From positions 26,176-90,175 of the forward strand of contig JAWPGT010000085.1 of NCBI GenBank assembly GCA_034638255.1: a stretch of DNA of 64,000 bases. The letters run 5' to 3'. The stretch is from Coprinus comatus (lineage: Eukaryota > Basidiomycota > Agaricomycetes > Agaricales > Agaricaceae). The stretch's first letter is position 1; the number at the start of each line of letters is the position of its first letter. Shown in pieces: positions 1-64,000 of the stretch. A model generated the notes under the pieces. It ran no database searches. It was not told where the DNA came from and saw only the letters and a program-made list of their open reading frames with translations. Position numbers and translations under genes: made by a program.

Positions 1-146
1 CTGTGCGAGTGAATCCCCAACTCTTTCTCTTTGGATTCCTCACTAGGTATGTTGTATCTGCTCTGTAATATGTTTCCAATCAAATATAACTTTGGATTCC
101 TTGCTAGTTGTTGGGCCGTTTGTTGCCAATGTGAGTTGCCCATACA
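1..146 (+). repeat. Gypsy-1 5' LTR, partial (3' part only)
   Basis: Positions 1-146 match 11314-11459 with only a few substitutions and no length change. The LTR ends are inferred from inverted termini, TGTAAGGG at the start and CCCTTACA at the end. This copy ends cccataca and the 3' copy ends cccttata, each slightly mutated. About 219 bases of this LTR lie off the left edge. Confidence 0.88.
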
Positions 147-158
147 GAAGAAAGAGTT
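19..158 (+). promoter_or_regulatory. Gypsy-1 self-priming pair: transcript start region (19-28) and primer-binding site (149-158)
   Basis: Ten bases at 149-158, two bases after the 5' LTR, are the exact reverse complement of 19-28 in the LTR (aactctttct). The matching LTR site in the 3' copy (11332-11341) lies about 35 bases after a TATA-like tatatatt at 11297-11304, where transcription would begin. No tRNA-type site beginning TGG follows the LTR. This layout matches the self-priming of the Tf1/sushi group of chromoviruses, in which the 5' end of the mRNA folds back as primer. The chromodomain integrase supports that group. Confidence 0.7.
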
Positions 159-823
159 CTTCAAGAGGCTAGCATCGCTGGACAGAAGAGCCCTGTTCAC
201 CACAACAGAAGACTTCCCACCGATGCATCCCTCTATCCCTTACTTGCTAAACCATGACCGATCCAGCACCGCCCCAGCTGACTTGGAATGAGATCGTTGA
301 AGGCACATTCCACAAGCTTTGGGCATCACTTGATGCTCTGCGGCAGCGAGTAGAAGCTACTGAATCCACTTCCGCCACCACTGCCAATGTACTTGCCACC
401 ATCACCGCCCAACTCTCCACACTCGTTTTGGCCTCTCAGACCACCCCTTCACCTGCTACCCCTGTGACGCCAGCTCCTCCATCTCCTCCCAAATGTCTGT
501 GGACATTCCGAGGACAAGTCGCTACGCCACTCGATTATGATGGCGACTGCAAGACAGGCCAGGCCTTCCTCAATGCCTGTATGTAACCTGTACATCCGAC
601 TCTCGGGTGAATTCCAGTTGGACGAGGAAAAGATGCTCTGGGCCATCTCTTACATAAGGAGTGGTCAGGCTGCTACATGGACAGAAGAGATATTTAGGCT
701 GGAATCACAGGTCGGAAACTTGCCTTTTGAGGACTGGGAGGACTTCAAAACCCAGTTCAAGGCTTGCTTCTTGCCAATCGACACCGAGTCGGAAGCGGTT
801 ATCACATTGGAAGGGGATACTTA

Positions 824-1118
824 TGTCAGGATTGCTCCAGGCAGTCCCAATGTCAGGAGTTGATGGAGTTGTAGCTTGTAATCGCTTTTCTGATCATGTG
901 GTGTTACTGTGTGATGTCACAGCTTGCAGAAGCGTCCTGCAGACACTTGGTGACCTTCTAGTCTCATACCATTGTCTGCAGGTGAGTAGTTATAGTTTAA
1001 TATCATGTTCTAGTCTCATACCATTGTCTGCAGTGTATCTCATTCATTTCTTAATCAATCACCTTCGTTCCTTCGTTAATCTACGCGTCCCGTCGTGCTC
1101 TACGTTCCTGCGCTTACA
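824..1118 (+). repeat. Copia 5' LTR
   Basis: 295 bp, TG...CA. It contains a 26-bp sequence twice (956-981 and 1008-1033). The 52 bp from 982 to 1033 begin GTGAGT and end CTGCAG, the form of an intron, and are missing from the related solo LTR at 11622-11864. Confidence 0.96.
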
Positions 1119-1131
1119 GGTTATGGGCCCC
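1119..1131 (+). promoter_or_regulatory. Copia primer-binding site, initiator-tRNA half type
   Basis: The bases directly after the 5' LTR, ggttatgggcccc, are nearly complementary to the anticodon stem-loop of eukaryotic initiator tRNA-Met rather than to a tRNA 3' end. Drosophila copia uses a 5' half-tRNA primer of this kind. The match is by eye, with one apparent mismatch. Confidence 0.7.
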
Positions 1132-1239
1132 GCGCTTTAAAGACTTACAGACGCGTTTTTATTACACACACACTCAGTCTTTCACTCAACTCACTCCACT
1201 CTCACTCCCTGCACTCTTTTCGCATTTTCTCTATCAAAT

Positions 1240-4200
1240 ATGGCTTCCTCATCACCAAACTTTGTCAAACTCAACAGTACCAACTACTCTACCTGGGTAG
1301 GCGAAATGGAAGCGTGGTTCCGCGCTTCAGGGCTCTGGAAAGTCGTTTCAGGTGCCTACTCCAAGCCTACCCCTTCCCCACCTGCTGTTTCTTCAACAAC
1401 ACCTGCCACCACCACAGAGTCAACCACTACCTCTTCCCCTTCTGCACCAACCCCTGCCTCTCATTCTGAGGCTCTAGATGCTTGGGAAGCCAAGGCTGAC
1501 AAGGCTGCTGGCTGGTTGTTCCTCATGGTTGAGCCAGACCAGAGGATTCATTTCAATGGGATTCAGGATGATCCATGTAAGATGTGGAAGAGTTTGGAGG
1601 GGGTGCATTTGCAGAAGAGGCCTGGGGCAAGGTTCAACAGCTATGACGACCTTTTTAGCATTAGGAAGGGGGATGAGGAGTCTTTGCAGTCTTTGATCAA
1701 TAGGGTGGAGGAATGTATGAAGAAAATCAAAGATCTTCGGCCACAGGGCTTCTCTCTGGCCTCCCTGGATGAAGAACTCGCTTCCATGGCTCTTATTAGA
1801 GCTCTCCCATCTGAGGATTACTCCTCCTTCACTTCCCACCTCCTCCTCCTTGACAAACTTGACAAGGCCACCATCCACCAGGCTTTCATCAGTGAGGAAA
1901 TTCAACGTCGTAGAAGGGCAGTAGACCTTCCCTCCCATGCTTCTGCTTTTTCAGCAAGGTCCCAGCCCTCCTCCTCATCTCAGAAATGCGATTTTTGTAG
2001 CAGGACTGGTCATGTTATGGCCAAATGCTGGCAATATGAGAAGGCTCAGAAGAAGGCTGTAGAAAACGCTCAAAAGCGTTCCAATCCGCGCCAAAATCAA
2101 GCCAACAAGGCATCCGAAGCTCCTACACCTTCTCCCACCGCCTCCATCGCTGAATCGGCCGCCTGCATCAAGGAATTTGCTGGCAATGCAAGTTGTCTCT
2201 CTTCTTCCTCTTCATCACCTCTTCAGCTGGATGCTGACTTTCATTGGCTTGCAGACACTGGGGCCACTTCTCATATGACCCCACACCTTCACTGGTTCAA
2301 GACCTACTCCCCAGCTCGCATTCCTGTCCGCTTAGCAGACAATTCAGTTGTATTTGCAGTTGGTATGGGTTCAGTGATGTTTCAGCCAGTGTTGAGAGGA
2401 AAGAAGGGGAGAGTGGTCGAGTTTTCTAGAGTTTTACATATTCCTGCTTTGAGAAATAATCTGCTGGCTTGTTTGTACCTTACTCACCATAAGGGCTTTA
2501 ATATCAACATATCTTCGCACTCTCTGGCCTTCAGGAAGGATAGGAAGACTCTATTTACTGCTACCATCACTGAATCAAACAATGCCTTACTCAATGGCAC
2601 TGTGGTCGCTTCAGAGACCGCATTTTCAGCCTCTACACTCCCCCTTGACCTTTCCCTGTGGCACAGACGCCTTATACACCATAATCTTGCTGATTTGAAG
2701 AAGCTAATCAGTCAGGAACTTGTTACTGGCCTTTCCCTGGTCTCTGGAACGCTCCCTGATGCGATTTGTGAGCCCTGCCTCGCTGGGAAGATGCATTCAG
2801 CCTCATTCCCTCCTTCTACACACCATACTCGCTCCCCACTCGATCTGGTGCACTCAGATCTTCATGGACCACTTCCTACAGCTACAGCTCAAGGCTACAA
2901 GTACTGGGTGACATTTATTGACGATTCTACGCGTTTTCGGGCTGTGTACCTGCTCAAGGCCAAGTCAGAAGCCTTTGAAGCGTTCAAAGCATACAAATCA
3001 TGGGCTGAAAACCAGCTGGGGACCAAGATCAAGGCTCTACAGGATGATAAAGGGGGTGAATACATGTCTAAAGCGTTCATTTCCTTCACAACTCAGTCTG
3101 GGATTGAAAGGAGGCATTCTACTCGCAATAGACCACAGCAGAATGGCCTAGCAGAGCGCTCCAATCGCACTATGGGTGAGAGAATCACCACAATGCTCTC
3201 AGAGTCAGGTTTACCTCCATCTTTCTGGGGTGAATGTCTGGCTGCAATGGTTCATGTTTGGAATTTCCTTCCCACCTCCCCTCTACCCAACACTACACCT
3301 TATGAGGCCTTCTATAAGCGAAAACCCGACGTTTCTCACCTTAGAGTATGGGGCTGCACTGCCTATGTCTATATTCAGAAGGATAAAAGGAAATCTCTGG
3401 AGCCTCACATGGAAAAATGTGTTTTTCTGGGATATCCCACTGGCTACAAGGGTTGGAAGCTCTACAATCCAACTACAAGGAAGGTTATCATCTCTGAGAC
3501 TGCTCAGTTTGATGAGAGGTGGTTCCCTGGGCTCTCAAAAGCGAAAATGGATGCTATTCCTGACTTTGGGCTGTCTGAAACACTATCTCCTGCCTCTACT
3601 TCGCTTTCTTTGCCCTCTAGCTCCTCTATTCCTCCTCCTGACGATGTTTCAGCTTCTGAAGATGAGGGGGGTAGTGTTTCACATTCTGTAGTCGCTCCTG
3701 CAGCTCCAATTGTTCCTCCTGCTCTCCCTGCAGTCGCTTTACCTCCTGTGGCTCCTATTCCTCTTCAAGAACCTGTTCCATCTCCATCTCCATCACCAAC
3801 ACTGTCACCAAAGCACTCACCTCCATCTACACCTCCAATGCCTCCATCTTCTTCTTTGCCTCCTCCTACCACTCCTGTCCACCAGCAACCTCCCTCAGCT
3901 GAACCACCAGCTAGAAGACGAGGTACTCGCATCAGAACAGGCCCCTACAACTGGTGGGATGCCAAAGAACAGCTAAAACGTCGTCCTATAGCTAGATTAC
4001 CAGTTGAACCAGCTCCAGTAGCTCAGAACAATGGGAATGATGATGATGATGATGATGAGCTTGAAGAGTTGGCTCTCTATATGAATGATGAAGATTTTCG
4101 GGTGGTAGAGTTTGCTGGAGCTGTTACTGGTGGTGAACCTGGTTCATTCAAGGCTGCTATGGAGTCCTGTGCATCCGAAGATTGGAAAGAAGCCATGGAT

Positions 4201-5691
4201 AAGGAGTTTGGGATCCTGGAGGCTAATGGGACATGGGAACTCGTTCCTTTGCCCTCAGGACAGAAGGCTATCAAGTCTGGATGGGTCTACAAGGTGAAAG
4301 AGAACCCAGATGGCTCTATAGAGCGCTACAAAGCTCGCATTGTGGCCAAGGGCTATGCACAGAGGCCTGGTTATGATTACACTGAGGTTTTTGCTCCTAC
4401 TTTTCGGCCTGCTTCTCTTAGGCTCATTGTTGCTCTGGCTGCTAAAGAGGGCTACAAACTGCGCTCTTTGGATATTTCATCTGCCTTCACCTATGGAGAC
4501 CTGGAGGAAGAGATTTACATGAAGCAACCTGAAGGATACCACCAGGGCGCTCCCAACATGGTTTTTAGGCTCAGGAAGTCGCTCTATGGCCTCAAACAAG
4601 CTGCCAGGCAGTGGAACAAGAAGCTACACTCGATTTTCATCTCTCTTGGTTACACCAGACTCCAATCTGACAGTTCTATCTATCTCTACTCCAAAGGTCC
4701 AGTCAAGGTCATTGTTCCTGTGTTTATTGATGATATTACTCTTGCTTCGAAGGATGACAAGGCCATGGATGACACAGTCAAGGAACTCTCAGCTCACTTC
4801 AAACTTCGTGACCTTGGTCCAACATCCTGGCTACTGGCTGTCAAGGTTGAACAAGACCTTCCCCATCATTCTATCTCTCTCAGTCAAGAGAAATACACCA
4901 AGGACCTTCTAGAACGCTTCCAGATGTCCGATTGTAAGCCTGTGAAGACCCCACTAGCTCCTGGACTTGATCTTTCTACAGTTGTGGTCACTTCAGATGA
5001 TCAACTCAAGATGAAAGATATTCCTTACCTCAGTGCAGTTGGTGCTCTGCAATATCTGGCCACCATGACTCGTCCTGACATCGCTTTTGCAGTCTCCTAC
5101 CTTGGGAGATTCAACCACAACCCAGGTCCAGCTCATTGGGCAGCTGTCAAGCATTTATTTCGCTATTTGAAGGGTACTATGGGCTACAAGTTGGTTTATA
5201 AAGGTGATTTGGCGTCCAATGAGCCATTTGTGACGTTTACAGATGCTTCCCATGGTTCCTGTCAAGCTACAGGAAGGGCAACAGGTGGATATGTGACTCT
5301 GGTGTGTGGTGCAGCTGTAGGATGGTCCTCAAAGCGTCAGAACATGGTTACTCTCTCTTCTACTGAAGCTGAGTACATTGCTGCAGTTGAGGCTGGAAAG
5401 GAGATCATGTGGATGAGAAATATCCTGTTAGAGTTTGGTTACACCCCCACTTCCTCTTCCACCCTCTACATTGACAATCAGTCAGCAATAACTGTGTCCA
5501 AGAATCCTGAACACCATGGTAGGATGAAACAGCTTGATTTGCGCTTTTTCTGGCTCAGAGAAGTTGTCCAAAGGAAGATCATTTCCCCTGTCTACATTCC
5601 TACCTCTGAACAACTTGCAGATATCTTTACCAAGGCTGTTCAACCCAAGGTTGTTTCTCATCTTGTTCCTCTTCTTGGTCTTTCATCATGA
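1240..5691 (+). CDS. Copia Gag-Pol polyprotein, 1483 aa
   Basis: One open frame encodes the whole polyprotein, which would be processed by its own protease in cytoplasmic particles. In order it shows: a gag region starting MASSSPNFVKLNSTNYSTW; a CCHC knuckle (CDFCSRTGHVMAKC, near residue 250); the protease motif DTGA (near 341); an integrase HHCC finger (HRRLIHH... CEPCLAGK) followed by the catalytic D (HSDLHGP), D (DDKGGEY) and E (NGLAERSNR); a proline/serine-rich linker; RT with FIDD as active site; and RNase H (TDASHGS, SSTEAEY). All key residues are present. The length is normal for copia elements. Gag and Pol are fused in one frame with no recoding signal needed. It stops 49 bases before the 3' LTR. 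Confidence 0.97.
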   Translation: MASSSPNFVKLNSTNYSTWVGEMEAWFRASGLWKVVSGAYSKPTPSPPAVSSTTPATTTESTTTSSPSAPTPASHSEALDAWEAKADKAAGWLFLMVEPDQRIHFNGIQDDPCKMWKSLEGVHLQKRPGARFNSYDDLFSIRKGDEESLQSLINRVEECMKKIKDLRPQGFSLASLDEELASMALIRALPSEDYSSFTSHLLLLDKLDKATIHQAFISEEIQRRRRAVDLPSHASAFSARSQPSSSSQKCDFCSRTGHVMAKCWQYEKAQKKAVENAQKRSNPRQNQANKASEAPTPSPTASIAESAACIKEFAGNASCLSSSSSSPLQLDADFHWLADTGATSHMTPHLHWFKTYSPARIPVRLADNSVVFAVGMGSVMFQPVLRGKKGRVVEFSRVLHIPALRNNLLACLYLTHHKGFNINISSHSLAFRKDRKTLFTATITESNNALLNGTVVASETAFSASTLPLDLSLWHRRLIHHNLADLKKLISQELVTGLSLVSGTLPDAICEPCLAGKMHSASFPPSTHHTRSPLDLVHSDLHGPLPTATAQGYKYWVTFIDDSTRFRAVYLLKAKSEAFEAFKAYKSWAENQLGTKIKALQDDKGGEYMSKAFISFTTQSGIERRHSTRNRPQQNGLAERSNRTMGERITTMLSESGLPPSFWGECLAAMVHVWNFLPTSPLPNTTPYEAFYKRKPDVSHLRVWGCTAYVYIQKDKRKSLEPHMEKCVFLGYPTGYKGWKLYNPTTRKVIISETAQFDERWFPGLSKAKMDAIPDFGLSETLSPASTSLSLPSSSSIPPPDDVSASEDEGGSVSHSVVAPAAPIVPPALPAVALPPVAPIPLQEPVPSPSPSPTLSPKHSPPSTPPMPPSSSLPPPTTPVHQQPPSAEPPARRRGTRIRTGPYNWWDAKEQLKRRPIARLPVEPAPVAQNNGNDDDDDDELEELALYMNDEDFRVVEFAGAVTGGEPGSFKAAMESCASEDWKEAMDKEFGILEANGTWELVPLPSGQKAIKSGWVYKVKENPDGSIERYKARIVAKGYAQRPGYDYTEVFAPTFRPASLRLIVALAAKEGYKLRSLDISSAFTYGDLEEEIYMKQPEGYHQGAPNMVFRLRKSLYGLKQAARQWNKKLHSIFISLGYTRLQSDSSIYLYSKGPVKVIVPVFIDDITLASKDDKAMDDTVKELSAHFKLRDLGPTSWLLAVKVEQDLPHHSISLSQEKYTKDLLERFQMSDCKPVKTPLAPGLDLSTVVVTSDDQLKMKDIPYLSAVGALQYLATMTRPDIAFAVSYLGRFNHNPGPAHWAAVKHLFRYLKGTMGYKLVYKGDLASNEPFVTFTDASHGSCQATGRATGGYVTLVCGAAVGWSSKRQNMVTLSSTEAEYIAAVEAGKEIMWMRNILLEFGYTPTSSSTLYIDNQSAITVSKNPEHHGRMKQLDLRFFWLREVVQRKIISPVYIPTSEQLADIFTKAVQPKVVSHLVPLLGLSS

Positions 5692-5731
5692 TTCCCTTTC
5701 TCTTCCATTGTTTGTTTGGACTGTCTAGATC

Positions 5732-5740
5732 AGGGGGGTA
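5732..5740 (+). promoter_or_regulatory. Copia polypurine tract
   Basis: aggggggta lies immediately before the 3' LTR. This is the usual position of the purine tract that primes plus-strand DNA synthesis. Confidence 0.8.
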
Positions 5741-6035
5741 TGTCAGGATTGCTCCAGGCAGTCCCAATGTCAGGAGTTGATGGAGTTGTAGCTTGTAATC
5801 GCTTTTCTGATCATGTGGTGTTACTGTGTGATGTCACAGCTTGCAGAAGCGTCCTGCAGACACTTGGTGACCTTCTAGTCTCATACCATTGTCTGCAGGT
5901 GAGTAGTTATAGTTTAATATCATGTTCTAGTCTCATACCATTGTCTGCAGTGTATCTCATTCATTTCTTAATCAATCACCTTCGTTCCTTCGTTAATCTA
6001 CGCGTCCCGTCGTGCTCTACGTTCCTGCGCTTACA
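5741..6035 (+). repeat. Copia 3' LTR
   Basis: 295 bp, indistinguishable by eye from the 5' LTR, including the intron-like 52 bp (5899-5950). It is followed by the target duplication actta. Confidence 0.96.
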
Positions 6036-6988
6036 ACTTACTTCCAGAAAGATCGGACTTTGGAGGATTACCTGGACACCTTCAAAGCACTCATTTCAGC
6101 ATCTGGGTACACCGACTGGAAGGTCACTGTTGTCAAGTTTCGTCGAGGTCTTTGCACCAACTTGGCTGACTCCATTGCCACTATGACCCTGGGCCGACCC
6201 TCCAACTCCTATGCCAATGGCTGGTATTGCGCAGCCACCTGCTTCGAAGCTTCCCGACTTGCCAATGTTGCATTCAAGGCAAATCATTGCCCTGTGCCAC
6301 CAGCTCCCAAACCTGTTTTTCACTCCTTCCCAAAACCCCCGCCTCATCCAACTCCCCTGATTCCCCTACCAACATTCGCCCATGTAATGCTGACACCCGG
6401 GAACCTGACTCTGATGGACATTGACATGTCCAAACTGCATAACCTGACCCCCTCCACCTGCTACTGATGTAAGCAGCCTGGACACATCAAGGCAGATTGC
6501 CCCCAATGCTTTGATGTCCAGCTTATGACCTTGGAAGAGAAGGATGAGTTGCTGATGAACCTGTTGGCAGAGAAAGATGTTGCCAACGTTGGAAGGCAGT
6601 TGGAAGGGTCAGTGGAAACAGATACACAGGATTTTCGGTAACTCAATCGGTGGAGGCCATGCCCCAATTGTCTAGCATTAATAGGTTTGCTGTACTACCT
6701 GTAGAAGAAATAAACGAGACTACTATTTCCCCACCTACACCCAAACCTATAGCCGTGCCCAAACCCCACCGACCTCACTGGGAACATCACTACCTCCTGA
6801 CCCAGTATGTCATTTCGTCCACCGCCCCCACCAACACCTTGAAACTACTGATCGACCTTGAAACCACTGACACTGGAGTCTGATTTTCATCGGAAGCACT
6901 TGTGGACTCTGGTGCCATGGGTATCTTCATAGATTGGGACTTTGCTCGTCAACATAAGCTCACCACTCACCATCTATCACACCCGATC

Positions 6989-7531
6989 TGTTACGGTTTC
7001 ATATTTATCACGACTAATCATTAGAACTAATGATGGACGATAGTGTACTTTCTCTTACTCGTTTCACATAGCCTTGGACTACTGTTTCACATAGCCTTGG
7101 ACTACTGTTTCGTATAGCCTCGGACTAGTACTTTCTACGGACTTCCACTTGTCGTTTCACTCACTGTTTCAGCTGTAGATAGTTTCACTCTCCTGTCTCA
7201 CATGTATCAAGCATAGCCTACAACCTGTACTCGTAGTTGTATAAATACATGGACAGCGACAGAGATTAAGCTTCAGCTTAATACTCTAAGTTGCTTCTAC
7301 TCTATCTCGTTCATCGCCCTTAACTTGATACCTAGAACCGGAGTCAGCTCTAACTCTTGCACGAACGGCTTACTAGTAAGGAACACCTGTGATCTACAGT
7401 CCGAGTACTGTGGAGGTCGTCCCCTGAAAATAGTCTCAGTCTGAGTAGACGTTCTCCTCCTACGAGCATCTTGAAGAGATCCATCGTAGCATCGTCTATA
7501 CCGAAACGGAGGTATAGGCAAGATTATAACA
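6989..7531 (+). repeat. Solo LTR of the gypsy-2 family inside gypsy-1 pol
   Basis: 543 bp with TGTTA...TAACA ends, flanked by a perfect 5-bp duplication cgatc (6984-6988 and 7532-7536). Its sequence matches the gypsy-2 LTR at 20243-20777 in the opposite orientation. Removing it and one cgatc makes the gypsy-1 protease region continuous. The U3 part contains three copies of a 23-bp unit (7061-7129). The gypsy-2 LTRs have about two. Confidence 0.95.
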
Positions 7532-10500
7532 CGATCCCTGTTTTCAATGTTGATGACACCCCGAACAAAGCTGGAGAAATCGCCGAAGTTGTCGATATGG
7601 TTCTCCGATACAAGAATCATTCCGAACATGCAGTCTTTGCTGTCACCAGCCTCGGAAAGGAGTCCATTATACTTGGCTACACTTGGCTTCACGCACACAA
7701 CCCCAAAGTTGATTGGGTAACAAAGGAAGTCAAAATGTCAAGGTGTCCAAGGACTTGCAAAGGTTGCCGACAGGAATACAAGGAGGAGAAGAAGTTCCAG
7801 GAGAAGGTGCTAAGGGTCTGCACTTCAGGGCCCTTTCCAGTGCTTGTGGAAGAGGTGAATGAAGAAGAGGATGAAGAGTTGGAAGGAGTTAGTTGGTCAG
7901 AATTGGAGAAAGGAGATCGTATTTTTGCCGCCATCCCTTGCTCATCAGTTCTCTCAGTTTTGGAACAGATCTCAGCCACTGGTACCCTATTGCAACAACT
8001 TGCCAAAGTGCATCAGAAGAATACTGTGAGTGCCAACCTCGGTTTCAAGGCTCATATTCCCAACTACCTACATGACTTTGAAACTGTTTTCTCTGAGGCT
8101 GCCTTCCAAGAGCTCCCCGAAAATCAGCCTTGGGATCAATCATGCTATTGAACTTGTCCCAGGTGAAACTGCCAAAACCACTAAGGTCTACCCGATTTTG
8201 CCAAAAGAATAAGCTGCACTTGATGAGTTCCTACAAGAGAACCTTGCTTCGGGAAGGATTCACCCCTCAAAGTTGCCGATGGCAGCCCCTGTTTTTTTTA
8301 TTAAAAAGGATGGTTCACTTCAGTTGGTACAAGACTATCAGAACCTCAATGCCATCACAGTAAAGAACAAGTACCCCATCCCACTCATCTCCGAAATTGT
8401 TTTGAAACTGTGGGGTGCAAAATACTTCACCAAACTTGACATCCAATGGGGCTTCAACAACATCCATATCAAACCTGGTGATGAGTGGAAGGCTGCTTTC
8501 CAAATGAATCGGGGGCTCTTTGAACCTCTGGTGATGTTTTTCGGCATGACTAACAGCCTGGCAACCTTCCAGACAGTGATGAACAATATCTTCCATGACC
8601 TTATCATGGAAGGAATTGTCATTGTCTACCTCGACAACATCCTGATCTTTTCGAAGACCCTGGAGGAATATTGGAAGGTGATCCAACGTGTGATGGAGGT
8701 ACTCAAGGAACACAAGCTGTACCTTCGACCCAAAAAATGTGAGTTTGAGAAGCGGAAGATAGAATACTTGGGGCTGATCATTTCGGAGAACTGTGTAGAG
8801 ATGGATCCAGTGAAGGTAGCAGGAGTTCTTGACTGGCCAATTCCGAAAAACAAGATGGAAGTTCAGTCTTTCCTTGGGTTTGCCAATTTCTACCAATGTT
8901 TTATTCAGGATTTTTCACACATCAGTTGGCTGCTCTTCGATCTGACCAAGTCCAGTACACCTCGGAACTGGGGTACTGAACAGCAGGAGGCCTTCAACGC
9001 TCTGAAGACAGCCATTACATCAGCACCGATCTTGTCTTCTCCTGACAACACCGCACCTTATTGGGTGGAGGCCGACAGCTCCAACTTTGCAACTGGAGCT
9101 GTCTTGTTGCAGCTTTCATCGGAAGACAACAAGTGGCACCCCATTGCATTCTACTCAAAATCACTGTCACCAGTCAAATGCAATTATGAGATCCATGACA
9201 AAGAGATGTTGGCTATCATCCGATCACTTGAAGAGTGGAGGCACTTCCTGGAGGGCAGTGAGCACAAGGTAGAAATCTGGACTGACCACAAGAACCTCAA
9301 GTACTTCATGACTGTGAAGAAACTCAACCGCCGACAAGCCTGCTGGTCCCTCTACCTCTCCCAGTTCAACTTCTCACTTCATCATCGACTAGGCCAATCC
9401 ATGGGCAAACCCAATGCACTCTCCTGACGGGCCGACCACAGAACTGGCAAGGACAATAATGACAACCTCACCCTCCTCCCTCCATCACTATTCACTGTTC
9501 GAGCCCTTGAAGGCATTGTTTTGGTCGGAGAGGAGCAGGATGTGTTGTGAGAGATTAGACGTGGTAATCGGGATGGTGAACAAGAGGAGGCAGTGGCAAA
9601 GGCAGTGCGGGAGTTGAAGTTGTCAAAGTTGAAATCAGTTAAGAGTTCCGAGTAGTCAGAGGATAATGGGCTGCTACTTCATAGAGGTAAAATCTATGTT
9701 CCTAACATCCCTGACCTTAGACATTGCATTGTGGCCCAACACCATGATTCCAAAGTCAGCGGACACGCAGGACGCTGGAAGACCCTCGAACTCATTGGTC
9801 GGAACTACTGGTGGCCTTCTATGTCTTGTTACATTGGTCAGTATGTCTCTACTTGTGACTTGTGCTTACGGACAAAGCCCCACCAACACCAACCAATCAG
9901 CGAACTCCACCCACTCCCCATCCCCGATGCTCACTGGAACACTATTAGCATTGACTTTGTCGTTGAACTCCCAGAGTCCAACAGTTATGACACAGTACTC
10001 ATGGTTGTTGATTCAGTATCAAAACGAGTTCATTTCCTGCTGACCCACATGACTTGCACTGCCAAAGGTGTTGCCTGACTCTTCCTCCATAACATCTGGA
10101 AGCTCCATGGCCTACCTCAACATGTTGTCTCCAATCGAGGCCCACAGTTCATGTCAGAATTCACCCACGAGTTGTACCAACTCTTAGGCATCAAGGTCAC
10201 TGCGACTATGGCTTGGCACCTGCAAGCTGATGGTCAAACTGAACAAGTTAACCAAGAACTCAACCAGTACATCCAAGTCTTCATTAACCAGTGACAGAAC
10301 AATTGGTATGACCTTCTCCTGCTCACCAAATTCCAACACAACAACCACATTCATGCTGTGACTCACCAATCACCCTTCATGTTAGACACTGGCTGCAACC
10401 CTCGCATGGGCTTTGAACCCTGACAACACCCCTCCCAACTTGAAATGGTCAATGAGTTCAAAACCCGGATGGAGTCAGCACTAGAAGAAGTAAAGTCAGC

Positions 10501-11078
10501 ATTGGTGAAGGCAAAGGATGACATGGCCAAGTACTATGATCAACATTGGACCCCTGCTCCTGAGCTCAAGACAGGTGATATAGTTTACCTTGATGCATCG
10601 GACATTGCAACAAGTCGGCCCTCAAAGAAGTTCAAGCACACATGGTTAGGTCCTTTGGCCATCAACCACAAGGTCGGGCCTGGGGCATATTGGCTCAAAC
10701 TTCCCTGAAGGTTGTCTCACTTACACCCGGTGTTCAATGTGGTTAAACTCACTCCAGCCCCCAAAGACCCAATCCCTGGTTGGAAGCTGACAAAAATACT
10801 GATGCCAATACTGGTGGACAATGAAGAGGAATGGGAAGTAGAAGAAATATTGGACAGTAAAGTGCAACAAGGTAAACTCAGATTCCTGATCAAGTGGCAA
10901 GACTTCAGCATGGAAGAGAACTCTTGGGAACTTGCAGCCGACATCCACGCCCCCAAAAAGATCGCCGAATTCTACCACAAAAACCCCACTGCACCTCGAC
11001 TTATCTGTTCCACAACCTTCGACTCCATTCCTTTCCGACCTTGCACTCAGTTCACAGGTACATTGAGACACTGCACCC

Positions 11079-11094
11079 TAGAAGGGGGGGTAGA
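11079..11094 (+). promoter_or_regulatory. Gypsy-1 polypurine tract
   Basis: A purine-rich run with seven consecutive G ends directly before the 3' LTR that starts TGTAAGG. Confidence 0.75.
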
Positions 11095-11459
11095 TGTAAG
11101 GGGACCTTTTTCACCAACCCTTACACCAACACACCAACTACCGACCGATCCTCCGATGTTCCGACTTCCATCGGAACACCTCCCAACTTCACGCTTTCAT
11201 GACTTGCCCCCTCACATGACTCATCCCCCATTGTTCCCATTGTCCATGTTATGACATGCCTCTGGACAATAGCTGGCGTCTCTGTTTGCATAGTAGTATA
11301 TATTGTGTGTAGCCTGTGTGAGTGAATCCCCAACTCTCTCTCTTTGGATTCCTCGCTAGGTATGTTGTATCTGTTCTGTAATATGTTTCCAATCAAATAT
11401 AACTTTGGATTCCTTGCTAGTTGTCAGGCCGTTCGTTGCCAACATGAGTTGCCCTTATA
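11095..11459 (+). repeat. Gypsy-1 3' LTR
   Basis: 365 bp. The last 146 bp align without gaps to window positions 1-146. A TATA-like tatatatt is at 11297-11304 and the self-priming start region at 11332-11341 (one mismatch to the primer site). The LTR is followed by gaaac and then by gypsy-2 LTR sequence. Confidence 0.92.
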
Positions 11460-11991
11460 GAAACCAGAGTATTAAGCTGAAGCTTAACCTCTGTCACTGT
11501 CCATGTATTTATACAACTATGAGTACAGGTTGTAGGCTGTGCATGATACATATGAGACAGGAAGGTGAAACTATCTACTGCTGAAACAATAAGTGAAACA
11601 CAACAAGTGGAAGCACATAGATGTAAGCGCAGGAACGTAGAGCACAACGGGACACATAGATTAATGAAGGAACGAAGTTGATTGATTAAGAAATGAGTGA
11701 GATACACTGCAGACAATGGTATGAGACTAGAAGGTCACCAAGTGTCTGCAGGATGCTTCTACAAGCTGTGACATCACACAGTAACTCCACATGATCAGAA
11801 AAGCAATCACAAGCTCCAAGTCCATCAACTCCTGACATTGGGACTGCCTGGAGCAATCCTGACAATAGAAACTACTAGTCCAAGGCTATACAAAACATCA
11901 GTCCAAGGCTATGTGAAACAAGTAAGAGAAAGTACACTATTGTCCATCATTAGTTCTAATGATTAGTTGTGATAAATATGAAACCATAACA
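11460..11991 (-). repeat. Gypsy-2 3' LTR, interrupted and truncated
   Basis: 11466-11621 and 11865-11991 match 20509-20777 in the same orientation, once the solo LTR at 11622-11864 is removed. The outer half of the LTR (matching 20243-20508) is absent at the junction with gypsy-1 and is expected on the far side of gypsy-1, off the window. The preceding purine tract on the minus strand identifies it as the 3' LTR. Confidence 0.88.
11622..11864 (-). repeat. Copia-family solo LTR lacking the intron-like insert
   Basis: 243 bp, TG...CA, in reverse orientation. It matches the copia LTR at 824-1118 except for substitutions and the absence of exactly 52 bp. A perfect 5-bp duplication, ataga, flanks it (11617-11621 and 11865-11869). 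It arose by LTR-LTR recombination after an older insertion into the gypsy-2 LTR. Confidence 0.95.
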
Positions 11992-12007
11992 TTATCCCCT
12001 TTCTAGA
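11992..12007 (-). promoter_or_regulatory. Gypsy-2 polypurine tract
   Basis: On the minus strand tctagaaaggggataa lies directly before the LTR start TGTTATGG. This fixes the polarity of the element and shows that 11992-12355 is its 3' untranslated end and ORF3 tail. Confidence 0.8.
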
Positions 12008-12355
12008 GAACTAGTCCATAGTTCATAAATAATAGTTCAAAGTAATAGTCCAGATGAAAATAAATAAAAAAGGAAAGAGTACTCAAAGAAAATTAAGTCC
12101 ACGTTTAGACATGTCTGTCATAGCAAGAGGGTCAGGTTTGGTAGGTGGGCAGCAGAGTGGGTGGTCTGGCAGGAAGAGGGTGGCATATTGCTGAAGTGGG
12201 AATTTCCCAAAGAGGAGGGGTGTGTGAAATGCAGTGTAGGAACTGAGAGGGGTGACAGATTTCATCTACTCAGCAGTTGTCTTGTTCATCTCAATGGGTG
12301 ACCCTGTTAGGTGGCAATCTGGGGTTGACCCACAGTCTGACATCTCCTTGATAAT

Positions 12356-12572
12356 TGTTGAACTATTATTAGTTCTTCCATGACATTCTCTAATGGCATT
12401 AAGCTAGATGAACATGTGACTCAATATGTTCTCGCATGGACCATTGCATTAACGTATATAAACCTTGTAGTAGTTGCATTATATACTTAAGTTCTTTCTA
12501 CCTCAACAACCACCCTCAGTAAGTCTAAGTTGTACCTACTCTAGCATACTATGCTTTGCACTTGTTTTAACA
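12356..12572 (+). repeat. Solo LTR A of a third LTR family (plus orientation)
   Basis: 217 bp starting TGTTGAAC and ending TTTTAACA, with a TATA-like tatataaa inside. Its left flank is ataat and its right flank aagag, so the two do not match each other. They match, crosswise, the flanks of LTR B. It is about 90 percent similar to B by eye, in the opposite orientation. Confidence 0.92.
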
Positions 12573-12577
12573 AAGAG

Positions 12578-12694
12578 AATGTTTCAGATTCAGCAAAAGA
12601 ACTATTTGGAGAATACCAGAAGAACCATTGCCTTTCACTTAAAAGGGCTCCTCCAAAGAAGACACTCTCTACCCCCCCTCGCAGATATAAATGA
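12578..12694 (+). pseudogene. Displaced C-terminus of gypsy-2 pol
   Basis: Read directly after the minus-strand chromodomain (…WEPEE at 14711), this stretch continues NVSDSAKELFGEYQKNH, the usual closing helix of a chromodomain. It ends at TGA 12692-12694. That stop overlaps the ATG (12691-12693) of the following ORF in the form ATGA. The segment was separated from the rest of pol by the LTR B insertion and then turned over by the inversion. Confidence 0.85.
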
Positions 12695-14491
12695 CCCAAC
12701 AACAAGACTCCACCTTAGGCCCCAACTTCTCTCCTCTCAAATACTCACCCTCCTCTCATTCATCTTCCACACCAAGCCTAAGCTCCATCACCAATGATAC
12801 ATTCCTCTCACCAGCAACCACACCCCCTCAAACTGCATCTACAACAGGAGCTATCAATACTCCTCTTGCTCTCAATCCAGCTTTTGATCCTAACCAACTT
12901 TGACTGGATGATCCAGAAGTTCAAATTCTTCTTGATACTGCTATTGAAGATATTCCTCCTCACATTCTCAATCACCTTCACATTGACACTCTTATTGATC
13001 GTGGTACTTACCCACCTGGAACAACTCTGATTGAAGAACCCCAACTTGCTGCAGCTATTGTCCTGGCAAGGTTCAATACCATTCCACCTACCATGGATCA
13101 AACAGAGACACCCCTTGCTCACCCCATACCCCATATCGCAACCCCAGACACAGTCTCTCCCCTCATTGAATGACCAACCACTGCACCCTCTAGGTCAGAT
13201 GGTAACTCGCCTAAACCAGTATTTGCAACAGAAATTCACCCGAGAACCATACCTGCCACCCCCTCCATTCATAATTCGAGTACATTGGAATGGGGAAATC
13301 ACTATAACTGGAGAAAGGGAGTTGGACATCCAAACATGCTCTCCTACCACAAGGATGGAGAGGCACCACGAGAACTACCAGCTGGATCCAATGCCAAGTT
13401 TCTCACCCTTCCATATTTTGAGAAACTCTATGAACTCTGGAATGTCCTCACCCACATTGCATTGACGGCATGAGCAGAACGATACACTCCTACCTCTGCA
13501 CCCAGTTGCTTGGCACAATTATACTCCATTTGACAACTCGGGGAGACTGTTACTGAGTACCTCACCTGTGCATCAGAGATCTCAGAAGCCTCTACCTCCA
13601 CAACCAACCCTCCATGACCAAATGACCCAACGGGATTGGATGTTCCTAGAAATGTTGGATGTGAGAACCCCAGCCTCCCAGCTAGCCAGGTTCCTCCCAC
13701 CAATCTCTTTACTGACATCCCCAATACCTATCCAATCACCCCAGACCATCCATTCGCCAACCTTGGTTCCAGATATCCATATTGATACACCACGCCTGCT
13801 CTTTACCATCCCCCAAACTGACAAGAGGCCCGTGTCTTACAAAATATCTCCAACCCACCATTCGAATCATCAAGAGCAGTTCACTATGCATCGTCATTAA
13901 GGGAACTGGCTGATAAGATCATTGGCTCTGAGGATTTTGAGCAATGGTTTGGAAGGTTCCCAGTTTACAAGTTGAAAGAGGATATCATGAAGAAAGACAT
14001 TCCCCTCCTCATCTACAACCAGTTCACTGACAAAGAAAAGAAGTGTTATGATTACAGTTGTATTGTCTGTGGATTAGTTGGACACATTGGATCATCATGC
14101 CCTGACTACCAATGCCAATTCTGCAATACCATGGGACACTATTCCTGGACTTGCAAGAATTGACCCACATCCCCAGTCATTGTTTCTCAACTCAATACTC
14201 CCAAGCCCCTGGAACCAGCCACTCCCATTGCACTCACGAGAGCACAAGATCAAATCACTCCCAAAATCTTTGGTACTCAGAAGGCTCATGGTTTACAATT
14301 TCATTATGTCAGACACACTTCCTCCCTCCTCACTCCTCTCCCTTGATGTCTTGATGAGAACTGAAACCCTGAATTCACCACCACCTACTTGTTGACTACT
14401 CATCCTATGTCAGATCGAATTCTGGCTTGTCGAACCCTTGCTCCTCTCACAAACAAGTGTCCCTTTCCTGCCAACTTGGAGAACAATGGAA
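12691..14491 (+). pseudogene. Gypsy-2 ORF3: extra protein after pol with two CCHC zinc knuckles
   Basis: The frame starts at ATG 12691, overlapping the pol stop. It encodes a Ser/Thr/Pro-rich N-terminus (MTQQQDSTLGPNFSPLKY), an acidic/hydrophobic middle, and near its end two adjacent knuckles: CIVCGLVGHIGSSC and CQFCNTMGHYSWTC (about 14067-14157). In-frame TGA codons interrupt it at several points (for example after PNQL, PLIE and CKN), nearly all where CGA arginine would fit. The frame appears to continue across LTR A onto the minus strand below 12355. Gypsy-2 already has a gag with its own knuckle at about 18385-18430, so this is an additional protein. The function is unknown. Nucleic-acid binding is likely from the knuckles. 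It is not a recognisable envelope protein. Confidence 0.75.
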
Positions 14492-14496
14492 ATTAT

Positions 14497-14710
14497 TGTT
14501 AAACAAGAGTTAGCATGTATGCTAAGGTAGGTATGACTTAGACTTACTGAGGGTGGTTGTTGAGGTAGAAAGAACTTAAGTATATAATGCAACTACTACA
14601 AGGTTTATATACATTAATGCAATGGTCCGTGTAAGAACATATTGAGTCACATATTCATCTAGCTTAATGCCATTAGAGAATGTCATGGAAGAACTAATAA
14701 TAGTTCAACA
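14497..14710 (-). repeat. Solo LTR B of the third LTR family (minus orientation)
   Basis: 214 bp, the inverted counterpart of LTR A. Left flank attat, right flank ctctt. It interrupts gypsy-2 pol directly after the chromodomain codons for WEPEE. Confidence 0.92.
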
Positions 14711-17700
14711 CTCTTCTGGTTCCCAAGTATTCTCTGAGTCAGAAAATCCCTTCCATTTGATCAGATACTTCATCTTGTTTCTACTCCTTTTGTGATTGAT
14801 GATTGCTTTGACTTCCCAGTGTTCTTCTCCATCTATCAAATCAGGGATGGTTTCAGAGGAAGACTTATTTGGGTTGATCTTGTTTTGAACTGTGGGTTTC
14901 AACAGAGCCACATGAAACATATTGTAGATCTTCCATGATGTTGGTAGAAGAAGTTGATAAGTCAGAGGTCCTTTATGTTTTAAGATTTTGAAGGGACCTT
15001 GATGTTTTAACTTGATCTTCAATGATTGGTGTTGGATGGGAAGGTTCTTCGCATTTAGATAAACTTCATCCCCTTCATTATAGGTTGGATAATGAGGATG
15101 TTTGACATGAGAAGATATCACTTTAGCTGCAGATTGATAGGCTAGCAGTGCTTCATGTCTGAAACAATCAAATTTTCAAACATGATCATCAACTGATGGT
15201 GCACCAGATTCTTCCATGATGTTGGGGAAGGATGGTGGATTTGTTCCAGTCATAATTTCTAGTGGTGATCATTTGTTGGCGGCATGGGGATGGGAGTTGT
15301 AACTGAATTCGAGAAGTGGAAGTGCATTGATCCAGTCATTTGGTTGGTTGTTGCAGTAGATTGAGAGATATGTTTCAATCTCTTGATTAGCTCATTCTGT
15401 TGCACCATCTGTTTGGGGATGGTATGCCATAGAAGGTTTCCAGTCAATCTGGAGCATTTTAAAGAACCTTTGGGCAGCTTTAGAAGCAAAATGAGGATTG
15501 CGATCTGAGACAATAGTGTTGGGGGTACCAAACCGTTTGTAGACATTGTTGATCAGAAGTTTAGAGATATTGGCAAAAGTGCAGGTTTTTGATGTTGGAC
15601 AGAGTATTATCCCCTTCGATAATCCGCAATCTATCACAGATAATATAAAATCAAATTTTCCGCAAGGAGGGAGATCGGTGATTAAGTCCATAGCAATATC
15701 ACCAAAAACGCACATAGATTTGGATGGAGGAAGTGGTTTGAATGGAGGTTTTGCAGGATTCCAATCAATCTTGAATTGTTGGCATTGTGGACAGGCTTTG
15801 ACATAGTTGGTAATGAAGTTGTGCATTCCAGGCCATTTCACTATTAACTGAATTTGTCTTAACATTTCATCTATTCCAGGGTGTCCTGCGGAATGGTGAT
15901 CATGGTGCTGTGCTAGAAGCTGTTGTTTCTCCTTCAGAGTGGGTTCTTGAGCAATCAAGGCAGGTTCAGTTGAAGTGGTGTTTAAGAATAGCTTGTTTGG
16001 TAAAACCACAATGTCCACATTTTCCTTGGCAGAGTCAAAGTTATGATCTGGTTGTCTAGAGAGTGCATCTGCAGCAGGAATTTCTTTTCCTGGTTTGTGT
16101 TTTATCACAAAGTTGTATTTCTGCAGTTCAGCCCAAGTGCAAGCTTGATGACATGACAGCTTCTGCAAATCTTGCCAAAAATGGAGATTGTTGTGATCAC
16201 TGTGCACAGTTACTATATGCGGTGATCCCAGTAGATAGTGGCACCAGTCATCAAAAGCTTGTTTGATCGCAAGGAGTTCTTTGTCTGGAGTGGGATAGTT
16301 GCGTTCCACAGGTCCAAGGGATTTAGAACGGAATGCACAAGGACGAGTAACTCCGTTTTCATCAGTTTGACATAGAACACCACCCATTGCAAAGTCAGAA
16401 GCATCTGTTTCAACATGGAAAGGTTTGTGAGGATTGGGAGTGAGAAGGATAGATCTGTTTACAAACATGTCTTTAACAGTGTTGAAAGCTTCTTCTGCTT
16501 CTGGGGTCCATTTAAATGCTACCAACTTGTGTAGAAGGTCATTTAGAGGATGGGTGATATTGGTGTAGTTCCTGATGAATTTTTGGTAGAAGTTTGCAAA
16601 TCCTAAGAACTTTCTAACTTCGCATTGTGATGTTGGTGTAGGCCATTCTGCAATTCCAGTGAGTTTGTCTTCTGACATGGTAATACTGTTCTGGCTTATC
16701 GTCATTCCTAGGAATTCTATGGAGGTTTTCTCAAATTCACATTTCTCAGTCTTGAGATAAAGATCGTTTTCTTGGACTCTTTTTAGGACTTCAAGAGTCA
16801 TCTTGTTAAGATCTTGCTTGTTATCAGAGAAAATGAGAATGTCATTCATATAGACAATAACTGCTGTACAACCAGGTTTGTCAATGAGATCTTGGAAGAT
16901 ATGATCCATCATTGCCTGGAACGTTGCAGGAGAATTTGTCATTCCAAAGAACATAACAGTAGGTTCAAAAAGACCAAATGGAGTTTTAAATGCTCCTTTC
17001 CATTGGTCTCCATCAAAGATGTGAACATTGTTATATCCAAGACAAACGTCCATTTTGGTGAAGTATTTAGCTCCATGGAGGTGATCCATAATTGAGCTGA
17101 CATTGGGAATGGGATAGGTGATTTTCACAGTGTGGGAATTGAGGTAGTGATAATCTTGACATGGTCTAAGAGACTTTCCATCTTTCTTGTTGACAAAAAA
17201 GAATGGTGATGCCATAGGAGATTTAGATGGTCGGATATATCCTTTGGCTAGGTTTTTGTCAAGAAAGGTCTTTAATTCATCCATTTCAGCCGGTGCAAGG
17301 CAATATGGTTTGTAAGACTTTGGAGTGAAGGTTTCTTTTAGATCAATGCAATGATCACAAGGTTGTGATGGAGGAAATTGTTCTGAGGCCTTCTTGTTGA
17401 AGACAGGAAGATATTTCCATAATGTTCTAGGAACTATTTCCTTTGGATCAGATGATGTGGCTTTTGCATACTTTTGAGATATAAGTTGGGATGCAGAAGT
17501 CTTGGCATTGATTTGTATGAGGCAGTTAGCCAATCCAGTGTTAAGGGTATCAGGGAGCAATTGTGCAGCAATGTGGAGGTTTTTAGGAACATCAATTGGG
17601 TCTTCACTGTAATAGGTGACTTCGTTGATTGTGATGGAATTTTCAAGTTGGGAGCAGGAGATGGTTCTAGAAGATGGTGAATGCCATCGGAATGTCTTGG

Positions 17701-18208
17701 CAGTCCAGTCAATGTCGGGATTGTACTGTTCCAAAAAGGAAAACCCTAGAATGGCAGGGTGTTTTTTAATTCCAATAACATAGGCATCTGTCTTGATGTT
17801 TCGGCTATCAATGATACATTCCACAACTACTTTTTCAGTGATTGTTCCACTGATGTTTTCTGTTCCATTGACATTCGTAACAGTGATTGGGGGTTCCACA
17901 GGGATTCATTGGAGGTTAAGGGAGTATGTGGTTTTCTCAGAAACAAAGTTTCCTTGAGCTCCTGAATCAATCAGGGCATTGAGGGTGGTGATCTGGTGGG
18001 AGTGGTGATTTTGAAGATAGATGGGTAGATAAATAGATTTTTTGTTGTGAGACAGAATGAGAGGAATAATGGAAATGTTCACTGGAGGCAAATTGTTAAT
18101 GTCTGATTCATCATCTGTAAAGGAGAGATTGTCCGAGTCTTGAGAATCTTCATGAATCACCAAAAGGATAGCAGAGGCTGGATGGGTTCGACTTGTCACC
18201 TTAAGCAA
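14711..18208 (-). pseudogene. Gypsy-2 pol (PR-RT-RH-IN-chromodomain)
   Basis: Reading the minus strand: protease (ALIDSGAQGNFV near 17975); a TGA near 17903; then a long frame 17899-15392 with RT (KTPFGLFEPTVMFFGMTNSP), RNase H (ETDASDFAMGG), the integrase finger and core with VSDRNPHF; a TGA where the glutamate of HPQTDGATE is followed by a lost arginine; further stops; and the chromodomain (EEHWEVKAIINHKRSRNK, then KYLIKWKGFSDSENTWEPEE) at the end. The RT active site is YMND, so the first catalytic aspartate is lost. The C-terminal tail is displaced to 12578-12694. Chromodomains of this class direct integration toward heterochromatin. Confidence 0.92.
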
Positions 18209-18219
18209 AACCTAGCCTA

Positions 18220-19922
18220 AAAATTCAAATCTTCTTCATCTTCAATCAGTGTAGATGCCACTTTCATGAAGCTATGGAATTTGTCAATTCCATTCTTCTT
18301 CTTCTTCTTTTTGAAAGGTCAATTGGATGAGGATAATTTCTTGTTGCAAGGTTTGGAGGAGGAGGATTGATGTTTGGGGCATTCTCAGAAGAAATGTCCA
18401 GCATTTCCACAAGAGAAGCAGACACCACAGCTACAATGTTCCTTTTGTTGTTCCATAAGGACCATTCCAAGAATTACTTCAGCTTCATTTTCTTCATCAG
18501 ATTCTTCTGAATCAGAAGAGTCAAAATCTGGGATTCCAACTTCTTCATATTCATTGTCATATTGTCCAGCAGCATCAATCTCCATTGGTTCTCCTTGGGG
18601 TAGCTTGGAGATGTTGAAGTTATGTTTCTGATAGCTTTTTGGAGGACGGGGTTTGTGGTTGATCTGACAGATAGCTTGATCAAGTTGGGTGGCAATGTAG
18701 TCCATTCATCGAATGTAGTTGGTTGAGGGTAGCGAAGAGCAATGGCTTCTTGGATTTTAGGAGGGAGGGTAGAATGGAATGAGTCAACTTTGTAGGCATC
18801 ATTGTCAATTCCAGCCAAGTCAAGAAGTTGTTTGACATTATTAACATAATCTTCCATATTTTGCCAAGGAAGCATGCAATAAGTCTTGAGCTTGTTGCAA
18901 GCATCAGCAGCTTCAGCATGGGGTTGGAAAGCTTGGTTGAGACTTGTGATGAAATCATGCCATGTTCCATATCTATACATTCCAGCTTCTTCACCTCTAT
19001 GAGAACTCAAGTATTGCCTTTGGAAATGACCACAACTCCCATGAGTTAATAATTGGAGAACAACTGGTATGGCTTGTTCTGTTTGAATAGTACCATTTCA
19101 AAAGTATTTGGGTTTCGATTGTAGGGCAAGGATGATGCTATCTTTCCAATTCTCATAATGGATGGGTTTTCCATCAAACCTTTCAATAGGGATATCAAAC
19201 TTTCCATTGTAATTTTCTTCATTTGGTTGGTTGGTCATTCTGGAAGGAGAACAAGCTGGGTTTCTGGGTGTAGGTGATTGTGTGTGAGAGTGGGTTTGTG
19301 AATTTGAGTGGATAGAAGCATCATTGGGTGATGAGGGGTTAGGGTTGGTAGGAGGATGAGTTCGGATAGGTGATGATGTAGGGAATAGATCTAGAGCAAT
19401 GATTTTGTCATGGACTGCATTTCTAAGGTTTGTGAGTTTGTTGCTGTAGAATAGGGTTTTTGTGTGTGGTTGACTTCAATAGTAGTTGTAAAGTTGGGGT
19501 TTGCAACAGTGGGTTGATAGAGTTTGTCAACTGCCAAGTATAGGTCATAGGTGTTGACTTGGATAAGGAGAGAGGTGGATTTATAGGGTAGTAGGAAATG
19601 GAAGATGTAGTGGATGTCAGCTGCTATTTGAGAACTTCCTGCTTCATTGAGTTCTTTGAATTGTTTCCAGGTATCAGTGATGCAAATTTGCTGATCGTTT
19701 GAAAGTTTGACTCCTGGTGGAAGGTACCTCCTGACTAAAGGAGTTCCAAAGGTTGTGCTGACCTCTGGAATTTGTACAGCAGAGTCAAAGAGATCAACTA
19801 GTTCTTGTTCATTTGCATCTCTGGATATGGGAGGAGGAGTGGGTGGTTGTCTGGAAGATGAGGGAGTGGAAGAGGAGATTCGGTGGGAGGCAATTGTGGA
19901 AATTTGGGGTACTGCTTGCTAA
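18220..19922 (-). pseudogene. Gypsy-2 gag
   Basis: A Ser/Pro-rich N-terminal stretch (19922 downward) leads, through a frame change near 19490, into MTNQPNEENYNGKFDIPIER (from about 19239). The capsid region follows with a stop after SKPKYF, then a long piece 19010-18474 with the retrotransposon gag signature (WHDFITSLNQAFQPH) and a CCHC knuckle CFSCGNAGHFF with a stop before its last cysteine (about 18385). The exact original start could not be fixed. Confidence 0.8.
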
Positions 19923-20230
19923 AGGCAGCCCTTCTTCTTTAAGAGGGTATGTTCTCAGCCACTACTTGCTTAGGGTAGTTATGCTTGATGGTGAGGTATG
20001 TTATCAGCCTGGATCTTGATCCTATGCATGAAGGTTGGTGCTAATTTTCCAAATAATGACAGTTGTGGGTTAGGTGGTTGTCAAAGGAATAAAAGCAGAG
20101 GATTGCAGAGACTCTGGTTGGGAGTTTGCATGGAGTTGGGTTGGGGAGGGTGATGAGTGCAGAGACCTGGGTTAGAGGTTCGCAGAGGAAGATGATGACA
20201 GAGATCCTGGTTAGGGATTCATCGAGTTGT

Positions 20231-20518
20231 AGCTTAATACAATGTTATAGTTCTTGCCTATACCTCCATTTTGGTATAGACAATGCTACAATGGACCTCT
20301 TCAAGGTACTCGTAGGAGGAGAACATCTACTCTTACTGAGACTACTTTCAGGGGATGACCTCCACAGTACTCAGACTGTAGATCACAGGTGTTCCTTACT
20401 AGTAAGCTGTTTGTGCAGGAGTTAGAGCTGACTCCAAGTTCTAGGGTTATCAAGCAGAGGGTGAGGAGCAAGATAGAGAGGAAGCAACCTAGAAGGTGTC
20501 AACTTAGAGTATTAAGCT
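20231..20518 (-). promoter_or_regulatory. Gypsy-2 self-priming pair: primer site 20231-20240 and transcript start region 20509-20518
   Basis: On the minus strand, gtattaagct lies two bases after the 5' LTR. It is the exact complement of agcttaatac inside the LTR, which sits about 27 bases after a TATA box (tataaatac, 20553-20545). The length (10) and the 2-base spacing are the same as in gypsy-1. This is the Tf1/sushi type of self-priming. Confidence 0.72.
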
Positions 20519-20777
20519 GAAGCTTAATCTCTGTTGCTGTCCGTGTATTTATACAACTATGAGTACAGGTTGTAGGCTGTGCGTGATACATGTGAGACAG
20601 GAAGGTGAAACTATCTACTGCTGAAACAATAGGTGAAATGACAAGTGGAAGCACATAGAAACTACTAGTCTGAGGCTATACAAAACACTAGTCCAAGGCT
20701 ATGTAAAATAAGAGAAAGTACACTATTGTCCATCATTAGTTCTAATGATTAGTCATGATAAATATGAAACCATAACA
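20243..20777 (-). repeat. Gypsy-2 5' LTR
   Basis: 535 bp with inverted ends TGTTATGGTT...AACTATAACA when read on the minus strand. It matches the solo LTR 6989-7531 over its whole length. The first host bases beyond it are gttct (20778-20782). Confidence 0.93.
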
Positions 20778-22573
20778 GTTCTGACTGTTAATCTTGCTAT
20801 TGGTCACCAACCTCTTAGGCCTCACTCATTTCACTCAACTTCCTGTTTCAGCTATTTCCCTTTTCAGTTGGCATCATCCTTTTTAGTATGTTGGTGTATT
20901 GCTCTGTTTATCTTATGTTTTGATATGTTATATTCTGATATTAGTAAACAATGTATTTAATTACTAGTCACTCATGTACATTCCTTAGTCTGATATCAAT
21001 ATAGTATCTGCACTCATTCACTGTCTCTGTCATCAGTAAAAAGGGTGATTGCATACATGTACATGTAAGGAATATATACATATTAATAATATTCAGGTGA
21101 TGTCATATTTGATGATGAAATGACAAGTGTAAGATATCTTTTCACTTACTTGGTATGTACCTGATGAGTGACTCTTGTACCTGCAGTGTAACTGTATGGC
21201 AGATGTATACATATAGTATACATTTATTTTATGACCATGCATGATATATACAAGAAAAGTAAGAGAAATATATGTTTATCACCAAGATTTTAATTGTCTT
21301 CTATGTAGTATAGTATTCTGGTGGGCCTAATACCTGTCAAATACACATTTTGTGATGTATATATACTCAATAACACAAAGGTAAGCTGCATATATGCTCT
21401 ATCATGTAGGTATGATAACAAGGCCAGATGTTTTATTGAATGATTTTAGTACTGTACATGGTATTTATATGTTCAAGCAACAGTCTAATGTAATGACAAT
21501 CCTGTTCAATGATAGTATGTGTTTTGAAGTGCTCTCATTGCCATGGACAAGAAAAGCAAACTGTTGACAAGTTCAAATGTTAACTGAAGCTCAGTACAAT
21601 GTCTATGTAGTATAGTGGTACATTTTAATCACAAACTGATGTAAGTAGATAAGAACTATAGGGTTCAATTCCAGGATGTTGTAAATAAATTATATGCATG
21701 TATATGTATATGTCTGAGTAAGTATGATGAGTATGATGGGTAGAAGAAAAAAACCAACATAAGAAAAAGAAATATGATAAAGTGAAATAAGACAATAGTA
21801 ATTTCTTTTGTCAGAATCATTGATAATCTTAAAATTTATATATTCTACATGTGTTACAATATATGAGTTACAAGGTAAACATTTCTAGTGGTACATATAT
21901 GCTAACCTGAACAGAGATATTTGAAAATATGCAGCAATACCTGAAAGGTAATAATGGTAAACCTTGTGATACATGGCAAACAAGGTAATTACATGTATTA
22001 AATTGGCCTTTTTGCTGACAGTCTTGTTCCAACTCTAAGTCAATCTTGTAACTTCTCTCATTCTCTACTCCCCTCTGTAATTCCCTCTGACATTCTTTCT
22101 GACCATTTGGTCCTCTTGGAAGTGAGGCTAATCACAGTATCAGAAGGGCACAACACATTCATTGAAGCCAAAGCCTCAATCCAATGTTGCTAGCTCACCC
22201 TCCAGTCCCCATTCTTAACACTTGTACAAATTCCAGAGGCACAGCACATACACTGAAGCCAAGGGTCACCTCACTTGGTATTTTCAGTATTTAACACAAT
22301 CACAGGATTCTCTTCTAGTTTTGCTGAGTCAGGGAATATTTAATACCAGTCTTTGGTACAAGAACTAGATATTGGTACAAGTTTCAGAAGAACATTAACT
22401 CAATATATTATGTGTATATAATCATATCATACCATGGGCTCAGTAGAAGTCAGGAAATATTATAGCATTGATCAATACTAAAAAAAAAAATAATACAATT
22501 AAACACAAGTGACCAAGAACATTCTGTATAACTATGCATAGTACATAGTATGATTCCATACCCAAAAACAAAT
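20778..22573. other. AT-rich spacer without recognisable genes
   Basis: There is no long ORF and no protein similarity that I recognise. The sequence is rich in TACATG/CATGTA and ATAT runs and has no repeat shared with the flanking elements. It contains the 3' flank of recyclin-1 at its right end. Confidence 0.6.
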
Positions 22574-25500
22574 TCAACAAACCACACAATCCTCTTTAAA
22601 ACTCAAATTATACATAGTCTTATCCACAGTTTTCTCAATCTTCTTCCAATCTGATCTTCTCTGGATAAACTCATATATGTCCTAAAATTAAAGAGGTTTA
22701 CCATTAAAAAGATTCAACAAATTAGAAACAAGAATCAAGTGATAGCTACCTCTGGTCGATAAGCACCTCCATATCTTGTAACATCTCTAACAATCTGGGC
22801 CAAATCCTTCGCATCTTCAACGACATATACATGTCCTAACATTTTAAGATTCGAAAAATCACTTGCTATCGAAGCAACCTAAAAACAAAAAAGTAAACAA
22901 TTTAATAGAAGTTACATTTCCCCCGCAGAAATTGACGAGGGTTATGGAGAGACATGACTCACCTTCAGTGATGAAATGAACGTATGATACGTATTCAAAT
23001 CCGCTATAACTTGAAACCCTCCATTCAACGAAATAATCTGTCTTTTGATATGTTTTTGTAATATCCTAAATAACAAGCATACTCCGTTAGCTCATATCAA
23101 AAATCAAAAATCAAAAAGACAAAACGAGGAAGTGGAAATGGAGAGATAAAGAAAGCAGAAGCAAAGGGAGAAGACTGAAACGAACGAACGGAAGCAGAAG
23201 TGGAAAACCGAAGCAAAAAGTAACTCACGCAATCAACCTAATCCCAATTTCCTGATAAAACACTTCCAACACCTCTTTACTCGTACTACCCTTCAACAAT
23301 TTACAATGTTCCTGTAAACAATTAATAGCCTCCGTACAAGCTTTTGTAGGATTTAAATCCGGTAATGTATCTTCTGGTGGATAATATTCTCTTGGTTTCG
23401 TATGTGTTAGAATTATATGTTCGACCTGATTGATTATATGCGTATTAGTTTGATGTGTGAAGGAAGGCAGAGAGAAGGTCAGGGGAAGAAATGTAAATGT
23501 AAACCTACTTGATTCATTAAAACATCAGTACCAGCATTCAATCCACCAGCAACACTATCATCCAACGTATTCTCAAATTTCTTCTTCTCTCTAACAACCG
23601 CATTCAAAAAATCAGTTTTATCAATATGCGGAGCCTACACAATTTCAACATTAAGAAAAAAGCGTCAGCCAAGGGTTCATTGATGAAAACAGAAAAAGAA
23701 AGACATACAAGTTCTTTATCAAAATAAACCTGAACCATGCTCTGAATCGTATCACCCAAATGTACAAGTTCAAAAAACTGTACAAGTGGCGCAACACTCG
23801 TACTTTCTTCATTCTGATGATCTTCCGGTTTATACGCCGTCATCCTTTCTCTAGCCCTACAAAACCATCGTTTTTTTTTACGTTAGATTTTTTTTAAATA
23901 GTGAATTCAGGAACGTACTCCCCAAACCCCTTAGCCAAATGTCTATCACCCAAAACTGTAACATCAAAATAAACAATTCCTCAATCGTATCTCTAACTCT
24001 ATGACCATAATGTCCAGGATATCCTCCAAACGTTTCTACTCTCTTCAAAGCTTCTCTATCTGCATGAATCAACTCCAAAGCAATATCAAGTGAAAGTAAT
24101 AAATCCAATTGACTTTCTTGTGTTTGAGTACTCGAAAATGCTGACATGGGGGAAGGTGATAGTTTTTCAGTTAACGTAGGTGCTAAAAAGATATGTCCGT
24201 TAATATTTACGCAAAACATAAGAGATAAAAGAAAACGTACTATCAGAAGTAAAAGTCGCAATAGTCCTGTTATCCACCTCCTCATCCTCATCAACATCAG
24301 CTTCAAAAAGCATTCCACCACCCTCTTTCTCCAAATTCCTCGAATACCCTCCTCCTCCACCTATACCGCTACCATTGCCATTGCCATTACCACCATTACC
24401 ACCCCAACGTTGAGGATTCAACATAGCAATACCTTGAACCGCGGCCGAACCACCAGTCATTAAAGCACCACCTACAGCATTTACAGTACGTGGAACAATA
24501 GTAACTGGTAATAGTAAAACATTAGCGAAAGATGTCAGGACGTTTCGTTTTACTTGAGCTGGATTGTGAGAGGATAAGAACCGAGTTGTTGAAGTTGTTG
24601 ATTTTTCCAACATCTATGTACGTTAAGGACAAGTACATTGCTAATCGATATTTTTTATGCTCACCTGATGATCCCAATTTTTACATATACCATCAAACAC
24701 ACTTTTCAAATACTCCACCTCCTCATCCAGATATTCATCCATATTAATTTCAAACATCTGATACCTAAATCCAAGAGTTTTCAGAATTTCAAGTCTAACG
24801 AAAACTTAGCAGATACTCACACTACATCTTCGGCTTTAGTACGAGAAACCTGAGAATCCTCACGTTGTTCAGCAGCTTGTATAATTACATCAACCATTTT
24901 CCAAGTTTCTCTAAAAGTAGCAGCTGTAGCTTGTAAATACATCACAGTCGATACTTCTCTTGCTTTTTCCAACAATGAAGTAATATATTCTCCAACCTAG
25001 ACAGAATGGATTATAAATAAATAAAAAGAATTACTCCAACTTAAATACTCACCACTTCCGAAGCCAACCTATCCGCAAATGCCAATAAAACGTGGGCCTG
25101 AGGAGGAAATATCCTAACAGCCCTAGATCCATGTTCATTAATAGCATCCAAAACATGATTCATAAATCCATCCATAGGCGTAAACTCCAGGCCATTCTTC
25201 CTACATAGTAACAAGAAGAAAAAATCAATTATCAACCTGAAGTTTTAAAAAATAAAACTCACGTCAAATTATCCAAAGGTTTCCACTGACCATGTTGATA
25301 AAAAATCTCTCTTTTCTCTGCCCAAACTTTTCCCATTTCCCAATCACCAGTACCATCCCACAAATCCCAACTTGATTCCGCAGCTTCTTTCATTAAACTT
25401 TCATCACCATTCCCATCTGCATTGTCGAAAGCAGCCAAGAGAGTAGCATCGAAACGATCCATAGCAGACCTTAGGGATAAGGAAAGTGAATGCCATTTTC

Positions 25501-26125
25501 GTACTGGTTGAATGTTTGGTGAAAGGAATAGAGATAGAAGTTGGAAGAGTTTTGCTTGAGATTGTAGAGAAGAAGGGACGAGAGAAGATAATTCGGAGAG
25601 TATAACATGTGGAGATGAAGAGGCTAGGGGGAGTAGCAGTGGTTTGAGTAAATTATGAGCGCGTATATATTTGTTTCTGAAAGTGTCTTTGGCAGTAACA
25701 GACACTACATTATCAAAAGCTCCAATAAAGTCACCCAGCTCGTGGGGAGCAGCAGGTTGAAGGACGTCTACTGTAGCAAAGTCACCAAAATCATCATCAA
25801 CGGCGATGATTGGAGGTGCGGATGCACGTGTAGCTCCTGCGCGACGTTTCTGAGAAGCTTCTACGTCGTTTAGAACGGTGTTGAGAGACAGCCTGTCTAT
25901 ACTGAGAGCTGTCCATCTGGGTTGCCAGAAGCGATCATCGAAAGCAAGGGCAGATGTTGCATGTGAACACTGTGCGTAGGCTGGGATATCTGGAAGAGGG
26001 AGATGGGCAAGGACGAGGAGATGGAGATCGGAGGGAAGTCGGCCGACAAGATTGAGTCTGGGAGTTGGCGGAGGCTTGTTTGGACCATGGAGACGGACTG
26101 GCTCTAGCGTCTTGAATTTGTGCAT
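22574..26125 (-). CDS. RCY1: Recyclin-1-like F-box protein (exocyst Sec10-like), 12 exons
   Basis: Exons on the minus strand: 26125-25263, 25200-25053, 24996-24821, 24764-24665, 24613-24241, 24182-23919, 23856-23709, 23634-23509, 23425-23229, 23065-22963, 22878-22750, 22681-22574. The product (about 911 aa) has an F-box near residue 30 (RLPSDLHLLVLAHLPLPDI) and a long helical Sec10-like region. Rcy1/Pof6 proteins act at sites of polarised growth in endosome recycling and membrane fusion. Exon phases agree except that the summed coding length is one base short. The frame must gain one base near 23965 (FILMLQ to LGDRHLAKG), which means a frameshift or a sequencing error. The start is the first ATG of the longest first exon. 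The neighbouring gene is divergent. Confidence 0.85.
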
Positions 26126-26616
26126 GGAAGAGGATCATATATTTCTTTATTTACACTTATTATCTACTACCTAGCAGCAACACGGAATCGGTATGATGTA
26201 GCAGCATCCTCCATTCTACTCATTCACTCAGCACATTTCCATTATATTCACTTCGTATACTCACAGGACATGGGATGCATCCACCGCGCATTCGGGCAGC
26301 TGGCCCTTCCTCTTCAGTCTGCACATGAGGGTCGCGCTTAGCATCTGCAGACACACGCATCGTCTGTGCTGCTGCTGGCTGCTGGGATACCTCTGTGCTC
26401 TGGGATATGTTTTGTAGCTGGGACTGTTGTGGCATCGTAGTGCTGTGGTAGTGGTGGTACTACTAAGCAGCGTGGGTGGTGCGCAGAGTGCACACAGCAT
26501 TGGATCTATTAATTGCTTAATGACGTAGATGACCCTAACCCTACAATCCGATCATCTTATCTGCCCCTAACACTATTTAAGCTGCATTCTATTCTTCATT
26601 GCTGCTTATTACTACC
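26126..26616. other. Divergent intergenic region
   Basis: This separates the start of recyclin-1 (minus) from a small plus-strand gene. It presumably holds both promoters. A pyrimidine-rich stretch with ctatttaa precedes the plus-strand start. No ORF of note. Confidence 0.5.
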
Positions 26617-27101
26617 ATGCCGCCCTCGGAATACTCTTTCAGACTCCAAAGAGGTATTTAACTTTCTACCTGTACCACATTCCTACTTATAGTTATTTTA
26701 CAGGCATTGCAGGAGGCTTCGCACCACCAACCCCCGACGCAGTCTACACCGTCACTCGTGCTGCCCAAAGCTCCGACCTTCAAGTCACACGAGCTATTCG
26801 TCCAGATGGCACCCCATCTCTTAACGAATTAGCACCAAAGCAAATTGCCGTAGCAGCAGACTCTGATGCTCTCATCGACGAATTATACACCATTCTTAAA
26901 TCCCTCCCTACAGAAAATCCACCTGGAAGCGAGGATATCTATGGTCTCAACGTTAGCATTGCTTGGGGTAGTGAAGATTTAATGTGGTGCAACGGTGGTC
27001 CCCAAGGTTGCGGTGGTGGTACAAGCACTGTTCAAGCCACGGATGAAGAGAAGGCAAAGTTCAAGAGGGCTGTTGAGATTGTTGAGCAACTTGCTGCCTA
27101 A
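26617..27101 (+). CDS. Small conserved fungal protein of unknown function, 144 aa
   Basis: Exons 26617-26653 and 26704-27101 (one 50-nt intron) give 144 residues beginning MPPSEYSFRLQRGIAGG. The motifs GGFAPPTPDAVYTVTRA, DELYTILKSLPTE and GSEDIYGLNVSIAWGS recall a widespread fungal family of soluble proteins of this size without known role. There is no signal peptide or membrane segment. The intron splits a glycine codon and restores a good frame, which supports the model. It is divergent from recyclin-1 and lies 214 bases before the zuotin gene on the same strand. Confidence 0.82.
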
Positions 27102-27315
27102 TCGTAGTGCTTACCGATGTATACCAACCAATGTAATCCCTTGCATAATCAGAGGCTATGGTTGCGCAGTTTGTTTCAAGGAGATTCGGTGGTTTCGCGA
27201 TTCCGGCAATGATCAATTAATTGTGGTTTATATTTGGGGTGTGTGATGTGACTACGTGACTTTGACATCTGATCAAAAAAAGTTTGTTTCTCCCTCGTTG
27301 TGTTGGATTATCATC

Positions 27316-28881
27316 ATGGCCACTGTCCAAGTCCTCAACGTCGTAGCACCTGCCCTCGACCCCACATACACCCCACCTACTGCATCTACCTCGCGTCTTT
27401 CACGTACGCAGAACAACATGGTTTATAATCAAATATCTAATACCCATATACCATTCTACAGCTCCTCACCCTGAAGGACATAGATCACTTCTTCCTGTTG
27501 GACCAGCTTATCTCAACCATCTCAAGCTTTCTCTGAGACATGACCATGACTTTGATTCTCTCGATAAACATCTTGCAGAGGAATTAGAAAAGAAATTGTT
27601 GTTGGAAGCTGAGGATGCTAATGGTGAAGATGATCTCGGTGTTGGTGATGAACCTGAATCAGCGGAACTCTTGAGCCTTGACGCTAAAGAATGGAAGGTC
27701 AGTAAAACAAATCCACACCAACCAACACTTACTTACAAACTTTATATTATTCATTTTAGAAACACGATTACTACGCTGTCCTTGGTCTTTCTCAATTCAG
27801 ATACAAAGCCACCCCTGCTCAAATCAAAGTTGCTCGTACGTCTTTACCTTCCTATAACCGTTCACCTTTACTCATTTATGTTAATAGATCGCAAAAAGGT
27901 CTTGAAGCATCATCCCGACAAAAAAGTATCCGCAGTCACACCTACCAACAACGCACTTCAATTCAGTGAAACCAACACCAACGATGATGCTTTCTTCAAA
28001 TGTATTTCAAAAGCACACGAAGTCCTCAACAATCCTGAAAAGCGTCGTCAATTCGATTCCGTCGATCCTCAATTTGTTGAATGGGAAGAAGATTTACCTA
28101 CACCTTCTTCTATCAAAGTACATTCTCTTCTTTTTCCTTGCTATACCACAATACTAATGACTGTTTTTTTAGAGCATGAAGAAATTTGATTTCTTCAAAG
28201 TTTTCACTCCCATTTTTGAAGCTTATTCTCGATTCTCTCGTAAACAACCTGTTCCTGGACTTGGTCGTATTGATTCTACCAAGAATGAAGTGGAAGGATT
28301 TTATGATTTCTGGTACAACTTTGATAGTTGGAGAAGTTTTGAATGGTGGGATAAGGAAGTTAATGAAGGTTCTGACAAGTACGTCTCTAATCCTTTTTTT
28401 TAAAAATAAAAAATTAATTTAATTTAATTTAAATATAGCCGTGACGACAAACGATACACCGAAAAGAAAAACAAAACGGAAAGAGCACGTAGAAAAAAGG
28501 AAGATATCGCAAAATTGAGAGGATTGGTTGATTTAGCTTTAGCTAATGATCCTCGTATCAAAAGGATTAAACAAGAAGAAAAAGAAGCTAGAGAGGCAAA
28601 GAAGAAAGCTGCTAATCCTGCTGCTACTAATAAGAAAACTAAAGAACAAGAAGCTGAGGAGAAGAAGAAGGCTGAAGAGGAAGCTAAGAAGAAAGCTGAA
28701 GCCGAGAAGGTTTTTTTTTTTTCGTTTTTTTTTCTGACTTTTGTTGACAAATTTTTGTGTTTTTTTTTTTTAGGAGGAGAAAGAAAAGGCTAAGAAGGAT
28801 AGGGCTGCTGCTGCTAATGCTGCTAAGAAAGCACGTAGAGCTGCTAGACTTGCTGAAGAAGCTGCAGCTGGTGGTGCTTAG
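27316..28881 (+). CDS. ZUO1: Zuotin (ribosome-associated Hsp40), short form of 404 aa
   Basis: Seven exons: 27316-27403, 27462-27697, 27760-27835, 27888-28117, 28173-28378, 28439-28709, 28774-28881, adding up to exactly 405 codons. The product has a J-domain (KKHDYYAVLGLSQFRYKAT..., HPD present in KVLKHHPDKK), the zuotin homology domain (FKVFTPIFEAYSRFS, PVPGLGRID) and a highly charged Lys/Glu/Ala helix that in yeast binds the ribosome. Zuotin pairs with Ssz1 in the ribosome-associated complex and stimulates Ssb chaperones on nascent chains. The protein ends AARLAEEAAAGGA, right after the charged helix. The C-terminal four-helix bundle of about 85 residues known from yeast is missing, and no downstream exon for it is visible. 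Confidence 0.92.
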
Positions 28882-29182
28882 AGATTTCCCTTGTGTTTAC
28901 GTCTTTTTCTTTTGTGATGCACGTGATAAATAGTTGAAATTACAATTTATATTTATCTCGAGCCCTATTAATTAGTTTTTTTAATTACTTCCGCGACGAG
29001 TCACAGCGCGACGCGATTCGAAAGTTCTTCGTCTTCCGGATTCCTGGCTTCAAACCTTTAACTCTACGTTTTCCTCCCCTCTCTCAACTTTATAAACCTC
29101 CACACTCGAATCTATTCTGATAAATATTACCAATCTGGACAAAATTCGATTATTTAATAAGATCAAGGCCGTTAACTTGAAC
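28882..29182. other. Intergenic region between zuotin and the exonuclease gene
   Basis: AT-rich 3' flank, then a GC-richer stretch with CGCGACG motifs (28990-29015) and a pyrimidine-rich tract with ctttataaacc (29088-29098) about 85 bases before the next ATG, a plausible core promoter. Confidence 0.45.
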
Positions 29183-31640
29183 ATGTTACCTCGTCAAGTA
29201 ATAACAACAACCAAAACCAAGACGAATTCATCAAGTTTGTTACTTGCTACACTTGATTCTTTAGATTTGACTGCGACGGAGGTTGTTGATAATGTCAAGA
29301 TATTAAAAACAAATCCTACTAGAACTGGAACTGGAACTGGAACTGGGAAGATTTATCCAAATGTTGATTTGGGTTTGGGGGAATTAGGATTAGGATTAGG
29401 ATTAGGGGTTGAGGTTCATGAGGAGGAGGAGAAGAAGAAGTGTTCGTTACAGAGGTTGAGAAATGTTGATGGGAATTTACAAGTGTATGTCGTTTTCTTT
29501 CTCTCATAATTCTACTGTGCTTAACATTCGGGTTGTATTTTTTGTTTGTTTAGAATACAGTCTGTTACTGAAACGAATACAACAGACACGACTTCAATTC
29601 CAATTTCAATTCAATCGACAACAGTAAAGACACCTCAACTTCAATTTCATAGAAAGGTTCATTCTGAAAGTTCCCGAGGAGGACAGTTACAATTACAATT
29701 ACAACTACCACTACCACCTCAAGTTCAAGTACCAAAACGCGTAAATAAGACGTGTTCTAGTGGTTCCGAGCAGTCTTCTACTTCCTCCTCGTCTTTGTCT
29801 ATATCCAAATCCAAATCCAAATCCAAATCCACATCTACTTCCTCAACCCACACCTCTACTTCCATGGTGATATCCACATCATCATCTACGGCAACATCGT
29901 TCTCCTCTAAATCATCTAAATCATCCAATTCCACGATATCTTCTTCGAATCTAGGTCAATTACTAGAAAATATCAACGAACCCCCATCCTTGATACGAGA
30001 GACATCACTATCTACGGAGAGTACGGTATTACCAAACTACTCTTATAAAGACTATACATCTCCCAAACCATTTATTATATATACGAAAAACGAAGAAGAA
30101 ACTAATGAATTTATTGACTATTTGAAACCAGGGTACGTATTTACTATATTCAAATTATTCATAGATTGTTTAGATTTGGAACTGACTCTCTTCCCTTGTC
30201 CCTCTCCTTCTCCTTCTCCAAAAAAAATAACAACAACAGACCAGTAGCAATGGATTTAGAATGGAAAGTCCTCTTTTACAGGAAACATGGGAATAACGTT
30301 CAACTTGAAAGAAGAACCGCTGTTATTCAAATAGCAGATACCAAAGGTGTTATCTTAATTATTCAATTAACCGAAATGAAAAGTGAGTTCTCGAATGCTA
30401 AAATGATCGTGTTTTTTTCTCTGCTTTTATTTTTATTTTTTTCAATTGGAACCGAAATTGAAATTTGAATATAGGGTTTCCTATTCGTTTACAGGTACGC
30501 TTTCTTTCCTTTCTTCAGTGTTCCCTATCCCAGTCGATATTCTACAAAAGTTGAGGAACCTGTTGATGTTTAGGCTCTTATTGAAAATCCGGACATACCA
30601 AAAGTAGGCGTAAATATTCTCAGTACGTCTTTCTTTCCCTCCCTCCCTCCCTTCCTTCCTTCCTTCCCTCCTTCGTTCTGACGTTTTTACCATGATAGAT
30701 GACGGCAAAAAACTACTTCGCGATTTCGGAATTATCTCCAAGAATCTAGTTGAATTGGGTTCATTAGCATGTATAATTGATCCTTCACCTCCTGCTAAAA
30801 GGAAAATTATAAGTCTCGCAAAGGTTCGTTCTTTTTTTATAACCTTTTCCGACCAACACATAACATACTCAATGTTACTATCAAATAAAAAATAGCTCGT
30901 CGAACATTACTGTGGCAAAATCTTACTCAAAGGTCCAGAACGTATGAGCGATTGGGAAAAACCTCTAACCGAAGAACAACGTGAATGTAAAGCCTTCTTA
31001 TTTATATATTCGAAAAACCAAATTTGAATATTGACTATGAATTTTTGAAAAAAAAAACAGACGCAGCAAACGATGCACATTCCTCATTAATGGTCTACAA
31101 TCAACTCCTCCGACTATCCCAACTTCATTCCGAAACTCGACCATTAACAGAAGATATTCGACATAAATATGTTAATGATGTTTCTTGGTCACATTCTACC
31201 TCCTCCTCTGCTGCTGCTACCACGGATATAGTAAATTCGGGCTTAGGTTTAGGCGACACGAATATTGAACAAGAAATTCGACCACAACATTTACGAGCTT
31301 ATGATTGTTGGTATAACAAAAAACTAAGCTTGGAACAAATGTGTAAACAACTTAGTCTGAAATCAAAAGGGTACGGTGTTGGTACAGGTTCAAGTGCGTT
31401 AAAACCTGGAACAGTAATGTACGTTTTTTCCAACCTTTCCACTATGAGTCAATAAAGTGAGGGCTGACATATCAACATATATTCGTACTTCATTCTATTA
31501 GCACCTACGTGATTTCCGCACTTCAACTCAAACCCGAATTAAAATATGACATTCATGAGGTTGTGAAATTAGTACAAATGGATATTGGTTCTTGGTCTCG
31601 ACATTGTTCTTGGATTATTAACCAATTATTGCGTATGTGA
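29183..31640 (+). CDS. DEDDy 3'-5' exonuclease (WRN/RNase D type), 601 aa
   Basis: Nine exons: 29183-29484, 29554-30132, 30240-30382, 30475-30494, 30574-30622, 30699-30823, 30896-30986, 31061-31418, 31502-31640 (602 codons in frame). The first third is low-complexity and rich in Ser, Thr, Lys and Gln. The nuclease domain follows. Motif Exo I is MDLEWK (Asp and Glu). Exo II is VGVNILNDGKKLLRDFG (Asn and Asp). Exo III is YAANDAHSSLMVY (Tyr and Asp four apart), completing the DEDDy set. Such enzymes remove nucleotides from 3' ends of DNA or RNA. No helicase or HRDC domain is present, so the substrate is open. Several exons are very short, one only 20 nt. Repeats in exon 1 (GGATTA, GGAACT) are coding microsatellites. 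Confidence 0.9.
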
Positions 31641-32037
31641 ATACTTGGGTTGTATTGTTATTGATATCTATGAAGTGTAGATGATTGTATTTCTATATAT
31701 ATTGGAGTTGCCTATTCATTTACCGACCATCTCATGGACATATAATATATAAATATCCCTTCTCATCATTAAACAACTGCGAGGGGACACCCAACCTCAG
31801 GTTTTTAGTTAATCCAAAGTGGATAACTGAAATTCCTACCAACTTAAAAAAAAACTTCCTTCTCTGTTCTACAAGATGATTCAATGCTATTACGTTTCAG
31901 TGAGATATACAAGAGAAAAAGAGAGATATTAATAATTATTTTATGAAATGCAATAAAAGGAGTTGGAAAATTGATTACAGAAAGTGAAAAGAAATAAGAA
32001 AAAGAAAAAGAAAAAGAAGAGGGTAATAGAATGAACC
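31641..32037. other. Convergent intergenic region
   Basis: AT-rich, with A-rich runs near 32000. It separates the 3' ends of the exonuclease (plus) and of the small membrane protein (minus). No gene seen. Confidence 0.5.
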
Positions 32038-32901
32038 TCAAACCCTCCCTGAAAAACAATCATCGAGCATCTCGATGAATCTTGATTGATGCTCCTTCAC
32101 TGTGACGGCGGGTGAGATAACCTTGACCTCATCCTTATGGTTACCCTCGTCACAGGTGTAGTATGAATTCATGGCTATGTATTGGTATTAGACACCGCGC
32201 CCAGAAATAAGAAAAGTACCTGTACGCACAGTCTGTAGATTCATCACTTTTGAGTATTCCCTCTTCATACTCTTTGGTATTGATCAACCCATTCTTGTCA
32301 TAAGAGTCTCCAACACCCACCGAGCCTGCATCCACCGAGCTTGTGCAAGTCGTCGCTGAGTCCGTATCGAAAATGGAGACACCATCATTCGAAATCAAGG
32401 CAGTAGACTCACGATCTGTCTCGAGTCCATAACGCTTCAAGGCTTGTGCAAGTATAACAGCCTGCACCTTTGGTGGAATGATCTGGTTATTGTATCCGTA
32501 ATTTACCCCACCTGGTGCTGGTTTCATCAATAACACGAAATAAAAAGCCAGATGCGATGGAAAACATACTGGAATAGATTTTTTGGTGCGACTCCAGCTC
32601 GAACAAATCGATTGGTTTTCCTTCGCCATTTCCAAGAACTGGAAATACATTTGTGACAATGGTCGCAATCACTCAAAATCGTGTTTATGTCAGCCGATTT
32701 GTCAATCTTGAAGAAATATACAGTAGACATACCTTGAGCATTATTGTCTAACATAACTGGAGCAATGTCGCCGACTTCGAGGTCGACAATGTCATCATCA
32801 TGGTGGAGAGCGGAGCGTTTCCTCCAAATGTAGAGGGGGAAAGATAGGATGTTGTATAACAAGGTCCAGACGGTGAAGAAAAACTGCACTAATGCAGACA
32901 T
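32038..32901 (-). CDS. Small single-TM protein of unknown function, 220 aa
   Basis: Four exons on the minus strand: 32901-32733, 32638-32570, 32517-32230, 32174-32038. All phases agree and total 221 codons. The N-terminus MSALVQFFFTVWTLLYNILS followed by FPLYIWRKR is a hydrophobic segment with a positive border, fitting a membrane anchor or uncleaved signal with the rest in the cytoplasm. The remainder is acidic (HHDDDIVDLEVGDIAP) and ends EMLDDCFSGRV. I do not recognise the family. The third intron uses a GTGCGT donor chosen because the competing donor gives a stop at once. The 5' end of the transcript lies in the region duplicated near 36.3 kb. Confidence 0.7.
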
Positions 32902-33863
32902 TATAGCGATATTCGAATTGTGAAAGTTTGAGGTGTGGAAGGAGTTAAGAATCACAGAGCAAGGTTGGGGGAGTAAGCAGCCCTAAGCCTTATATTTCGT
33001 TGAAGGAGGGTTGAAATGAGGACGGTTTATCTTGAAAAATAGTCAGGATTACAATAAATGAGACGCTATCCGCATGGTTCCTCTGAAATATTTTAATCTG
33101 AGCTGGCTTTGTGATCCGATGATCATGGTTAGATAGCGGATTCCTTTTACATAGGAGTTCTCTTGAGTATTGTACTTCGTTGAGGAAGCCGAAACCATGC
33201 ACCATCAAAACAGCCGCAGAGTTAAGAGAAAGTGAAATAGAACAAAGACGCAGCCATTCTAGAACTGTGATACAAACATTCGTAGGGATTGTTGACGCTG
33301 GTGGTATACCAATGAAATAGCCAACCATGTACGCCGTCGGCCCGCGGGCCGACATTACTGATACCAATCAAATGCGCACACCATACTTAACAGCGAACAC
33401 TACTCGCATGGACTTCTACGGCGCTTGTATGTGTTGCATCCTTTGGGTCTAATAACGATGCCGTTCAAGAGCCGCCACAGTTCCATCTTGAATACACGCG
33501 ATGATATTTGACTTTGACTTCTTTCGTGCATCCGGTGACGATAATCCTCCATCAACCAACAAGTAAAACACATTGCGGACAACCAGCTTACAAGGTATGA
33601 GTGAGTCATCAAAATGAGTTTCAAAATATCAATTTCTTGATTCCTTTCATGCTAAAAACGTAGGCAGCACTTCGAAGCCTTGATCTTAATCAATTTAGAA
33701 TATGGGGATGCCTTAAAATAGAGTTTGGAGGGAACCGAAATGCTTGGTAGACAGCGCTTTTCCAAGTAGAAGCTACTTCAACAAGAGACCCACCACACGG
33801 TTAGGCGCCCTTTACACCACATATCCCATACACTAATTCACAGCTAACAGAGGTTGTAAGGAA
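32902..33863. other. Intergenic region, left half of an old segmental duplication
   Basis: Stretches at 33090-33130, 33400-33480 and 33790-33863 resemble 36320-36360, 36400-36480 and 36725-36824 in order and orientation. Minus-strand ORFs here (33367 down, 33624 down) have no supporting motif. I do not call a gene. Confidence 0.5.
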
Positions 33864-35171
33864 ATGGGGGCATGTACAGAATCAAATCCCGATATCGCCG
33901 GGATCGGTGTCATCGTTGCGAGTTTCTGTCAGGCTGTGTTCAGTTTTATTCCTCCTCTGCTGGCGGTCAGCGATAGACGGTTCTCAAGACGCGAACGCAA
34001 GCGAGTCTCGATCTTGCCCAGTGGAAATTTAATTCTTTCATGTGCCCTCATTCTCACAGGCCTTGTGCAATTTGGGAATCATCGTCTTAGTGCATATCAT
34101 GCATTAATGATATTGCTCTTATCTGTCTCCCTCGAAGGTCCCTGCACATTCAGTGATCCTATGCTCGCCTCGATATGGAATGGACTGCGTAATAAACCCA
34201 CCACTCAAACGTACATTGACTTCCTTCCAATCAATAGTGGTGTATCACTCCTCCTTTCTGCCTGTCGCGTTCTCCATGGGGTTTTCATAATATCCGTGGT
34301 GCTGAAGGGGGAAAGGCTGAACTGTGTGGAGTCTACGTTTCTACATGTTCTAGGACTCAAGATACACTTCAACAACACCATTTTGAAAACAATTGCTTCA
34401 GCATTCGCAGCCATCCGCATACTTCTTGGGATTCTGACCGCGATAAAAGGTGTACCAGAAGCCTGGAATAATTGGAAGGACAAACTTGAAAATAATGCCA
34501 GTCTTGAAGCAAACGAAAATGCAAAATTGACTACCATTGTCACAAAACTAGGCCTCGCTTTCATCATCTGTGTATTTTTGCTTATCGTAATGGTATCGAC
34601 GTGGACAAAGAGCAGGGAGGAAGGACTAGTAGCAGACGGTGAACGTGAAATGGGATTTGGTCAATGTCTGGCGATCATTCTTGCCGTATCACAATTTATG
34701 CAAGTTGTTCTTGCAGGTTTGGAATGGAAACATGATAGGGAAGTTCAACGTAGAAGTTTGGAAATAAAAATCAAAAATGTAAGTTATCTTAAGTTTTGTT
34801 GCTCACTTCTGCGATGATCTCACGAAGCGAAGGATGAGTCACCTGCGATGTCGGTTGTTGAAGATACAAAAAGCATGGCAACAGGGACCCAGAGTAGAGG
34901 ACCAGCAAGGCACCGTAGTAATGCCGGACGTAGTAACTCAGTATGTTGACCCCATTCACCTTAGGAAAGAAGTCCACAAACTCACGGTTGCACCTAGCCT
35001 GATGATGAACTTAGGGTGCGTTAAGACCAATGACAATCATTCCTGAAAAGCTGATTTGAGAGTATGATGATGAATTAATATTTTATCTATTCTAATATTA
35101 TCCAGGAAGTGAGTGTTTCCCAAGTTATTTGCAACACAACATCTGACTCTTGGCATCCAGAGACTGCGTAA
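33864..35171 (+). CDS. Polytopic membrane protein of unknown function, about 362 aa
   Basis: The main exon 33864-34778 encodes MGACTESNPDIAGIGVIVAS and about seven hydrophobic segments (for example SLLLSACRVLHGVFIISVVL and LGLAFIICVFLLIVMVSTW), separated by charged loops. A GTAAGT donor at 34779 leads to probable exons 34833-34940 and 35106-35171, all in phase, giving a Ser-rich cytoplasmic tail ending DSWHPETA. The NPDIAGIGV start is typical of a basidiomycete family of multi-pass proteins with no known function. A second, truncated copy lies at 36825-37109. The exon structure after 34778 is less certain, because exon 35161-35433 could also be spliced on in phase. Confidence 0.72.
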
Positions 35172-36166
35172 GGCAGAGGAAGAGGCTGAGAGAGCCAGAG
35201 CTCTAGCGCGGCAACTACAGCAAGAGATTGCAGTCAATAATGCCCGTGAAGAGAGGAGACGGAGAGGCTTTGAAGAGGGAATAAGAAGAGGCCGAACCGT
35301 AGCTGAAAATGACATACGGAATGAAGATCAACATGCACGCTCTCGAAGAGAAGGTTACCTATCATCGGATGACGACGAGTCAGAAACAGAGGCTGTTGGA
35401 ATCCGAGTCACCGGACACGGAATTCTTTATTAATTGGCAAACCCTTTCATGTCCAATTTAGGACACCCGACACGGACACGTTTATGATCTCTTTTATTTT
35501 ACTAGACCTACATTCTACTAGACATCTATTTAGTATAAATACTGTAGATATTTGATTGTAGATACTCTACTCGTTTGCCCCAATCCAATTTCTTCTCTCT
35601 AACATCGTCTTATTCTAATAGAGGCTACTAGATATCCTAGAAGAACCTTTTATGGCTCACCGGTACCATCACGAACAACGCCCCCCTCTCCCCCATCCAT
35701 TCGGCCTAACGATCACGACATAGTGATTGAACCTCCTTCCAGACCTTCGTCACCTTTCCCACTTCCACAGTGGCCACTAGCTCCCCCATCGCCACCTTTA
35801 TTCTACCCACCACCTGCACCACCTCTTGACCACAGAAAATCACCAACACCTGATAACTATATTCCTATTTTGGATATCAATGACAACATGATTAGATTAC
35901 CACCTCCCCATGAGCTTAATCCTGAATCTCCAAGTCATCAGTTAATCCCGGTGAATTCTAGGCGAAACGTGGACTTCAACCGGTCATCACCGCCTAGAAG
36001 ATTACCTACCTTCAATTCCGGTGTTATTCCTAGGATTTCTATCACTAAAGAAAGTGGTACAGTCAGCCCCCCTCTCGGAGATAATGACCTTGAAATTCGA
36101 AGTCGGGTGATAAGGCCCCCCAAACGACAACAACCTTCAACCTCAAAAAGTGGGGCTCCACTGTGA
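35161..36166 (+). CDS. Coiled-coil / proline-rich gene fragment
   Basis: Two open stretches look like exons of one gene: 35161-35433 (RLRKAEEEAERARALARQ, a charged coiled coil, then an acidic SSDDDESETE) and about 35641-36166 (Pro-rich, PPLFYPPPAPPLDHRKSP, then DNYIPILDINDNMIRLPPP, ending STSKSGAPL). I have seen this order, an Arg/Glu coiled coil with GFEEGIRRGR followed by a DNYIP...IPPP segment, in basidiomycete proteins of unknown role. The 5' exons are not evident. The fragment overlaps the last putative exon of the membrane protein, so one of the two models is wrong or the gene lost its 5' end in the local duplication. Confidence 0.45.
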
Positions 36167-36824
36167 TTTTGAACGTCAAATGACTGTTGAATACCGACAG
36201 TAGTATTAGTAGCGTTCTCACTACCGGTTTCTTTCGTTTTGTAACCAGTTTGTAACAATACCTATCCACTTACCCCTTCAAGTAAATGATGTCACAGCCA
36301 GGAACATATGTACCTCAAGATTTTTAATCTGAACTGGACTTTGTAATCTGATGGTCGAAGATGGTTGTGCATCATGGTTATCATTATAACCCCCATTCGT
36401 TCTTACTCGCATGGATTTCCATGACTCTTGCATTTGTTGTATTCTTTCAAGCACAACATTATTCAAGGGCATTCATTGAACTCGGAATGCTCAGGTTATT
36501 TCTATCACTGACCAATATCTACGATCTAACAACCACTGAGCAGCTTACAACTGAGTCACAATTTATTGACCAACGACCTTTTAAAAACATTGTCTTCATC
36601 ATACTTATAATCCACATTGAAATGCCATCTTGGCATTGGTTTTAATCGATTAGGAGCCTAAAACACAGCCGGTCGGAGGAAGCCGAAACACTTAGTAGGT
36701 GACAGACAGCCCTTCGAAGCCTCTCAATAAGAAACCCACCATACGGTTAGGCGCCTTTTATACCCTCAACAAATCTCCTCCACTGACTCAGATCGGACAG
36801 CAGTTGTGGGCGAAATTAGCCGCA

Positions 36825-37109
36825 ATGAAGGCATGCACAGAATCGAATCCAGATATCGCCGGGATCGGTGTTATCGTTGCGAGTTTCTGCCAGGCTATCT
36901 TCAGTTTTATTCCTTCACTGTTGGCGGTCAGCAATGGTGGGTTCTCAAGACGTGAACGCAAACGAATTTCGACTCTGCCCAGTGGGAATTTAATCCTTTC
37001 ATGTGCCCTCGTTCTCACAGGACTTGTGCAATTTTGGAACAATCGTCTTAGCGCATATCATGCGTTGATGACGTTGCTCTTATCCATCTCCCTCGAAGGA
37101 CCCTCGTAA
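36825..37109 (+). pseudogene. Truncated duplicate of the polytopic membrane protein gene
   Basis: MKACTESNPDIAGIGVIVAS and the following about 75 residues match the gene at 33864 almost residue for residue. The upstream region with cggttaggcgcc is shared too. The match ends at LSISLEGPS, where the frame meets a stop inside unrelated sequence. The junction carries a 15-bp tandem repeat and a 19-bp palindrome. Only two of about seven membrane segments remain, so it is not functional in the original sense. Confidence 0.82.
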
Positions 37110-37163
37110 CGCCCAAACCTCATAACGCCCAAACCTCCCTAACCGTGTGACGCAGCGTCACAC
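37106..37163. repeat. Tandem 15-mer plus palindrome at the duplication breakpoint
   Basis: taacgcccaaacctc occurs twice in a row from about 37108. Shortly after it come 9-bp arms, GTGTGACGC and GCGTCACAC, around a single A (37145-37163). Similarity to the 33.8 kb gene stops exactly here. Confidence 0.6.
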
Positions 37164-37593
37164 TCAAGGAGCGCGAGTTCGAAATCCAAGTGTAAATATA
37201 GAAATGTCCAAGCGACTCATTTCTTCAATCCATAGTGCATATCAAGGTAATTTTGAATATCATACCACTGTCTGGTGGTTAGTGACTGACCCGATGCCAG
37301 ACCAAGTGGCAAGTATTATGATAGTAGCTATTCATTTTATTACATTGCACAGTATATTGAGGAGTTGACATCTAACCAGAGCACAGTTGATTGATTGATA
37401 AAACATCTTTGAAAGTATAGTCTTAGCTTGAAAATCTGATGGTTTTCAACTACTCGACTCCAAATTGAGACCACTATAAGCCAGTTGACTGATAAAATTT
37501 TTATTTATTAGTCGACTATCAGACCATTCTCAGTCAAGTACTTGAATACTGACCAACTCTAAAACTGTTGAAGGCTTGGTCTCTAAGAAACAT
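37164..37593. other. Intergenic stretch
   Basis: I see no gene. A tRNA-like B-box (gttcgaaatcc, 37173-37183) has no matching A-box or cloverleaf. Confidence 0.4.
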
Positions 37594-38520
37594 TCATCGA
37601 CGTCCCTCTTCATCATCCTCATGCCTACGTTTTCTAGCATGGTCCCCTTCATCATTATAACTCCCGTGTTTCCCATTTTCTGAGAAACGTCGAACACTCT
37701 GAGGGGGAGATCTTGCCCTGGTGGTCCTTTGGGATGGACCTGAGTGTCCCCGACCGTAACTATCCTGGCCCCGACCTCGATTATAATTGTTGTTTTGATC
37801 ACGGCCTCTTGAATATTGATCATTGAAACGGTTTTGGCCTCGACCCCGATAGTAGGGCTGCACTTGTATGGTTCTCTAAGAGTTTGGTTAGGATAACTTC
37901 GATAAAACCAGCACATGTAGACTCACTTGTTGACCACTACTCCTAGGACTCATTGAAACGATTTCTGTGTATTTAGACGTCTTGGGAACTGGGGCAACTG
38001 TTTGTGATTGCTCGACCTGAATTACTTCTGCTGCAGGCTGAGTTTTCTGCTCAGCACCATTCTGCAGGGGAAGTACTTCGGGTCTACTATCAGATCCACC
38101 TGGAGTTGGCAATTGCAGTGGCGTCTCCTGATTCTCTTGAACTTGGGCGGACTGGACCTGTAAGACCGATTGAACTGAAGGGATGTTAGCGTAAGACTTT
38201 AGGGAAGGTATTTCCAACACTCTTCCCCTAAGTATCTCAAAGGGAGTTAACGTAAATCCAGGAGGTAAAGGGGGTGCTTCTCCGGTACGTGTGGACTGGC
38301 ATGCTTGAAGTTGGGGGTCGAAGTGGACATGTTGATTAAAAAATCCATTAGTACCATCAAAGAAAACTTTTTCCTGAGTAACCGATGAACTAGTATCGTT
38401 ATGATGAGTTTATGTTATGCCTTATTTTTGAGAAAGTTAAAATTAAGAGTAGTGGACCTACCGTCCTATCTGTTCTCCATTTATATGTATTGTTTGCTCA
38501 GTGCATATGTCACTATGCAC
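37594..38520 (-). CDS. RGG/RGRD-rich protein with unknown N-terminal region, 5' end unresolved
   Basis: On the minus strand an exon of roughly 38510-38459 (VHSDICTEQTIHINGEQIGR) splices in phase to about 38391-37927 (SSVTQEKVFFDGTNGFFNQH...), then to 37867-37594. The last exon is a run of RG-type repeats (YYRGRGQNRF, YSRGRDQNNN, YNRGRGQDSY) and a basic, acidic tail (RKRRHEDDEEGRR). Gln/Pro/Ser-rich low-complexity sequence lies between. RGG repeats usually bind RNA or drive condensates. No RRM or other folded RNA-binding domain is visible. Further 5' exons probably lie in 38530-38730 but could not be joined without a frame conflict. Confidence 0.55.
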
Positions 38521-38739
38521 ACCATCGATAAGCCATAAGCGAGACATCAACAAGAAAGAATAGAACTCGCATGACAATTGGAAGATTGTGACATGGTTGA
38601 TCGACAGAAGCGGGAGTAATACTCTGAGGTTCATCTGTGTTATTCTGATGACCCTCTTCAGGTTGTTTTTCTGGACTACAAGCATACATAGTAAGTTGGC
38701 CATGTATTAAAGCAAAAAAGGAGCTAAACACTTAGAGTA

Positions 38740-40690
38740 TTCATCTTATGGCAACTCAAGGATAGTAGTATGAAGGTGAATGAGAGAGAGAAGGGCGAGT
38801 ATTAGTTAGCTTTAATGCAGCATATCCCCTTTTTTATTGGTATTCATAATCATGGGTAGCCCAGTGTGTCAGGCAGAAACACAGATTTTTGTGGTGGAAG
38901 CAGCTTGAGCCGAGAGGTAAGGGAGCACTACATCAGCAAAACGCGCATCTCCTTGGCCAAGCTTAAACCTCCTTAAACCTCCTTGAAAACATTTCCAAGG
39001 ATGACCAAGGATATATCAAGAATGTAAAAGAATTTTTATTTTCTCCTTGGAATTACTTAGTCATGCTTGACAAGTCGATTCCAAGCTATTCTAAGCAGGG
39101 GGTCCTGGTTAGTCACACTTAATTCTACTTAGTTTTACCTTATATCTACTTGTACTGCCTTCGAAAATACTTTCTCAAGCTTATAAATCAGGTATATCAG
39201 AATATATATATATATAAAGCGAAATTTCAAGGACTCCTAGAGTGTCTCAAATGCATGTAAATGTATATCAACTGAATTATATTATCAGAAGGGAGACAGT
39301 AATGTACAAAAATACAAGAGTGATTGTATACAGCATAATAGTAGTGTATACTACAGTAATGTACTGAAATAAAGATAAAAAATTACAAGAATATATTCAT
39401 AATAGGAGAACTTACTTGGGAGAATAAAGAACTGGACATTGCGATACGAGTATTGATTGGAACGTTACGTGGGTAGGTGCGTTTGAACGGCGCCGTCAAG
39501 ACGGTTTGAACGATGCTAAGAACGTAAGATTCCGATAAGGATTGAGTATCGAAACAGGTGTTAGATTGAATAAGAACTTACCAGAAGATAGGTCACTACA
39601 ACTCCAGCAGTCCTCCATAGTGTGTACAAATCAGGGGTGGAACAGAGAATGTACGCGTGGTGTAAACGAGCCTGAAAGCATGTTATGGAGTGCAGGAGGG
39701 AGTGAGAAATGAGTAAAATACTTCCCTTGAGACAGATAATGACTCACCAAGGAAGAAACCCCCCTTCGTGGGGTATACACCATACCACGTCATCACCTAA
39801 CCCTTCTATCCTATAGTACACGTCGAGAAGGTTTTGGAGAGCCTAGAAACGTTCCTGTATGTAGAAAAATGAGTGATACAGAAGAAAAACAGCAAGTAAT
39901 GACACACCAGCAGTAAAACTGATGTTATAGCATGGCTACTGCATCGGGACGCGTGTATGTAGGCTTGTTTGAAGCGGAGTATTGAGGCCGTCCTGGAGAG
40001 CCTAAGAACGCGCCAATACACGATTATATGAGCCCAATACATGGAAAATAGTTGAAATTGACATACCTTATAAGAATAATGAAAACCCCACCATATCACG
40101 CGTACATAGACTCATTCAATGCATAATGTCGAAACGGTTCCAACGAGCTCCAACGCGTAGAGTTTCATCAAGGAATGAGAGTGCAGTGGTGACATTACTC
40201 AGAGTTGGCAGTGAGTAGAAGTTGTGACCTTCGTGAGGTTGCATTGCTGATGCAACGTGTCCTGTCACATGTGATGGTGAGAGTGATCATGTGACAGTCC
40301 GATTTTGCGATTTTTCGTGAAGTCCAAATCTGGGAACATAAATGATGTGATTATTGATGCATCATCATGAAATAACAACACATCATTAATGACATCAACC
40401 AAACAAATGAAACAAAAACAAAGTCAATAACACAAATTAACTTTGACTTTTTGTGACCTTAGAATAGTGCTTGGGAAACTTAAAAACTTGGTTGGAAATA
40501 TTGACTACCTTAGAGTTACTTTGAAAATATATATCTAAGTATCAGTAAGTATCAGTAAGTATACTAAGCTACCCAAGCTATACTGAGTACTTACTAAGGA
40601 CATGCTGGAAATGCTGATGTAAGAGCTGGCGATGTGTTATTTCAAATCATAAGACACAGTACGGCGCGAGGTGCAAGGAGGAACCTGGGG
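38740..40690. other. Gene-poor region with degenerate repeats
   Basis: No supportable ORF. Between about 39440 and 40160 at least four diverged units share blocks such as cgttcttag, gacggc, cttcaaac and acgcg. Between units there are GTAAG/GTGAG/GTATG-like signals on the minus strand. A perfect 10-bp hairpin is at 40262-40297. AT-rich elsewhere, with (ta)n at 39208-39218. Confidence 0.5.
40262..40297. repeat. Short inverted repeat (hairpin) with E-box-like core
   Basis: ctgtcacatg (40262-40271) and catgtgacag (40288-40297) are perfect inverted repeats with a 16-base loop. Confidence 0.7.
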
Positions 40691-40699
40691 GAACGACGT

Positions 40700-43600
40700 A
40701 TTAGACCTCGGTTAGAAGGAAGAGTCGGAGATTCCCGGTGTCTCTCTTTCCATCTAAAAATTTCAGGCACATCCAATGCATAATATTCCTACAACACCTT
40801 TTTAATAACATATCATTCAAATGAGTCCAACCAAGCAAACAATTAATCAGAGAAAGAAGGTAAAACATGTGGAATACAAGGCGCACATCTAAAATAATCA
40901 AAAAACATTTGACAATAATGCTTAGCTATTAACTTTTCCACTATTTCCACAACACTCTTATCAATTTTACCTTCACCTTCACCACCACTTCCATATCTTT
41001 CTCAAACAAAGAGTTCCCAATATTTTCAGTATATTTCCTGGCCAATCTATCATTACTTCCCTGAGCGCATCAATTGCTTCACAACGATCCACCCAATTCC
41101 TTCTCAACTAAACCCGGTGATGCTGAAGGGAGATCAACCATTAATAGTGATTCATCACCAAACACTGCAAGAATCTTTCTTTCACAATCCAAAGCTTTAG
41201 CTTGTTGACTCTATATGGTTTCCATTATACACCTATCAAGTGCTAACAACTCCAAATGAAAATTATGCTCCCATGCATCCCAAACCAGTGACTTGCGAAG
41301 CGAATTTGGAAATTCAATTTTACCCCTTCGCCAAACAACTTGTTGACTCCAAACCAATTTTTGTATGTCTTCTATTGAAGGAAGAGGGTAACTTAAAACT
41401 TGTTGAGTAGCTTTGTTCAATCGTTGTTTACGTCGGGTAGATCTGGAGTGTTTATCCTCAAATTTGTGACGATTAGCATCAGGTAAACTCCTTATATCTT
41501 TCCTGACAAGTTCAAGTTCAAGGCCAACATTCCGAAGGTATGTTCGCCATTGTTGAGTATTTGGTAAAGGTGCCAAGTTAGGTTGTAGATTGCTGAGTTC
41601 TCCTAACCATGTAGATCTAACAACAAGCCAACCCAAGGATGACTCTAGGCTTTGTTCGTCGTCACCACATAGGAGATGGGGAGATGGGAAAGCATAACCC
41701 CGGAACAGTGTTGCTCTAGGGTGCTCAATCAATCGACTGAAGGTCGTATCGACACTTTCCAAGGCCTGTTCCCAAACTTGAGTAGGTTGGGTGGCACAAG
41801 GCAAAGTGGTGGTTTTGAAGCAGTCCAAGTTTACCGTGTTTGATTTCTTATGCGCATCATTGTTCAATCTCTCCTGAGGCTTTTCGTCTATGGTTAATAT
41901 GAATGTTAGTGTTTCAATATCCATAGAAACAAAAATAATTCTTACATGGTTTAGCCCTGTGTCTAGGGTCTCATTGCATGTTACGGTTAGAACCAGCGGA
42001 AATTTGTTGGTTATGTACTGACTCTACCGATTGGATATGCGTCAAATTCATAACTCCAGGTTTCCAGTTGTTGATAGCAGTATGCATATCTCATGAAAGC
42101 GGTCCCTAATAAAGCATAGGTGCTCCTGGCCATCGTTTTGTGTTGATGCCGTTGAGGTGAGGCTCCGAGACTTGCCAGAAATCAATGATAGTCGTATTTT
42201 TGGGAATATGTGATTTTGGCCGCACCAACCACACAGGGATGCCTTTTTCATACATCTCGTATACCACAGGAATACAGTCAGTCACACAACCCATCAGGGT
42301 AGGGTTCACTGGTGGGTAACTACCTGAAAATGTAACAGCGCTGTATTTCGTGATCTTGTCAAGCAAAGTGCACATCTCCAAGCAGTATCGTTGAACAGCT
42401 GCTACAGTCGCGGACAAGCGAAATCGACAATTTCACTTATCCCCTATTTATACCCCAATGGCTCGTTAGAATCCCACCAAACTTTGTCAGATTACTCACA
42501 ACTTCAAAAGGAGTCGAATAAGACACTTTTCATAATTTTCCCACGAGTTTTTCTGACTCCCAAAATTTTTGACTATTTTATTGGTACAAATATGTCATTT
42601 AGTATCATTTTTGGTAACCTATCCATCAGCCTTGTGTTGTAAGAATTGCTTCTCTATTCTCTTGTTCTTTTTTATGTGCAGTTTTGAATCAAACTAAACT
42701 CAAACCCCCATGGATGGAATTATATTGAAAAATAGGAATTTCCTAAACAGTGTGAGTGATGGTCACTGTGACTAGCTACAACTTATTAATAACTTTAATA
42801 ACTTCTCTTCTCAGAAAGGTTTCATATTTTGGTTGTCAACCCGCATTTTCAAAAGGAGTCAATTACATTTACGCACACTTGAGTAATATTTGAAGTAAAC
42901 TCTCTGTACTTCCGGAATTTCCACTACCATTGTATTAAATGTCCCTGTTTTTAGGACAATGGCCCATTAGAATTTTATAAAACTTGGCTCATCTGAAAGC
43001 TCTCAACGAGATCTGTCATTTAACATCACTTTCCCATGGATTGAAAAAATAGAGATACATCATGAATATATTTTTGATTTACTTATATTTTTAATTTTGT
43101 AATAACTAGTTGACAGAATAGCTTTCCTTTTTGACAGCGGACACTCCTTTTCAAACGGAGTCGATTGCAGGTACTTTGGTATTTTTTGAAGCATTCTTTG
43201 TGTCCTGCCAAAATTTTTGACTCGTTTCTAATAAAATGCATTTTCTGGAAGAATGGCTTGATAGAATTACATGAAAGTTTGCTGGTGGGATGACCTTGAT
43301 GAGATCTATTGATTGCCAGTAGTTTCTCACGGATTGATGATGGACTCAAAAAACTTGTCGATTTCGCTTGTCCGCGACTGTACGGTAATCATGACATTGA
43401 GAAATGGTTGAGGAGTACAACGTAATGTTGCTATACAATGTCGCATTTTTGCTGCTGCTTGTTGAAGCATCTTCCGATCTCGGCATTGGTACATTGACAA
43501 CTCTCAACTTCATTCAGGAGGTTGGTGCGAATCAAGGAGAATTCTTCTATAATATCGGTAGAGATTGGACCCACTGACGAATGAGGGTCAGCTTTCAAGT

Positions 43601-44037
43601 CCTTTTCCGTCATATCCCACCATAACTCCTAAGCGGGTGCGTACTTAAGCCCTCCCCAATCGGTTTGCGAGGAATGTACGCGAAATGTTCCTGGGAGTTG
43701 AAGTACCACTGTGGCCATTGCACCCAGTCTTCTGTTCCCCAACGTCCATCTGCGCACATAGTCACAACTTGGTTACCGAGATTTAAAGAAGGGATATAGT
43801 TGGCATTGGGTGTGGTAATAACCAAACGCTCTAACTTCGCGCTTGTGTTGGAGATTGTTGGTTTGTAGAGTGCATCGAGTTCAGCAAGAAGCTTCGCATC
43901 TATGCCTTCTAGTTGACCTAGTCACAGATATGGAGTGTGTTTATGGTTACTATAGTCAATGCTCTTACCTACAAATTCACCACAGACATATTGAGTTGGA
44001 AATCACTAGCCTCGGCACCAACTGATTGTTGGGCCAT
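40700..44037 (-). pseudogene. Decayed member of a large basidiomycete orphan family, split by a MITE
   Basis: Coding blocks run on the minus strand: the start MAQQSVGAEASDFQLNMSVV at 44037; EGIDAKLLAELDALYKPTI to LRSYGGI (43920-43610); a frame-shifted block WWDMTEKDLKADPHS; then, across the MITE, VMITVAAVQRYCLEMCTLLD (42420 down); FWQVSEPHLNGINTKRWPGA; an exon 41887-41211 with LGWLVVRSTWLGELSNLQPN; and a tail with HYCQMFFDYFRCAPCIPHVL-like remnants in several frames to about 40700. This layout matches long hypothetical proteins abundant in Agaricomycetes genomes. Stops, frameshifts and the insertion show decay. The function of the family is unknown. Confidence 0.65.
42405..43380. mobile_element. 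976-bp MITE of Tc1/mariner type
   Basis: The ends are perfect inverted repeats of 26 bp starting CAGTCGCGGACAAG, at 42405-42430 and 43355-43380. A TA target duplication flanks it (42403-42404 and 43381-43382), and CAGT termini are typical of Tc1/mariner. No transposase frame is present, so it is non-autonomous. Inside, a unit is repeated in diverged form: caaaaggagtcgaat-like at 42507, 42853 and 43150, and aatggc...tagaatt-like at 42460, 42959 and 43252. Removing it with one TA joins the host coding frame (ITV|AAVQRYC). Confidence 0.92.
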
Positions 44038-47027
44038 AGATACTTTCCTATATAATGTATTAGTATTGATTGGTACATACCAATACAACTTACAGCGATA
44101 AGCCAGGAGGGACGAGATACAATGAAGATACAACTTGACAAGTCGTGAATCGCATGCGTTCAATGGAAGGTCACGTGCTATGATGTGAGTTGTCAGGAAG
44201 AGCACTCAGCACTCAGCACAGACTCTCTAGTAAATATTGTTGTCTTCTCTAACAGTAGCACCTGATCAACGACAGCTTTTTTTCTTCTTCCCCGTTCCGA
44301 AAAAATTAATTTTACTTTCAACTTTCAAACAGTGTCGAGAGATGGAATAGAAAAGTAATAAGTTACCACATCCATTCATTGACTTCAAAGCGTACTACCA
44401 CATCACGACTGTTCTGGCTATTATTTCTCAGTGCCCACATTTTGAATCAGTAGCAGGCCTGAAACCCAAAGCCGCCATGATGACTATTGTTTTCTCAATT
44501 ATCCACAAACGGGCCCCGCAGCCGCCGCAGTGCCGGTGTCTATGGATAAAATGAGGGGGAGTTAGTAGGATGTCAAGACATCAATTGCTTATGTAGACTA
44601 TGTACTGTACCACCGTTTGTTTGCTTATGAGAAGAAGGCAATAGAAAATGTATCGATATATTCTACAAAACTCCCGCAGTATACATGTTCCTTCAATGCC
44701 ATTGAAGTACCAAAATTTGCCATGATTGATTATGGGAATCCCTTTACACTCAAGGATAGATCGGCACTGTAATGATGTCAGATTTTCGTATACTTGTAAA
44801 AATTAGTGAAGGAGTTCCAGGAGTCAGGATAACTGTACCAAAATGCTCCAGTCTTGGTGACGGGAGCTTTGGCTTTGGCTTAACATTAAGACCTTTCGTG
44901 TGTATGGTTTTTGCATTTTTGTCCCTCTATCTACATTCCAGATTGTTGTATTATTTCATTCTATATCACTTCTACCGTCACTAGCAGGACGAGGTTTGTT
45001 GATACTCCAAAGTCTTTTCCGAGTGCAAGAAAGACTAGAGCTTTCCGTTGATGAATAAGTTATAGCTACGTGGTCTGCACCATTGAGTCATTAACAAGTG
45101 TAGTTGATTCACAACATACAACATTTAAATAATCATAATCATAGAAAAAGAGGACGAAGAATGGCAGTACAGTGTATCGTATCTGAAACTTGACGAGAGA
45201 TAGAGAACTTCGCTGTTTAATACACAGGGGTCTAACTCGATCACATTGACCTTTACAGGCTTCAAACATTCACTGAAGATTAATCATGAGGCTTTGAGTC
45301 ACTGAGACTTGGTGTTACTTACTTGATTGCATTATTGTCCTATCAGACTCCGTTGAGAATATTGGGGGAATGAGTTGGCACATCGAACAACACCCCCGGA
45401 ATGATCCTAGAAGCACCCTTTGACTGGAGGGAGGTTGGACGCATGACGTATTCGAAATATGGTATAAAGTGCCCGTGGTATGGTCCTTCACTTTCATCAT
45501 AGGACGAATATGCAGCATGTCAGAAAACATCAGCATATAATCGGATATCGACTCACTGTTACCAACGCTTACAAGGACCGATAGTTGAACTTTTGCATCT
45601 TCTTCGACTCGTCACTGGCTGAATGCTTTCCCCTCATCAAATGTTCCTTTGAGTAGACTGTAGAATGATGAATTTTCTGACTCTGCAAATTCATATTGCT
45701 TATATCAAGGTTCTCGTCACCCTGATTATGGGGAGAAATGCGTTACGATTATTTGGCGAAAAGAATATTTCAAAAGAACTCACTGTTGCAGCAAACTGGG
45801 ACCAGGGTTGGGGCCGCCTCAGAATCCCAAAAATGGGCTGGAGAAACCGCGTTGCCGGCCTTAGCCTCAACATCCACACCGAATCTCAGTTATGCCATAT
45901 ACCGATGAGGGGGATGATGCAATGTTCCATAAGAATGTGTGGATGTAAGATGCATATACCTCGACCCATGGAGGTTTGTAGAGAATGATGAGACGAGAAA
46001 ACTGACTTTTATGGCCTTGGAGAATATATGCAGTTGAAAACACTTTCTGTCATTTGTTTTGGGAACTCCGGTCCGATCCAAGCACTCAGCCTGGTATTGT
46101 CCAGTAGAAAAAAAAGTTTTTATGAGATTCGGAAACTAAAGGCTGTATTTTCTCAGCTGTTCTTACAGGCTGATAGCAGTCGTTTTCTCCCAGCGGTACT
46201 TTTGTCTAGCAATGAATAATCGAAAAGGGAATTCCCGTATATCAGAGTGGGAATACCACTGGAGCGCCCGACTGCCGGCAAACCCCCTTTGTCTTTGTAC
46301 CATCATGCATAAACTCGTTCACCATAAAAAAAAGAAGGTAAGATTAACTGGACTCCATCTAAGAACATTTGATGTCCAATTCACCTGGTCTTCAACGTAC
46401 CACAAATCACACCACATGGAACAAATGTCCGACTCTCGAAGCCATACCAAAATATTCTCTCAAGCTTCACCTCGAAGACGCGATAAGGATGCTTCCAGGA
46501 GAAGAATCTTTAACACACGGTTTTGCTGCCTTCCCCGCTAGGTGATGTCATTAACCTACGTATGTGATTACTGAGTACTGAAACCGTCCGTTAACGCATT
46601 AATACATCAGTATCATAGTAAGTTAAATGAACATCTGACTACCTGTCTCACTAACGCAACAAACCAGCAAATCAACAGTATGTTACTACATACATCAATT
46701 GAAGTCTACACAAACTCGACAGCTCCATGTAGATTTCTGGGTTCCGTAAACGCCTATCAATGACAAATGTCAAACACGGCTGGTTGCACAATCTGAAGCC
46801 ATCTGACCATTCATTGCTTCCACTCACCACATGGATCTCAACTTCCGCACGCATTGGACTCTAAACATAATCTATCTTTCTCACATCAATTTCCACGCTC
46901 CGTAGGATTTAAATAGAAGATAAGCCTGAAAAGGTTGTCGATTCCGGCTTTACAGAGCATATCATGCGACCCACACATGTTAAATTCATTGCAAAGGAAA
47001 TCTGACCACTATTGCACCATACTGAAG
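44038..47027. other. Gene-poor intergenic region
   Basis: Several ORFs of 60-110 codons on both strands (for example 45665-45988 plus and 46212-46541 plus) show no recognisable motif or splice-supported extension. I treat them as unsupported. The last 100 bases before 47028 are the likely promoter of the amidase. Confidence 0.5.
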
Positions 47028-49281
47028 ATGAGACGCTCATCTTGTATCCCAATTCACCTGGTCTTTGCTTTCGCTCTGTTACTACTAGCTACTATCGCTG
47101 GTAGTTGGAGCCCTAGTCTTATTCAAAGAAGAAACCAAATACGGTCGCAATCGCAAGATGCTATACAAAAATTTCCCGACTTGTATGAGGCCTCTGTAAT
47201 GGAATTACAGGAGGGGTTAGATTCTGGAAGTTTCACGAGCGTTGACCTTGTCAAGGTATTTATCTTGCATGTTTCTTTTCTCTCTCGCTTGAGTAAACAA
47301 ATGAATCTAGGCATATTTTTCCCGGATAGAGGAAGTTAATCTGAAAGGACCAGTTTTACGAGCAGTTTTGGAGACCAATCCATCCGCTTTAGCTCAGGCA
47401 GCCAAATTAGATCGTGAACGTTCTAAGAAAGGGAAGAGAAGTCTGCTACATGGTATCCCAATCCTTTTAAAAGTACGACATCTATGACTTTTCATTTTTC
47501 ATTTTTCTCATTGGGTTTACAGGACAATATTGCTACAGTTGCATCCGAAGGTCAGATCCATTATACAAAACTGTCTTACGACTAAACGTTCCCGCTATGC
47601 TTTTAGGAATGAACACAACGGCAGGTTCCTTCAGTTTACTTAAATCAATTGTTCCAGAGGATGCCGGTGTAGTAAAACGACTACGAAAGGCCGGAGCAAT
47701 TATTCTTGGTAATTAACACTATTCCATTTCATTAATTACACAAAGACTCACGATATATGATACACATAAGGGAAAGCCAATATGTCCGAATGGGCTCACT
47801 TCAGAGGGAACAGACTACCTTCAGGATGGTCCGGTCGTGGAGGTCAAAATACAAATGCATATTTCCCAAACGCTGATCCATGTGGGTCATCATCTGGATC
47901 AGGAGTTTCGGCTTCAATTGGATTGGCTGCTGTTACACTTGGAACGGAGACTGATGGAAGTATTACTTGTCCTTCCAGTAATAACAATTTGGCTGGGATT
48001 AAACCTACAGTTGGGCTTACCTCGCGTGCCGGAGGTTAGTTTATAATTATTGCGGTTTTATATTCTATCATTTGTTGATGCTGAAATTGCTCGATTCTAG
48101 TCATACCAATAGCCGCTCATCAGGACACAATTGGACCAATGACAAGATCCATGACAGATGCCGCTATCGTTTTAAACATAATCGCTGGAAAAGATCCCAA
48201 CGACAACTTCACCTTGGCTCAACCTTCTAAATTACCAGATTTCACACACGCTTTACGAAAAAATGCTTTTAAAGGAAAACGAATTGGAGTACCACGACTT
48301 GTTTTTCTTAATACAAGTATAACTGGAGATGATTCTTCTATTATTTCAGAGTTTGAAAATGCTCTTGAGATAATTAGAGGATTGGGTGCTACGATTGTTG
48401 ATCCTGCTGATATGCCTTCTGCTGAAGAAATTGTGCGATCTGATAATGAGACTATTGTGCTTAATACTGAATTCAAGGTAAGGGAATTTTTCTCGTTCTT
48501 TTTTGTAGTACAGGGTTTTCTCATCGTATTTATTTTAGGTTCAACTTAATGACTGGTTTGAATCCTTGCTTAAAAATCCATCTGGAGTACGCAGTCTTGC
48601 TGACCTTATCAAATTCAACAACGACAACCCAGAACTTGAACTTCCTGTTAACTTTACTGATCAATCAATGTGAGCTTTGGATACAAGTTACCGTAACTTT
48701 CCAGAGAGACTAAAACTAATATGTAATACGTTACGTTAAGATTAATTGAATCGGAGGCTACGGAAGGTTTCAACGAGACGTTTTTCAGGGCGCTAGCGGC
48801 CGACATAGACCTTGGTTCGACTAGGGGTATTGATGCTGTGTTGAAAATACATAAACTTGATGCCTTGGTCCTTCCATCAACAGGATTTACTACTGTACCT
48901 GCTGGTAAGTAAACTAAATCATTGAGTCTCCGGTCCTAAAAACTCAACGTTGGCCCTTTATAAAAGCCATCGTGGGATATCCTATTATAACTGGTAAGTT
49001 GAAATCATCATTTCTCGACCCGCTATCATTTACTTCATTACCCTTTAGTTCCCTTAGGTTTCTTCCCGAACAACGTAACAATAGGGCGAGCAGGACCAAA
49101 TCTAGTATATCCAGCACCTGGAGTTCCATTTGGATTATCCTTCTTAGGAACAGCATTTTCAGATTTCGAGTTGATAGGATTTGGATTTGCTTATGAACAA
49201 GCTACACATACTAGACTGAAGAGAAAAGCATTTCCTGCCGCCATTCCTAGAACGCAACTTAAAGATGTCGTTTCAAAGTGA
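47028..49281 (+). CDS. Amidase-signature family hydrolase, secreted or membrane-anchored, 571 aa
   Basis: Ten exons: 47028-47255, 47311-47472, 47523-47550, 47607-47708, 47771-48034, 48101-48477, 48539-48669, 48741-48904, 48967-48993, 49049-49281, exactly 572 codons. The N-terminus has a hydrophobic stretch (LVFAFALLLLATIAGSW), a signal peptide or anchor. The amidase signature is complete: catalytic Lys in HGIPILLKDNIAT, the cis-Ser motif in GSSSGSGVSASIGLAA, and the nucleophile Ser in GTETDGSITCPSS. These enzymes hydrolyse carbon-nitrogen bonds in amides. The substrate cannot be told. Similarity is to the fungal group often annotated as glutamyl-tRNA amidotransferase-like amidases, which have no tRNA role. 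Two exons are only 28 and 27 nt. Confidence 0.92.
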
Positions 49282-50315
49282 TTTTCACATTTCCCTGATT
49301 TTTTGATTATGTATAATTATGACTACAATGGCCATGGGCAGTGTACATCATTCAAACCCATCTCGTTGTCATGTCAATACCATCATTACTACGAACAAGT
49401 ATTCTAGTAATTGTTGTGTTAGATCTCAATACAATTATGATTCCCTCTGGTCGAGGAATACCAACCTAAATAGATTGGCGAGGTAGCAATGATCCAATAT
49501 GGCGAGAATAATCATATTGTAGTAAGATCTATAGCTAATAGCCTTATGGTGCCGTATGATGTAGTGATATGTATTTATGTTATGTACCATATATATGCCA
49601 CTATTATAGTACCGGGAAGCTGCATGTCAATCATGAATATCAACCTGACATCAACAAGCCATACGATCTCAAATCGGCATTGATCGAATAATACTCTGGG
49701 AATAATTATACATATGAAGATAGGTAACACAGTTTGAAGTGATATATATCACATCGCTAAGTCGACGAGAGTCAGTCGAATTTCATCACTCCCTGGTTAC
49801 TATTTTTAAGCATGTAACCAAGTGAGCTTCAGCCTTTCATTGTGGGAAAAAAATATATGAAAAATACCTGGGCCTCGTGAATGTCGGATCTACTGATGAA
49901 ATAATATAAATGTTGAATGTTGAAACATTTTTATCTGAATACAAGGAACTGCAGTGACTGATTATGATTGGCAGATTATTTCTATAAACTTCAATATTCA
50001 ACGGATTTGAATGTCGTGTAATGTATTGTTTATATTCGTCTAAAGTTCTCTGTTAAAACAGTTTTTCTAGTCGTATTTATGCTGTTCAGCTAGAGTGGTA
50101 TTGGATCCTGATATACTCATCAATATCACAAAATTCCAAGATTTCCGAACTTATCACCCTAGATGGTCGTAGTGAAAGATGGCATCACTATGTAACCAAC
50201 TCATCATTATGATTGTTGTCTGACCCCAGGAGCTACATTATAAGCTCCATTCAAGTTTTGTTCGTATGTTCTCAATTCTGCGAACACGCTGCTTGATGCA
50301 GCTAGTTGTGTCGAC
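49282..50315. other. Intergenic region
   Basis: AT-rich. One unsupported 64-codon ORF (49489-49683). No repeats or RNA genes recognised. Confidence 0.5.
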
Positions 50316-51974
50316 ATGAGTCGGGACTCATCATCATCCTCCTCTTCTCATCGAGTTCTCAACAAGCGTTCTTTCGATGGTAAACAAAAGAACTCCTGGC
50401 CCTGGAACCGACATCGGCCAGATCCAAAGCCAAGGGTTGTCATTGTAAAGCCAAGCGATAGCGATATCAGGATGCGGCATGATAAGGATGACGGGGATTC
50501 AGAAGGAGACGAAGATGGCTCAAGGGGGAGGTTTGACGATTCAGAAGGGGGGGAGACGAAGATGACGATGACGACGATAACTGGGACCATGTTAAAAGCA
50601 AGCAGCGTAAACAAATACAACAGTGGGAGCTGTTAACTGTCGACCAAGATTCTTATCTGACGTTTAATTTCACTGGTTAGTATTTATACTGTCATATCTT
50701 ATCCGAATTTGTTTTCTCAGATATCATGTAGGGGCCGCAGTAGCGGTTATTGGTATGCGCAACGAATTTCCTCCTGTGCCTTCCGATGCTCAACCAAAAT
50801 GGAGTTGTACCGTTCGTGGCATCGGTGGAAGAGTTGGTGACCAAGTCAAATCTTGCAACCAACAAAAAGATTCCAAGTCTGATTCGGGGAAATCAAAGGT
50901 CGAAATTCCAGTGGACGAGAAGAAGCGTATGTGTATATGTTCGGATCTTGATCACGGCGAACATGAATTACGCGTTGATATTAAGGTCCCAAGTGCCCTA
51001 CCTGCGTACTTGCATAGCATCCGCTATCAACCATTCGATGAAAGTGCCCTTGAGGACGTATCTTTGAGGATCGATTCCTCGGATAAAGATATCATATATA
51101 ATCCAGAAAAAGAGTGGCAATGGATAAAGTTTGGCCACCATCGGTACCTAGAGTCAAAAAAGGGACCATATGAAGGAAGCCGTACAATTGAGGTACCGTT
51201 TCGAGGTGGGTTCCCATTTTTTATGTTTTTAAAAGGCTTGAGTTGAACATAAAGGATCAAGGAGACACAGTGCTATGGTACGGTAGCTATGACAAGGAAG
51301 GAGGTGGACGACCTCCATCTGTGTATCTGGATGATGAACCATATTCCACGTCGTTCGACGATCATAAGGGAAAGGGGGACACATCGGACCGGCGTTTTAA
51401 ACCTATTTTAAACATCACCGGCATTGAAAATCGTCCACACAAACTCAAGGTCGTGCTGGATAATTCCGCGATTGCCCTAAGCCTTCACCATCTCTTTGCT
51501 AAGGTCGGCTCCCCTCAACATTTGCATTTGTCCAACTCTCTAATGCAAGGTGGCCCTGCGGCTATGCCCCCGAATGCGAATAGTAGCAAACATCCTAAAG
51601 CGTCGGTCATTACAGCATCGGTGATTGGAGCCTGTCTCGGACTTCTCATCTTATTACTTGCATTTATTTGGTGGATTCGTTCGCGAGGTTCGAGTCGGGC
51701 ACGGTGGAAAGCTGAAAGAGCTTCTGCATCCTCCGATCCTACGTACGGCTGGCCGGCGTCCAAAGTTTCTACTCGTTCTTCCTTCTCTCGTGAAATTGTG
51801 AGTGGTGATATTGAATATAACCCTGAGGCGGGGAAAAAAATGGAAGGGTTGAGAGACAGAAGATTACTGACGCGCCCGCCACCACCTGCAATCATCTTGC
51901 ACGCGGACAGTGGAGTAAGGATACAACACCTTCCCGTAGCTCAGGATGTCCCCCCTCGATATTCATATATCTAG
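50316..51974 (+). pseudogene. Single-pass membrane protein with beta-rich ectodomain, frameshifted in a G run
   Basis: Exons 50316-50675, 50732-51205 and 51262-51974. The product has a Ser-rich start (MSRDSSSSSSSHRV), an acidic segment, then two domain-like parts beginning SYLTFNFTGAAVAVIG and GDTVLWYGSY. One TM helix follows (ASVIGACLGLLILLLAFIWW), then a basic stop-transfer and a cytoplasmic tail ending QDVPPRYSYI. The architecture and intron positions match the gene at 62214-63758. The frame is broken at a run of seven G (50547-50553): one more or two fewer bases are needed to join the N-terminus to the rest. This may be a true lesion, a sequence error, or a sign that the first exon is spliced differently. 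If the run is an error the gene is intact. Confidence 0.68.
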
Positions 51975-52794
51975 AACGTTAGTAATGTTCCTTTGGTTGT
52001 CTATTACTTTGTTCTGTAACAACCATTACACAATACCATATACCTATATCACATCTAATACTTCTAATTCCCTGCATGTATAAATGGATGCTATTCCGGT
52101 GAAGTCACATGTAATCACTTCCTTTTAGTAAAAGTCAGCGTTCTAGCCAGTTTCTACCCCACCTGATACTTCGGAGGGAGTAACTAAAACTGTCTGGCTG
52201 TGGTCAAGTCTCTTAACTATGAAAGCCGCAAGTAACTTACGGGTTCCGTTAAGTTCCGCTCGCAACTGCTACTGGATAAATTGGAGAGTCAAGAGATACT
52301 TAATGATGACACCTACCTTGACGTCCGTTCAGTGTTGCAATACTGCTACTACTAAATACGTAATATTAAATGTTCAAAGGAGTGAATTGTAGGTAGACAA
52401 TAATGGTTTGCGAGTCCATATCATACTTGGGAATATCTTTAACATGGAGAAGACTAATAACCCATCGGCTAGAGGGTTAGAGTGGAAAATGAAGGCCCGG
52501 ATGTTAAGCGTTAAAAGGCGAGAGAGTTGGGCGTAGATAAAACCGTGGTCATATCCGGAAATTACCGGCAGTCGGTGTCCTTCCAGGAGCCTTTCTTACT
52601 TTCACCATTCATATCTGACCCCCCGTCTTCCGCCCTTTACTAAGTAATAGAAAGTCTAACATACTTCATTGACCCCAAGGGAAGCTCAACGACTAAAAGA
52701 GAGCTAGACTTGCTACGTCTGTGCTGTCGTAATTTGCATTCCGTTCTGTATATAAAGGTAACTTTCGTGGTCTACCAAAACCGCTGTAATCCCA
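51975..52794. other. Intergenic region
   Basis: No supportable ORF. A TATA-like gtatataaagg at 52747-52757, about 38 bases before the next start codon, is a likely promoter element of the transporter gene. Confidence 0.5.
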
Positions 52795-54870
52795 ATGTCC
52801 AGCAGTATATCACCCCCTCACATCGTTACTAACCCGACGGTGACAAGTGATCTAGAAACACATATCGGTGGAGAAAGACCTAAAGAACCCGTGTTCTCTT
52901 CAGGTTGGCTTATTGTCATTGGCACGTATGTACTTTTTTTTATCAGCGGAAAATAACAAGGTTCACTCTTTACAGATGGCTCGTACAGTTTTGCACATAG
53001 GGATTTCCTTTTATTCGATTTAGAGTGGTCTGGAAGGAGAAGGTTTGTTTAGCCACGTTTCGGCCTTCGGTGTATACGAGGACATCTACACTCGAGATCT
53101 TCTAAGCAACAAAACGCCGTCCGAGATCAGGTAACTAACTCATTTCAGATGTTTTATAGTATTGACGTTACCCAAGTTGGATAGGGAGCTTCCAGCTCTT
53201 CTTACAATACGCAATGGGCTTCGCAGTTGGGAGAATTTTCGATCTCGGCTATTTGTAAGTACTCACTTAAATGCAACGTTGCCCGAGCAGCAAGTGGCAC
53301 GGCCCGCTAATTCGTCGAAATCATCGTAACAGTAACCATCTGATCAGAGTTGGTACCGTGCTTCAAGTCGCTTCAATTTTCATGCTCTCTCTTACTAGTC
53401 GGCATCGCTACTTCGAGGTTAGTTATGTTAACAGCACTAGAGAAGGAATAACCCTCATTTCTTTACCCGGGACATATTAGGTGTTTCTAGCTCAAGCCAT
53501 CGGAATGGGACTAGGACAGGCAATGCTATTTTTACCTTCAATCACTATCATAGCCTACCACTTTAATCATCGACGAGCACTAGCAACCAGCATAGCAGTC
53601 TCTGTGTGTATCCATCTTATTATCCGATTTATCAAGTACGCTGTTAATATTGTTTGTTAGCAGGGTGCATCTGTTGGAGGAATGATCTGGCCATTGTTAC
53701 TTAATCAAATAAACCAAAGAATGGACTTTGCCAACGCAGTTCGTATCACTGGGGCAATCATCAGTGCACTACTTTTTGTGGCAAATTTTTTGTACTCCGT
53801 AGTGCGAGACTCCAATCTTGAAATCACTGCCTCAAGACGGAATCAACTCACTAGCGAATCTAACTTCAATTTCACCGTATTATGTGTGGATAATGCATAT
53901 CTAGTATCCATAGTATCGTAAGCCTGTTCTCTCATCTGTTGTCAAGGCTGGTGATCTCTCACTTGCGGTTCTGCTCTCTCTTTTACGAATAGGGCATTCT
54001 GCATCAATCTTGGGCTCTTCTTCCCATGTGAGGATTTCTTGTGGTCCGCAACTTCACACACCAGAGACGAATCAACCGGAGTACTATACTACTAACACAA
54101 ATTTAGATTTCTACCTTCAGTCCTTCGCCTTATGGAACAGTATACCTACATCGCAGGCATTACATCTGGTTAGGCCATTCGCATCCCTCCGAATTCCCTC
54201 GTCCACTTACACATATCATCTTTCATTTTTTTTCCCTAGCTTACCTTTCTCAATACAGGTAACGTCTTAGGCCGTATTATTCCCAACTTTCTAGCAGACA
54301 ACCTCGGGACATACAATATACTTCTACCCTCACTCTTTATCTCATCCCTTCTCATCTTTATGATGTACAACGCCGCTCGATTTTCCGTTTTGGCCACATT
54401 CGCTGTTCTTTATGGATTCTTCTCAGGTTCCTGTAAGTACTATGCCAAAGAGGTCCAATAGTAGCAGCATTTACGTCCTGCTCAAGATGTTTCCCTTGTT
54501 CCATCCTTGTTGTGCAGCTGAGTTCACATCCAAGAGAACATGGGTAAATTGTATGGGTCAATCATAGGGGTACAATTCAACTTATTTTTACCAGTGTTCG
54601 TCTTGGGTTAGCATTTTCAATTGTCGGTGTTGCTCTTCTTATTGGCACTCCCATCGAGGGAAAACTTATAGGACTAAAATCCGACGACTACACATGGAAC
54701 AACGCAGTAATCTTCAGTGGGGTGCGTGAATCTGATATCCAGATCATTCTTATATTAAAAGGTATTCATGCCAGATAATGGTTGTATGTGGTTTCGTTGG
54801 AATGACTGTTTCGCGATACTTGTACATTCGAAGCCGTAAGCTACCTAGACAAAAAGCGTATGTGTGTTGA
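52795..54870 (+). CDS. MFS transporter, monocarboxylate-permease-like; integrity doubtful
   Basis: Reading from MSSSISPPHIVTNPTVTSD, exon 52795-52925 splices to 52976 with TWLVQFCT. Later pieces show AFGVYEDIYTR, FLQYAMGFAVGRIFDLGY, the family signature AQAIGMGLGQAMLFLPS followed by HRRALATSIAVS and GASVGGMIWPLLLNQI, and then NFLADNLGTYNILLPS, RLGLAFSIVG and a last exon ending RSRKLPRQKAYVC. This is the order of a 12-TM fungal monocarboxylate/riboflavin-type permease of the plasma membrane. A TAG follows WLVQFCT (52998-53000), and the region 54430-54600 has no clean frame. Either short introns were missed or the gene is decaying. It converges on CSE1, 97 bases away. Confidence 0.65.
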
Positions 54871-54967
54871 GGGCACATAATTGAAAGTCTCTTTTTGCTG
54901 GAAAATCGAACCCTAGATTTCCTTCTCTTTCACGGGAGAAAATAAAGTTTTAGTAACCCGTTCAAAC

Positions 54968-57900
54968 TCATGATGAACCGGCAGAAACAATCAAAGCCTG
55001 AACCCGGTCGCCGTAAGCGTTCTTCAGGTTCTCTAGTTCCTGGGTCAAGAATTGATCCGGATTCGAAACGAATGCGACGGGGTCTGCCTCTTGGGTTTCT
55101 GAAGCCGCCAAACGAGAATAAGCCGCCTGATACCCGGCGGTTTGCTCCTCGTAGTCGATGTCAGTAATTCCAGCGTGCGGGTCTTCGTCCTTCTTTGACA
55201 AGTACTGGGGTTCGCTGAACAGCTTGCGGAGCGCTCTATAACCCAACGGCCTGGAAACATAAAGAAATTTAGAAAAGCAAAAAAAAAAACCAGTTTGACA
55301 CGTCATACCAGGCTGCGACAGATGGTGGTTGCATCATCTGTTTGCTTTGACACAGCAGACGAATCATTCCAACAACTGCCAATTTGCGGTCTTTGTGTGG
55401 CACTTTGGGAGCTTCGGGTATGATAAAATTCGTTAAAATTTGTGCCCAAAGCCTGATATCATCATTTTAGTCTATTGTACTGATAAGTTGCAAGTCGCAG
55501 AACTTACCCAGGTTGGATGCTTTCCATAACAGAGATCGTTTGGTCGGGTGTCAATCCCGCATTAATGGCCATTGTGAATAAGATGAAACGGGCGAACAAA
55601 TAAACATATTTGTCTGTTTTGTTAGCCTGCATCCTCGTCAACAAAGTCGTATAAGTAGCCTTCATGTATTGAAGGAGACCAGCCCTACATGTTTTATCAA
55701 GATTATATTAATAAGGAAAAGAGTTGAGGGTGCTTACGGCTCAACATATTGGGAGACAGATTGTAACAGTTCGAACCCCCATGAGTCATTGATTTTGGAA
55801 GGGATCAATCGTTGCTGGACAACAGCAAGGACAGATGCCACTTGTCCAGCAGCTAGCATCTGCGCGCTATCACGAGACAGGAATGCCTTCAAAAGTTTGA
55901 CAAGTCCGGGAACACTTCCTTTTTGTTGCCAAATTGCAGGCGTAAGGAGAAACGGTAATAGGTTTTCGATACTGGGTCGGAACTTCTCCTTGGTGCAACT
56001 CGAGCATTTGGGCGAGGACTTGGAACACATAAGGAATGTACTCTACAAGATCATCACATTGATATAAGCATATCCTTGAAAGTAAGTCAAATAAGACGCA
56101 CGGTCAATGTCTTGTTGTAAAATGTAGGTGAAAGGTCCGAACAGGGACTCCTCGAAAAACGGCAGAGTTGAGGGTGTCGCGGCAACAATAAATCTACCAC
56201 TTTCTTAAATATCACTGGTGAAAAAGTGTGGTTCGCCATACCTCATTAGTCCAGAGATACTCTCGAAAATGTATTGATCAAAGTGGGGGTTGCTAGGATT
56301 CTTTGAGATGACCCCAAGAATTCCAACCAATCTAGTGAGAGTTTGTTGATATGACGGCGTCAAAGACTGGCGAGCAGTCAGGATTACTCGCATAACGCCT
56401 AATATAATATAAGGGCATGAAATGGTTCTGGTAAAGGAAAAGACTGACAGCGCATCAGATGGTCATTTTCAGCAACTTTCTCTGGCGTTCCAGCTGATTC
56501 GGCCTTGCTTAGAAGGGTATTGATAAGTTGTGCCGCGTAGTCCCGAACGTCGGCTTGCACGAAACTACGGTATTTGTTAGTAATTTTTTTTTTTGGTAAT
56601 TAGCATGTAAGGGATACTCACATAAGTTGATTATTTTGTTTGATGAGAAGGATGCGGTCAATAGCAATAGCAGCGTACGTATAAGTGACGTAATTTTCTG
56701 AGGTGAGATGCCTTGCAAGAACCGGAAGAACGGAAAGAAGTTGTGGTTTTGTTAACTAGATAGATATCTGATGAGTTAACTGTACGCAAAAATCAATCAT
56801 AGCGGGCATACCTGATTACGGAAGGTATACAAGAAGCGGATAGCATCCACCTGAAGAATTGGGTGAACGGTTTTATCTTGTGCTTGAAGGTCTTCGAAGA
56901 CATGTTCTGAGAAGAACTGGACAACATTGACAAGGGTATTGACAGCTGTGACACCGTGCTAAAGTCGGACATTGAGAAAAGCAATAATTACAGTGAGATA
57001 ACGACACACACCTTGGTTGTCGAACCACGGGTTGCCACGGCGGTCAAGAGATAAATGGCACTGTCTTTCGCTTTCCAATTTTCAGCCTTGTTGGCTTGAT
57101 ATGTGCTTAGACCCCGGGAGATCCAAGTGCCAACAATTTCTGTCGTCTCCGCTTCATATCCACTACTAACCAGCGCCTGTACGACATCAGCAGCGGCGTG
57201 GCGTCGAGTAGCTAGATCGGTTCCAGTGGATGCAAGGGCGAGATCCAGTCTAATATACTCCAATGGGTCATCCTCGAATTGCTCCACCTCATGCTCTCGC
57301 AATTGGACATTGGGTACTACAACTCCTTCCACTAAAGTTGATATTGTCTCTTTAGAAGAAAATAGTGACTTGTAGTAGCCTGAGCGGATAGCGGTAGAAA
57401 TGAATCGCAACGATTGAGACACGAGCTAAGGTTATTATGCTATGAGTCCCAAGTACTGCGCTGGTGTGAGTTGATAAATCGTACATTATCATTTCCTTGA
57501 CCAGGTAGTTTATTCGATCCGATTAAAGCCCAAACATTTTGAACGAGTAGCTGGACTGCCGGGGATTTCTGAAGTTGATCAGGATATAGTTTGATGAAGA
57601 GCTTATATGAGCAAGGCTAATTAGCGTTTTCAATGAGCTAACTTGAAGTGAAGTATATACCTCTGCTACTTCAAGAATTCGGGTCTTGACTTGAGCGGTA
57701 AGAGAAGGAGTGGCATCATCTGGCTAAAAATGAAAACATAAACGGAGAATTTCAGAAATAATCTAATGACTTACTTCACCCCTAGTTTCTACAGGATCCC
57801 AGCTCAGGAACTTGATAAACCATCCACTCTCTCCGAAATACTCCTCGTATGTGTCCTCGATAACAGGTGGCAGATCTTGGCAAGTAAAGTCATAATAGAT

Positions 57901-58656
57901 ATCGACAAGTAAAACTAAGCTCTGTGCCAAGAGAGCGTAGTTCGAAGCCGGACTTGTCAAAGCCGGCCGGATTTGGGCTTGGTGATGCCACAAGTAATTG
58001 TGCGGTTTGACGGAAGAGATGAAGGAAAGGTGTGCCGAATTTCGAAAGAACGATATTAATCTCAGTGAAGAGCTGATCAGAACGGACTTGGGAGCGCCAT
58101 GGCCTGAAAATGGAATGTGCTGTCTCAAGAACTCCAACGTTGACATTGTAGTCCGACGCAGAAAGGGAGGATACGAGACCCTGAGAATAAGATTTAACAT
58201 GCATAGCATTTCATTGAATCATAGAAACTAACGTCGATTAGATCAGGCCACCTGGCTGGGAAGTCAAGCTCAGCAATTAAGGACACTGCTTCGGCAATCT
58301 GTGCACGGATCCTATTGTCTGCCTGATTGGACAAGGCAAGCATCGCAGGTACTAATTGTGACCTTAAAGCAGACTTGTCTGCTTCAAGCAAGGGTTTTTC
58401 ATCCTAAAGATTTACAATGAAAATAACACAAAAAACTGTAAGGGCAACTTACGTCTTCCCATCTCGACTTTGCGATATTCTTCAAATATATGCTACCGGC
58501 TAATCTGACGGCGCGATCTTGCGATCCTGCAAGAACCAGTTGAAGCAGGGCGGTAAGAAATCCAGGCTGAGTAGAGATTGTGTCCAGACTTTGTTCAGCC
58601 TGTTTCCGAGTCCCTGGCTGCAAGGATGCGAGGAGGAGTCCTGAAATATCGGCCAT
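54968..58656 (-). CDS. CSE1: Exportin-2 (importin-alpha re-exporter) CSE1/CAS
   Basis: A multi-exon gene on the minus strand starting MADISGLLLASLQPGTRKQA (58656) and ending QALIVSAGSS (stop 54968-54970). The N-terminal importin-beta domain is clear (EQSLDTISTQPGFLTALLQL, RLAGSIYLKNIAKSRWED), followed by HEAT-repeat exons (PAMLALSNQADNRIRAQIAE, ELDFPARWPDLID). The C-terminal CAS/CSE1 domain contains PLGYRALRKLFSEPQYLSKK. With Ran-GTP this essential factor returns importin-alpha from the nucleus to the cytoplasm. About a dozen introns of 50-70 nt interrupt it. An in-frame upstream ATG (58671, MLSTT) is also possible. I prefer 58656 because the family starts close to this point. Confidence 0.9.
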
Positions 58657-58937
58657 GGTGGTAGAAAGCAAGAAACAAGCAGATATTCATTTTCGATTCA
58701 ATACATTGACGCGTCTGTCACGTGATATAATATCTGATGACTATTTATAAAAAAGAGATTACAGTTATACACTGGCTGTACAGTATAACAGACGATATCG
58801 ATGTCGACGAATAGGATGTATATGGATGTTCAGCGGCATGCATGACAAGGATTGCTAGCATGTCCCTTGACAATAGTCTTAGCAGGTCGGAGCCTATTTA
58901 TAGGAACTATGAGCGAATGTAGCCAGAATTTCAGCCA

Positions 58938-59154
58938 CTAATTGACAAACCATTGTTTGCAAGTGGTATTGCAACTAGGACAATTCGCGTTATGTTTCGC
59001 ACTGTAGCGACAGTTAGATGCGCCACAATCAACCTTGAAGGACAAATGTTAGTGAGCATACTCCTCGTTTAGTGATATAACTTACCCTATTCTCTGAGAT
59101 AGGCGCATCATGGCCACAGGTGTGTTTGTTGCAGTATACTTCGCGGTAGCACAT
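58938..59154 (-). CDS. Small cysteine-rich protein, 54 aa
   Basis: Two exons on the minus strand: 59154-59086 (MCYREVYCNKHTCGHDAPIS then ENR) and 59033-58938 (VDCGASNCRYSAKHNANC, ending CKQWFVN). A GTAAGT donor and CAAG acceptor join them at a codon boundary. The protein has nine cysteines and a few histidines spaced like a zinc-binding or disulfide-rich domain. Similar tiny proteins starting MC(Y/T)...C.H occur in many ascomycetes and basidiomycetes without assigned function. There is no signal peptide, so zinc binding in the cytoplasm is more likely than secretion. Both exons are below usual ORF cut-offs. Confidence 0.72.
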
Positions 59155-62100
59155 TGTTGAAAAGTACAAGTGGTTGGATGAGATATATGAGGTTGCTGAG
59201 GATTGAAGAGGGCGTTGGAGATCTGGTTATAGTTTTGGCAGAATGAACCATCCTTTTAAGTAGTCGTGCAAGACTTATGCAGCGAGGGTCAGAAGAACTT
59301 TGTCACAAAACATCCAATTTAGATGGAGATCTTTGCTGAGATCGAAAGCCCAAATGTAACGAATTACTCGAGATCGGAAGGTTAATGTGTACTACCCAAA
59401 AGGCGGCTCTGAAAATGGGACTAAATGTTCAATGTGGGCACTGCATCCAGGGTTTACAAGGATAACCACACTTTTAGCCTGTAGACACAACCGTTTCAGC
59501 CAAAATGCATATCATGTGCACCCAGAATACCCAGATGTCCGGACAGATCGAATGAGAATTACCAAGCGCGAATCTCCTAGTTGGGACATACCCTCAGTAT
59601 AAAAAATTGGTCACAGGGACAACATTAAACCGTCTCTTGTTAGGACTGTACTGAAAAATCATGTCATCATTATAGCCGCATATAGTAACAGTGAGACTCG
59701 TGTGGGGTTGCAGTAGTGTGACAAAAATAGCTATTCCTTAACAGACACCACTGAATGCTGGCCGTTGAAAAAATTGATAACCCTGAAGTATGATCATCTC
59801 ATATCATTCAACGGATCAATCCCATCCCGCACCTGGACTGTTCAACTCGGAATTTGAAGGAATTTAGAGTTGTATCAAAATGGGTGGGAAATCTAGTGAA
59901 AAGCTATGTTCACTGGCAGGATATGCCACATATGCGGAATCACCGGTCGAGCGGAAAAGGCACTCTCGTATGCAAATAAATATAGAGTCACGGTAGTATA
60001 GCAACGTAGTCCTCCTTTTGGTACGAATGAATTATGAATTGACCTGCCCCTTGAGATGACAGCGAAAATGAGGTAGCCTTCCAGCTACCATCGAATACCA
60101 AAACTAGATGACCCTTATTTTTCCACTTGATGAAACTAAATCCGAGAGATGATGTAAATTAATTTAGCCGCCATATATTCACTACCTTATGACGTAACCT
60201 CTGGATACGGTGTCTTTTCGAACCTTGCATATCTTTCCCTGTGGACAAACACGATTTTATCCTCAATATGGTAGAGAGGATTAATCACCATTCAATAACC
60301 ACCTCTTGTGGCCTTCATCTTATCGTCAACTCGGAAGAGGACAGTAATACTAGATATCTTACTCGAGTAGGACTCTAGGGTTGTCTCTCTTGACGTAAAA
60401 ATCCGGCCTTGAACTGAAAGCTGGGATAGTCAAAGGGTAGTATTCGTTAAAGAGTCACTCGAGACGCGGAGACAGAGGGAAAATTTCGACCGCCAAAGTC
60501 AAATGTTCTCTTGGTAACGGGGACGCTGAAGATACGGATTTCTTTACATCGGTTTGCATGTCGTTTGTACAACCCTCTAATCCATTAGAAAAATCTTCGG
60601 GTGCTCGCATAACAAAGATAAGACTTAGTGTGTAAATACAAATGCACCAATAGAGCGCCCATCCTTCGTCTTCGACTTTTGACTGGCTGTTCCATGATAG
60701 AGGTCTGGGGTGCCGAAATAATAGACATAAGTGAACACAAAACACTATTTCCGGTAGCGAAGCAATTGATCATAGTACATACAAGAGTTTAAGCCAAGAT
60801 TAAATTTTCACTTTAGAATGAACCATGTGTAAATGCCTGCCATCGGAGTTGTATAAGTAAAGTTTTCCGAGATAAAGAAGCGTTTTATAGTCCACTAGTA
60901 AGCGTCGCCCATAAGTTGGTTTCCATCAGGAAACATGTACTAGGGTCTACATTTCACAGAATTGAGCTCACACGTCGGCGTACGGGTTTGAAAAATGGCC
61001 TTCGACTATATGTGCAAAGATTTCATCGAGATTTCCAAATTACAAAGTTTCGAGTCAGTCCAGTTCGAGAGTTTAGGTTCTTGTGGTATAGTATTAGTAA
61101 TCGCACTTTCGCATTAGCTTACTATTGTTGCGGTTCCATTTTTTGGCAAGATGCCAATGCCCCAAGGCCCGCAACTTGGTCCGAGTTGACTAAGAGATGA
61201 CGGATTTTATATACTCAGGAGAGATTGAAACCAAGCCTTTGAACCGAGGTAGACAAAAAGAAAGTCGGAGGACACTCTCTGGCGACGCCTCGAGGTGCGG
61301 AGTGCCTTGTAGTTGCAGAGACAAGCAAACCTGTATGGCCGAGGTGTATGAGTAATGTTAACCGGAACGCCCGTGGGAATGAAGCCGGTTAGTCAGCGTC
61401 TATTTTTTTGGCTTGACCAATTGGCAACAATCATGGTCTCAAATACTTCAAAAACCTCTTAGAAGGTACATAATTGGGTACAAAACCTAGAAGATGCTAC
61501 GATGGATAATACACAAACGTTATCATTGGCGGTACTGAAACCAACACTAACCAACTAATGTCATCCGTACAACATCAACTATAAAGATATAAAGATGGAA
61601 AACCTGACCTCTCACCTGTAATTCCCCAAACAAATTGGCCCACCTTCTCGGGCGAAATGGTTGATGCTGAATCAATACACATCCCAACCGTATACAAACT
61701 AAACGCTCTCCATAACAAAAACGATCTGCAAGTGATAACCCCTGAATAAGCCTATCCGATTCCTTTGATGATTGGACGTTTCGTGAGCCCTAATCCAACT
61801 ACCCGATTCCGCCTTCACTGGACTCGTAAAGACCGAGCCGCAATACTGACGATATTAGATCATCTTCTGATGGCTCCTTACACCCAATATGTCACAAAAC
61901 AGCCGTCAAATAGTTTTCAAATATATCTCCTGGTATATCATTGACTTAAATACACTTGCCCATCCCGTATAACGTCTCGTTGATCATAATCTTTGCATTA
62001 TCGGGTCTGACATTGCGATGTCTGCCCAGTCATCTTAACAGCACGTCCTAAAGACACGAAATTAAACTTGTTTTGTGAGGATCAAGTTGGAAGAAGCATC

Positions 62101-62213
62101 AGTCAAATAAAAACACAAGTTGGGTGACGCTAACATGAACTGCCCCCGCTTTTTTTACTGACAGGGCAGGGATTGTAAAAGTGAGTGCATTCTATCAAGA
62201 ACTTGAAAATAAT
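59155..62213. other. Long gene-poor region
   Basis: Only scattered ORFs under 100 codons (for example 60455-60745 minus and 60916-61200 plus) without motifs, splice support or similarity I recognise. No LTR, TIR or tandem repeat was seen. The left end holds the 5' flank of the cysteine-rich gene. Confidence 0.5.
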
Positions 62214-63758
62214 TTATTCTGGGGTATAATTTGGTGGTACCTCCCTAACCACCTCTACATGATCTCCCAATCGCAATCCACTATCTACATGATGAAACGA
62301 CCTTGAAGTACTAGACCTCCGATCCGTTGAATGCAATGTAGTATCTATATTCAAATGAACAACAGGTGTTGTCGAGTGGACATTTACTATGCTATTGGTG
62401 GATGTTTGAGGGAGATGATTGTGAGTCACCTGGGATTTACTCAATTTCTTGCCTTGTGCTTGGTAAGTTGAATCAGCCGTGGAAGGAAGGCCACCAATGT
62501 CATTGACATTGAATGGGACGGGACGACGATTCCCCCGAGAGGCACGGCGACGACGCTGGATTATTACAAAAGCACTGAGTACAACCACGACCAACAGTAC
62601 ACCGCCAATAACAGCTCCCAGAATAACACCCAATGAATGACGGGATATCCCTGTATTATTCGCCGACTGTCCACCGATATTATCGTGACTCTGATTTCCA
62701 TTGGTGCCCGCACCATCGGATCCGGGTCTAGGAAATGTACCATTTTTAATATAGAGGTAATCCAAGGTAAGAGGTGTCGTTGTTTCATTTCCAGAGAAAA
62801 TAACGGTTAGGGTATGCCGTCCTTGAGTGATATTGGGAGTAGTGAAGAAAACTTGGTTATACAGTGTGGCAGAACGAGAAGGAAGTCCAGTAAGGAGGAA
62901 TTGTGTTGGTTTATCGGAGTCAGAGTCGAGGTACCAGGAACCAGTTGATCCTGCGTGTGATCTCTCAGTGGGAATGAAGGACATCCAAGTAATCGATTCA
63001 CCTAATCAACCGGCATGATTTATAGTAGGTGATCAAGAAATATGAATTGTTCGTACCAATAAAGTCTATTTGAGCAACCGAGCCCTTCGTCGTAGTCATC
63101 CTCGCCACATCACTTAATGCGCTCCAGCTTGCATCAAACCTCACAGTCGGATCGGTATGATCTATCATGATCACTTTTTCCTCCAAATTGACATCCGGGG
63201 TTGGGACATACATAATCCTATCCAACCAGAACTGATTCTTGGGGTCCGCAACTTTGACATCTACACGAAGTGTGTGTGGTCCTGGTGACAGGTTAGAAGC
63301 TTTGCAGAACCCCCAATTATTTTCATCAAATTCAAAGGGATTTTCACGCCCTATGGAAACATCATCGATGAAGCATTCAAGATTCGGGTCGAGTTTTGTT
63401 TTAGCAGTCCCAAGATTACTGCCAATAACATGCACTGCTGTACCTATTCTCCGCCATGAGCACTCTGATAGGATTTGGAAAACTAGTTCTTACCATTGAA
63501 ATTGAAGATAACGTCTCCGTCATTTGAGCTGCCGTGCAATGTGCCGAGGTATGGAGCACCATAGTTTCCTACACGGTTTTTATTCCCGCTGTCCTGGAAC
63601 CACGCAGAACTTGGAGTATAGGTGATAGACCCAACATCCGTGTCGTCAACGACGACCCACCTTTGCCCGGGATTAGCACTACTCATGACTGTGATGTTTA
63701 TGACGATTAAGGTAGTAGTAGTGAAGTACAAATCTGATGGGAAAAGGGACGCCAACAC
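62214..63758 (-). CDS. Single-pass membrane protein with repeated beta-rich ectodomain, 477 aa
   Basis: Exons on the minus strand 63758-63494, 63437-63057 and 63001-62214 (478 codons, phases agree). The N-terminus MLASLFPSDLYFTTTTLIV then INITVMSSA resembles a signal sequence. A start at 63686 (MSSANPGQRW) would omit it. The ectodomain has two related halves (WVVVDDTDVGSITYTPSSAW...GDVIFNFNG and KVIMIDHTDPTVRFDASWS...IDFIG), followed by an Asn/Gly-rich stalk, one TM helix (LGVILGAVIGGVLLVVVVLS) with RRRR after it, and a Ser/Thr-rich cytoplasmic tail ending VPPNYTPE. Proteins of this build are numerous in Agaricomycotina. Their role, perhaps carbohydrate or surface sensing, is unproven. The gene at 50316 is a paralogue. 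Confidence 0.82.
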
Positions 63759-64000
63759 ATAGCAAAACCATTACTGTGCATAGCTCAATTCTGGTATTTA
63801 TATTGCTCGTAGATTTGTTGCGGACCAGTGACTAGTGTAGCTAGTAACTAGTAACAGGTGAACAATGTGTTTGAACTTGGCGTGATCCAAACTCCGTGTC
63901 TTATCTATTTTTGTCCTCCGATGTCGTCAAGTATACTGGTAAGTACTTATGTAGGATTATTTTTTCCGAGATCATATAAATAGCTGAGATTACATATCAA
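63759..64000. other. Upstream region of the membrane protein gene
   Basis: Short AT-rich flank. tatttata on the plus strand at 63795-63802 is about 35-45 bases before the start of the minus-strand gene and could be its TATA box. Nothing else seen. Confidence 0.4.

What the first reader, a model, noticed from the sequence alone, without database searches (positions are those of the whole stretch)
12351..14715. Inversion between two opposed solo LTRs, proven by crossed target duplications
LTR A (plus) is flanked by ataat and aagag; LTR B (minus) by attat and ctctt. Neither pair matches, but each flank of A is the reverse complement of a flank of B. Re-inverting 12573-14496 gives A perfect ataat/ataat and B perfect ctctt/ctctt. 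It also restores gypsy-2 pol across B (WEPEE then NVSDSAKELFGEY) and ORF3 across A. Four junctions and two reading frames agree. Solo LTRs acting as inversion sites are rarely documented base by base.
Basis: seen in the sequence. Interest (0 to 1): 0.75.

Follow-up and report, generated by a model that had tools for sequence, protein, structure and literature searches.

The report
Inversion between two opposed solo LTRs
In a mushroom genome, a 1.9-kb piece inside an old Ty3/gypsy element appears to have been flipped end for end between two opposed leftover ends of a different (copia-type) retrotransposon; it is an unusually clear example of a known way in which mobile DNA rearranges genomes.

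Summary
Two opposed solo LTRs of one copia-type family, A (12356-12572, +) and B (14497-14710, -), carry crossed 5-bp flanks: ataat/aagag and attat/ctctt. Chance of both crossings is about 1e-6. In other copies of the gypsy element the 1,924-bp segment lies the other way round at each junction that could be scored: 34 of 34 at B, 27 of 27 at A, 24 copies at both. Sampled empty B sites hold one CTCTT (18 of 18 loci); empty A sites read ATAGT, never ATAAT (0 of 18), so both ataat copies here share a variant unseen in the sampled copies. Best explanation: A and B inserted separately, became solo LTRs, then recombined and flipped the segment between them. A and B share a private base and the longest identical run among comparably diverged LTR pairs, but a formal chimaera test was inconclusive. 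An assembly flip cannot be excluded without reads. The mechanism is known (Galileo in Drosophila, RRMI in primates): a neat new member of a known kind.

The parts
12351..12355 (+). ataat: left copy of the target duplication of the insertion at site A
   Evidence: its partner is attat at 14492-14496
12356..12572 (+). solo LTR A, 217 bp, TG...CA, copia-type family
   Evidence: a full-length family member (L041) has copia-type GAG-pre-integrase and integrase domains, and a copia-type gag match below the curated cut-off
12573..12577 (+). aagag: reverse complement of ctctt at 14711-14715, moved here by the inversion
12573..14496 (+). inverted 1,924-bp segment of gypsy-2: end of the pol frame (chromodomain C-terminus) and most of the region downstream of pol; it now reads + while the rest of gypsy-2 reads -
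   Evidence: opposite orientation at all scorable junctions in other copies
14492..14496 (+). attat: reverse complement of ataat, moved here by the inversion
14497..14710 (-). solo LTR B, 214 bp, same copia-type family as A, opposite orientation
14711..14715 (+). ctctt: the copy of the target duplication at site B that stayed in place
   Evidence: single CTCTT at the empty site in 18 of 18 sampled loci
14705..15175 (-). gypsy-2 pol, integrase C-terminus (SH3_Tf2-1) and chromodomain cut short by LTR B (matches 1-37 of 53 profile positions); the frame's last few bases lie in LTR B
   Evidence: in L004 the chromodomain matches 1-52 of 53
15392..17905 (-). gypsy-2 pol: reverse transcriptase, RNase H, integrase
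   Evidence: Pfam RVT_1, RT_RNaseH, Integrase_H2C2; rve below its cut-off
11466..11991 (-). gypsy-2 3' LTR, lacking its last few bases and interrupted by a third-family solo LTR (11622-11864)
   Evidence: ends set by eye
20498..20777 (-). gypsy-2 5' LTR (left end set by eye from the terminal CA)
   Evidence: 14 mismatches in 251 aligned bases (two pieces, 9 gap columns besides) against the 3' LTR

Best explanation
Two copia-type elements of one family inserted separately and in opposite directions, 1.9 kb apart, into an already present Ty3/gypsy element of an Agaricaceae-like mushroom, each making a 5-bp target duplication. Each was reduced to a solo LTR by recombination between its own two LTRs. 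The two solo LTRs, about 93% identical inverted repeats, then paired and recombined with each other (crossover, or template switching with the same outcome), which inverted the 1,924 bp between them and exchanged their inner target-duplication copies. Shown: the two opposed LTRs, crossed duplications, empty sites, uninverted arrangement in other copies. Inferred: order of events, that the LTRs were already solo, and the recombination pathway.
For: Crossed 5-bp flanks, chance about 1e-6. 34 of 34 scorable B junctions and 27 of 27 scorable A junctions in other copies are uninverted, 24 copies at both; the 5-bp overlap of the B hits equals the duplication. Empty B site CTCTT in 18 of 18 loci; empty A site ATAGT, with ATAAT in 0 of 18, so the two ataat copies share a variant not seen in the sampled copies, as expected of one duplication. 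A natural copy reads through both sites in frame. Eight of the 12 complete solo LTRs examined (A and B among the 12) have perfect 5-bp duplications, so mismatch at A and B is not the family rule. A and B share a base absent from 26 of 26 related LTRs, and have the longest identical run (78 columns; next 67) of 152 pairs that differ at 14 or more columns. The family shows exchange elsewhere too: 3 of 18 full-length copies have LTRs of two subfamilies and none of these 3 has matched duplications, against 10 of 15 matched for the rest.
Against: The chimaera test does not separate: swapping halves improves the fit by 2 steps, and 109 of 325 control pairs do as well. A and B are not especially similar overall (16 differing columns; each is 19th or 20th of 27 in nearness to the other), so the homology was short and imperfect. 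The long-run and private-base statistics were chosen after seeing the data, pairs are not independent, and 9 of 378 pairs (A/B included) share some private base. No reads, second strain or related species were available; the comparison copies are paralogous, not the same locus.
Confidence: 0.86

Rival explanations
1. Assembly artefact: the genome has the segment in the usual orientation, with matched duplications, and the assembler flipped it between two similar inverted LTRs.
For: It would give exactly the same crossed flanks. In the maize centromere 10 reassembly, five elements with mismatched duplications and five solo LTRs of the older reference proved to be assembly faults (PMC4806543, passages). 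Other unmatched copies exist in this assembly.
Against: A and B differ at 16 alignment columns and share no identical run above 78 columns, so reads well over 80 bases should tell them apart (inference). The stretch lies inside a 90-kb contig with no N in the window. The assembly of 35.7 Mb in 134 contigs holds full-length copies of this repeat with both LTRs in one contig, 18 pairs in the part fetched, 10 with matching duplications, which suggests long reads (inference).
Confidence: 0.1
2. Inversion by two breaks at or in the LTRs joined without homology, or by a replication fork switching template between the inverted LTRs, rather than by a crossover.
For: Fork template switching would leave the same product, and nothing here excludes it. 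The exchange point could not be placed.
Against: Non-homologous joining would have to keep both LTRs whole from TG to CA with all four flanks intact, which needs coincidence. Template switching is a variant of the same LTR-homology explanation.
Confidence: 0.04
3. No inversion: two independent solo LTRs whose duplications decayed and match crosswise by chance.
For: Two of the 12 complete solo LTRs (L037, L048) have unmatched flanks and no partner among those examined.
Against: Chance about 1e-6, and each scorable junction in other copies shows the segment the other way round.
Confidence: 0.0001

Closest known systems
Galileo-generated inversion 2z3 of Drosophila (PMC2775673, passages)
   Same: Two copies of one mobile element in opposite orientation flank the inverted segment; target duplications are exchanged as reverse complements; non-inverted chromosomes have single target copies.
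   Different: [quoted passage not shown] here the partners are solo LTRs, the inversion is 1.9 kb inside another element, and chimaerism is unproven.
Retrotransposon recombination-mediated inversion (RRMI), human and chimpanzee (PMC2603318, abstract and section list)
   Same: Inversions ascribed to recombination between retrotransposon copies (49 RRMI loci by the abstract).
   Different: L1 and Alu, not LTRs; found by comparing two species; I did not look up target duplications there.
Chimaeric LTR elements with mismatched duplications, maize centromere 10 (PMC4806543, passages)
   Same: LTR retrotransposon copies recombine with each other and keep mismatched target duplications as the trace.
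   Different: The passages seen describe chimaeric elements and centromere-scale inversions, not an inversion between two solo LTRs with crossed duplications.
Ty1 and delta (LTR) rearrangements in yeast (PMC3102749, passages)
   Same: Solo LTRs formed by LTR-LTR recombination; Ty1 elements said to mediate inversions among other rearrangements.
   Different: Selected gross rearrangements; the 12 of 24 passages shown describe no inversion with crossed target duplications.
Insertion sequence inversions between terminal inverted repeats (PMC3004938, search listing with start of abstract)
   Same: By its title, ectopic recombination between inverted repeats inverts a segment.
   Different: By its title, the repeats are the terminal inverted repeats of insertion sequences, not LTRs.

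Membership tests
Inversion by ectopic recombination between transposable elements | Two homologous copies in opposite orientation at the ends of the segment | tested here: met
   (194 nt, 95% complementary)
Inversion by ectopic recombination between transposable elements | Exchanged target site duplications | tested here: met
Inversion by ectopic recombination between transposable elements | Uninverted state with single target copies in relatives | tested here: met
   (paralogous copies, not the orthologous locus)
Inversion by ectopic recombination between transposable elements | Both flanking copies are chimaeric | tested here: inconclusive
   gain 2, reached by 109 of 325 control pairs; searches give weak signs of exchange
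Inversion by ectopic recombination between transposable elements | Uninverted allele at the same locus in another strain or species | not testable with these tools
   the output says the genome has no relatives here
Solo LTR of a Ty1/copia-type element | TG...CA ends, 5-bp duplications, no internal region, full-length relatives with copia-type domains | tested here: met
   the 5-bp duplications are met only after allowing for the exchange; the reverse transcriptase was not profiled, only seen by eye as a motif in raw DNA of L057
Ty3/gypsy (chromodomain-bearing) element hosting the event | Reverse transcriptase, RNase H, integrase, then SH3-like and chromodomain C-terminus | tested here: met
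   in the window the rve match itself is below its curated cut-off

The most novel reading that the evidence does not exclude
A and B form a recurrent flip switch: the segment has inverted more than once, or is polymorphic between strains or between the two nuclei of the dikaryon, with repeated exchange keeping stretches of the two LTRs alike (shared private base, longest identical run).
Probability: 0.06. Interest if true: 0.4.

Novelty: new member of a known kind. Interest (0 to 1): 0.22.

Why it matters
It is a compact worked example: four junctions, two empty sites and a target variant unseen in the sampled copies agree, and 24 paralogous copies show the uninverted order at both ends. If real, it shows that LTRs of only about 215 bp and 93% identity have served as inversion sites, and that crossed target duplications can be looked for in one genome without a second strain. 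It does not change what is known about the mechanism.

Tried and rejected
Chimaera test: for A and B, sums of distances to the nearest of 26 related LTRs before and after exchanging halves at every column; the best exchange lies between about columns 99 and 177 but gains only 2 steps, reached by 109 of 325 control pairs. Inconclusive and not used as proof.

Wider survey for other crossed pairs: one search counted 184 LTR 5' ends with up to 3 mismatches (88 + 96) but lists only the first places; 151 LTR positions were taken from the listings, and 60 of 103 planned stretches were obtained, giving 90 rows. One row (L057 at 149117) is an artefact of my end extension. L078 has a matched duplication but begins TA and was left out of the 12 complete solo LTRs. 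The solo LTR in L053 is counted among the 8 with matched duplications, but the same 5 bases also flank a neighbouring 5' LTR, so its history is less simple. No second reciprocal pair was found; the unfetched copies include several close opposed pairs (for example on C69, C75, C90), so this is no statement about the genome as a whole.

Counts are lower bounds, since only 40 candidates were scored per search. In one search, 34 of 40 other segment rows had an adjacent pol hit and 27 of 40 an adjacent flank hit; rows without an adjacent hit (truncated, interrupted or not among the scored hits) were not counted, and two rows of C26 are pieces of one copy, only one of which counted. In one search, 18 loci were read at each site; by their places these are 16 distinct copies at A and 17 at B. 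In L008 the A site is shifted by 2 bases in the printed register but reads ATAGT too.

In one search, ends of LTRs that align only partly to A were extrapolated (for example L070), so some of its mismatches may be misplaced ends.

Literature: searches. They did not list a paper on an inversion between two solo LTRs with crossed target duplications; that is a statement about these searches only. PMC10085805 was opened by passages and held nothing of the kind in them.

Full report
What is there. The window is part of a 90-kb contig of a 35.7-Mb genome in 134 contigs. A DnaJ/zuotin gene in the window is most like those of Macrolepiota, Leucocoprinus, Leucoagaricus and Agaricus (53 to 57% identity), so the host is an Agaricaceae-like mushroom (inference). 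A Ty3/gypsy element ('gypsy-2') lies on the minus strand from about 20777 to 11466, with reverse transcriptase, RNase H, integrase and chromodomain. Its two LTRs differ at 14 of 251 aligned bases. Inside it lie two LTRs of another family, A (12356-12572, +) and B (14497-14710, -), as opposed repeats. The family has 184 LTR 5' ends within 3 mismatches of a 35-base pattern. Full-length members are mostly about 6 kb from LTR to LTR; L041 has GAG-pre-integrase and integrase domains and a sub-cut-off match to copia-type gag; reverse-transcriptase motifs were seen only by eye in raw DNA of L057.

The crossed duplications. A is flanked by ataat and aagag; B by attat and ctctt. In LTR orientation A reads ataat-LTR-aagag and B reads aagag-LTR-ataat: a perfect reciprocal pair. 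Chance is about 1.2e-6 from base composition and 1.5e-6 from random 5-mers of this window. Among 12 complete solo LTRs examined, 8 have perfect duplications, A and B are crossed, and 2 are unmatched without a partner.

The uninverted state. The segment, the pol side and the left flank were searched separately against the genome. In other copies the segment is joined to pol in the opposite orientation at 34 of 34 scorable B junctions, with a 5-bp overlap of the hits equal to the duplication, and to the left flank in the opposite orientation at 27 of 27 scorable A junctions; 24 copies show both; none of those scored shows the orientation of the window. Read directly, the empty B site has a single CTCTT in 18 of 18 sampled loci (17 distinct copies). 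The empty A site reads ATAGT; ATAAT occurs in 0 of 18 loci (16 distinct copies). Both ataat copies at this locus, now 2.1 kb apart and on opposite strands, thus share a variant not seen in the sampled copies. That is what a target duplication followed by inversion predicts, and it argues that flank and segment belong to one gypsy-2 copy.

Recombination traces in the LTRs. A and B differ at 16 alignment columns and are not each other's closest relatives. Yet they are identical over columns 1-57 and 100-177 and share a base at position 47 that 26 of 26 related LTRs lack, and they have the longest identical run (78 columns; next 67) of 152 pairs differing at 14 or more columns. These are mild, post-hoc signs of local exchange; 9 of 378 pairs share some private base. 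A direct chimaera test was inconclusive. The same family shows other traces of exchange between copies: 3 of 18 full-length copies carry LTRs of two subfamilies, none of the 3 with matched duplications, whereas 10 of the 15 others match.

Mechanism. The simplest history is insertion of two copia elements in opposite orientation, collapse of each to a solo LTR, and recombination between the two solo LTRs, inverting 1,924 bp. The reversed segment and the exchanged flanks are shown in this assembly; the order and the pathway are inferred. LTR homology is the natural substrate; crossover and fork template switching cannot be told apart here. An assembly flip is the main rival. The maize centromere 10 paper reports that elements with mismatched duplications and solo LTRs in an older assembly were assembly errors (PMC4806543, passages), so the caution is real, but A and B differ enough that ordinary reads should separate them (inference).

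Known or new. The Galileo work gives the signature: opposite orientation, exchanged duplications, chimaeric copies (PMC2775673, passages). Retrotransposon-mediated inversions are catalogued in primates (PMC2603318, abstract), and Ty1 elements are said to mediate inversions in yeast (PMC3102749, passages). This locus meets the criteria that could be tested except chimaerism, which is open, and the same-locus allele, which could not be tested. It is a new member of a known kind, unusually well controlled because 24 paralogous copies show the other order at both junctions.

Noticed in passing
12573-14496 and L004:1255-3300: gypsy-2 copies carry ORFs downstream of pol; the last one (402 aa in L004) contains two CCHC-like clusters by eye, but only a sub-cut-off Pfam zinc-knuckle match (E 0.018) and no scoring relative at E 1e-3 in the large protein search, which reaches only relatives that share short exact words.
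   Followed up: partly
11617-11869: A 243-bp solo LTR of a third family (11622-11864) sits inside the gypsy-2 3' LTR with a perfect 5-bp duplication ataga.
   Followed up: partly
11457-11466: The gypsy-2 3' LTR lacks its last few bases next to the neighbouring gypsy element, so no matching target duplication for gypsy-2 could be read (by eye).
   Followed up: no
L049, L057, L073: Three full-length copia copies have 5' and 3' LTRs of different subfamilies and unmatched duplications, as expected of exchange between copies.
   Followed up: partly
G000 C50:137951-139847: Another gypsy-2 copy has a family LTR end abutting the same segment about 54 bp from the site of LTR A, a possible sign that copia elements favour old gypsy elements.
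   Followed up: no
6985-7523: A stretch similar to the gypsy-2 LTR and leader lies in opposite orientation within the left-hand gypsy element.
   Followed up: no
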